A stretch of DNA of 38,073 nucleotides, from positions 1-38,073 of the forward strand of contig CANQXE010000022.1 in assembly GCA_947627725.1 (NCBI GenBank). Reading direction: 5' to 3'. The notes under the pieces are model-generated. The model had not been told where the DNA came from, searched no databases, and saw nothing but the letters and a program-made list of their open reading frames with translations. Source of the DNA: an uncultured Clostridia bacterium (lineage in GTDB: Bacteria; Bacillota; Clostridia; Oscillospirales; Acutalibacteraceae). Made by a program: the position numbers and the translations under genes. Of the stretch, positions 1-38,073 are shown one piece after another. Within the stretch, counting starts at the first letter, position 1, and each line of letters opens with the position of its first letter.

Positions 1-76
1 TTTTATTACTCATTTTTTCCTTCCTTTCCTTGTCCTCTATTTTATCATACTTGTCTACTTTTTTAGTATACATCCA
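1..76 (-). mobile_element. Left end of an IS3-family insertion sequence, running off the window
   Basis: Read on the minus strand, these bases match the first 77 bases of the IS copy that begins at 37005, with a few substitutions and one single-base gap. The match starts at the same terminal TGGATGTATAC and runs through the ribosome-binding site to the start of the transposase (ATGAGTAATAAAA). Homology stops at base 76, which therefore marks the IS end. The transposase would read leftwards out of the window. Only the terminal repeat and the first few codons are visible, so it is unknown whether this copy is complete. Confidence 0.85.
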
Positions 77-199
77 AATAGTTAATCAAAGACCTAATTT
101 ATGCTTGTACCATTAAAAATATTATGTAAGAGATTTTTGAGAGATTGAAAAGTGAAATTTTGGCTTAAAATGGTAGGTTTAAAAAAGTGATTTTGCAAC

Positions 200-245
200 T
201 CTGACTCCGTCATTTAAGGTTCGAATCCATATACCTCTGCCAGCA
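200..245 (+). other. tRNA 3'-end-like fragment
   Basis: The segment contains GGTTCGAATCC, the typical T-arm with its loop, followed eight to ten bases later by ACCTCTGCCA, which looks like an acceptor 3' strand ending in CCA. A matching acceptor 5' strand and a normal D-arm and anticodon arm are not found upstream, and the T-stem has a mismatch. It may be a tRNA remnant or a former attachment site of an integrated element. It is not a functional tRNA gene as seen here. Confidence 0.3.
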
Positions 246-303
246 GGCGGTGACAATATAGATGTCAACGCTTTTTCTATGCAAAATAGCCTCAAATAGT
301 ACA

Positions 304-352
304 AAATCGCCCTCAATCTGCTATTGATTTAAGGGCGATTTCTTTTTGATTT
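304..352 (+). terminator. Strong rho-independent terminator hairpin
   Basis: A perfect 10-bp stem, AAATCGCCCT (304-313) and AGGGCGATTT (332-341), encloses an 18-base loop and is followed by TCTTTTTGATTTTT. No gene on the plus strand lies upstream inside the window, so it may belong to a deleted gene or to a small transcript starting near the tRNA-like fragment. Confidence 0.7.
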
Positions 353-462
353 TTCTGCTAAGATTTTTTGTGAGATTTTCAGAGACCTATAAATTACCAA
401 TTCTCAAAACCGAACAAGAGCAGCCGGGAACGTTTAGGTGAGAAACTTTTGAGAGATGTGTA

Positions 463-490
463 TTGTGTTTGTGGATTGTTATGATATAAT
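463..490 (+). promoter_or_regulatory. Likely sigma-A promoter of the GNAT gene
   Basis: TTGTGT (463-468) and TATAAT (485-490) are separated by 16 bases and lie about 40 bases before the acetyltransferase start codon. The -10 box is perfect and the -35 box is weak. Confidence 0.5.
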
Positions 491-530
491 TAAAATGCTA
501 AAGTAAATAGTTATTTAGTAGGTGATATAA

Positions 531-944
531 ATGAATATAGAATACAGGACACAAAAAGATCTTCCCTGTGATGAATTGTATGAATTATTTTTAGCAGTTG
601 GCTGGGCAAAGAAAGATACAACTACACAGGAAATGATAAATAATTTTAATATTGGGTTCATTAATTCGACATTTGTTTTTTCTGCGTGGATTGATGATAA
701 ATTAGTGGGATGCATTAGAGTTTTAAGTGATTTGCATTTTCGCTCTGTTATTTACGATTTAGCTGTTTTGCCTGAGTTTCAGAATAAAGGAATTGGTAAA
801 GAATTAGTGCAGAAATGTAGAAATGCTTGTGAAAATTCTGAATGGTTAGTACAAACTGATGAGGCAAAAGCTTTTTATGAAAAACTAGGTTTCAAAGAAA
901 ATAAGGATAATTTTCTAACAATTCCTTGTGAATGCTTTAATTAA
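531..944 (+). CDS. GNAT family N-acetyltransferase
   Basis: The 137-residue protein has the GNAT fold signature. Strand 4 leads into the acetyl-CoA pyrophosphate loop QNKGIGKEL (about residues 83-91), preceded by VIYDLAVLPEF. The C-terminal AKAFYEKLGFKEN is the usual GNAT ending, in which a Tyr acts near the thiol. The substrate cannot be told from sequence. It stands alone, with its own promoter and an AGGTG ribosome-binding site about seven bases before ATG. A hairpin terminator follows at 1011. The length is short but normal for single-domain GNATs such as the YjgM and ElaA types. Confidence 0.85.
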   Translation: MNIEYRTQKDLPCDELYELFLAVGWAKKDTTTQEMINNFNIGFINSTFVFSAWIDDKLVGCIRVLSDLHFRSVIYDLAVLPEFQNKGIGKELVQKCRNACENSEWLVQTDEAKAFYEKLGFKENKDNFLTIPCECFN

Positions 945-1010
945 TTATAAATTTAATTTGCTTTCCAAATACATTAATGTTTTATATTGTTTGTCACCAA
1001 AATTTGAGGT

Positions 1011-1055
1011 AGGGGTGGTTTAATTTATGAACCGTCCCTGTCTTTAATTTTTTTG
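1011..1055 (+). terminator. Terminator after the GNAT gene
   Basis: AGGGGTGGTT (1011-1020) pairs with AACCGTCCCT (1030-1039) over 10 bp, with two G-U pairs, and is followed by GTCTTTAATTTTTTT. The T run is on the plus side, which fits the acetyltransferase. It also lies just past the end of mutY, which converges from the other side. Confidence 0.7.
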
Positions 1056-1058
1056 TTA

Positions 1059-2135
1059 TTATTCATTAATTGCTTTTGTTTGATTGGTTTTGTGATTGAA
1101 TTCAAAAAACATACGGAATGCAGTCGGCAGCGCATAGGCGGTTTGTATCTCCTGCGCAGTCGCCCAAGTAAAATCCGACGGTGCTTTGGCGCACAGGATA
1201 TGATAACAGGTCATCTGCCATTTTATGTGCGTAAAGATGTGGGAACGGTGCAGCTCCCGATACAATTCTATAGGCTCAACGCCAAAGGTATCGGCAGTAT
1301 ACAATACCTGCTCAGCGTCCATTTTGCCCGTAACATTCGGAAGCTGCCACAAGCCGGACAGCAGACCGCTCTCGGTGCGTTTGGTTAAGGCGTATTTATC
1401 TTCGTATTGCAGCAAAAAGACTGTGCGATCTTCCGAGCGTTTATCTTTTTTTGGCTGCTTGAACGGATACTGAAGCGCTGTGCCATTTGCGTGCGCACGA
1501 CAGAAGTCGTTTGCCGGACAAACGGTGCATGTGGGTGACTTGGGCGTACAAACTGTTGCGCCCAGTTCCATTAACGCCTGTGTAAACTGTCCGCAATCAT
1601 TTTTCGGATATACTTTTTCAAGCTGTGCAGCGATTTCGGCTTTTGTTTTTGTCTGATCGATCGGCGCATCATTTTCTGTCATACGCGTGATAATACGCAG
1701 TACATTGCCGTCTACAGCAGCATAAGGCTGATTAAAACAAATCGAAGCAATGGCGCCTGCGGTATATGGTCCGATACCGGGCAAAGCACGGATGTTTTCA
1801 TATTGATTCGGAAAATGTCCGCCGTATTGTGTTTCAATCACGCGTGCCGCCTTTTGCAGATTGCGTGCACGGTTATAATAGCCGAGTCCCTCCCAAAGCT
1901 TGAACAGTTGACTTTCCGGCGCTTTTGCCAAAGCATGGATGCTGGGGAATTGTTCCAAAAAGCGGAGATAGTATGCCCGTACTGCCTCCACGCGTGTTTG
2001 CTGCAGCATAATCTCCGAGAGCCAGACATGATAGGGCTCGGTATCCTGTCGCCAAGGCAGGGCGCGAGCATTTTTTCTGTACCAGGGCAATAGCGTATCC
2101 GCTAGTTTCCTGTAAATGGAATCCATTGTTTTCAA
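1059..2135 (-). CDS. mutY: A/G-specific adenine DNA glycosylase MutY
   Basis: MutY removes adenine mispaired with 8-oxoguanine. The features of the family are all present: the helix EIMLQQTRVEAV carrying the catalytic Glu, the helix-hairpin-helix LPGIGPYTAGAI followed by the catalytic Asp in AAVDGNVLRI, and a 4Fe-4S ligand set with the C-x6-C-x2-C-x5-C spacing. A C-terminal NUDIX-like domain reads the 8-oxoG strand. A TTG start at 2135 is chosen because GGAG lies six bases before it. The ATG three codons further in (2126) has a spacing of 15. An in-frame extension upstream to 2243 has no ribosome-binding site and no homology. The gene is visibly richer in G+C than its AT-rich neighbours and is not in an operon, which may mean a different history. 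Confidence 0.93.
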   Translation of the reverse strand: MKTMDSIYRKLADTLLPWYRKNARALPWRQDTEPYHVWLSEIMLQQTRVEAVRAYYLRFLEQFPSIHALAKAPESQLFKLWEGLGYYNRARNLQKAARVIETQYGGHFPNQYENIRALPGIGPYTAGAIASICFNQPYAAVDGNVLRIITRMTENDAPIDQTKTKAEIAAQLEKVYPKNDCGQFTQALMELGATVCTPKSPTCTVCPANDFCRAHANGTALQYPFKQPKKDKRSEDRTVFLLQYEDKYALTKRTESGLLSGLWQLPNVTGKMDAEQVLYTADTFGVEPIELYRELHRSHIFTHIKWQMTCYHILCAKAPSDFTWATAQEIQTAYALPTAFRMFFEFNHKTNQTKAINE

Positions 2136-2397
2136 GGGCTTCTCCTTTTCAGTAAAATCTGTTGCATTTTGTATAAAACCTTCGGCTTTACTTTTCCCGA
2201 GTATAGATGTTTTAAGAAGATTTGATCTATTCAATAGATACAATCACATTTCTTGAACTGTATGCTTCTATGAGATTGAGTAGTGTCAACATTCATATTC
2301 GCATAATTATCATTATATGCGTTTTTACTAATTTCATTAATCGTGTTCGATTGTTATCCGAAATACAACCGTTATTAAGCAAATGGTTTGCTTTTGG

Positions 2398-3156
2398 TTA
2401 ATCAGTTTGTTCAAAAGCACCTGCCGGATAATAGTAAAGAATCATTTTATAAGTCTTTCTGTTGCCATAATCAAAGGTGTAGATTTCATAGAAAATCTGA
2501 ATATCGCTGTTTTCTATTTTTGTAGCTATGTGTTTTGATGAAATGTTTGATTCTTTTGCATCTTCATCTTTGATAAATTTGAAATTACTTTCAATATTCT
2601 CAGGGTATGAAAATTCATTCGCAAAAAACTGATAATTTTCATTTTCATCAAGAATATCCATAAAATCGCTTATGTAATGTCCCTCTACGGAATCTGTAAT
2701 GCAAAGCGCCATTTTCTTTGTATCTTCAAAATCCTCTTCGGGGATTGCTCCTATTACGGCAAGGATTTCTTTTCCGCCTTTGTAAAAGTAAATTCCAAGC
2801 TCAATATCATCGTTTTTCAAAGGCAGGCTGTACGTTGTCCAATTTTCATCTGCATAATAGTCCTTTAATTCGTTTACCTTCCATAAATCTCCGCATTCAA
2901 GTCTTTCATTTACAGCTTGGAAGCGTTCATTAAATTGTGTAAAAGTGCAAATTTTTGAATTTTCAGAAACAGCGTAAGTAACTGAACCTACAGCAACAGC
3001 AACTGCAAGAACTATACAAATTAGAATTTTTACCTTTTTAGATATTCTTTTTTTCGGTGTTTCAATGGTTACTTTTTCGTTTAAATCGCGCATACAGAAA
3101 AGGCAAAAAGAGGCCTCGTCCTGTAATTCGGCATGGCAGTAGGGGCATTTTTTCAT
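2398..3156 (-). CDS. Zinc-ribbon single-pass membrane protein of unknown function
   Basis: The 252-residue protein starts with a zinc ribbon, CPYC at residues 4-7 and CLFC at 18-21. A basic stretch and one hydrophobic segment (about 43-63) follow, and then an extracytoplasmic domain of about 185 residues that I do not recognise. The design (cytoplasmic zinc ribbon, one membrane span, outside domain) recurs in this island at 6158 and 7766. Its ATG lies four bases after the stop of the upstream HTH gene, so the two are very likely co-transcribed and translationally coupled. The ribosome-binding site is a weak GGA inside the overlap zone. Confidence 0.75.
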   Translation of the reverse strand: MKKCPYCHAELQDEASFCLFCMRDLNEKVTIETPKKRISKKVKILICIVLAVAVAVGSVTYAVSENSKICTFTQFNERFQAVNERLECGDLWKVNELKDYYADENWTTYSLPLKNDDIELGIYFYKGGKEILAVIGAIPEEDFEDTKKMALCITDSVEGHYISDFMDILDENENYQFFANEFSYPENIESNFKFIKDEDAKESNISSKHIATKIENSDIQIFYEIYTFDYGNRKTYKMILYYYPAGAFEQTD

Positions 3157-3160
3157 AGCT

Positions 3161-3586
3161 TTATCCTATCGTTTCCAAATCATAATCATAAAGTAAATTA
3201 TTTGTATCCACCACGGTTAATTGATTGCATATCGCATAGATAACAATACAATCAAACGGCTTTTTAACATAAAGCTGAGAGTAGCCTGAAATTTTCAGCA
3301 ACTCCTGTGTTTCATCAAGATTCAGTTCCATACCGAAAGCAAGACAAAGCAGCTTGTTTCGTTCAGGTCTTTTTCTCGTTCCCGAAAATATCTGATATGC
3401 GTAAACCTCGCTGATTTCGGCTTTTTTGATTATTTCCGCTTTTTTCAGTTTTTTCTTTTCAATTATATTATTCAGATAATCAGCCAGAGAGGTGTTTTGG
3501 ACGTATTGGCTGTTTTCATTATAGAATTTCTTAAAATCGGAGCATTGTTTCAGTTCTTCAAGTAATTTGGTTGTGTCTTTCATCAT
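3161..3586 (-). CDS. HTH-type regulator, paralogue of the IS-cut gene at 36.6 kb
   Basis: The 141-residue protein has a helix-turn-helix core around KKAEIIKKAEISEVYAYQIF (about residues 49-68) followed by RKRPERNKLLCLAF, as in Cro/CI-like proteins. The C-terminal part (MELNLDETQELLKISGY and a following strand-rich tail) resembles the C-terminal part of the protein at 36599-37003, so both belong to one lineage-specific family. The start is placed at the ATG-ATG pair because GGAGG lies eight bases upstream. It forms a two-gene unit with the zinc-ribbon membrane protein downstream. The DNA target is unknown. Confidence 0.7.
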   Translation of the reverse strand: MMKDTTKLLEELKQCSDFKKFYNENSQYVQNTSLADYLNNIIEKKKLKKAEIIKKAEISEVYAYQIFSGTRKRPERNKLLCLAFGMELNLDETQELLKISGYSQLYVKKPFDCIVIYAICNQLTVVDTNNLLYDYDLETIG

Positions 3587-3649
3587 ATACATAACCTCCG
3601 AAAATAAATATAACACAATTCAACATTTTTTTCAATTATGCTGGCAGCA

Positions 3650-3690
3650 TAAGAAAAAGAAAGCCCGATACGATAAAATAACGTATCGGG
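3650..3690 (-). terminator. Terminator of the XRE regulator gene
   Basis: A perfect 9-bp stem (CCCGATACG 3664-3672 and CGTATCGGG 3682-3690) stands directly after the stop of the gene at 3698. On the minus strand it is followed by CTTTCTTTTTCTT. Confidence 0.8.
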
Positions 3691-3697
3691 TAATCTT

Positions 3698-4033
3698 TTA
3701 TATTTTATTTATGTTGTCGGCAAGAATTTTTATTGTTTTAAAAAATCTTTTTTTCTGTTCATCGGAACAGGCAGATAGAGCAGAAGTAATGCAATTCGTT
3801 ATTTCATTGCTGTTTTCCGCACTGTCAAGAAATAGATAATCCAACCCGATTCCAAGTACACTGCAAAGCTGGACAGCCATGTTCATAGAAAGATTTCTGC
3901 TTCCCCTTTCAATATGACCGATGTAAGACGGAGAAACCTCACACATTTCGGCAAGCTGTTCCTGTGTTATTTTCAGTTTTTTTCTCTGCTCTCTTATTTT
4001 TCTGCCGACAGCAGTATAATCAATATTTTTCAA
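3698..4033 (-). CDS. XRE-family helix-turn-helix transcriptional regulator
   Basis: The 111-residue protein is a classic HTH_3 repressor. The motif VGRKIREQRKKLKITQEQLA runs into the recognition helix VSPSYIGHIERGSR, and LSMNMAVQLCSVLGIGLDYL closes the domain. The C-terminal 40 residues are helical and probably dimerize. A TTG codon at 4033 is taken as the start because GGTGG lies five bases upstream. The in-frame extension further upstream crosses the operator region and has no ribosome-binding site. The gene is divergent from the membrane-protein gene at 4155, and the intergenic DNA holds three copies of an 11-bp motif, which suggests self-regulation together with control of the plus-strand cluster. 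Confidence 0.85.
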   Translation of the reverse strand: MKNIDYTAVGRKIREQRKKLKITQEQLAEMCEVSPSYIGHIERGSRNLSMNMAVQLCSVLGIGLDYLFLDSAENSNEITNCITSALSACSDEQKKRFFKTIKILADNINKI

Positions 4034-4056
4034 ATGAACCACCAAATATATAATAG

Positions 4057-4110
4057 TACTATTTGTCTTTTTTATACACTGACATATAGTACAGATATTG
4101 ACAAATAGTA
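4057..4110. promoter_or_regulatory. Divergent operator/promoter region with three 11-bp half-sites
   Basis: GACAAATAGTA (4100-4110) and its exact reverse complement TACTATTTGTC (4057-4067) form an 11/11 inverted repeat. A third site, GACATATAGTA (4081-4091), differs at one base. TTGACA (4098-4103) overlaps the site nearest the plus-strand gene and is followed by AT-rich -10 candidates about 15-17 bases on, so binding there would block that promoter. The three sites lie between the XRE gene and the 4155 gene, and the XRE protein is the obvious ligand. This is an inference from position and symmetry. Confidence 0.6.
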
Positions 4111-4154
4111 TCATTATGTGATATTGTTAAATAAAAAATGAGGAGAACACAATT

Positions 4155-5009
4155 ATGGAAAACAAAGAAACAATTGAAGTAAAGGAAATAAATATTTCCG
4201 AAAACATTGCTCAGCCTGACTTAAAAGCAATTGAAAAAAAGCCGAAATCGAGTAAAAAGAAAGTCATTCTTATATCCGCTTTAATTGCTGCAATAGTTGT
4301 AATAATGGGTATTATTGTATCCGTTATTGTTTTTACAGGAAACAGCAATTCTCTTTGGAAAAAACCGGTTGATGAGGAAGGTATTGGCATCTATAGATAT
4401 AATGTAACCCCTGAAGAATTTATTGATAAGGCTAATGAATTATGCAATTATGATAATGAATATCATGAATTTGAATATGCAGAAAAAACAGCCATAAGAG
4501 ATGATAATGAATCAGCTGAACGTTACTGGTATGATATTTCTTCTTTTAAAGTTAACCCGGGTGATGAACCAATAAATTTGGGGTATTACTCACAATGTGG
4601 AGTTGATTATTGTGAAGATAAAACAATAAGCAAAACGTCTTTAGTTTTTCCTTACAATGATGTGTGGTCTTTTGATTTCGCTTATTCTGATTTGTGCAAA
4701 TCTACAGTGCAAATCCTGTATGCATATAATGCATTTGAGTCTGACTCAGCCGATGATGTTTTAAATGCATTAAAATCATTTTCGGATGAATTGGAAAAAA
4801 TGGCTCAAAATCAACGAATACAAATTTCTTTCAAATACGGCGATTTTGTGCTTTACCTTTTTGAAGATGAAAATTCTGAAGTTTTATGTTGGCAAATTCT
4901 AAAAATAGATGAAAAAGACATTGAGAAAAAGTTAGGCTCTTCTATGATAAATCTTGCGGATAGGATGTCTTTAAATGATTATAACGAAGTAACAAAAAAA
5001 GGAAACTGA
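4155..5009 (+). CDS. Single-pass membrane protein of unknown function, possibly the 5' part of a split gene
   Basis: The 284-residue protein has a Lys/Glu-rich cytoplasmic N-terminus, a single hydrophobic segment (about 36-61) preceded by SSKKK, and an acidic outside domain rich in Tyr, Asp and Glu. AGGAG lies ten bases before ATG. No zinc ribbon is present, unlike relatives in the island. The outside domain has the same opening pattern (Y/F..T..E/Q-F....N) as the protein at 2398, a faint similarity only. The gene ends just after an A7 run (4994-5000). One base fewer in that run would join it in frame to the orphan domain at 4993-5495, giving one protein of about 446 residues. Confidence 0.7.
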   Translation: MENKETIEVKEINISENIAQPDLKAIEKKPKSSKKKVILISALIAAIVVIMGIIVSVIVFTGNSNSLWKKPVDEEGIGIYRYNVTPEEFIDKANELCNYDNEYHEFEYAEKTAIRDDNESAERYWYDISSFKVNPGDEPINLGYYSQCGVDYCEDKTISKTSLVFPYNDVWSFDFAYSDLCKSTVQILYAYNAFESDSADDVLNALKSFSDELEKMAQNQRIQISFKYGDFVLYLFEDENSEVLCWQILKIDEKDIEKKLGSSMINLADRMSLNDYNEVTKKGN

Positions 5010-5495
5010 AACAAAAGAAGCAAAAAAACACCTGAAGATTGCTTTGTAAGCACAAAAGAAATCTATGAACAAGTTAAACCTCTTTTTACAAAATACGGCT
5101 ATGATATTGTTAATTGGAATGTAACTGTTGACAATGGTAATTTATTTTCCGCTGAAACAAGTTCTGAAATGATTCTCTTACAAGACAGCAGTTTAGTCAT
5201 TAACTTAAATAAGGGTGGCAATACAGTGAGAGGTCTACAAGTTTTTGCTGATGGTAATTCTGCAAATAATATTCAGCTATGGTTTGACGGTGGAGAACAA
5301 GATAAAGCCTATGAACTTTTAGATGTTATTTTTGATGGTGCTTATGTTAATGATAAAAAATTAAGCGAGTACATTGAGAGCGAATATGAAAGCTATTTAA
5401 ATGAGGGCAATGTATCTAATTGGAGTAATGGAAAAATTAGATATATAATTCAATTTAATAAAGATTTAACATTTATCAGCCTTTATCGTAATTAA
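4993..5495 (+). pseudogene. Orphan C-terminal domain, copy 1 of the duplicated module
   Basis: The frame open from 4993 encodes a domain closely similar to the C-terminal 155 residues of the protein at 6158-7120. Both share PEDCFVSTK, NWNVTVDNGN or DWNVTVDNGN, NDKKLSEYIESEY and NGKI followed by a beta-strand. The copy has no membrane segment or zinc ribbon and no good start codon. The first ATG, at 5169, would cut the domain in half and has no ribosome-binding site. It is either the 3' half of the gene at 4155, separated by a +1 frameshift in an A7 run, or a remnant left by the tandem duplication. Confidence 0.65.
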
Positions 5496-5498
5496 GGA

Positions 5499-5996
5499 GT
5501 GGAATTTATGATTGAAAATAATAATACATCCGTAACTGTTAATAACGAAACAATTAATACTATTCCAACTGAAAATGTTAATGTAAAAGCAAAAAAATCT
5601 CTCCCAAAAATAATACCAATTATCATAGATATTATAGCAGTTGTTTTTATTATAAACCTGTTTGGCGGAAGCAGTATTGAAAATATTGCTATAGGATGTG
5701 CAAAAACAGTAATATCAGACCAGCTGAAAGCACCATCTTCCGCTATTTGGCACGACTGCAAAATTATTGATAAGGATTCTTATGGTAGATATTTAGTTTA
5801 CATCAATGTTGAAGCAACAAATTCATTTGGCGGATATGTTACAAACGAATATCTTGTTGTTGTTAAAGATGTGAAAAAAAGTGGTGATTTTAACTACAAT
5901 CCCAATTTTGCAGTACAATCGGTAACTTCATCAACATATGATTTGGTTGTAGATGTTACAAAGAACCTTAATAGCTGGAATGAGCCGACAAGATAG
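5499..5996 (+). CDS. Small membrane-anchored protein with an LKAPSSA-type domain, copy 1
   Basis: The 165-residue protein has one membrane segment (about residues 35-54, IIPIIIDIIAVVFIINLFGG) and an outside domain of about 105 residues. The pattern DQLKAPSSAIW ... VEATNSFGGYVTN is the kind seen in many small exported proteins of Gram-positive bacteria, where a short helix with Leu-Lys-(A/S)-Pro-Ser is followed by an Asn-Ser-Phe-Gly strand pair. The function of that family is not known to me. The start lies four bases after the stop of the preceding frame, with GGAG about eight bases upstream, so the two are coupled. A near-identical copy lies at 7132-7602. Confidence 0.75.
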   Translation: MEFMIENNNTSVTVNNETINTIPTENVNVKAKKSLPKIIPIIIDIIAVVFIINLFGGSSIENIAIGCAKTVISDQLKAPSSAIWHDCKIIDKDSYGRYLVYINVEATNSFGGYVTNEYLVVVKDVKKSGDFNYNPNFAVQSVTSSTYDLVVDVTKNLNSWNEPTR

Positions 5997-6000
5997 ATAA

Positions 6001-6126
6001 AATAATTTTCTTATTGTATACGCATATGTTGAAACAATTCATGCTGAAAATATTTTCAAATCAAGTCCATCATTGATACGAAAATTCGAAAGAGTAACTA
6101 ATGTAAAATTAGAAGACTATTCTTAA
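6001..6126 (+). pseudogene. Gene-tail remnant, copy 1
   Basis: An open stretch of about 41 codons ending in TAA encodes ...ETIHAENIFKSSPSLIR.... It has no start codon and is bounded upstream by a stop. The same tail, better preserved, follows copy 2 of the upstream gene at 7598-7744. It is the 3' remnant of an older gene carried along in the duplication. Confidence 0.55.
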
Positions 6127-6157
6127 AAATTATTATAAAATAAAGGGTTAAATTAAA

Positions 6158-7120
6158 ATGAAATATTGCAAAAACTGCAAAGCAGAATTAGAAGACAATC
6201 AGAAATTCTGCCATCGCTGCGGTTCTAATGAATTTGACGGAATCAATGCCGATTTTTCAAATAACAGTGATGAAAATTTAAAAATGGCGCAAACAGAAAG
6301 CAATGCTGATAATATAAATCCTGCGGTTACTTCTTCGCCTGTTTCAAAGTCAATTCCATCAGATAATGCGAAATTGATTAAAATAATTGTTGCCGTTGTC
6401 ACAGTTGTGTTTGTAATTATTACGGTTATTTCTGCGGTAACCGTTTTGAATACGGTTAACAAACAAGAGTCTGCGTCTTCAAGCTCAACTACATATAAAA
6501 CTACAACGCAAGAAAGTGAGGATATATCTGAAAGCAAAACCGATAATGCAAATAATCAATTAAACTCAGATGCTTTTTATAATAATTCAACTGACACAAC
6601 AAAAAATGAGATTACAACAAGAGAAGGAAAAAAATCGCCTGAAGATTGCTTTGTAAGCACAAAAAAGACTTATGAAAAAGTTAAACCTTTCTTTGCAAAA
6701 AACGGATATAATTTTGATGATTGGAATGTAACTGTTGACAATGGTAATATATTTATAGCAGAAACAAGTTCTGGAGTAATTGTTTTACAAGACAGCTCTC
6801 TAGCTATTAATTTAGATAAAGGAGGCAATACAACTAATGGCTTCTATGCTTTTACTCATGATAATGATGTTGTATATTCAATTCAGATATGCTTTAATGC
6901 AGATAAATTTGGCGCAGATGGAAAAGAAAAAGCATATGAGCTTTTGGATATTATTTTTGATGATGTGAGTGTAAATGATAAAAAATTAAGTGAATACATT
7001 GAAAGTGAATATAAAAGTCATTTAAATGAGGGTAATATATCTAATTGGAATAATGGAAAAATCAAATATTCGGTTGGGTTTGATGAAAAATTAACATATA
7101 TCTATGTGGGTCGAAATTAA
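6158..7120 (+). CDS. Zinc-ribbon single-pass membrane protein with duplicated C-terminal domain
   Basis: The 320-residue protein starts with a zinc ribbon (CKNC at 4-7, CHRC at 18-21). A hydrophilic spacer is followed by a membrane segment (about 72-97), a Ser/Thr-rich linker (to about 160) and a C-terminal domain of about 155 residues. That domain is the same as the orphan domain at 4993-5495, which shows what the complete form looks like. The ribosome-binding site (AAAGGG) is weak. It is followed after 11 bases by the 7132 gene, so both sit in one transcript. The function is unknown. A cytoplasmic zinc ribbon with an outside sensor-like domain suggests signalling or envelope quality control, but this is a guess. 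Confidence 0.75.
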   Translation: MKYCKNCKAELEDNQKFCHRCGSNEFDGINADFSNNSDENLKMAQTESNADNINPAVTSSPVSKSIPSDNAKLIKIIVAVVTVVFVIITVISAVTVLNTVNKQESASSSSTTYKTTTQESEDISESKTDNANNQLNSDAFYNNSTDTTKNEITTREGKKSPEDCFVSTKKTYEKVKPFFAKNGYNFDDWNVTVDNGNIFIAETSSGVIVLQDSSLAINLDKGGNTTNGFYAFTHDNDVVYSIQICFNADKFGADGKEKAYELLDIIFDDVSVNDKKLSEYIESEYKSHLNEGNISNWNNGKIKYSVGFDEKLTYIYVGRN

Positions 7121-7131
7121 AGGAATTTATT

Positions 7132-7602
7132 ATGGAAAATATTACAAATCAGAATACAGCTTCTAATACTGAAATGTCTGTAAATAATACAAAAACAAAA
7201 AAATCTTTACCTAAATTGGCATATATAATAATAGCTGTTATCATCATTGGTTTTTCTTTAAATCTTTTTGGCGGAAAGAGTATAGAGAATATTGCCATAG
7301 GATGTGCAAAAACCGTTGTTTCAAATCAGCTTAAATCGCCGTCATCAGCAATTTGGCACGACTGCAAAATTATTGATAAGGATTCTTATGGTAGATATTT
7401 AGTTTACATCAATGTTGAAGCAACAAATTCATTTGGCGGATATGTTACAAACGAATATCTTGTTGTTGTTAAAGATGTGAAAAAAAATGGCGAATTTAGT
7501 TATAATCCCAATTTTGCAGTACAATCGGTAACTTCATCAACATATGATTTGGTTGTAGATGCTACAAAGAAACTTAATAGTTGGAATGAGCCGATAAGAT
7601 AG
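7132..7602 (+). CDS. Small membrane-anchored protein with an LKAPSSA-type domain, copy 2
   Basis: The 156-residue paralogue of the 5499 protein has one membrane segment (about 27-46) and the same outside domain (LKSPSSAIW, VEATNSFGGYVTN). The N-terminal third has diverged from copy 1, while a central stretch of 136 bases (7351-7486) is identical to 5745-5880. AAAGGA precedes ATG. The mosaic of diverged and identical parts points to gene conversion or recent recombination between the copies. Confidence 0.75.
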   Translation: MENITNQNTASNTEMSVNNTKTKKSLPKLAYIIIAVIIIGFSLNLFGGKSIENIAIGCAKTVVSNQLKSPSSAIWHDCKIIDKDSYGRYLVYINVEATNSFGGYVTNEYLVVVKDVKKNGEFSYNPNFAVQSVTSSTYDLVVDATKKLNSWNEPIR

Positions 7603-7744
7603 ATACAATAATTTTATTATTGCATACGTATCTAATGAGACAATTCATGGCGAAAATATCTTCAAATCAAGTCCATCATTGATTCGAGAGATTGAAAGTG
7701 TAACTAATGGTAAATTAGAAGACTATTCTAAAAAATTATTATAA
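7598..7744 (+). pseudogene. Gene-tail remnant, copy 2
   Basis: An open frame of 48 codons, with no start, encodes ...AYVSNETIHGENIFKSSPS... and ends in KLEDYSKKLL. Copy 1 lies at 6001-6126 and ends nine codons later than homology would predict for an intact frame start. It is noncoding debris, unless read by frameshift from the 7132 gene. Confidence 0.55.
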
Positions 7745-7765
7745 AATAAAGGAGATAAAATCAAA

Positions 7766-8149
7766 ATGAAGTATTGCACAAATTGTGGAAAACAGCTTAG
7801 AGAGGATGAGGTATTCTGCTCTGAATGCGGTAACGCCGTAAATGCTGCTCCTCAGCAGCCGATTTACGGGCAACAACCGTATTCGCCCCAGCAAGCACCT
7901 CAGTTTCAGCAGCCTGTACAGGTTCAGCAACCACCGTATTCTCAAGTTGAAGAAGAGAAGAAAACTCTTGCCACCTGTGCATTGGTATTTGCATTTTTAA
8001 TGCCTATTGTAGGACTCATTTTAGGTATTATAGGAACTGTAAAGTATAAATCCGAAAAATTAAAAAAGCAGTGCATTATTGCGATTCCTGTTTCAATAGT
8101 TGTTTGGATTATAAATGCGCTTGTATTATCTATGATAATGATGAATTAA
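7766..8149 (+). CDS. Zinc-ribbon protein with two membrane segments (DUF4190-like)
   Basis: The 127-residue protein has a zinc ribbon (CTNC at 4-7, CSEC at 18-21), a Gln/Pro-rich linker (about 30-66) and two hydrophobic segments (about 73-93 and 103-122). LGIIGTVKY between them is the usual DUF4190 pattern. The family is common in Firmicutes and has no assigned role. AAAGGAGA precedes the start. It closes the plus-strand cluster and is followed by a strong bidirectional terminator. Confidence 0.8.
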   Translation: MKYCTNCGKQLREDEVFCSECGNAVNAAPQQPIYGQQPYSPQQAPQFQQPVQVQQPPYSQVEEEKKTLATCALVFAFLMPIVGLILGIIGTVKYKSEKLKKQCIIAIPVSIVVWIINALVLSMIMMN

Positions 8150-8159
8150 TCATTGCATA

Positions 8160-8197
8160 AAAAAGGCTTTGAAGTGATTTTACTTCAAAGCCTTTTT
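8160..8197. terminator. Bidirectional terminator between the island and the kinase gene
   Basis: A perfect 16-bp stem (8160-8175 and 8182-8197) with a 6-base loop carries A5 on one side and T5 on the other, so it can end transcripts from both directions. It also overlaps the stop codon of the kinase gene. Confidence 0.9.
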
Positions 8198-8900
8198 ATA
8201 AATTATATTTTAATTCTTCAACCGATTGATATCTTTTATTCGGGTCTATCTGTGTGCATTTTAAAACGATTTTTCCTGCTCTGCCCTTTGCAAGCCGTTC
8301 GCTTGGGTGTACCCCTGTCAGCATAACATTAAGCAGTATTCCAAGGGCGTAAATATCTGCTCTGCTGTCGCTTTGTGAAAGCCCGTATTGCTCGGGCGAG
8401 GCGTAGCCGATTGTTCCCAACACCACCGTATCCGCCCTGCTTTTATTTTTATAAACGCGCGAGGCGTTCAGGTCTATAAGCTTAACTGTTCCTTTATCCG
8501 TTATCATAATATTTTCAGGCTTAATATCTCGGTGAATAATATTTATGCTGTGAAGAAATGAAAGTGCGTCACAAACGCTGCTTATGATTTTTCTTGCTCC
8601 CCTGTAGGTGTATTTTCCGCTTTCAAGCACTTCGGCAACTGTTATACCGCTGATAAATTCTTCAAGCACTATCTGCCCGTCCTCAAGCATATATGTATCG
8701 TAAATTTGGGGCAGATTATCGTGCCTGATATTTTTTAGAAAATTATACACCGCAACAGGAGAACGGTATTGTCTTAATACAATATCGCAATTTGATGTCT
8801 TATGTCTCATCTGAAAAATTTTGCATTCATTTTTATTTGAAAGAATTTTAACAATGCTGTACTCTTTTTTTATGCTTTCAAACATTTCATTGCAATTCAT
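8196..8900 (-). CDS. Divergent Ser/Thr protein kinase
   Basis: The protein of about 234 residues is a bare kinase domain without membrane segment. The catalytic loop is intact (HRDIKPENIM) and TIGYASPEQYG with SRADIYALG marks the activation segment and helix F. Three key sites are altered: no glycine-rich loop is seen in the first 35 residues, the beta-3 Lys is Arg (IVLRQY), and DFG reads DLN. Activity is therefore possible but unusual. The ATG at 8900 is taken as the start. A GTG four codons upstream (8912) is an alternative, since GGTGAG is only three to four bases before the ATG. It converges on the zinc-ribbon cluster and may act on it, though nothing in the sequence proves a link. Confidence 0.8.
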   Translation of the reverse strand: MNCNEMFESIKKEYSIVKILSNKNECKIFQMRHKTSNCDIVLRQYRSPVAVYNFLKNIRHDNLPQIYDTYMLEDGQIVLEEFISGITVAEVLESGKYTYRGARKIISSVCDALSFLHSINIIHRDIKPENIMITDKGTVKLIDLNASRVYKNKSRADTVVLGTIGYASPEQYGLSQSDSRADIYALGILLNVMLTGVHPSERLAKGRAGKIVLKCTQIDPNKRYQSVEELKYNL

Positions 8901-9374
8901 TTTCTCACCCACTTTGCATTATTTTAACATATTACCATTGTTTTTAAAAGTCTTTTCACAATTATTAAAATGGTATGTATTATTCGTGAATCAATACACA
9001 AAGAGGCAGGAAAATCCTGCCTTAAATTATTAATATCTGTAGATTACATCATTATATATTATTTCTCTTGCCTGATTTACTATAGCATCCCGTTATTGGA
9101 TTAAAACTATTTTGATTAATTGTTGTTGTCATATTCATTTTTTGGTATATCTATTACCTAATTAGAATATATTTTCAACTTCTATACCATTTTTCAACTC
9201 GATTTTATTTTGTTACATTTTGTACATAAGCAATTTTCGTTAATTTTGGCTATATAACAAAATCGACTTTACAACATCTACAAAATTAAAGTACTTAAAA
9301 GAAACGCTTACGGTTACAGAAACTTTGAACGTTTCATAAAAAATTCTCTATATGTTTGCTGCTTAATCGAACAA

Positions 9375-9404
9375 AACCGAACAGTTGAATTCAACTGTTC
9401 GGTT
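9375..9404. repeat. Perfect 30-base palindrome
   Basis: Two 15-base arms, AACCGAACAGTTGAA and TTCAACTGTTCGGTT, meet without spacer around GAATTC. TTTTG follows on the minus side, so it may act as a second terminator behind pckG. It could equally be a protein-binding site. Confidence 0.6.
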
Positions 9405-9455
9405 GCTTATCTCATCTTTATTTTATTGCTCTACCTCAATATTTGACATTGAGCC

Positions 9456-9492
9456 ACAAAAAACAGACCTGCTGACTTATAATCAGCAGGTC
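9456..9492 (-). terminator. pckG terminator
   Basis: A perfect 10-bp stem (GACCTGCTGA 9466-9475 and TCAGCAGGTC 9483-9492) lies 17 bases past the pckG stop. On the minus strand it is followed by TGTTTTTTG. Confidence 0.88.
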
Positions 9493-9509
9493 AATTTTAA
9501 TATTCAAAA

Positions 9510-11291
9510 TTATTTTTCAAGGTCAGCCTTAACCTCTGCAAGCTCTTTTGCAAGTTCTTCCGGAAGAGTATCTCCGAACTTGGCATAAAGCTCCTCAACA
9601 CCCTTAAGCTCTTCTTCCCACGCATTCTTATCTACATCAAGAATCTTGTCGAGGTCTGCCTCTGTCATATCCAGACCCTCAAGGTTAATATCCTTAGCAT
9701 AAGGAAGATAACCGATCGCTGTCTCCTGAGCGTCGACCTTACCATCGCAACGGTCGATAATCCAGTCAAGAACACGAAGATTGTCGCCGAAGCCGGGCCA
9801 CAGGAAATTACCCTCGTCATCCTTCCTGAACCAGTTTACATTGAAAATCTTAGGAGCCTTATCAGGATCAAGAGTTTTACCGATTTCAATCCAGTGCTTC
9901 CAGTAATCACCCATATTATAGCCGCAGAACGGAAGCATTGCCATTGGGTCACGACGGACAACACCTACGGCGCCTGTAGCGGCAGCGGTTGTTTCAGAGC
10001 CCATAATTGAACCAACGAATACGCCGTGGTTCCAGCTCTTTGACTGATATACAAGCGGAGTGAGCTTCGCGCGGCGTCCGCCGAATACGAAAGCGGAAAT
10101 CGGAACGCCCTGCGGATTTTCAAATTCAGGTGAAATACATGGGCAGTTTACAGCGGGAGCTGTGAAACGTGAATTTGGATGAGCGCCCTTTTCATCACTC
10201 TCAGCGCCGTTCCATGGATTGCCCTTCCAGTCAATTGCGTTTGTAGGCGGATTTTTGTCAAGTCCCTCCCACCAAACTGTGTTATTATCAAGATTATGAC
10301 ATACGTTTGTAAAGATTGTACCCTTCTTGGTTGACGCAAGCGCATTCGGGTTTGACTTTTCATTTGTACCCGGAGCCACACCGAAGAAACCGTTTTCAGG
10401 GTTGATAGCGTAAAGACGTCCGTCAGGACCTTTTCTTATCCACGAAATATCGTCGCCTACGCACCATACCTTATAGCCCTTTTTCCGGTATCCCTCAGGC
10501 GGAATAAGCATAGCAAGGTTTGTTTTACCGCAGGCAGACGGGAATGCGGCACAGATATACTTGGTGTCTCCGTCCGGCTTTTCAAGACCGAGAATAAGCA
10601 TATGCTCAGCCTGCCAGCCCTCGTTTTTACCGAGATAAGATGCGATACGAAGAGCAAAGCACTTTTTGCCGAGAAGAACATTTCCGCCGTAAGCCGAGTT
10701 TACGGAAATAATTGTGTTGTCCTCAGGGAACTGGCATATCCATCTCTTTTCAGGGTCAACATTACACTTGCAGTGCATACCGCGTACCCAGTCGTCAGAA
10801 TCACCGAGGCAGTCAAGAACAGCCTTGCCTACTCTCGTCATAATATTCATATTAAGAACAACGTAAATTGAGTCTGTAATTTCAATGCCGATTTTAGAGA
10901 ATGGCGAACCGACGGGACCCATTGAATAAGGGATGATATACATTGTTCTGCCCTCATATGAGCCGGCAGCAATGTCATAAAGCATTTTATAGCATTTTTC
11001 AGGATCCATCCAGTGGTTTGTAGGACCGGCGTCCTTTTCATTTTTTGTGCAGATAAGCGTTCTGTCCTCAACACGCGCAACGTCATTTTCAGCAGTTCTG
11101 TGAAGATAGCAGTCAGGAAGAAGCTCCTCGTTCAGCTTAATCATCTCGCCTGTTTCAACAGCCTCTTTCTTAAGAGCGTCAATCTGCTCTTCAGAACCGT
11201 CAATCCAAACGATTTCAGACGGCTTAAGAAGCTCAACCTTTTCATCCAGCCAAGCAAGCAGAGACTTGTTTGATGTAAGATTCGTTTCCAT
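9510..11291 (-). CDS. pckG: Phosphoenolpyruvate carboxykinase (GTP)
   Basis: PckG converts oxaloacetate and GTP to phosphoenolpyruvate, GDP and CO2. In fermenting Clostridia it often runs in the carboxylating direction towards succinate or propionate. The 593-residue length is normal for the GTP class. The P-loop AAFPSACGKTNLAML, the mobile-lid and metal-site region GDDISWIRKGPDGRLYAINP, and FGGRRAKLTPLVYQS are diagnostic and separate it from the ATP-type enzyme (PckA). AAAGGAG lies nine bases before ATG. It is a single-gene unit with its own promoter (11364-11391) and terminator. Confidence 0.97.
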   Translation of the reverse strand: METNLTSNKSLLAWLDEKVELLKPSEIVWIDGSEEQIDALKKEAVETGEMIKLNEELLPDCYLHRTAENDVARVEDRTLICTKNEKDAGPTNHWMDPEKCYKMLYDIAAGSYEGRTMYIIPYSMGPVGSPFSKIGIEITDSIYVVLNMNIMTRVGKAVLDCLGDSDDWVRGMHCKCNVDPEKRWICQFPEDNTIISVNSAYGGNVLLGKKCFALRIASYLGKNEGWQAEHMLILGLEKPDGDTKYICAAFPSACGKTNLAMLIPPEGYRKKGYKVWCVGDDISWIRKGPDGRLYAINPENGFFGVAPGTNEKSNPNALASTKKGTIFTNVCHNLDNNTVWWEGLDKNPPTNAIDWKGNPWNGAESDEKGAHPNSRFTAPAVNCPCISPEFENPQGVPISAFVFGGRRAKLTPLVYQSKSWNHGVFVGSIMGSETTAAATGAVGVVRRDPMAMLPFCGYNMGDYWKHWIEIGKTLDPDKAPKIFNVNWFRKDDEGNFLWPGFGDNLRVLDWIIDRCDGKVDAQETAIGYLPYAKDINLEGLDMTEADLDKILDVDKNAWEEELKGVEELYAKFGDTLPEELAKELAEVKADLEK

Positions 11292-11363
11292 TACGGTATT
11301 CTCCTTTAATTATAGTCTGTAATATTAATGATATAATTACCTCACGATAATTTCATTAAGTAG

Positions 11364-11391
11364 ATTATACCAAATTATAGCAAAAATTCAA
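11364..11391 (-). promoter_or_regulatory. pckG promoter
   Basis: On the minus strand TTGAAT (11386-11391) and TATAAT (11364-11369) are 16 bases apart, about 75 bases before the pckG start. No operator or catabolite (cre-like) site was recognised. Confidence 0.6.
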
Positions 11392-11439
11392 TAGCGGCGG
11401 TAAAAATTCATTAAATTGTAACAATAAGAATATTAAGTG

Positions 11440-12459
11440 TTAATTTGTTTTGTCGCTTTTATCAATAGGCATTGTGGCATAGGCGTTAAGGCTTTCATCT
11501 GCCGTCACACCCCGCATAAATTCATAGTAACCCTGTGACGCAATCATCGCCGCATTATCACCGCAGTATTTAAGTTTCGGCAGATAAAGGCTCCATTTAT
11601 GACCCTTGCACATTTTCTGTGTCTCTGCCCTCAGCTTTGAATTCGCGGAAACCCCTCCGGCAATAACAATTTTATTAAAGCACCTATCCTTTGCAACCTT
11701 TTCAAGATTAGTAACAAGACAGTCAACAACGCTTTTTTGGAAGGATGCCGCAAGGTCAGCAATATTTATTTTTTCTTCCTTTTGTTCTGCATTATGAATA
11801 GTGTTAATAACCGCAGTTTTCAGTCCGCTGAACGAAAAATCATACGGACTGCCGCTGAGTCTTGGTTTGGGAAATTTAAAGGCGTTTTCATTACCACCTT
11901 TGCTGATTCTGTCAATACTGACACCGCCGGGATATTCAAGCCCCATAGTCCTGCCCGCCTTGTCGAGAGCCTCTCCTGCCGCGTCGTCACGAGTTTTCCC
12001 GATAATTTCAAAATCGGTATAGCTTTTTACCGCGACAATATGCGAGTGACCTCCGCTTACAATAAGGCACAAAAACGGCGGTTTTACATCACTTGATATG
12101 TAATTTGATGCAATATGCCCCCTTATATGATGTACGGGCACAAGAGGAGTATCGGAGGCAAGGGCAAGCCCCTTTGCAAAATTCACGCCCACAAGCAGAG
12201 CGCCGATAAGACCCGGTGCATACGTAACGGCTATTGCGTCAATGTCCGCCATAGAACATTCCGCCTGTTCAAGAGCTTCCCTGACCACTCCGCTGATTGA
12301 CTCTGCATGGCGGCGCGACGCAATCTCAGGCACAACGCCGCCGTACAGCTTATGCTCCTCCAAAGAGGTGGCAATAATATTTGACAATACTATCCGTCCG
12401 TCCTCAACAACTGCCGCCGCGGTCTCGTCACAGGAGGACTCAATACCTAATATTTTCAT
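11440..12459 (-). CDS. tsaD: tRNA N6-adenosine threonylcarbamoyltransferase TsaD
   Basis: TsaD transfers the threonylcarbamoyl group to A37 of ANN-decoding tRNAs, working with TsaB and TsaE. The 339-residue protein has the N-terminal ASKHA motif GIESSCDETAAA, GGVVPEIASRRH, the metal-binding HHIRGH, and IVAGGVSANSKLR near the C-terminus. Its ATG overlaps the stop of the upstream gene in ATGA, so it is translated by coupling. It is the last gene of the chain polA-rimI-membrane protein-tsaD. tsaB and tsaE, frequent partners in such operons, are not in this window. Confidence 0.96.
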   Translation of the reverse strand: MKILGIESSCDETAAAVVEDGRIVLSNIIATSLEEHKLYGGVVPEIASRRHAESISGVVREALEQAECSMADIDAIAVTYAPGLIGALLVGVNFAKGLALASDTPLVPVHHIRGHIASNYISSDVKPPFLCLIVSGGHSHIVAVKSYTDFEIIGKTRDDAAGEALDKAGRTMGLEYPGGVSIDRISKGGNENAFKFPKPRLSGSPYDFSFSGLKTAVINTIHNAEQKEEKINIADLAASFQKSVVDCLVTNLEKVAKDRCFNKIVIAGGVSANSKLRAETQKMCKGHKWSLYLPKLKYCGDNAAMIASQGYYEFMRGVTADESLNAYATMPIDKSDKTN

Positions 12460-13796
12460 TCTTCTAAATCCTCAATTGATTCTACAGCTTTCAGCTGTTT
12501 ATTATATTTAACAATATTGTCCTGTATTATTTTCTGTGCTTTTTCATCGCTGGGTACGCCGTATTCATACCATTTCCCATTGATATTAAAAGCATACGAA
12601 TCATACCCGTAATCAGTGTAATATCCGTCATCGTCATAACTGCCTTTAACAATGGCAATATCAGTCTTAGCAAAAGAGGATATCTGCTGTTGTGAAAAAA
12701 GATATTCTTTATATACTATTTCATTTTCATTAAACGCAAAGCCGTTAAACGCGAACACTGAGAGTAAATATGCGGCGACAGCTACCAATCCTAAATACAA
12801 TATTATTTCAAGAACTATTGATGGCGAATTAGCGGCAAGCATCATTGAAAAATTATTAAAATCATCTTTTTTAACAATAGGCTTGTAAATTTTTAAACCT
12901 AATATACCCACAAATATAAACGCAAAAAGCACTCCGCATACGCCCGTTATAAATACTGACTGCAATGTATTCTGTCCTACATAATTTTCATACAGCTTTT
13001 TATCAATAAACAAACCCAGAATTGCAAAGAGAATAAAAAATAGAATTGAAAAAACTATATATGGAATTGAAACTAAAATTTTATATTTTATGGGTGTGAT
13101 TTTTGTTTTCTTGGATTGTTTGCTCATACTTTTCAGCTCGTCCGGAGTCATTTGATTCAAAACTCTGTAAGCTCTTTTTTCGTAGCCGTCCTCAAGATTT
13201 CCTTTTTTATTCTGCTTATTAAGATATTTTTTAAGCTCATCTAATGAATCGTACCGCTCAAAAAAGTCATAGGTATAATCCCACGTGTTTTCTATTTCAT
13301 TTGATATCTCATCCTCATCACAATAATTTTCATATATAGGCTTTTTCAAATCATCTGATTTTGCAATTCTGTCAATGTCACTGAAATATGTCTGAGTGGC
13401 AGACATCAGTTTATTGAGGGCTCCCCTGATTCTGTCTTCACTTGTACAGTTAGGATAAAGATAAAAGGATAAATCATCACTGTCAATACTGTCTAAAATA
13501 TCAACAAAATGGCACAAAAATTTCTTTTTGTTATATTCAAATTCAAAGCAGGAATTAATAAACGCATTATCGCTGACTATTAAATTTGAGTAGTAAAAAT
13601 TTATATACTGCCTGAAACCTTCATAATCTATAATCGCTGAAAATCCCATATCATCCTTCATTGTATAATAAGACACACGCTTAACCTCTGAGTGAAGCTG
13701 ATAATATTCATAAAAATATTTTTTAAAGCTTTCCTCAACAAGCTTAATTGTTTTAGCAAGCAAATCTTTTTGCGTTTTACTCATTATTTTGCTCAT
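12456..13796 (-). CDS. Three-span membrane protein of unknown function between rimI and tsaD
   Basis: The 446-residue protein has a hydrophilic N-terminal part of about 235 residues rich in Tyr, Asp and Glu. Three membrane segments (about 240-264, 280-303 and 325-350) and a soluble C-terminal tail of about 95 residues, with a Tyr/Asp-rich patch (KGSYDDDGYYTDYGYDSYAF), follow. I do not recognise the family. GAGGTG lies seven bases before the ATG at 13796, so that start is preferred over the second ATG at 13784. It overlaps rimI by 20 bases and tsaD by 4, so it is firmly inside the operon, although nothing in it suggests tRNA modification. Confidence 0.75.
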   Translation of the reverse strand: MSKIMSKTQKDLLAKTIKLVEESFKKYFYEYYQLHSEVKRVSYYTMKDDMGFSAIIDYEGFRQYINFYYSNLIVSDNAFINSCFEFEYNKKKFLCHFVDILDSIDSDDLSFYLYPNCTSEDRIRGALNKLMSATQTYFSDIDRIAKSDDLKKPIYENYCDEDEISNEIENTWDYTYDFFERYDSLDELKKYLNKQNKKGNLEDGYEKRAYRVLNQMTPDELKSMSKQSKKTKITPIKYKILVSIPYIVFSILFFILFAILGLFIDKKLYENYVGQNTLQSVFITGVCGVLFAFIFVGILGLKIYKPIVKKDDFNNFSMMLAANSPSIVLEIILYLGLVAVAAYLLSVFAFNGFAFNENEIVYKEYLFSQQQISSFAKTDIAIVKGSYDDDGYYTDYGYDSYAFNINGKWYEYGVPSDEKAQKIIQDNIVKYNKQLKAVESIEDLEE

Positions 13797-14220
13797 AAAA
13801 ACACCTCGTCATAATAACCGCGTTTTCGGTCGGATTACTATAAAAATTCGGTCTGATACCGACTTTTTCAAAGCCCGTTTTTTCATAAAGACAAATTGCG
13901 GGTGTATTGCTTTCACGCACCTCAAGGGTAATGAAATCCATTTTGTTTTTCATCTGTTCATTAATTAGAGTCCGCGCAATCCCCTGTCCTCTGTACTTGG
14001 GCAATACGGCAATATTTGTAACATATCCCTCGCCCGAAAAAATTTGAAGTCCCATATAGCCGACTGCTCTGCCGTCTATATCGGCAACTAAAAAATAAGA
14101 TGTCCCGCGGTCAATCTGCCTTTTTAAATCCTCCTTTGACCACGGATTTGAAAAGCAGACCTTTTCTATTTCATAAACATCGTCAAGATATTTTTCGGTA
14201 AAAGGTTTAATGAGCATCAT
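13777..14220 (-). CDS. rimI: Ribosomal protein S18 alanine N-acetyltransferase-like protein RimI
   Basis: The 147-residue GNAT has the RimI features: EKVCFSNPWSKEDL near the N-terminus, GYVTNIAVLPKYRGQGIARTL with the acetyl-CoA loop RGQGIA, LEVRESNTPAICLYEKTGF, and a C-terminal Tyr in the FYSNPTENAVIM stretch. It acetylates N-terminal amines, classically of S18. It starts with ATGATG inside the last codons of polA (14-base overlap) and ends inside the following gene. The pairing of rimI with tsaD is common in Firmicutes. Confidence 0.92.
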   Translation of the reverse strand: MMLIKPFTEKYLDDVYEIEKVCFSNPWSKEDLKRQIDRGTSYFLVADIDGRAVGYMGLQIFSGEGYVTNIAVLPKYRGQGIARTLINEQMKNKMDFITLEVRESNTPAICLYEKTGFEKVGIRPNFYSNPTENAVIMTRCFYEQNNE

Positions 14221-16807
14221 ACCATGTGTCTCCGATTTTACCGTCTGCCCTGAGCAGTACCTTCATTTTGCAGGCGTTTTCCATTTCCTCTGTTACAATG
14301 GCAAGCGCCTTTTCAGCCTCGTCCTCGGGAGCTTCTACAATAAGCTCGTCATGGACCTGAAGAATAAGGTGTGACTCCATATCTTCATCCTTAAGCCGTT
14401 TATCGACCTTTACCATAGCAATTTTAATTATATCTGCCGCCGTTCCCTGAATTGGCATATTCCTTGCGACTCTTTCACCAAAGGCTCTCAGCATACGGTT
14501 AGACGATGCAAGTTCGGGCAGATAGCGTTTTCTCTTAAACAGTGTTTCACTGTAGCCCTTATCCTTTGCAACATCAATCATTTTCTGCATATATGAATTA
14601 ACGCCGCTGTAGGTTGCAAGGTAATTATCGATATACTGCTTTGCTTCCTTATTTGTGACGCCAATATCCTTTGCAAGCGAAAAGGCGCCTATTCCGTATA
14701 CAATACCGAAATTAACAGCCTTTGCCCTGCTGCGCATCTGGGGAGTAACCATTTCAAGCGGCATATTAAATACCTGCGACGCTGTAATAGTATGAATATC
14801 GTCGCCGTTATTGAATGCATTTATCATTGCCTCGTCGTTTGCTAAATCCGACAGCACCCTAAGCTCAATCTGGCTGTAGTCAACATCGACAAGCTTTTTA
14901 CCTTTGCCCGCAACAAAGAATTTTCTCATTTCCCTGCCGAGCTCGGTTCTTATGGGAATATTCTGTAAATTAGGCTCAAGCGATGAAATTCTGCCTGTTC
15001 TCGTTTCCACCTGATTAAACCTTGTGTGGATACGTCCGTCCTCTTCAATAACCTTTAAAAGTCCGTCGCAATAAGTTGATTTGAGCTTGGCAAGCGAACG
15101 GTACTCGAGTATCTGCGAAATTACGGGATGCTCATAAATAAGTCCCTCAAGCACCTCCGCATTAGTCGAATAGCCTGTCTTTGTCTTTTTTTTGCAGGGA
15201 AGACCCAAATCCTCAAAAAGAGCAATGCCGAGCTGCTTTGGAGAATTGATATTAAATTCATAGCCGACGCTCTCGTAAATATCCTTTGTCAGTTTATTTA
15301 CTCTTTCACCGAGCGTTTTGCCGAACTGCTCAATACCGTCTCTGTCAACCTCAAAGCCTGCGTATTCCATCTTTGCAAGCACCGCTGAAAGCGGAAGCTC
15401 AATTTCATGTAAAAGATTTTCCTCATCATTCTCTTTTATGAGCTTATCAAGCTTTTCAAAAAGCGGTTTAACTACAGAGGAAATTGAAACCGTCATATCC
15501 TTTTCGCCGAGCGAGTTGAGATATTCCGGCACATTCACACCGTACTCAAGACAGAGATGCTCAATATCATAATTGCTGTCACTCGGTCTTAAAAGATAGG
15601 CTGAAAGCATTAAATCTCCGCAGACATTTTTAAACTCGACACCGTACCTGCATGCAAGACGGTGAAGCTCCTTTGTGTTATAGGAATACTTTTTTATACT
15701 GCCGTCCTCAAAAAAATTGCGGATAAAGTAAGAATACTCCGGCGTTTCTGACGGCATAACAATTATTTCATCACCGAAAGAAAAATATAAATCGGTAATA
15801 CTTCCGTCAACAATATTCGGATAAAAGTATGCATCACTTTTCCGTACTCTGTCAAGCAGATAGTCCGCGTCAACACAGGTAAGACGCGTGAGCTCCCTCT
15901 TTTCCTCCCTTACCTCTTCAGCGGTCTGAGCATTATTAGGGTCGAGATTAAATTTTGGAATAAGCGAAAACAGCTCAAGTTTTACAAACTGCGCTACAGC
16001 CTTATGCTTATCGCCGTCTGCAAGTCTGTAGCTTGCGATATTCAAATCAATGGGAGCGTCTGTACGGATTGTTCCGAGCTCAAGCGAAAGATAAGCCTTT
16101 TCTTTATCATTCGCAAGCTTATTTTTAACACCGGCTTTTATATCAAGCTCATCCAGATTATCATAGATATAATCAAGCGTGTGGAAACGCTGAATAAGGT
16201 CGAGCGCGGTTTTAGCGCCTACACCCGCAACACCGGGAATATTATCGGAGGCGTCGCCCTGGAGCGCCTTCACCTGAATAAGCTCCTGAGGCGTTACACC
16301 GTATTCCTCCATAATTGCGTTTTCCTCAAAAACATCGGTAACTGCCTGTCCCGTTTTTGTGCGGGCAAGAAGCACCTTAACACCGCCGTGCGCAAGCTGA
16401 AGTGAATCCCTGTCGCCTGTTGCGATAAAGCATTCATCACCGTTTTTACGGCACGCTTCGGCAAGTGTACCGAGTATATCGTCAGCCTCCCAGCCCTCCT
16501 TTTCAAGAGTTGCGATTCCGAGGTTTTTAAGCATTTCCTTGAGAATGGGCATCTGCTGTCTCAGTTCGTCGGGCATACCGTGTCTGCCTGCCTTGTACGC
16601 GTCATAAATATTATGACGGAAGGTAGGCGCGTGAACATCAAAAGCAACCGCAACCGCATCCGGATTACAGTTTTCTTTCAGTTTAAGATAAATATTTAAA
16701 AAACCGTATATGGCATTGGTATACTCTCCGCTTTTTGTTGTGAGGAGCTTAATTCCGTAAAACGCACGGTTTACAATACTGTTTCCGTCAATTACAAGTA
16801 ATTTCAT
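14207..16807 (-). CDS. polA: DNA polymerase I
   Basis: The 866-residue protein starts at MKLLVIDGNSIVNRAFYGI, which is the normal beginning of PolA. An upstream in-frame extension to 16852 has no homology. Domains in order are the 5' nuclease (about 1-290, with DGNS, DDILGTLA and GDASDNIPGV), a 3'-5' exonuclease-like domain (about 300-460) and the family A polymerase (about 490-866). The polymerase motifs are A DYSQIELRVLS, B RSRAKAVNFGIVYG and C LQVHDELIVEAPE. The proofreading domain lacks the DxE metal motif and the other exo carboxylates, as in Bacillus and many Clostridia, so it should not proofread. The start has a weak GGAAA site. Confidence 0.96.
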   Translation of the reverse strand: MKLLVIDGNSIVNRAFYGIKLLTTKSGEYTNAIYGFLNIYLKLKENCNPDAVAVAFDVHAPTFRHNIYDAYKAGRHGMPDELRQQMPILKEMLKNLGIATLEKEGWEADDILGTLAEACRKNGDECFIATGDRDSLQLAHGGVKVLLARTKTGQAVTDVFEENAIMEEYGVTPQELIQVKALQGDASDNIPGVAGVGAKTALDLIQRFHTLDYIYDNLDELDIKAGVKNKLANDKEKAYLSLELGTIRTDAPIDLNIASYRLADGDKHKAVAQFVKLELFSLIPKFNLDPNNAQTAEEVREEKRELTRLTCVDADYLLDRVRKSDAYFYPNIVDGSITDLYFSFGDEIIVMPSETPEYSYFIRNFFEDGSIKKYSYNTKELHRLACRYGVEFKNVCGDLMLSAYLLRPSDSNYDIEHLCLEYGVNVPEYLNSLGEKDMTVSISSVVKPLFEKLDKLIKENDEENLLHEIELPLSAVLAKMEYAGFEVDRDGIEQFGKTLGERVNKLTKDIYESVGYEFNINSPKQLGIALFEDLGLPCKKKTKTGYSTNAEVLEGLIYEHPVISQILEYRSLAKLKSTYCDGLLKVIEEDGRIHTRFNQVETRTGRISSLEPNLQNIPIRTELGREMRKFFVAGKGKKLVDVDYSQIELRVLSDLANDEAMINAFNNGDDIHTITASQVFNMPLEMVTPQMRSRAKAVNFGIVYGIGAFSLAKDIGVTNKEAKQYIDNYLATYSGVNSYMQKMIDVAKDKGYSETLFKRKRYLPELASSNRMLRAFGERVARNMPIQGTAADIIKIAMVKVDKRLKDEDMESHLILQVHDELIVEAPEDEAEKALAIVTEEMENACKMKVLLRADGKIGDTWYDAH

Positions 16808-16949
16808 ATAATTTCCGCAGCCTTTCCGCCTTAACACCGCACCCGCGTGCATTTGAATGGCAATATATTATGTAAAAGTATGATTTTTACACTTAGCTTA
16901 AATACATATTTGATGATATTATATCATAATATATATATTCTCTGCAAGA

Positions 16950-16990
16950 ATATAAAAAACAATCCCGACTCAATAAAAACCAAGTCAGGA
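16950..16990 (-). terminator. Terminator of the PASTA pseudokinase gene
   Basis: TCCTGACT and AGTCGGGA on the minus strand pair over 8 bp with one G-U pair (16983-16990 with 16963-16970). The stem is followed by TTGTTTTTTATATTC. It lies directly behind the stop at 17008. Confidence 0.8.
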
Positions 16991-17007
16991 TAGTTAAATT
17001 TATTCAT

Positions 17008-18666
17008 TTATTCTTCTGTGGTATCGGGCTGGGTAGTTGATACAGTCTCGCCGTAAACCTGAAGAATAACTTCCTCACCGACCGCTGTTTCCTCGCCTGC
17101 CGCGGGAGCCATACCATAATTAGGCTTTACTGTATTAGGCGTCTGTCCGCCGTCGTTATAAACTTCAACTGTTGATACCTTGAAGCCGAGATCCTCAAGC
17201 TTTTTTGTCGCCTCCTCAAGAGATAAGCCGCCGACATCGGGAAGCTGTGCTGTTTTAACTCCCTTGCTTACTGTAAGGAGAATTTCCGTTCCCTTATCAA
17301 CAGTCTGACCGGCTTCGACACTTTGCTTAAAGACAATACCCTCCTCAACATCCTTTGAGTAGTCGGCAACAAAGGAAATCTTGAACTGCTCGTTCCATGC
17401 GCCGTTATTTTCAATATCGCTTTGCGTATATCCTGCCGATACAAAATCGGGTACAGAATATGTTGCGAGTACGGGGGCGGTGGTCTGTTCTTCCTGATTC
17501 TTACCTATACCGCCGTTATTAACAATATATATGCCTGCTATCGCTGCCGCTACAATAAGGATGATAAGGATGGTTATGGCAATTTTAGGTCCCCTTGATT
17601 TCGGTTTAGGGATATCATATTCGGGATAGCCTCTGTAATGTTCCTCTTCCTCAACCATATCCCTTTCAACAATTTCAGGTTTTTGCGCGGCTGCCGCAAC
17701 AACAGCGGGAGCGGCATTAAGCTGCTCTCTGAATTCGTTAATTGTCTGGGTTCTCTTTTCAGGATAAATCTGAAGTCCTCCGCCGAGCGCCTTGATTATA
17801 TGAGTAGGAATTTTCTCGGCGATTTTATTTGGAATCATCAGCTTGTCATTAGTCTCTCTTGACTTGGCATCGGGAGGATTCTGACCCACCAGTGCACGGA
17901 AGATACACGCCGAAAAAGCATAAATATCCGTTGCGGGGCACATTTTGTGATTATTGTCATACTGCTCAAGCGCCGTATAACCATCGTTTACGTTGAATTC
18001 CAAATCGGACGAGCTTGTGTTCGCCTCTGAAATACAGAAGCTTTTAAGCCTTACCTTACCGTCACGGCAGAGCACAAGATTATCGGGACTGATTGCTCCG
18101 TGAATTATACCGTTTGAGTGAAGCACCTCAAGCGTTGTAAGAACAGGCATAAACATAAGCCTTGCCTGATCCCAAAGAATATTGCCGTCAGGATTTCTGA
18201 GTAAAAACTCACGAAGGGAAATTGACTCCATATTTTCGCTTACAGCATAAGCCGTGCCGTTGAGTTCAAACACATCAAAGGTCGGTATAACGGCAGAAAG
18301 GTTACGCATTTTTATAATAGTTGTCCAAAGATTAATGAAAGATGCCTTATACTTTTCATAGCTTGATTTATAGCGTTCTCTTACATGGATATCAAGATTT
18401 CCCTCAAGGCGGTTTGATATTCCCTTCGGCAAAAACTCTCTTATATTTACAACCGTGTCAAGCTGATTGTCATAAGCGGCATAAACTACAGCGTCACTCT
18501 CGTGTGTCTGAACAGCGCCGATAATGTAACGGTCGTTAAAAACTGTCTTTGGCTGAAGATATATCATATCCGTCTGGCTGTCATTATCATAATTGCAGTT
18601 TGTGCAGACGCTGCCGTCAGTCAGCTCCTTAAAGCAGTTCATACAAAGATTATCAATATCCTTCAA
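17008..18666 (-). CDS. Zinc-ribbon, pseudokinase, membrane, PASTA protein
   Basis: The 552-residue protein has four parts. There is a zinc ribbon (Cys 8, 11, 21, 24), a kinase-like domain (about 46-315), a membrane segment (about 361-383) and two PASTA domains outside (about 404-469 and 472-538). The kinase fold is clear (VVNIREFLPKG, TALEQYD, ATDIYAFSACIF), but the catalytic HRD is HGA (HGAISPDN), DFG is SFC and the beta-3 Lys is Arg. All three catalytic residues are lost, so it cannot be a normal kinase. PASTA domains bind muropeptides or lipid II in PrkC/PknB relatives, so a wall-sensing scaffold is likely. No ribosome-binding site of note was identified. It lies upstream of polA but has its own terminator. 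Confidence 0.85.
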   Translation of the reverse strand: MKDIDNLCMNCFKELTDGSVCTNCNYDNDSQTDMIYLQPKTVFNDRYIIGAVQTHESDAVVYAAYDNQLDTVVNIREFLPKGISNRLEGNLDIHVRERYKSSYEKYKASFINLWTTIIKMRNLSAVIPTFDVFELNGTAYAVSENMESISLREFLLRNPDGNILWDQARLMFMPVLTTLEVLHSNGIIHGAISPDNLVLCRDGKVRLKSFCISEANTSSSDLEFNVNDGYTALEQYDNNHKMCPATDIYAFSACIFRALVGQNPPDAKSRETNDKLMIPNKIAEKIPTHIIKALGGGLQIYPEKRTQTINEFREQLNAAPAVVAAAAQKPEIVERDMVEEEEHYRGYPEYDIPKPKSRGPKIAITILIILIVAAAIAGIYIVNNGGIGKNQEEQTTAPVLATYSVPDFVSAGYTQSDIENNGAWNEQFKISFVADYSKDVEEGIVFKQSVEAGQTVDKGTEILLTVSKGVKTAQLPDVGGLSLEEATKKLEDLGFKVSTVEVYNDGGQTPNTVKPNYGMAPAAGEETAVGEEVILQVYGETVSTTQPDTTEE

Positions 18667-18739
18667 TTATATCACTCCATATATAAACACTTATAAAATA
18701 TAATAACAATCAAGACGTACTTTGTCAAGAAAATTAGCA

Positions 18740-18768
18740 TTGAACATACGGTTAATTTATTGTATAAT
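18740..18768 (+). promoter_or_regulatory. yhaM-prmA promoter
   Basis: TTGAAC (18740-18745) and TATAAT (18763-18768) are 17 bases apart and lie 35 bases before the yhaM start, a near-consensus housekeeping promoter. Confidence 0.72.
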
Positions 18769-18802
18769 ATTTATTAACAAATATACAAAAAGAGGAGTAA
18801 TT

Positions 18803-19732
18803 ATGGCGTCATTTGCAATGATAAAGGAGCTTGCCGAAAAAAAAGACAAAAACGGAAACGGATATCTTGATATGACTGTTATCGGCAGTGACAAAAAGGA
18901 ATATCCCGCAAAAATATGGAGATTTGAAAATAACGGTCAGTTTGAGGCGGGCGAGGTAATAGAAATAGAATATACCGTCGACAACTATAAGGGTAAAACA
19001 CAGCTTAACATAACAATGATAAAAAAAGCGCCGGATGAAATGATTAAGGACTTTGTTCCCGCCGCCGAATATGACGGAAAAGCCGTTTTCGCTATGCTTC
19101 TTGAAAAGGCAGAAAACTTCAGCGACAATGATTTTAAGCAGCTTGTAACAAGCATTATGCTTAAAAACAGAGAAAAGCTTGAGGTATACCCGGCGGCATA
19201 CAGACTTCACCACGCAATAGTCGGCGGTCTTATGCTTCACACAGCGTCAATTGTTGAAATGGCTGAAAAGATTTGCACCGTTTATCCTAACGTTAACAGG
19301 GAGCTTCTCATTTCGGGAGCAATTCTTCACGATGTGGCAAAGACCTTTGAAATGGAAACCGGCAAAACGGGACTTTGCAGCGGATATTCAGTCGGCGGCG
19401 AGCTTATAGGTCATCTTGTAAAGGGTGCGATGTATATTGAGGAAACGGCAAAAGAGCTTGATATTAATAAGGAGAAAGCTGTGCTTATTGAGCATATGAT
19501 ACTTTCCCACCACGGAGTACCGGAATACGGCTCACCTGTCAGACCTATGTTTTTAGAGGCGGAAATTCTTTCAGCTCTTGACTCGCTTGATGCAACAATA
19601 TTTGAAATCAACAACGCGACAAGTAAAATTGAACCCGGTAAGTTCACGGAAAGACAATGGGCGCTTGATAACAGAAAGCTGTTTAATCACGGGCTGTCTT
19701 CAACGGAGCACAAAGTAAATTTAGGAGAATAA
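18803..19732 (+). CDS. yhaM: YhaM-type 3'-5' exoribonuclease (OB fold + HD domain)
   Basis: YhaM trims RNA from the 3' end in a metal-dependent way and also acts on DNA. The 309-residue length fits. The N-terminal half forms an OB-like domain (about 1-90) and the C-terminal half an HD domain with HHAIVGGLMLHT, the HD pair in SGAILHDVAKT and ILSHHG further on. AGAGGAG precedes the ATG at 18803 by five bases. An upstream in-frame extension to 18722 would run through the promoter and is rejected. It forms an operon with prmA, two bases apart. Confidence 0.9.
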   Translation: MASFAMIKELAEKKDKNGNGYLDMTVIGSDKKEYPAKIWRFENNGQFEAGEVIEIEYTVDNYKGKTQLNITMIKKAPDEMIKDFVPAAEYDGKAVFAMLLEKAENFSDNDFKQLVTSIMLKNREKLEVYPAAYRLHHAIVGGLMLHTASIVEMAEKICTVYPNVNRELLISGAILHDVAKTFEMETGKTGLCSGYSVGGELIGHLVKGAMYIEETAKELDINKEKAVLIEHMILSHHGVPEYGSPVRPMFLEAEILSALDSLDATIFEINNATSKIEPGKFTERQWALDNRKLFNHGLSSTEHKVNLGE

Positions 19733-19734
19733 AT

Positions 19735-20685
19735 TTGGATAATACTTTAAATGAAAGCTGGACTGAAATCGCAATAACAGTGGATACCGAAAACATTGAT
19801 ATTGCAGGCGGTATAGCAAATATGACAGTACCCTACGGAATATATATTGAGGATTATTCCGCTCTTGAAAACGAGGTTATGGAAATAGCCCATATTGATT
19901 TAATCGAGGAAGAGCTTTTAAAATCAGACCGAACAAAGGGTATTATCCATATTTATATTAATCCGCACGAAAATCCGCTGGAGGCAGTATCTTTTATTAA
20001 GGAAAGACTTGAAAGCGAAAAGATTACATACGATATAAAAATCGCTGACTGTGCCGCAGAGGACTGGGTAAATAACTGGAAACAGTATTTTCATCCGATG
20101 CCAATCGGCGAAAGGCTCCTTATCCGCCCTATGTGGGAGGATGAATATGACGCTGGCGGAAGAATGGTTTTGCATATCGAGCCCGGACTTGCGTTCGGCA
20201 CAGGCAGTCATCCGACAACAAAGCTCTGCCTTGAAACACTTGAAAAATATGTTTACGATAATTCAACGGTGCTCGACATCGGCTGCGGCAGCGGTATTCT
20301 CTCAATAGCGTGCCTGCTGCTTGGGGCAAAAAACGCCCTTGGCGTTGATATCGACTCTCTGGCTGTCAAAACAGCTAAGGCAAACGCTGAGGAAAACGGA
20401 TTTGATAACAGCAGATTTAACGCGGTTCAGGGCAATCTTGCCGACAAGGTATCAGGTAAGTATAATATTATAGTCGCAAATATAGTTGCCGATATAATAA
20501 TGGAGCTGAACAAGGATGTCGGCAGATATCTTGATGATAACGGAGTTTATATAACAGGCGGCATAATAGAAAGCCGTGAGGATGAGGTACTGTACTCCTT
20601 CAGTCAGAACGGATTTGAAAGAATTGAGCGTTTTGAGGAAAAGGGCTGGCTTGTATTTGTACTCAGAAAATCAGAAAACGAATAA
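19735..20685 (+). CDS. prmA: Ribosomal protein L11 methyltransferase PrmA
   Basis: PrmA trimethylates ribosomal protein L11 using S-adenosylmethionine. The 316-residue protein has the family's N-terminal substrate domain, then AFGTGSHPTTKLCLETLE, the SAM-binding motif VLDIGCGSGILSIA, GVDIDSLAVKTAKANAEEN and the catalytic-region motif IIVANIVADIIMEL. The start is TTG at 19735, with AGGAG seven bases upstream lying inside the last codons of yhaM. In many Firmicutes it follows dnaJ, so the pairing with yhaM is a local arrangement. Confidence 0.95.
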   Translation: MDNTLNESWTEIAITVDTENIDIAGGIANMTVPYGIYIEDYSALENEVMEIAHIDLIEEELLKSDRTKGIIHIYINPHENPLEAVSFIKERLESEKITYDIKIADCAAEDWVNNWKQYFHPMPIGERLLIRPMWEDEYDAGGRMVLHIEPGLAFGTGSHPTTKLCLETLEKYVYDNSTVLDIGCGSGILSIACLLLGAKNALGVDIDSLAVKTAKANAEENGFDNSRFNAVQGNLADKVSGKYNIIVANIVADIIMELNKDVGRYLDDNGVYITGGIIESREDEVLYSFSQNGFERIERFEEKGWLVFVLRKSENE

Positions 20686-20695
20686 GGCAGACAAA

Positions 20696-20745
20696 GACCC
20701 TCCCGATATGTTAAATATCGGGAGGGTCTGTTTATTATTTTTTAT
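20696..20745 (+). terminator. prmA terminator
   Basis: A perfect 14-bp stem (20696-20709 and 20715-20728) with a 5-base loop is followed by TGTTTATTATTTTTT. The converging surface-protein gene ends at 20735, inside the T-rich tail, and may use the hairpin from its side too. Confidence 0.92.
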
Positions 20746-23700
20746 CCTTTTTTCGCTTATTAAGAATAATTAAAATGATAATCACCGCAAGGAGAAGTAA
20801 GCCTAAAGCCGAACCGATAATAATCGGCAAATTATTGTTTTTCTTTTCAGCATCCGTCTGTGAATTGTCTTTATCCTGTGCGGTTACCGTATTATCCTTT
20901 GCTTTATCTCCTGAAGTAATTTCACCGTTTACACTTTCAGGCTGATTGTCATTATTTTTCGCAATGCTTTTTTTATCGGAGCTTTTTGTGGATTTTTGAT
21001 TTACCGTCACAGTCTGTACAGAACTTTTTGAATTACTGCCCGTACTGTTTGATTTGTTACCGTCGGCAGAATAATCAGTAATTTTATTGGATTGATTCTT
21101 GTTATTCTGATTATTATTTTCTTTATCCTGAACAGTATTTGAAGAATTTCCGTTTTTCTCCTGTGAATCCGCGTTATCACTTTGATTGTTATTCTGACTG
21201 TCCTTCGGCTTATTGGCAAGCGAATAATCCTTGACATACATAACAACAATATCCTCGCCGCCTGAAAGCTCCTGAGCGTTCATATACGAATTTACAAACA
21301 CATCTCCAACAGTATACATCCAGCCCGAGCTTTTACCGTAATCAAATTCCGAAAGACCGTTTATGGAAGAAATATAACTGCCCTTGGCGGTGTAAGCTAT
21401 ATTATTATCCGCAAGCGCCTTTTTAAACACATCAAAAACGGTTGCACCTTTAGTGAAGGATGTCTCCAAAGTTTTAGCAATTATCGGTGTACCGTTAAGC
21501 CCCAAAAGCGTAAAGCTTACGCTGATTGGCTTGTCAAGCTCTCTTTTATATGAGGACAGGGCGGCATTATACGAGGACGCCTTCAGCATTTCGGGCATAG
21601 AAGCAAAGGCTTCTGTATAATTACCCGCGCCGACCGCCATTACATATGCGCTTACAGGCTGCTTATAAAGCTGTCTGAACTTTGCCAATGCTTCAGCATC
21701 ATAGGCTTTATCATTTTGAAATTTAGTATAATACTTGCCGAGCGTTTCGTCTGTCAATACACTGTTGATTTTAACGAAAGTATCTTTTGAAGGTGTTTCA
21801 TTTAAAATTAACGTTTCATTGGAAATTAAATTTCTGTCGCTGGTGCGGAAAAGACGCCAGTCCTCCTGCTCCTCCCAGCCGGGAAGCTCGTCAACAATAA
21901 TTCCGCTGCCCCGCATATCAGCATTACGGTAAATAAAATCAACACCCGATTTATCACTATTCCATACAACTTCCTTAAAAGGAGTAAGATTATCAATAAT
22001 GCTGTAAGTATCGGTATTTTCTCCGAGCAGTCCGTAGGAATAATTCGTTTTTGCCTGATCCATTAATTCAAGCGAGGCATTAATCTCCGCTCTGCTTAAG
22101 TGCTTAACAGTAACCGTAATATCTTTTGTTGCATAGAGATTCGGATTTGCTTTGCTCTCCATTCTTACACTCAGAGTTACCTGCTTATCCGAACTGCCGT
22201 CCTCGCCGAGCGGTCTGTAAACATACGCGCGGAAGCTGTTTATATCAATAACATGAGTATCGGAGCTTGTAACGGTAAATTTGTAGTTCCAGTAATCCCA
22301 GTATTTACCGTAATGAATGCTTTCAAGCTCCTTTTCTGTTACAACATTTTTTGGAATAACAAGCTGAATATCATTGTCAACGGCATTAATATCAAGCTTT
22401 TTCTTTGTTGCGAAATTTGTCAGCTTGTCTGCCGTATAGCATTTTAAAACAGCTTTCATTGTATCTATGCTCTGATTTAACTGCTCGTCAGAAAGAGGAC
22501 TGATTGTAACATCGAATGTTCTTATAACCGTAATATCTGTTGACGGATTTGTTATCACGGCAGTCAGGGTGACGATATGCTCCTCGCTGTCCTGATAAAC
22601 TCTGCCTGTAAAAGAATTATATAAGGAGTCGGCACCGCTCTGCCTTTTTTCATTGCTGACAGCAAGATGCTTTTCATCCGACGACTGCCATGTTATCCAT
22701 GCGAATGAATATTTGTCACCGTCTATAAATGACGGTAAATTCAAATCCGAAGTAACTGAGCCTAAGTCTGTGTTGTCCGCGCGGATAGCATCTTCTGTCA
22801 GTACATTATCCGACGAAGCCTCCAGTGCCTTTCTGCCATCCGCCGTATCCCATGGAACTAAAAGTGAATAGATATCCGATGTGGGATAAGTAACGGTTTT
22901 GCCGTCTACTGTAAGGTTAAAATACACCTGTAGCTGCTTTCCGTTTGCAAAGGTATTGCCCTCGGGAACAGCGGGATAATTTATTTTTCCGTTTGCTGAA
23001 ATAAGGCTCTCGTCTGCGGTTGATTGAATAGTAACGGTTACTCCGTCATATCCTCTGCTTTTAAGGATATTACTGAATTTGACAAGAATATTTGTATCCT
23101 CCCCATAAACAGGCTGAAGTAATTTGAAATCCCATTTCATACTGTCAAGCACATTCTGAAGATAGACATCGGCATCCACATCTTTTGCCCATACATCTAT
23201 AGTAAACTTCTTACTGTCCGACACAGTACCGCAGGAAACATTTGCGGTTAATGTAACCGTAACAATATTTTTATCCGGTAACTTGACAACGCCTGTATTG
23301 CTTATAATCTCAGGATTACTGCTTGACCAGCTTACAGAGCAATCACCGATTTGAGACGGGAGATTTAAATTTGTCTCTTCCTTGATTATTGTTTTTTCAA
23401 GAGAAAGAGAGGCAAGCGCCGCCTTAACCTTGTCACTGTTCTCCTTTTCAATTAAATTATCGGATTTTTTAACAGGACCGATAACGGCAAATGCGCCTGA
23501 ATTTTCCTCACCGTTCACGGTAACCTTAATATATTTTCCCGCATAATCGGCTGTATCGGGGATATTAAATATACCGCTTTGAGCGTCTGAAATATCCGCA
23601 AAGCTCACGCCGTCGTCCGAAACAGACCACTGATATTCAACATTTGTCGCGGTTTTTTCATTTTCACCGAGTGCCTGTGCTGTAAGTACAGCACCCGTAA

Positions 23701-24742
23701 CCGCCTCACCGAGAATATTTACGGTTGTTACTGGCACAACCTCCACACCCGAAACAAGCTGCCATGTAAGAACGGGATAGCCGTCATTCATATTTGACGT
23801 ATCCTCGCTGAATAATTTTTGAGCGCCTGCATTAAGATTTGTTAAAAGCGCGGCTTTATCGGTTATTTTTTCATAGCCTGTTGCAGTTCCGCCGGGTTCC
23901 GATGCCTCATCATTCAGATAGTAACAGTTTGTAATAACTGCGTTACTAAAACCCGCAATACCGTTTATGCTGTCACCTGTATTATAACAATAGCTTATTT
24001 CGCCCTTACTCTGCTGACCCGCGATACCAGCGCTTCTTGTTTTACCCGAAATATCACCTGTATTATAACAACTGCTGACGCTCGCCGATTGGCTGGTATA
24101 GCCGAGAATACCGCCTGCGTATGAACCGCTTATATCCGCCGTATTGCAACAGCCTGTAATAACCGCGTTTTTTGATACAACAGTACCGATAATACCGCCT
24201 GTGTAGCCCTTTGTGCTTGTTCCCGTTGATGTGACCGAGCCGCTGAAAGAGCAGTTTTCAACCGTACCGGTCTGAAGCTTTCCGATAATACCTCCGACTA
24301 CATTGTTTGATGTAACCTCGCCCTCAACCTTCAGATTTTTAACCGTACCCGTATTGACAGTTCCGAATAAGCCGTAGCCTCCCGCAGAGGCGTCAATCTT
24401 AAGTCCCGATACAGTATGATTCTGCCCGTCAAACGTACCCGCATAAGCGTCTACAACATATGTAATCAGTCCGATAGGCGTCCACGGTCTGTTACCTAAA
24501 TCAATATCATCTGTCAGAACAGCGTTAAGACTGACAAGTCCTGTATCCTCCGCTCCAAGAGTATTAACATATTCCGCAAACCAGGCAAGCTCGTTTGCAC
24601 TGCTTATCTGATAAATACCGTCAATCTGTTCCGGCTTTGTTTTCGTACTGCCGTCCCAAGCCTGTGCAAACACGGGAATTGCCGGCAACACGGACGCCAT
24701 CAATGTTATGGATAATAACAAGGATAAAATTCTTTTTTTCAT
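20735..24742 (-). CDS. Large membrane-anchored surface protein with GLUG-like repeats, Ig-like modules and a transcobalamin-like (DUF4430) domain
   Basis: The 1335-residue protein has a signal peptide (1-26, cut near VFAQA). GLUG-type beta repeats follow (about 120-270, with YTGGIIGTVVSKNAVITGCC and several CYNTGD units), then several Ig-like modules with the WSSSNPE pattern. A DUF4430 domain (about 1074-1173) carries FTKGATVFDVFKKAL and SSGWMYTVGDVFVNSYM. An Asn/Ser/Lys-rich linker (about 1174-1301) and a C-terminal membrane anchor with NKRKKDKK complete it. No LPxTG motif is seen, so it is membrane- rather than sortase-anchored. AAAAGGAG lies ten bases before ATG. A cobalamin riboswitch controls the operon. 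DUF4430 is related to the C-terminal domain of transcobalamin, so corrinoid capture at the cell surface is a reasonable inference. Confidence 0.88.
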   Translation of the reverse strand: MKKRILSLLLSITLMASVLPAIPVFAQAWDGSTKTKPEQIDGIYQISSANELAWFAEYVNTLGAEDTGLVSLNAVLTDDIDLGNRPWTPIGLITYVVDAYAGTFDGQNHTVSGLKIDASAGGYGLFGTVNTGTVKNLKVEGEVTSNNVVGGIIGKLQTGTVENCSFSGSVTSTGTSTKGYTGGIIGTVVSKNAVITGCCNTADISGSYAGGILGYTSQSASVSSCYNTGDISGKTRSAGIAGQQSKGEISYCYNTGDSINGIAGFSNAVITNCYYLNDEASEPGGTATGYEKITDKAALLTNLNAGAQKLFSEDTSNMNDGYPVLTWQLVSGVEVVPVTTVNILGEAVTGAVLTAQALGENEKTATNVEYQWSVSDDGVSFADISDAQSGIFNIPDTADYAGKYIKVTVNGEENSGAFAVIGPVKKSDNLIEKENSDKVKAALASLSLEKTIIKEETNLNLPSQIGDCSVSWSSSNPEIISNTGVVKLPDKNIVTVTLTANVSCGTVSDSKKFTIDVWAKDVDADVYLQNVLDSMKWDFKLLQPVYGEDTNILVKFSNILKSRGYDGVTVTIQSTADESLISANGKINYPAVPEGNTFANGKQLQVYFNLTVDGKTVTYPTSDIYSLLVPWDTADGRKALEASSDNVLTEDAIRADNTDLGSVTSDLNLPSFIDGDKYSFAWITWQSSDEKHLAVSNEKRQSGADSLYNSFTGRVYQDSEEHIVTLTAVITNPSTDITVIRTFDVTISPLSDEQLNQSIDTMKAVLKCYTADKLTNFATKKKLDINAVDNDIQLVIPKNVVTEKELESIHYGKYWDYWNYKFTVTSSDTHVIDINSFRAYVYRPLGEDGSSDKQVTLSVRMESKANPNLYATKDITVTVKHLSRAEINASLELMDQAKTNYSYGLLGENTDTYSIIDNLTPFKEVVWNSDKSGVDFIYRNADMRGSGIIVDELPGWEEQEDWRLFRTSDRNLISNETLILNETPSKDTFVKINSVLTDETLGKYYTKFQNDKAYDAEALAKFRQLYKQPVSAYVMAVGAGNYTEAFASMPEMLKASSYNAALSSYKRELDKPISVSFTLLGLNGTPIIAKTLETSFTKGATVFDVFKKALADNNIAYTAKGSYISSINGLSEFDYGKSSGWMYTVGDVFVNSYMNAQELSGGEDIVVMYVKDYSLANKPKDSQNNNQSDNADSQEKNGNSSNTVQDKENNNQNNKNQSNKITDYSADGNKSNSTGSNSKSSVQTVTVNQKSTKSSDKKSIAKNNDNQPESVNGEITSGDKAKDNTVTAQDKDNSQTDAEKKNNNLPIIIGSALGLLLLAVIIILIILNKRKKDKK

Positions 24743-25017
24743 TTTACTGACTCTCCTTTTTCTTTCTGATGTTCTCTCCTGTATTTAATTTGATTTTCCT
24801 TTGCACGTCTGCGCTTTTCACGCTTTTTAATAATCCTCTCTTCATTAGGCTTTTTAACGCCCGCCGCCTCCAAAGCTCTCGGCCATGGTCCGAAAAAGGA
24901 TTTAATCATACTGACGGTTTCATTGTCAAAATCAGATTTTTTAGGCATACGATTAACCGTGTCCGCCTTTTGCTGTATTAATAAAATACAATCATTCTTC
25001 GTGAGTTTACCGCCCAT
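24739..25017 (-). CDS. Small HNH-endonuclease-associated repeat protein
   Basis: The 92-residue protein has one repeat of the homing-endonuclease-associated type (DCILLIQQKADTVNRMPKKS followed by FFGPWPRALEAAGV). Members of this family bind DNA next to HNH nuclease domains. Here no nuclease domain exists, only a Lys/Arg/Glu-rich tail (about 55-92). GGAGG lies four bases before the ATG. Its stop overlaps the start of the surface-protein gene (ATGA), so it is translated first in the riboswitch transcript. Its role there is not clear. It may be a DNA-binding regulator or a leader that couples translation. Confidence 0.7.
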   Translation of the reverse strand: MGGKLTKNDCILLIQQKADTVNRMPKKSDFDNETVSMIKSFFGPWPRALEAAGVKKPNEERIIKKREKRRRAKENQIKYRREHQKEKGESVK

Positions 25018-25043
25018 TTTGCCTCCAATAATGTAATTTCTTT

Positions 25044-25086
25044 ATAAAAATAAAATGCACATCCCGCTAAAAAGCAGAAATGTGCA
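25044..25086 (-). terminator. Riboswitch terminator hairpin
   Basis: TGCACAT and ATGTGCA with an inner 4-bp helix (25074-25086 and 25056-25067) form a stem followed on the minus strand by TTTTATTTTTA. It lies 27 bases before the first regulated gene. An upstream stem (25153-25161 with 25115-25123, followed by TTTTT) could be a first terminator or the antiterminator partner. Confidence 0.75.
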
Positions 25087-25310
25087 ACATATTTTTTGCA
25101 AGCTGATTATCAAAAAGAGTACAACTGTCCCTTGGCGCTCACATCAAACGGCTGCACTCTTCCTTACCCAAAAGTGTTCATACAGGTTAAAACCTAATAA
25201 CCCTGTTTTCCGGCAGGAATTCCGACTTATTAAAGCTAAAGCCTTAAATTACGGTAATGGCGGTTGCGACGGATTTTCACCGAACTTCCCCTTGAATGTT
25301 AAAAAACAAC
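25044..25310 (-). promoter_or_regulatory. Cobalamin riboswitch with terminator-type expression platform
   Basis: On the minus strand the aptamer core runs GGGGAAGTTCGGTG (25291-25278), AAAATCCGTCGCAACCGCCA and TTACCGTAA. It ends in the B12 box AGTCGGAATTCCTGCC (25227-25212). These match the conserved blocks of the cobalamin riboswitch. The segment between TACCGTAA and the B12 box is short, as in the compact class. A small hairpin with GGTT in its loop can pair with AACC of the core (kissing interaction). Two terminator-like stems follow (25115-25161 and 25044-25086). The controlled genes are the HNH-repeat protein and the large surface protein. Cobalamin should lower their expression. Confidence 0.88.
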
Positions 25311-25365
25311 ACCGAAAAACAGTTATATTCAATTTACAATATTCTAACACCGCATAAATCCTGTG

Positions 25366-25401
25366 TCAAGAAAAAAAAGAGAAGATTAACAAGCTTCTCT
25401 T
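25366..25401 (-). terminator. Terminator with U8 tail, copy A of a 25-bp direct repeat
   Basis: On the minus strand AAGAGAAG (25401-25394) pairs with CTTCTCTT (25384-25377) and the stem runs into eight T residues, then CTTG. Sequence 25377-25401 recurs at 25676-25700 with one change. It was probably the terminator of feoB before a segment came in between. Confidence 0.7.
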
Positions 25402-25700
25402 CAGACTGTCGATAAAGTGGTCTGAAGCACGCCTAAAAAAACAAGCATATAAAATATTTATATATTTAAAAACAGTATACCATTTCATTATTAAATTTTT
25501 TTATATTGTGAAAGCCGCTTGAACATCGAATTCAAGCGGCTTTCGGCGTTTTCACCTTTTGGCAACTCTACCGTACCTCTGTACGCCGACGAATTGCCAA
25601 AAGGTAAATTCAGTTCCATTTCTCGAAGTCTGCCAGCGTGTAGAAATTTGATTTTTGGACTTTTTCTACACGCTGAAGAGAAGATTAACAATCTTCTCTT
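25402..25700. repeat. Hairpin-dense module flanked by a 25-bp direct repeat
   Basis: Five strong stems lie within 300 bases. They are CTTCAGAC/GTCTGAAG (25399-25427), a 14-bp stem GAAAGCCGCTTGAA (25510-25544), a 12-bp stem ACCTTTTGGCAA (25554-25605, with an inner CGTAC/GTACG), a 12-bp stem CAGCGTGTAGAA (25634-25675) and an 11-bp stem AAGAGAAGATT (25676-25700). The last is the second copy of the 25-bp repeat. A minus-strand frame of 66 codons (25491-25691) runs across the hairpins but has no ribosome-binding site. The structure suggests a small non-autonomous repeat inserted in the former feoB terminator. Confidence 0.6.
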
Positions 25701-25722
25701 AATAAAGTATTATGCAAAGCCG

Positions 25723-26484
25723 TTAAAATATAAAACTTATTAACGCACAAATTATTACGCCTGTCATCAACGGCGTTAATACGGACAGCAAGGTCCACTT
25801 TACGCTTTTTGTTTCCTTCCAAATAGTTAAAAGCGTTGTCGAGCAAGGAAAATGGAACATTGAGAATATGCAGGTGCAAAGCGCCGTCATCCATGTCCAG
25901 CCGTTGTCGACCAGAATTGTCTTAAGGCTTTCAAGCGTGGAATAGTCGCCCATTTCACCTGTTGAAAGATAAGCCATAAGCGCAATCGGAATAACGATTT
26001 CATTTGCGGGAAAGCCGAGAATAAACGCAAGCAGCATTACTCCGTCAAGCCCGATGAAATGACCTAAAGGGTCAAGAATATCGGCTATTTTGCAGAGCAG
26101 AGTTGTACCTGCAATATGGATATTTGCAAGCGCCCATATTATCAGTCCTGCGGGCGCTGCCACAATTACCGCACGCATAAGAACAAAAATTATTTTCTCA
26201 CGGATTGTATCGCCTATCAGACTGAGTACTTTAGGCTTTCTGTATGGCGGAAGCTCAAGCACAAAGGAGCTGGAAACACCTTTAAGCACAGTAGACGTAA
26301 GAACCTTTGAAGCGGCAAGCGTCATCAACATTGACACGGCAATTAATGCTAAAAGTATTACGGCCGACAAAATACTGCTCCTGCAAAAGAACATGGATAT
26401 TATTGCTATCAAAAGAGGAAATACGCCACCAAAATTGCGGAAACTTTTGTGCGTTTTTCGGTGAATAAACGGCTGAAACTGCAT
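25723..26484 (-). pseudogene. feoB: feoB 3' part (ferrous iron transporter B), cut by the serine-recombinase element
   Basis: The 253 codons encode the C-terminal transport half of FeoB. It contains LELPPYRKPK, LDPLGHFIGLDGVMLLAFIL and GFPANEIVIPIALMAY, then GWTWMTAL and FHFPCSTT. About seven membrane segments can be drawn. The whole GTPase domain and first membrane half are missing. The FeoB match begins at about codon 21 (near 26424), where the family normally reads GRFPTLIAI. The preceding 20 codons are foreign and come from the end of the recombinase element. The ATG overlaps the recombinase stop (TAATG), so a truncated product could be made, but it would be inactive as a GTP-driven Fe(II) carrier. 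Confidence 0.85.
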
Positions 26485-28088
26485 TATTCACCGTACATAA
26501 AAATATGTAAATCCGCCCCATCCCATTCGATTTTCTGAATGAGCAGTCTTATAATCTGCCTTTTGTCGTAGATTGACAAATCGTCAAATAAATTCTTAAA
26601 CGACTTAACGCTTTCTATCAATGCGTCCGTATCAAAATCTATATTTTCGCTTGTCTGATTTTGCTCTGTGAGTTCGTTTTCAAGAGCGTGTAAATATTCG
26701 GTCTGTTCTACAATTTTTTTGTCAATGGCACTGATTGATGCCTGACTTAATGTTGTATCGGTCAAGCGGTTTACAAGGGTATCCATTTCATTTTGTACAG
26801 CTTCAATGTCCTTTTTTATTTTGTCTGTTTTATCAATATTCCGCTCCTTTTCATATTCCCTTTTCAGATTTTCAAGAGCAGATGTAAAGGTGTCAAAATT
26901 ATCAAGCTCGCCCTTTATATAGTCAACAACCAAATCATCTGTCTGCTGTCCCGTAAGATTGGGACAATCACAAAGTGCGTTGTTGCCTTTCAGCTTGCTT
27001 GAGCATATATAACTAAAGCTATCACTTGTCGCCTTATGCTTTTTTGAAAACATTTTTTCACCGCATTTTGCGCAGTAAATCAAGCCCGACAGCAGACCTG
27101 TTTCGCTATGATTGACAATCTTTTCCCTATGATTATTGTGAAAATATTTTTGAATCGACACCCAATCCTTACCGCTGATAATTCCCTCATGCTTGCCGAT
27201 TGCCACAATCCACTCATCAAGCGAATTTCTCGGCGCTCCCGAACGGCTGTAATCCCTTTTATTGTAGGTTGAAACACCATGCTCACCGTTCCACATTTCT
27301 TTATCCTGACAAATATCAGAGCCGTTTTCTGCAAAGTAATGATAAGCGTTTTCATCGGCAATACAGTAAACCGGATTTTGCAGAATATCACGGATACCGA
27401 GTACGGAAAAATATTTGCCCGTGGTCTTTGACTTAATTTTTTTCGCAATCAGATATTTGCTCACGGCAGATACGGAATGTGTTTCAAGAAAGTGATTATA
27501 CATCAGCTTTACCGTGTCAATTTCATTACTGAACATTAATTTATGCGAGGTCTTGACCTTACCGTCAACAATAACCTCGCTCTCCTCCGCTCCACGATAG
27601 CCTGTCGGCGGAGTACCGCCGAGCCAGCGACCTGTTCGAGCCAAAAGGTGCATATTATCACGGACACGCTCTGCAATCGTTTCACGCTCAAGTTGCGCAA
27701 AAACAGAGGTTATATACATCATAGCCTTGCCCATAGGAGAAGAGGTATCAAAATGCTCTTTGATGCAAATCAGGTTTACGCCCTTGTTGTTCAGTTTTTC
27801 AATCAAGCCAGAAAAATCACTCACATTACGGCTCAGCCTGTCAAGCCGATAACACACGATATACTCAAATTTGTATGTATCAAGGTCCTTCATCATCTGC
27901 TGAAACCGCGGGCGTTTTAAGTCCTTTGCGGAATATCCCTCGTCCTCATAGACGAATATATCCTCATCGGCAACATCAATATCAGCCATTGAAAATTTGA
28001 TATACTGCTTACACATTTCAATTTGATTTTCAACACTCTCGCCCTTGCCTGTAAACAATGACTTTCGGCTGTAAATTGCAACTTTCAT
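26484..28088 (-). CDS. Large serine recombinase (TnpX/integrase type)
   Basis: The 534-residue protein has the resolvase-like catalytic domain (1-150) with the nucleophilic Ser in AIYSRKS (residue 10) and YRLDRLSRN and ERETIAERVRDN. It also has the recombinase domain, a zinc-ribbon (CAKCGEKMF and later CSSKL, CDCP) and a C-terminal coiled coil (about 400-470). It catalyses site-specific integration and excision without homology. The start at 28088 has AGAGGTG five to seven bases upstream, and an extension to 28112 is not supported. It is located at the element end next to the cut feoB, where integrases usually sit. Confidence 0.93.
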   Translation of the reverse strand: MKVAIYSRKSLFTGKGESVENQIEMCKQYIKFSMADIDVADEDIFVYEDEGYSAKDLKRPRFQQMMKDLDTYKFEYIVCYRLDRLSRNVSDFSGLIEKLNNKGVNLICIKEHFDTSSPMGKAMMYITSVFAQLERETIAERVRDNMHLLARTGRWLGGTPPTGYRGAEESEVIVDGKVKTSHKLMFSNEIDTVKLMYNHFLETHSVSAVSKYLIAKKIKSKTTGKYFSVLGIRDILQNPVYCIADENAYHYFAENGSDICQDKEMWNGEHGVSTYNKRDYSRSGAPRNSLDEWIVAIGKHEGIISGKDWVSIQKYFHNNHREKIVNHSETGLLSGLIYCAKCGEKMFSKKHKATSDSFSYICSSKLKGNNALCDCPNLTGQQTDDLVVDYIKGELDNFDTFTSALENLKREYEKERNIDKTDKIKKDIEAVQNEMDTLVNRLTDTTLSQASISAIDKKIVEQTEYLHALENELTEQNQTSENIDFDTDALIESVKSFKNLFDDLSIYDKRQIIRLLIQKIEWDGADLHIFMYGE

Positions 28089-28187
28089 ATAATCACCTCT
28101 TATCATACACATAATATAACATCAAAAAAAGAATACTTCAAGGCTCAATATGAATTATATTCTTAAAATATTTCTTAAAATTTACTG

Positions 28188-28216
28188 TTGAATATTATGT
28201 AATATCAGGTTATAAT
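28188..28216 (+). promoter_or_regulatory. Promoter of the toxin-antitoxin pair
   Basis: TTGAAT (28188-28193) and TATAAT (28211-28216) are 17 bases apart, with the antitoxin ribosome-binding site AAAGGAG about ten bases on. Type II antitoxins normally bind their own promoter here, but no clear palindrome was found. Confidence 0.65.
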
Positions 28217-28240
28217 ATGATTGTGAAAGGAGCTGTTCAT

Positions 28241-28507
28241 ATGCCTAATATTAAACCGATTTCTGATTTAAGAAATTATAATACTGTTTTACAGGATGTT
28301 GCTGTCGGTTCACCTGTATTTTTAACCAAAAACGGTCACGGTAAATATGCTATCGTAGATATTGCCGAACAGGAAGAATATGAAAAAACAAAAGCGGCGC
28401 TCAAGCTGATGTGCGAGCTTGAAAAAGGCAGAAAATCCGGAGAGGAAGAGGGATGGCTTACTGAGGCTGATATAAGAGCGCATTTCTCTAAAAAAGCAAA
28501 TGGATAA
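28241..28507 (+). CDS. Phd/YefM-type antitoxin
   Basis: The 88-residue protein starts MPNIKPISDLRNYNTVLQDV and continues GSPVFLTKNGHGKYAIVDI, the classic Phd/YefM DNA-binding half. An acidic C-terminus follows, which would wrap the toxin. AAAGGAG lies eight bases before ATG at 28241. An upstream in-frame start at 28217 would lie inside the promoter. Its stop overlaps the toxin start by eight bases. Confidence 0.9.
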   Translation: MPNIKPISDLRNYNTVLQDVAVGSPVFLTKNGHGKYAIVDIAEQEEYEKTKAALKLMCELEKGRKSGEEEGWLTEADIRAHFSKKANG

Positions 28508-28811
28508 TAAAATTCACTATTCACCAAAGTCATTGTCTGACCTTGATGAAATTTTTGACTATATTGCTTATGAGTTAAAAGATATAATCGCTGCCGAAAA
28601 TACTGTTAATGGCATCATTGATTCAATTGATATTTTGAAGCAATTTGCAGAGAGTGGTTCTATACTCTGCATTCCAACCGGTGAGGTTACAATTTACCGA
28701 TATGTTGTTTACGGTAATTATTTATCCTTTTATCATATTTCTGAAAATGAAGTTTATATTGACAGAATTATATACGGTAAACGCGATTATATTAAAATAC
28801 TTGGATTATAA
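28500..28811 (+). CDS. RelE/ParE-family toxin
   Basis: The 103-residue protein has the RelE/ParE fold pattern: SPKSLSDLDEIFDYIAYEL (helix 1), a helix-rich middle, YRYVVYGNYLSFYHISENEVYIDRIIYGKRD at the core strands and a basic end. Members cut mRNA at the ribosome or block gyrase, and the type cannot be decided here. It is coupled to the antitoxin by overlapping codons and followed by a terminator, so the pair is complete and probably active. Confidence 0.88.
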   Translation: MDNKIHYSPKSLSDLDEIFDYIAYELKDIIAAENTVNGIIDSIDILKQFAESGSILCIPTGEVTIYRYVVYGNYLSFYHISENEVYIDRIIYGKRDYIKILGL

Positions 28812-28816
28812 AACTA

Positions 28817-28855
28817 AAGCACTTGCTACTGATTAGCAGGTGCTTTTGTCGTTTA
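28817..28855 (+). terminator. Terminator of the toxin-antitoxin operon
   Basis: AAGCACTTGCT (28817-28827) pairs with AGCAGGTGCTT (28835-28845) over 11 bp with one G-U pair, followed by TTGTCGTTT. The neighbouring minus-strand gene ends at 28853. Confidence 0.8.
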
Positions 28856-29752
28856 ATCTATCATAATCATTTCCAATGCCTCATTTACTGTGAGTTGGTT
28901 ATTAAGATACAAATTTTTAGCAGTGACAGCAGTGCTTAGCCAAGCTGTATATTCATCATAAGAAATGGACTTCGATGTTTCACCGAATGTAAATGATCTC
29001 TCCATACGCTTATACATTTTATTTTTCTCTTTATTAAAGGTTTGTAAAACTAAATCATTCTCCGCAAGCATTTTGTGCTTTATTATCGGACCGATTTGTT
29101 TGCAGATCTTTCCGTCTTTAAAAACTCTGTCACAGTACAGAGTTTTCTTTTTTGTCTTCGGAACAAATAGCCTGTTGCAGTTTTCACATTCACAAACGGT
29201 TTCATCTCTCAAATAAAATGTAAAAATCAGATATTCATAGTATGACTTAGGACTATCAAAGAATAAAATTTCTTCACCGTTTCGTGTTTTGGTAACTGTG
29301 TATTCAATGGTATCGTGCATAGAAACATCCAGCACACCTGAAAGAATATCCTTGTGCATCACACACATAAAAAGTTTATTCACTTTGTTTTTCATATATG
29401 GCAGCAGTTTCATTCTGATGCTTACTGTTTCTAATTTGCTTTTTAGTTCTTCAGGTGTATTAATATCAGCCAATTTTCTGTGAATGAGATGTTTGTTGAT
29501 ATCAGCCTTGAGCAGAACTCCTAAAACAATATTATCTTTCAAAATTTCTTCTGCAAAGTCATATGCAGAATCAACAGTATAGTTATCGTATATTTCTGGT
29601 AATTCATAATCATAAAGTGCAATCAGTTCATTCCTGTAGTCAATAGGCTCTAATTCAGTAATATCCAAATCATCAACTGCAATTCGATCAATAATATTTT
29701 TATTTTTGAATTTGATATATAACCCTGTTCTTGAATAAATGTTTTTGTCCAT
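28853..29752 (-). CDS. DUF6076-like protein with a zinc-binding Cys cluster
   Basis: The protein of 299 residues ends in a region with CECENCNRLFVPKTKK, YCDRVF and KICKQIG, a Cys4-type zinc site, followed by a helical tail with ISYDEYTAWL. This is the layout I associate with the DUF6076 family, found in mobile elements and accessory regions of gut Clostridia. The role is unknown. ATG at 29752 is used because the AAGAAAG region lies about ten bases upstream. A TTG two codons earlier is possible. Confidence 0.7.
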   Translation of the reverse strand: MDKNIYSRTGLYIKFKNKNIIDRIAVDDLDITELEPIDYRNELIALYDYELPEIYDNYTVDSAYDFAEEILKDNIVLGVLLKADINKHLIHRKLADINTPEELKSKLETVSIRMKLLPYMKNKVNKLFMCVMHKDILSGVLDVSMHDTIEYTVTKTRNGEEILFFDSPKSYYEYLIFTFYLRDETVCECENCNRLFVPKTKKKTLYCDRVFKDGKICKQIGPIIKHKMLAENDLVLQTFNKEKNKMYKRMERSFTFGETSKSISYDEYTAWLSTAVTAKNLYLNNQLTVNEALEMIMID

Positions 29753-29998
29753 AATCAATCTTTCTTAAAAAATTCAATTATTACCTACGCATAGTTTTTC
29801 ATTTCTGTATTTATTAAAATGATAGCACAGGAAGAATTGTATTACAAATATAAATCCTGAATTTATAGTACAGAGGTAAAAAAATATGTAGCTGATAAAG
29901 AATTTATTGCAGGTTTCGCATTTGTATTACGCCACGGCGATAACAAATGCATTCGGACTAAGCCCATACCCCTATTAGGAAAGGATAAAGGTGATAAT

Positions 29999-30310
29999 AT
30001 AAGTAAAAATAGAACAGAAATACTAACCTTCAGAGTAACTCCTGAAGAGAAGAAATTGATTGAAACCAAGGCACTTTCATCATACAGACTTGTTAGTATG
30101 TACCTCCGTGACTGTGCTTTGGATAAAGAAATTATTGTAATTGACGGAGTAAAAAAATTATCAGCAGAGCTCCGTAGAATAGGAAATAACCTAAATCAAA
30201 TTACAAAAACGGTCAACAGCGGAGTATATGCCGTTGACTTAACTGAAACGAAAAAGGAGGTGCAAAAAATTTGGCAGTCGTTAAATTCGTTATCTCAGGC
30301 AGTCCGATGA
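29999..30310 (+). CDS. mobC: MobC-like relaxosome accessory protein, non-standard start
   Basis: The frame reads RTEILTFRVTPEEKKLIETK and AELRRIGNNLNQITKTVN, which is the MobC ribbon-helix-helix and C-terminal pattern. Such proteins help the relaxase to melt oriT. The best ribosome-binding site (AAAGGTGA, 29987-29994) points to an ATA codon at 29999, where relatives have ATG. TTG at 30056 would remove the DNA-binding N-terminus. The gene may be weakly translated or dead. It overlaps the relaxase gene by 40 bases, as is usual for mob operons. Confidence 0.6.
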   Translation: MSKNRTEILTFRVTPEEKKLIETKALSSYRLVSMYLRDCALDKEIIVIDGVKKLSAELRRIGNNLNQITKTVNSGVYAVDLTETKKEVQKIWQSLNSLSQAVR

Positions 30311-31215
30311 ATAATATCTTCCCGTATATTATGAAAAAAGAAAAGACTGAGCAAAAATTAATCAGCGGTATCAACTGTATGCCCGAAACGGCTATGGAAG
30401 AATTTATGGCTGTTAAGAAACAATTCAACAAAACAGATGGCAGACAATATTATCATGTGGTGTAATCTTTCAGTCCCGAAGATAACATTTCACCCGAAAC
30501 CGCACACGAAATCGGATTGAAATTTGCAGAATACTTTGGCAGTTATCAAATGGTAATTGCTACTCACACAGATAAAAATCATATCCACAACCATATCGTT
30601 TTCAACTCAGTTAATTTTGTAAACGGCAAGAAATTTCATCAGACAAGAGATGAAATGATACAGGCAAAAGAGTATTCAAACAAGATTTGTCAGGAGTACG
30701 GACTCACTCTTACAGAGGCAAAGGCCACCAGATACAATATGCCGAAATGGAAACGCAAACTGCTTATAAAAGTTGAGTACGCAATGGAATATAGCGCAAC
30801 AAAAAAAGATTTTATTTATGTGCTTGGCAGAATGGGTGTTAAGGTTGACTGGCAGGACAATCACAAGTACATCACTTTTACAACGGATGACAATCACAAA
30901 TGCCGTGACAACAAATTATTTGACGAGCGTTTTCTAAAAGAAAATCTTGAAATTTACTTTGAACTCGGCGGTTCATATAGCGTTATTGCTGAAGAATATC
31001 AAGAATACGAAACACCGCAGACAGGAATTATTTCTGATGATTTATTCAATCTTATAGGCAACCTACTTGATTTGGAAATGCAAAACAACACAAAACGCAA
31101 ATGGATGCCTCACCACAGCAAAGAGGAAATTGAAAAACTCATCGCTCAGGGTCAAAAAATCACGAATGAAGATTATGACGAAGAATATAATGAGTATCAC
31201 GGAATGACTTTGTAA
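30271..31215 (+). pseudogene. Relaxase (MobA/VirD2-like) with an in-frame stop
   Basis: The frame from TTG 30271 (AAGGAGGTG eight bases upstream) encodes a typical start, AVVKFVISGSPMNNIFPYIM with the likely catalytic Tyr in NIFPY. It then meets TAA at 30463-30465 and continues in the same frame. Relatives have Gln (CAA) in GRQYYHVVQSFSPEDN, so a single C-to-T change explains the stop. The second part has the metal motif HTDKNHIHNHIVFN and KFHQTRDEMIQAKEYSN. Full length would be about 314 codons. It is likely inactive, or a tRNA suppressor would be needed. Confidence 0.85.
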
Positions 31216-31324
31216 AGGAGTGAAACGGAAAATAATTAAAGTGTTGTGGTTTTATGCCGCAGCAAAATCTAAAAAGGAATAGGTCAAGCATCTCAAAAAA
31301 TATATTTTACAGAGGTGTGGGCAG

Positions 31325-31498
31325 ATGAAAAAAAGCAGAATCAAAAACATCTGTATCCACCGAGTTAAAATATCACACGAAAAACAAAAAGAAATTTCAG
31401 AAAAGCTGACCTGTTACCACACAAAAGCAATAAAACAAAAATTGGATATTTTTAATTTATCTACTGAGGATAAGTTGAAATTCGTATCAAATAGATAA
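31325..31498 (+). CDS. Small 57-residue protein of the mobile element
   Basis: An ORF starts with ATG 31325 after AGAGGTG with seven bases spacing. It is Lys-rich (MKKSRIKNICIHRVKISHEK) and ends in LKFVSNR. No family is recognised. Small ORFs behind the relaxase are common in elements of this type. A 20-codon GTG frame (31220-31282, KRKIIKVLWFYAAAKSKKE) lies just upstream and resembles the short conserved peptides of such elements, but its start has no usable ribosome-binding site. Confidence 0.45.
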   Translation: MKKSRIKNICIHRVKISHEKQKEISEKLTCYHTKAIKQKLDIFNLSTEDKLKFVSNR

Positions 31499-31843
31499 AC
31501 ACACAGGAGGTAATGTAAGATATCCTTTTACATCACTTTTTTAAAATTTATCAAAATAATAATATAAAAGATTATTAGATTTAAATGAAATAATCGTTGC
31601 AGTCATAGCCCATTTGGATAACCAAATGGGCTATGACTCGGAACATATTTGATTAAATTTCTGAATAAATGCACCATTACTAATCTTCTTGATAATTTTA
31701 ATGAGAATTCTAATGTTTTTGAACCATTATTTAACAATTAGGTTACAATAATATTGATTTAAAAAATAAACACTTCACAAAATGTCCATAATTATTAAAT
31801 AGAATGTTGATAATAAAATAAAAATATCAAGGAGCGCCTTATT
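31499..31843. other. Gene-free stretch with a long perfect hairpin
   Basis: AT-rich DNA without coding signal. It contains the 17-bp hairpin 31601-31638 (listed separately) and the ribosome-binding site of the next gene. The right end of the mobile element may lie here, but no direct repeat of the feoB junction was found. Confidence 0.5.
31601..31638. repeat. Perfect 17-bp inverted repeat with 4-base loop
   Basis: AGTCATAGCCCATTTGG (31601-31617) and CCAAATGGGCTATGACT (31622-31638) enclose ATAA. No T run follows on either strand, so it is not a standard terminator. Its position between the mob genes and the next chromosomal gene fits an element end, a recombination or replication site, or a terminator without U tract. 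Confidence 0.7.
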
Positions 31844-33676
31844 ATGAAACGAAGTATTAAAAACATCATTAATATTATTGTTATCATCGCAATGATTGCT
31901 GCTAACGGAGCAACAATATATTTTGCAAAAACTCAAACAAATAATTTTTCAAACAATATACAAATGAGCAATAATGGGCAAATGAGCGGCGGAGATTCAA
32001 ATACACCGCCTGAAATACCAAGCGGCGATAACAGTGCCGCGCCAAGTGGTGAGCAACCGTCCGAAAAACCAAACGATATACAAAACGATGACAATGAAGC
32101 CCCTCCTGAAAAGCCTGACGGCGAAGACAACAATGCGCCGAGTGATAATAATGGCAATCAAGGTATGCAGTCACCTGATAACAAGGATATGAATAAGTCT
32201 GACGATAATATGCAAATGCCGAATAATAATCAAGGCGGTAAAAACAGAACATTGTATTACATTCTGTTTGGTATAGAAAATCTCGTACTTGCCGCTGCGA
32301 TTATGTATCTTATTATGTCAGGTGCAAATAAAAAAGGCATTAAAGCAACCTTTAAAAACGCAGATAAAATAATTATTTATATTCTTTCTATAGTAATTAT
32401 TACAGCTGCATTAACAGTTTCTGACAGCTTTGCCGTAAACAAATTAACATCAGGCACGAATCAAGATGGTCAAATTCAAATGGGCGGTGACACAGGCTCA
32501 AGCTCAGACGCTGTCGGAGATACGGAAATTACAAACGAACAAAGCCTTGACGGTGAATTCGGTTCAACTACTGCTGACAACAACGCAATTCTTGTTAAAG
32601 ACGGCGGAAGTCTTACCTTAACAAATGCTGATGTAACCAAAACAGGTGACAGCTCTAATACGGAAAATTCAGAATTCTATGGAATTAACGCAGGTATTTT
32701 GGTAGCAGAAAATTCAACTGCAACGATTGACGGTGCAACAATATCAACTAATTCTAAAGGCAGTAACGCGGTATTTTCAACAGGCAGCAATTCAAAAATA
32801 TATATCAGCAACACATCTATCTCCACATCAGGTAAAAGTTCTGCAAGAGGACTTGATGCAACCTATGGCGGATATATTGAAGCTGATAATGTAACAATAA
32901 CTACCCAAGGCGCGTCCTGTGCCTCACTTGCAACGGACAGGGGCGAAGGAACTGTTATTGCGAAAAATTCAAAGCTTGAAACGAACGGAGCGGGTTCACC
33001 TGTTATTTATTCCACAGGTGATATTTCAATCTCAGGCACTGAAGGAAAAGCAAACGGCGCGCAAATGATTGTTATTGAGGGTAAGAATTCTGCAACAGTT
33101 GAAAATTCAACTTTAATTTGCAGTGGCGCAGGCAACAGAAATAATGTTGACGATGCAGGAGTTATGATTTATCAGTCAATGTCAGGTGATGCAGATGAAG
33201 GTACGGGCAACTTCACCTCTAAAAATTCAAGCCTCAGCATTGACAGCAATTCCGATTATTATAAAACAGCGCCAATGTTTTTCATTACAAACACAGATGC
33301 AGTAATCAGTCTTGAAAATACAACTCTTAACTTTGGCAGCAATCTTTTAATCAGTGCAAAGGGTACTGATGAATGGGGAAAAAGCGGTTCAAACGGCGGT
33401 AATATTACACTTAATGCAACGAACCAAACGCTTAGCGGAAATATTGAGCTTGATAATATTTCTTCACTTGAAATGAATTTATCTTCATCAAATTACTCAG
33501 GCACAATTAATGCAGACAACACTGCAAAGAGCATTACATTAACTCTTGATAAAAATTCTTCAATCACTCTTACCGGTGATTCTTATGTGACATCTCTTGA
33601 GAATGCCGATACATCCAACAGCAATATTAACTTTAACGGCTATACCCTCTATGTCAACGGCAAAGCTGTAAAATGA
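31844..33676 (+). CDS. Surface protein with beta-helix carbohydrate-binding-type domain (Cthe_2159-like)
   Basis: The 610-residue protein has an N-terminal membrane segment (about 7-28), an extended Asn/Pro/Gly/Asp-rich region (about 35-135), two more membrane segments (about 138-158 and 174-193) and an outside domain of about 390 residues. That domain is built from short repeating strands rich in Thr, Ser, Asn and Gly (ILVKDGGSLTLTNADVTKTG, GILVAENSTATIDGATIS), the pattern of a right-handed beta helix as in the Cthe_2159 carbohydrate-binding family. A ligand such as pectin or cellulose is possible but not shown. AGGAG lies about ten bases before ATG. Relatives often sit next to CotH and polyphosphate-polymerase genes, but none is seen here. 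Confidence 0.75.
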   Translation: MKRSIKNIINIIVIIAMIAANGATIYFAKTQTNNFSNNIQMSNNGQMSGGDSNTPPEIPSGDNSAAPSGEQPSEKPNDIQNDDNEAPPEKPDGEDNNAPSDNNGNQGMQSPDNKDMNKSDDNMQMPNNNQGGKNRTLYYILFGIENLVLAAAIMYLIMSGANKKGIKATFKNADKIIIYILSIVIITAALTVSDSFAVNKLTSGTNQDGQIQMGGDTGSSSDAVGDTEITNEQSLDGEFGSTTADNNAILVKDGGSLTLTNADVTKTGDSSNTENSEFYGINAGILVAENSTATIDGATISTNSKGSNAVFSTGSNSKIYISNTSISTSGKSSARGLDATYGGYIEADNVTITTQGASCASLATDRGEGTVIAKNSKLETNGAGSPVIYSTGDISISGTEGKANGAQMIVIEGKNSATVENSTLICSGAGNRNNVDDAGVMIYQSMSGDADEGTGNFTSKNSSLSIDSNSDYYKTAPMFFITNTDAVISLENTTLNFGSNLLISAKGTDEWGKSGSNGGNITLNATNQTLSGNIELDNISSLEMNLSSSNYSGTINADNTAKSITLTLDKNSSITLTGDSYVTSLENADTSNSNINFNGYTLYVNGKAVK

Positions 33677-33739
33677 ATTATTTAATGGCAATATTTGAGA
33701 GGATGACACAAAATAGTGCGTCCTCCTCCCATACTGTCG

Positions 33740-33777
33740 ATAAAGCCTGTTCTCGTTTAAACGGGAACAGGCTTTAT
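33740..33777. terminator. 38-base near-perfect palindrome between convergent genes
   Basis: ATAAAGCCTGTTC and GAACAGGCTTTAT, joined by a self-complementary CTCGTTTAAACGGG, form a hairpin of 19 pairs (one G-U). No immediate T run follows, so efficiency as an intrinsic terminator is uncertain. It stands between the plus-strand surface-protein gene and the minus-strand SWIM gene. The phrase ACTGTCGATAAAG at its left edge also occurs in the hairpin module near 25405. Confidence 0.55.
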
Positions 33778-33863
33778 GGCAAGTTATCTATACTTTTTTA
33801 AATTCAATGTACTATTTCACACTTGTAAATTTTATATCATTAATTCTCTTTTATATTAAAATA

Positions 33864-35516
33864 CTATAATTTAAATTTTTTAGAAACTTTATTAAGTTCA
33901 TCCTGAAACGCGCGTTTACGTCTATAATTATTTTTCAGCAAATCAATCAATTCTTTAGCGTGTTCTTTACCGCCCTCGTTATAAAGCTCCGTTATTTCCC
34001 TGCATACCGACTTATACGCTTTTCTTGAGCCTGCCGTTTCCGCTGTTTTAATTATGTAATCATAATACATATCATATGTTTCATCAGGGTATTTCTTTGT
34101 GAGTGTTTTAAAATACGGATTCAATAAATAATTGTACTTTTTCACTAAATCCAATAATCTTTTATATTCGCCCTCAGTATCAAGAATTTCCGCATAGAAA
34201 TGTGGGGGCAGCTTATTTGATAATTTTACAATTAAATCCGAATATGATTTTTCCCACAAACCAAGCTTAAGCAACAGCTTTTTAACAGTATCATATTTTC
34301 GTGAATCACCGTTTAATAAGATTTCAAGCTCAATATCAAGCTGTTTATCAAGCTGTCCGGACTTTTCATAAATCAATGCAAGCAGATTGTTCCAGAATTT
34401 TTTGTTTTCCCCCTTTTTCAGCTTGTTAATACATAACTGCTCAGCCTCTTTAAATTTTTCTTCTTCAATATATCTTTTAACCAGATACTCGCATACTTTG
34501 TCACAGTCGACATAATTATATAAAAATTCATCGGCTTTTTTCTGGCTTTGTGTTTTGACTAAAAATTCATGTTTAATTAAAATTGCATTTTCAAAACCAT
34601 ATTCATAATCATTCCTGCAAAGGTTTATCAATCCGTCGATAGCTTTTGATACAAGCTGCGTGTTATATTCTGAAAACTGAACCGCAATATTCAATAAGCA
34701 TATTCTAGATTCAAGCCAATAGTTATAGCTTTTATTTTTTACTTCATTGCAAAGCATATTCAAACAAGCTGTGCAATCCTCCTCCACGGCGGAATTATAA
34801 ATCGTCATACACATATTATACAGCTTTTCTTCGGTCTCATCCAACGCAATGGAAATACCGCCGTCACTGTCGTCACAGTAATCCATAACATCTATCAGTT
34901 TTCGATTTATATAAAATAAATTCTGAATGTGATTCAAAGAATTATCCCGAATAAAATATTCAAATTCATCATTTATTACTCCGACAATTTCCATGCACAT
35001 ATCATAGCAGGAATAGTAATCAACAAACCCGTCGCGGTCGCTGTATTCATCAATAATGCTGTCAACGATTTCGGAAATATCATAATTCTTATTTAACATC
35101 ATATTCAGCTTATTATTTAGCTTTTCTTTCAGCTTATAATCACTCTCGGCAAAAGAGGATAATATATCAATGATTTCTTCTTTAGAAAGGCTTTTCAGCT
35201 TATCGCTTATTGACATACTATTTTCATCATAGTTTGAACAGTCACCATTTTGGATAGCAAGCATAACCGCTACAATGTGTTTACACACAGGCGAATAATC
35301 ATAAGGGCAGTCACAATCAAAATATTCTATATCTCCGCTTTTATTCATTTCTATATCAACAAAATAATCATCACCACTGCTGCCCTCTACCTCAGCAAAA
35401 ATGCTTCCATCGCTTTCCCTTTCAACATTCAGAATTTTACCTGAACGGTAATAATCTTCACCGCGCTCATAGATTATATCGGATACGGAATTTAATATAC
35501 TTTCAATCGTTTTCAT
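33864..35516 (-). CDS. SWIM zinc-finger domain protein
   Basis: The 550-residue protein has a SWIM finger (FDCDCPYDYSPVCKH, C-x-C-x7-C-x-H, about residues 68-80) in a strand-rich N-terminal domain. A long helical, TPR-like region rich in Leu, Lys, Asp and Tyr follows and ends in a basic tail. SWIM proteins bind DNA or proteins and often accompany SNF2 helicases in bacteria, but no helicase is here. The ATG stands directly behind the stop of a gene remnant (35517-35663), which suggests that an upstream partner has been deleted. The function is unknown. Confidence 0.78.
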   Translation of the reverse strand: MKTIESILNSVSDIIYERGEDYYRSGKILNVERESDGSIFAEVEGSSGDDYFVDIEMNKSGDIEYFDCDCPYDYSPVCKHIVAVMLAIQNGDCSNYDENSMSISDKLKSLSKEEIIDILSSFAESDYKLKEKLNNKLNMMLNKNYDISEIVDSIIDEYSDRDGFVDYYSCYDMCMEIVGVINDEFEYFIRDNSLNHIQNLFYINRKLIDVMDYCDDSDGGISIALDETEEKLYNMCMTIYNSAVEEDCTACLNMLCNEVKNKSYNYWLESRICLLNIAVQFSEYNTQLVSKAIDGLINLCRNDYEYGFENAILIKHEFLVKTQSQKKADEFLYNYVDCDKVCEYLVKRYIEEEKFKEAEQLCINKLKKGENKKFWNNLLALIYEKSGQLDKQLDIELEILLNGDSRKYDTVKKLLLKLGLWEKSYSDLIVKLSNKLPPHFYAEILDTEGEYKRLLDLVKKYNYLLNPYFKTLTKKYPDETYDMYYDYIIKTAETAGSRKAYKSVCREITELYNEGGKEHAKELIDLLKNNYRRKRAFQDELNKVSKKFKL

Positions 35517-35663
35517 TTACTTTGTCCAATCTTCAATACCATATTTTTCAAGCATTTCTTTTGCATAATCTATATTGCTGTCTGTAATATAGACCGATTT
35601 TGTTCCTGACGGATGATTGCCCTGCTTGATAAAATCATTTTCATCAAGCTCTTTTAAAAATAA
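35517..35663 (-). pseudogene. C-terminal remnant of a deleted gene upstream of the SWIM gene
   Basis: A stretch of 48 codons, bounded by a stop at its start, reads LKELDENDFIKQGNHPSGTK and ends YAKEMLEKYGIEDWTK before TAA. The stop lies directly against the ATG of the SWIM gene, the spacing expected for an operon. It has no start codon or ribosome-binding site. The family is not recognised. Confidence 0.55.
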
Positions 35664-35844
35664 TTATATTTATTAATACTTCACTTGTCAATATTACTGT
35701 AATCACAAGTTACACCTAACACAAGAGAATTCTGCAGATAATCTGCACCTATATACTAATCAGCAAAACGAAATGATAACATAGCATGAAAATTAGCTCT
35801 ATGAATTCTTAAGCAATAAATCTGATAATCGAATTTTTAAATAT

Positions 35845-36499
35845 TTATTTTCTGTTTTCGAAATCCTCATTAATCTCCTTACTCCAATCGTCATCAATTG
35901 GCAGACTGGCACGCATACAGCAAACCGTGTCTGCGACTGTATCATAAACAACGCTTGTTCCCTGACTGTCTGCGTGATAATTTACTGCTCTGTCTTCAGC
36001 TATTCCGAAGCGACTTGCGGTTTCAACAGCGTCAATGTTCGCGCCGATAAAAAGAAATTCCCAGCCGTATTTTTCTTTTTCATGTTCAATCATTGATTTA
36101 ACTCTATCACTTGTATAAATACGGCTTGCGTTTTCATAGCCGTCCGTCATAATGACAAACATTGTGTGTTTTGGCACATCTTCGCGTCTTGCGTACTTAT
36201 GAATATTCGCAATATGGTGAATCGCGCCGCCGATTGCGTCAATCAGCGCAGTACAGCCACGGACATAATAATCCTTATCTGTCATAGGCTTGATGTTTTC
36301 AAGCTCAACTCTGTCGTGGATAACCTCACTGAAATTGTCAAAAAAAAACAGTTGAAACATAGCACTTGCCACTCTGCTTCTTCTGCTTTTCAATCAGCGC
36401 GTTAAAACCGCCGATTGTGTCGCTTTCCAAACCGCCCATTGAACCTGAACGGTCAAGAATAAATACTAACTCCGTGATATTGTTGTTTGTCTTTTTCAT
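35845..36499 (-). pseudogene. VWA-domain protein, split by a +1 shift in a T9 tract
   Basis: The two frames together encode one VWA protein of about 218 residues. The start at 36499 (GGAGG seven bases upstream) leads into LVFILDRSGSMGG, the metal site DxSxS. After a T9 run (36340-36348) the reading frame changes. The rest follows in the next frame: DNFSEVIHDRVE, the metal-site Thr in GCTALIDAIGG, and MFVIMTDGYENAS with the third metal Asp. Eight Ts would restore the frame. It is similar to TerY-like VWA proteins. It may be a dead gene, a phase-variable gene or an assembly error. It lies next to an HTH gene that is itself cut by an IS. Confidence 0.85.
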
Positions 36500-36502
36500 A
36501 GA

Positions 36503-36575
36503 AAAAACCTCCGTAAAATGAATTTGTGTTAAGGTCCTTCTCAACCTTACAAGCTCATTATACAGAGGTTTTTTA
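36503..36575 (-). promoter_or_regulatory. Stem-loop that hides the VWA ribosome-binding site
   Basis: AAAAAACCTCCGTAAAATGA (36503-36522) and TCATTATACAGAGGTTTTTT (36556-36575) are inverted repeats that match at 18 of 20 positions, with a 33-base loop. In the minus-strand transcript the 3' arm contains GGAGG and ends in six U residues just before ATG. The hairpin could therefore block translation or terminate transcription between the HTH gene and the VWA gene. The position is the 100 bases between the two genes. Confidence 0.65.
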
Positions 36576-36598
36576 ATATTTGGTCGCCTGCCGTGCGA

Positions 36599-37003
36599 CT
36601 AATTTACAGCGCCTAAAAGGCTCTGGTCAAACGCAAAAAGCGCCTCGTTTATTTCAAAGATATTGAAGTTGTTTCGCTTAATGAAGTATTCAACAATAAT
36701 ATCAAATTTATTACTGTGGGACAGCGCAAAGCCTGCTTTCATAAGCAATTCATTTGTTTCTGCAAGTGATAATTCAAGCGCAATACAAAAAGCGAGCACA
36801 GTAGGTTTACTTGGCTTGTAATCGGGATTAGAGCGAATTTTTGAAAACAATCGTTTATCTATATTTGCCTTTTTATAGCACTCACTGTCTTTCAACCCAC
36901 GCTCATCAATCAACCTTAACAGCATTTTAGAAAAGCTTTCGTCAATTGTTTCTTTCAGAAATTCATCAAGATTACCCTGAGCTTGTTTCGGATTTTCAAA
37001 GGA
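36599..37003 (-). pseudogene. HTH-type regulator, 5' end cut off by the IS copy
   Basis: From 37003 downwards the frame encodes an HTH protein of about 134 residues ([56 protein letters not shown]). It is a paralogue of the regulator at 3161-3586. The true start is missing. The open frame continues for 30 codons into the IS end and gains an ATG at 37093 there, but that stretch is antisense to the IS leader. The HTH core itself is intact, so a fusion product is possible. Confidence 0.8.
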
Positions 37004-37068
37004 TTGGATGTATACTAAAAAAGTAGACAAGTGTGATAAAATAGAGGACAAGGAAAGGAAGGATAAAC

Positions 37069-37455
37069 ATGAGTAATAAAAAGAGTCCGACAAAATACAG
37101 TGAGGAGTTTAAGAAAACAATCGTAAATCTTCACGAGTCAGGGAAATCTTACGCGGATATTCAGAAAGAATACGGCGTATCATCATCGGCACTGTCAAAC
37201 TGGGTAAGAAAATATTCTCAGGTTCGGGTGGATGACGATACCGTCCTGACAGCAAAACAGATAAAAGCGCTTCAGCGGCGCAATGCTCAGCTTGAGGAGG
37301 AAAATCTCATCTTAAAAAAGCGATTGCAATATTCACGCCACACTCAGACAAAGATTAGAAGCGGTTCGAATTCTGTCAGGTCAGCATTCCATTTCTATTC
37401 TTTGCAGGGTTTTGAATGTAAACAGAAGTACTTACTACAAGTTTCTGAATCGTAA
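37069..37455 (+). CDS. IS3-family transposase OrfA (helix-turn-helix part), frame-shifted 3' end
   Basis: The N-terminal 90 residues are a normal OrfA: a helix-turn-helix ([34 protein letters not shown]) and a leucine zipper ([17 protein letters not shown]). GGAAGGA precedes the ATG. After the A6 run at 37314-37319 the frame reads [10 protein letters not shown], whereas in the -1 frame it reads [15 protein letters not shown] followed by a stop, the usual end of OrfA. Either one A has been lost from the run, or -1 slippage on the A_AAA_AAG heptamer restores the normal end. Confidence 0.85.
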
Positions 37456-38073
37456 GCCGTCCCGCCGTGAGCAGGAGAATACTCAAATAAAGCAAAAGAT
37501 TCTTGAAATCTATGCAAAGGCAGATAAGAGAATAGGATTTCGTAAAATTAAAATTTGTCTTGAGCGTGATTATTGCCTTACCATCAGTGAAGGAAGAGTG
37601 TACCGCCTGATGAAAGAAATGAAGCTGTCCAAGATGAGCACTTTTAAGCCTCCGAAGAAGAAAAAGCATTCTGAAAACGGCGTATGCAAAAATGTTCTTG
37701 CACAGAATTTCAATCAGCCAAAACCGAATATGGTCCGGGTATGTGATTTTACATATGTAAGAGTTTCAAACAGCTTTTACTATGTCTGTGTGATATTAGA
37801 TTTGTATTCAAGAAAAGTTATTGCTTGCAGAATTTCAAATAAAATTGACCGTTTTTTAGCAATTGACACACTTCATGATGCAGTTAAATTGAGAAAAACT
37901 TCATCCGGGGTTATGTTTCACTCAGACAGAGGGACACAGTTCACATCTGCGGATTTCCGTAAAAAAATTGACAGGCTGAATATGATTCAGTCTTTTTCAG
38001 CAAAGGGACATCCCTATGACAACGCCGTAATGGAATGCTTTTTCAAGTACTTGAAAAAGGAAGAGCTTAACAG
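37352..38073 (+). CDS. IS3-family transposase OrfB (DDE domain), partial
   Basis: The frame is open from 37316 to the window end, with no ATG start, because it is read by frameshift from OrfA. It encodes [20 protein letters not shown], an HTH_21 region, and the rve integrase core. The catalytic residues are Asp in MVRVCDFTYVRV, Asp in MFHSDRGTQFTS and Glu in DNAVMECFFKYLKKEE. The last part of the protein is cut by the window end. As far as visible it is intact. Confidence 0.92.

Follow-up and report, generated by a model that had tools for sequence, protein, structure and literature searches.

The window analysed here, 38,073 nucleotides of DNA from an uncultured Clostridia bacterium of the Acutalibacteraceae, carries on its minus strand an operon made up, in order of transcription, of a promoter, a cobalamin riboswitch aptamer, an expression platform, an ORF of 92 residues and an ORF of 1335 residues. 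The first ORF (24739-25017, minus) encodes a small cytosolic HNH_repeat protein and the second (20735-24742, minus) a secreted, membrane-anchored surface protein, the two genes being joined by a 4-base ATGA overlap. The initial annotation had seen no BtuFCD-like transporter here, and neither reading of the ORFs of positions 8000-34000 nor a Pfam scan of eight window ORFs revealed a BtuFCD- or ECF-like gene.

Farther along the window, a FeoB C-terminal fragment (Gate, FeoB_C) immediately follows a serine recombinase gene (25723-26484 and 26484-28112, respectively, both minus), beyond which follow a relaxase and, by reading, MobC-like and toxin-antitoxin-like genes (28217-31215). This probably represents a mobile element lodged in feoB, and a similar arrangement is found in a sister genome (locus L089 of G054). 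The plus strand further encodes a 610-residue protein (31844-33676) with a membrane start, a Ser/Thr/Asn-rich body and no Pfam match.

The riboswitch leader and its relatives

A cobalamin aptamer had been proposed for the minus leader, and Rfam searches confirmed it: RF00174 matches positions 25195-25331 (minus) over model positions 1-189 of 189 with 44.4 bits (gathering score 31.5; E 3.9e-8), in a compact form with a short peripheral region, and a search of the whole genome found no cobalamin riboswitch beyond this one. The leader boundaries first given (25310-25044) begin 21 bases inside the aptamer and span the expression platform. Directly upstream lies a sigma-70-type promoter, TTGACA-17-TAGAAT (25341-25369, minus), which agrees with 11 of 12 consensus positions and scores best of three promoter-like matches in the 601 bases scanned, against a mean of 2.3 such matches in shuffles.

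We searched a genome collection for relatives of the unit and retrieved 13 related loci, two of which (L013, L014) match the N-terminal part of the surface protein only and were excluded from the RNA scan. A cobalamin riboswitch above cut-off precedes the surface gene in all 11 scanned loci, and in ten of them a small HNH_repeat gene lies between the two; the remaining locus, L010, lacks the small gene as well as the GLUG part of the surface protein and retains its core, DUF4430 domain and aBig_2 match. The relatives are labelled Lachnospiraceae, Lachnoclostridium, Eubacterium and uncultured Clostridia, plus one Bacteroides, a name that we consider mistaken. Where flanking genes were read, they differ between most of these loci, so the riboswitch-surface protein unit may move between hosts. 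In L008, a gene that reads as serine-recombinase-like (1664-3139 and 3284-3422) sits directly upstream of the riboswitch unit, which would fit such mobility.

Alignment of 11 leaders (the window and ten relatives, L010 being left out) showed many invariant columns in the aptamer core and a conserved expression platform. A P13-like hairpin (25155-25176, minus; CACUUUU...AAGAGUG) has all seven pairs identical in 11 of 11 leaders, and its loop is able to form a kissing loop with L5 (UUACC/GGUAA), with standard pairs throughout in nine leaders and one A-C mismatch each in L003 and L009. The intrinsic terminator with its U tract (25045-25086, minus) lies just 5' of the first gene and consists of a stem (25086-25056) followed by a T run; its arms GCACAU...AUGUGC form six pairs (25085-25080 with 25057-25062) that are identical in all 11 leaders, and it was partly recovered by a separate consensus scan as well. 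Overlapping P13, a putative antiterminator strand (GUGCAGC, 25151-25157, minus) forms the complement of 25082-25088 in the terminator's 5' arm; in the alignment it reads GUGCA(A/G)C and could pair with GUUGCAC of that arm. Of the two terminator-like stems originally described, the second thus corresponds to the conserved terminator, whereas the first is an alternative hairpin, predicted by folding in six of the 11 leaders. P13, the loops and the terminator are almost invariant, which leaves little covariation as proof of these pairings; their support comes from complementarity. The layout suggests an OFF switch in which P13 and the terminator would form with ligand and the antiterminator without it; we infer this direction of control from the leader anatomy together with the general rule for this riboswitch class, as given in PMC11477304.

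The surface protein and its small partner

The 1335-residue protein is encoded by a single ORF and, as read from its sequence, starts with a signal-peptide-like N-terminus and ends in a hydrophobic stretch followed by a basic tail; its nine aligned relatives share 51-88% identity. From the N-terminus onward (all positions minus strand), it features GLUG repeats, the better of the two at residues 146-171 (24230-24307; PF07581, 28 bits for the whole protein, cut-off 20.5), an atrophied bacterial Ig domain, aBig_2, at residues 455-519 (23186-23380; PF20578, 75 bits, cut-off 27), which is matched in all ten aligned proteins, and a conserved core of 566 residues (517-1082; 21497-23194) with a mean column identity of 76% in ten sequences. 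The DUF4430, or transcobalamin beta-like, domain follows at residues 1099-1170 (21233-21448; 52 bits, cut-off 23.8) and was recovered in a genome-wide search with 58.9 bits; its presence had been recognised in the initial annotation, with an extent of about 1074-1173 that is replaced by the one given here. Residues 1180-1335 (20738-21205) form a poorly conserved low-complexity spacer and the C-terminal membrane anchor, where a GG_III-CTERM match at residues 1308-1334 is weak (17.3 bits, below the cut-off of 22).

Kinship of DUF4430 with transcobalamin and intrinsic factor, part of the original proposal, is borne out by structure comparison: the modelled domain adopts a beta-grasp fold that most resembles B12 carriers, and its best 14 VIA-align rows are vertebrate B12 carriers. 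The other half of those carriers, an alpha/alpha toroid, was not found in the surface protein by Pfam scans, and its close relatives have no toroid-profile match. The core, which is perhaps partly Ig-like, gave no match better than E 0.25 in a PDB sequence search, and most of it is found again, N-terminal to DUF4430, in a riboswitch-linked protein of 2490 residues from another family (L085, E 1.6e-42). The GLUG and Ig modules could plausibly raise the DUF4430 domain out of the cell wall. Such modules are also frequent in adhesins, and one may ask whether the surface protein might be an adhesin or a wall protein and use its DUF4430 domain to bind another cofactor, a glycan or a protein, with B12 merely signalling a useful condition; the lack of any known structure matching the core would agree with this explanation. 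We regard it as unlikely, as the best-conserved regions are the DUF4430 domain and the core (mean pairwise identities of 0.73 and 0.66, the latter with a minimum of 0.59, compared with 0.63 for the GLUG part and 0.20 for the spacer), and as the GLUG part is the one that L010 does without.

The assignment of the 92-residue product to the HNH_repeat family, made in the initial annotation, was upheld by PF18780 (44.3 bits, cut-off 26). Its AlphaFold2 model (pLDDT 87.9) features helices at residues 7-21, 32-42, 45-51 and 59-88, that is, three helices and a long basic fourth one, and a structure search with the model returned no significant match. A homing endonuclease was ruled against, Pfam showing the repeat alone in a 92-residue protein and no nuclease domain. 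The literature found on the HNH_repeat family deals with the modelling of repeat proteins and gives no function.

With a family profile built from 12 sequences we obtained 18 matches in 17 of 148 related genomes. Eight of these sit behind cobalamin riboswitches in the genus of the window, and eight of the other ten lie near a riboswitch at or above cut-off, RF00174 in seven cases (one match running off the end of its scanned stretch) and AdoCbl-II in one; at the last two loci, G122:C24 has a below-cut-off match of 28.5 bits just upstream, and none was found in G124. In 16 of 18 cases, therefore, the small protein has a cobalamin or AdoCbl-II riboswitch above cut-off as its neighbour, with the riboswitch directly upstream and, by coordinates, on the same strand in 14 of the 16 and divergent in G008 and G047. 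At L114 (G122:C34) and L121 (G142:C1) the gene is flanked by two cobalamin riboswitches, a tandem layout thus seen twice; at L118 (G110) it stands behind the AdoCbl-II type aptamer (38.7 bits, cut-off 36.5), with a DUF4430 gene about 2 kb past it. A phylum-wide draw of 398 genomes yielded, apart from the window's own protein, only weak members, with a riboswitch at one of the seven scanned, so that the link is confined to a close subfamily and does not extend to HNH_repeat proteins at large: the small protein shares the PF18780 profile but belongs to a compact subfamily tied to cobalamin riboswitches. The natural guess is that it is most likely a DNA- or RNA-binding regulator.

This association, together with the first position of the small gene in the operon of ten of the 11 relatives, raises the question of whether the riboswitch mainly serves the regulator and the surface gene is a co-transcribed passenger. 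We consider this very unlikely, given that the L010 riboswitch drives a surface protein without the small gene and that another 40 riboswitches in the genus control toroid genes.

Riboswitches, DUF4430 and toroid genes across genomes

A survey of DUF4430 genes downstream of cobalamin riboswitches, proposed as a check in the initial annotation, covered the same 148 genomes, of which at least 125 have DUF4430 and 109 a cobalamin riboswitch; the riboswitch scan, run with tighter filters, overlooked at least one riboswitch of G142 (46.1 bits) and one of G047. We tabulated 131 riboswitches against 150 DUF4430 places among the matches listed, taking the nearest DUF4430 only, and chose distance limits of 8 kb for DUF4430 and about 4.5 kb for toroid genes. 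Among the matches listed, at least 53 of the 131 riboswitches have a same-strand DUF4430 downstream within 8 kb, a lower bound because the DUF4430 listing is partial and the nearest one alone was counted, and 17 have a DUF4430 within 3 kb on the opposite strand. For the 78 riboswitches left after this first pass, 71 stretches were extracted, some ending at contig ends, and seven fell within loci already covered; by profile matches, many of these riboswitches drive a same-strand secreted alpha/alpha toroid protein, the counterpart of transcobalamin's other half. The same holds for 15 of the 17 with opposite-strand DUF4430, the last two being G008, where one giant protein has both domains, and G033, with none.

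Of the 76 riboswitches in the genus of the window, 69 stand ahead of a DUF4430 gene (28), a transcobalamin-type alpha/alpha toroid gene (40) or both in one protein of 2613 residues (G008). Two more precede the cut-off start of a window-type unit, two are at contig edges and three are followed by something else, namely secreted proteins of 747 and 803 residues with neither domain and, in G033, no recognised gene. The two secreted proteins, encoded behind the second riboswitches of G070 and G028 (L144, L145), have carboxypeptidase-regulatory-like and aBig_2 matches and possibly represent another B12-related surface protein. That two riboswitches drive such proteins, and that a second DUF4430 gene of the window genome has no riboswitch, would suit the adhesin explanation, but the recurrence of the pairing throughout the genus argues against it.

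Outside the genus, at least 25 of 55 riboswitches have a same-strand DUF4430 among the matches listed, and others are followed, as expected, by ECF or FecCD genes or by genes read as cobalamin-synthesis genes. In other families the parts lie side by side: downstream of a G147 riboswitch come a protein combining toroid and DUF4430 (and, by reading, SLH), a toroid protein with SLH, a DUF4430 lipoprotein, EcfT and an EcfA-EcfA'-S fusion, the ECF names being assigned by reading; in G126 the small protein comes first and, one gene later, a single toroid and DUF4430 chain followed by ECF genes. S-components of G147 (E 6.1e-9) and G111 (1.7e-8) match CbrT (6FNP). This presence of CbrT-like S-components with such riboswitches in other families again disfavours an adhesin. 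Four loci from order-level relatives (L146, L151, L156, L158) have a cobalamin riboswitch upstream of a small secreted protein, in which DUF4430 scores at or above cut-off in two, below in one and not at all in one, and of a membrane protein of 169-182 residues without Pfam match; that of L146, the one tested of the four, matches CbrT.

A candidate corrinoid-acquisition system

Other B12-related parts of the window genome are scattered over several contigs. Contig C7 carries EcfT, a fused EcfAA' and a CbrT-like S gene: the S-component has 6FNP chain A as its best match (E 7.5e-6; next 0.16), with Pfam and NCBIfam matches to general, riboflavin and folate S-component families, and EcfT matches CbiQ (33.8 bits). 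On contig C3, a 163-residue DUF4430 lipoprotein and a 353-residue toroid protein are encoded behind hpt, 24 bases separating hpt from the lipoprotein gene, and a riboswitch scan of this stretch found none; unlike in the window genome, a riboswitch sits between the hpt and DUF4430 lipoprotein genes of G060. Contig C17 encodes one protein with a B12-binding domain, MetH-like by reading, and CobS was not found in the genome, so that the organism, judged from its genes, probably requires external corrinoid for methionine synthase.

The window-type unit is present in eight genus members, four of which (G021, G025, G038, G074) have no toroid gene and, among the matches listed, no DUF4430 beyond that of the unit itself, which runs off its contig in G074. 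The other four have both a toroid and a further DUF4430, and the toroid is found in all four comparison genomes without the unit. A CbrT-like S gene occurs in ten of these 12 genomes and was not found in G038 and G056, single absences being weak because the genomes are drafts.

Taken together, the riboswitch, the likeness of the domain to B12 carriers, the recurrent gene pairing and the CbrT-type ECF neighbours elsewhere favour the corrinoid-capture reading of the initial annotation, and we think it likely that the locus supplies the surface part, repressed by B12, of a system by which a Gram-positive cell acquires corrinoids and hands them over to a CbrT-like ECF transporter. From the leader anatomy, ample cobalamin would let the riboswitch fold with P13 and the kissing loop, so that the terminator forms and both genes stay untranscribed; when cobalamin is short, the antiterminator would let transcription through to the small HNH_repeat protein, and the large surface protein would be made by translational coupling to it. 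Held in the membrane by its C-terminus, the surface protein would display its core and DUF4430 domain outside, where they would bind corrinoid and pass it on to the CbrT-like ECF transporter encoded elsewhere, either unaided or together with the separate toroid and DUF4430 lipoprotein. A bolder form, possible though doubtful, is a self-contained B12 catcher in which the transcobalamin beta domain is kept, the toroid is replaced by the unrelated 566-residue core, and the tiny, riboswitch-controlled DNA- or RNA-binding protein relays the B12 signal in trans to the dispersed uptake genes lacking a riboswitch of their own.

The claim that such a system was undescribed proved too strong, because scavenging of B12 or its precursors by transcobalamin-like SLBB surface proteins of low-GC Gram-positives, where synthesis is absent, had already been predicted from gene context (Burroughs et al. 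2007; PMC1796856). Those proteins are likewise secreted or anchored, with a transcobalamin-type beta-grasp domain and sometimes Ig-fold domains, and are generally accompanied by CbiO/CbiQ-like genes, and often by another SLBB protein, whereas in the window genome the parts are scattered over contigs and riboswitch control extends to the surface unit only. A term search of the PMC1796856 text returned no riboswitch, and the parts of it seen do not describe the window's core or its HNH_repeat partner. Within the literature searched, to which few subscription papers belong, we found no paper joining "cobalamin riboswitch" and DUF4430, nor one joining transcobalamin-like, riboswitch and Firmicutes. 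What appears to be new is the strong riboswitch linkage of DUF4430 and toroid genes, a form that has the beta domain only, together with a conserved core of 566 residues, and that apparently takes the place of the toroid pair in some species, and the small helical protein tied to B12 riboswitches.

Human transcobalamin, intrinsic factor and haptocorrin have the beta domain and the alpha/alpha toroid in one chain, whereas the window genome encodes its toroid separately, on another contig, and some relatives yielded no toroid gene. On the transport side, PMC5997447 reports that ECF-CbrT of Lactobacillus delbrueckii (PDB 6FNP) transports cobalamin and cobinamide, and the S-components of the window genome and of two relatives' riboswitch loci match CbrT best. 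By term search that paper mentions neither a riboswitch nor a lipoprotein, and its Discussion describes no surface capture protein. The window protein would work like BtuG of Bacteroides, a surface lipoprotein that catches B12 for its transporter and takes it from intrinsic factor (PMC6143338), the two being likened by function alone; the BtuG system is Gram-negative with BtuB as its outer-membrane partner, and that of the window Gram-positive. A BtuG-like variant, in which corrinoid is taken from carriers (host intrinsic factor, haptocorrin or proteins of other bacteria) and not as free B12, receives scarcely any weight from us: several relatives are metagenome bins named "Lapin", which we read as rabbit gut, yet the sequence says nothing on the source of the corrinoid.

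Surface B12 catchers carry weight in Bacteroides, as BtuG shows. How Gram-positive gut bacteria unable to make B12 capture it outside the cell is, to our knowledge, largely unknown. Under the preferred reading of a B12-repressed surface part, the operon ties bacterial kin of intrinsic factor and transcobalamin to B12 through their regulation, and in other families a second tie comes from partner genes of a transporter family with proven B12 transport; the 2007 prediction thereby becomes directly testable. Bacteria have the beta and toroid domains of the vertebrate carriers either on separate proteins or joined in a single chain, besides a form with the beta domain alone, and the small protein tied to these riboswitches suggests a regulator under B12 control.
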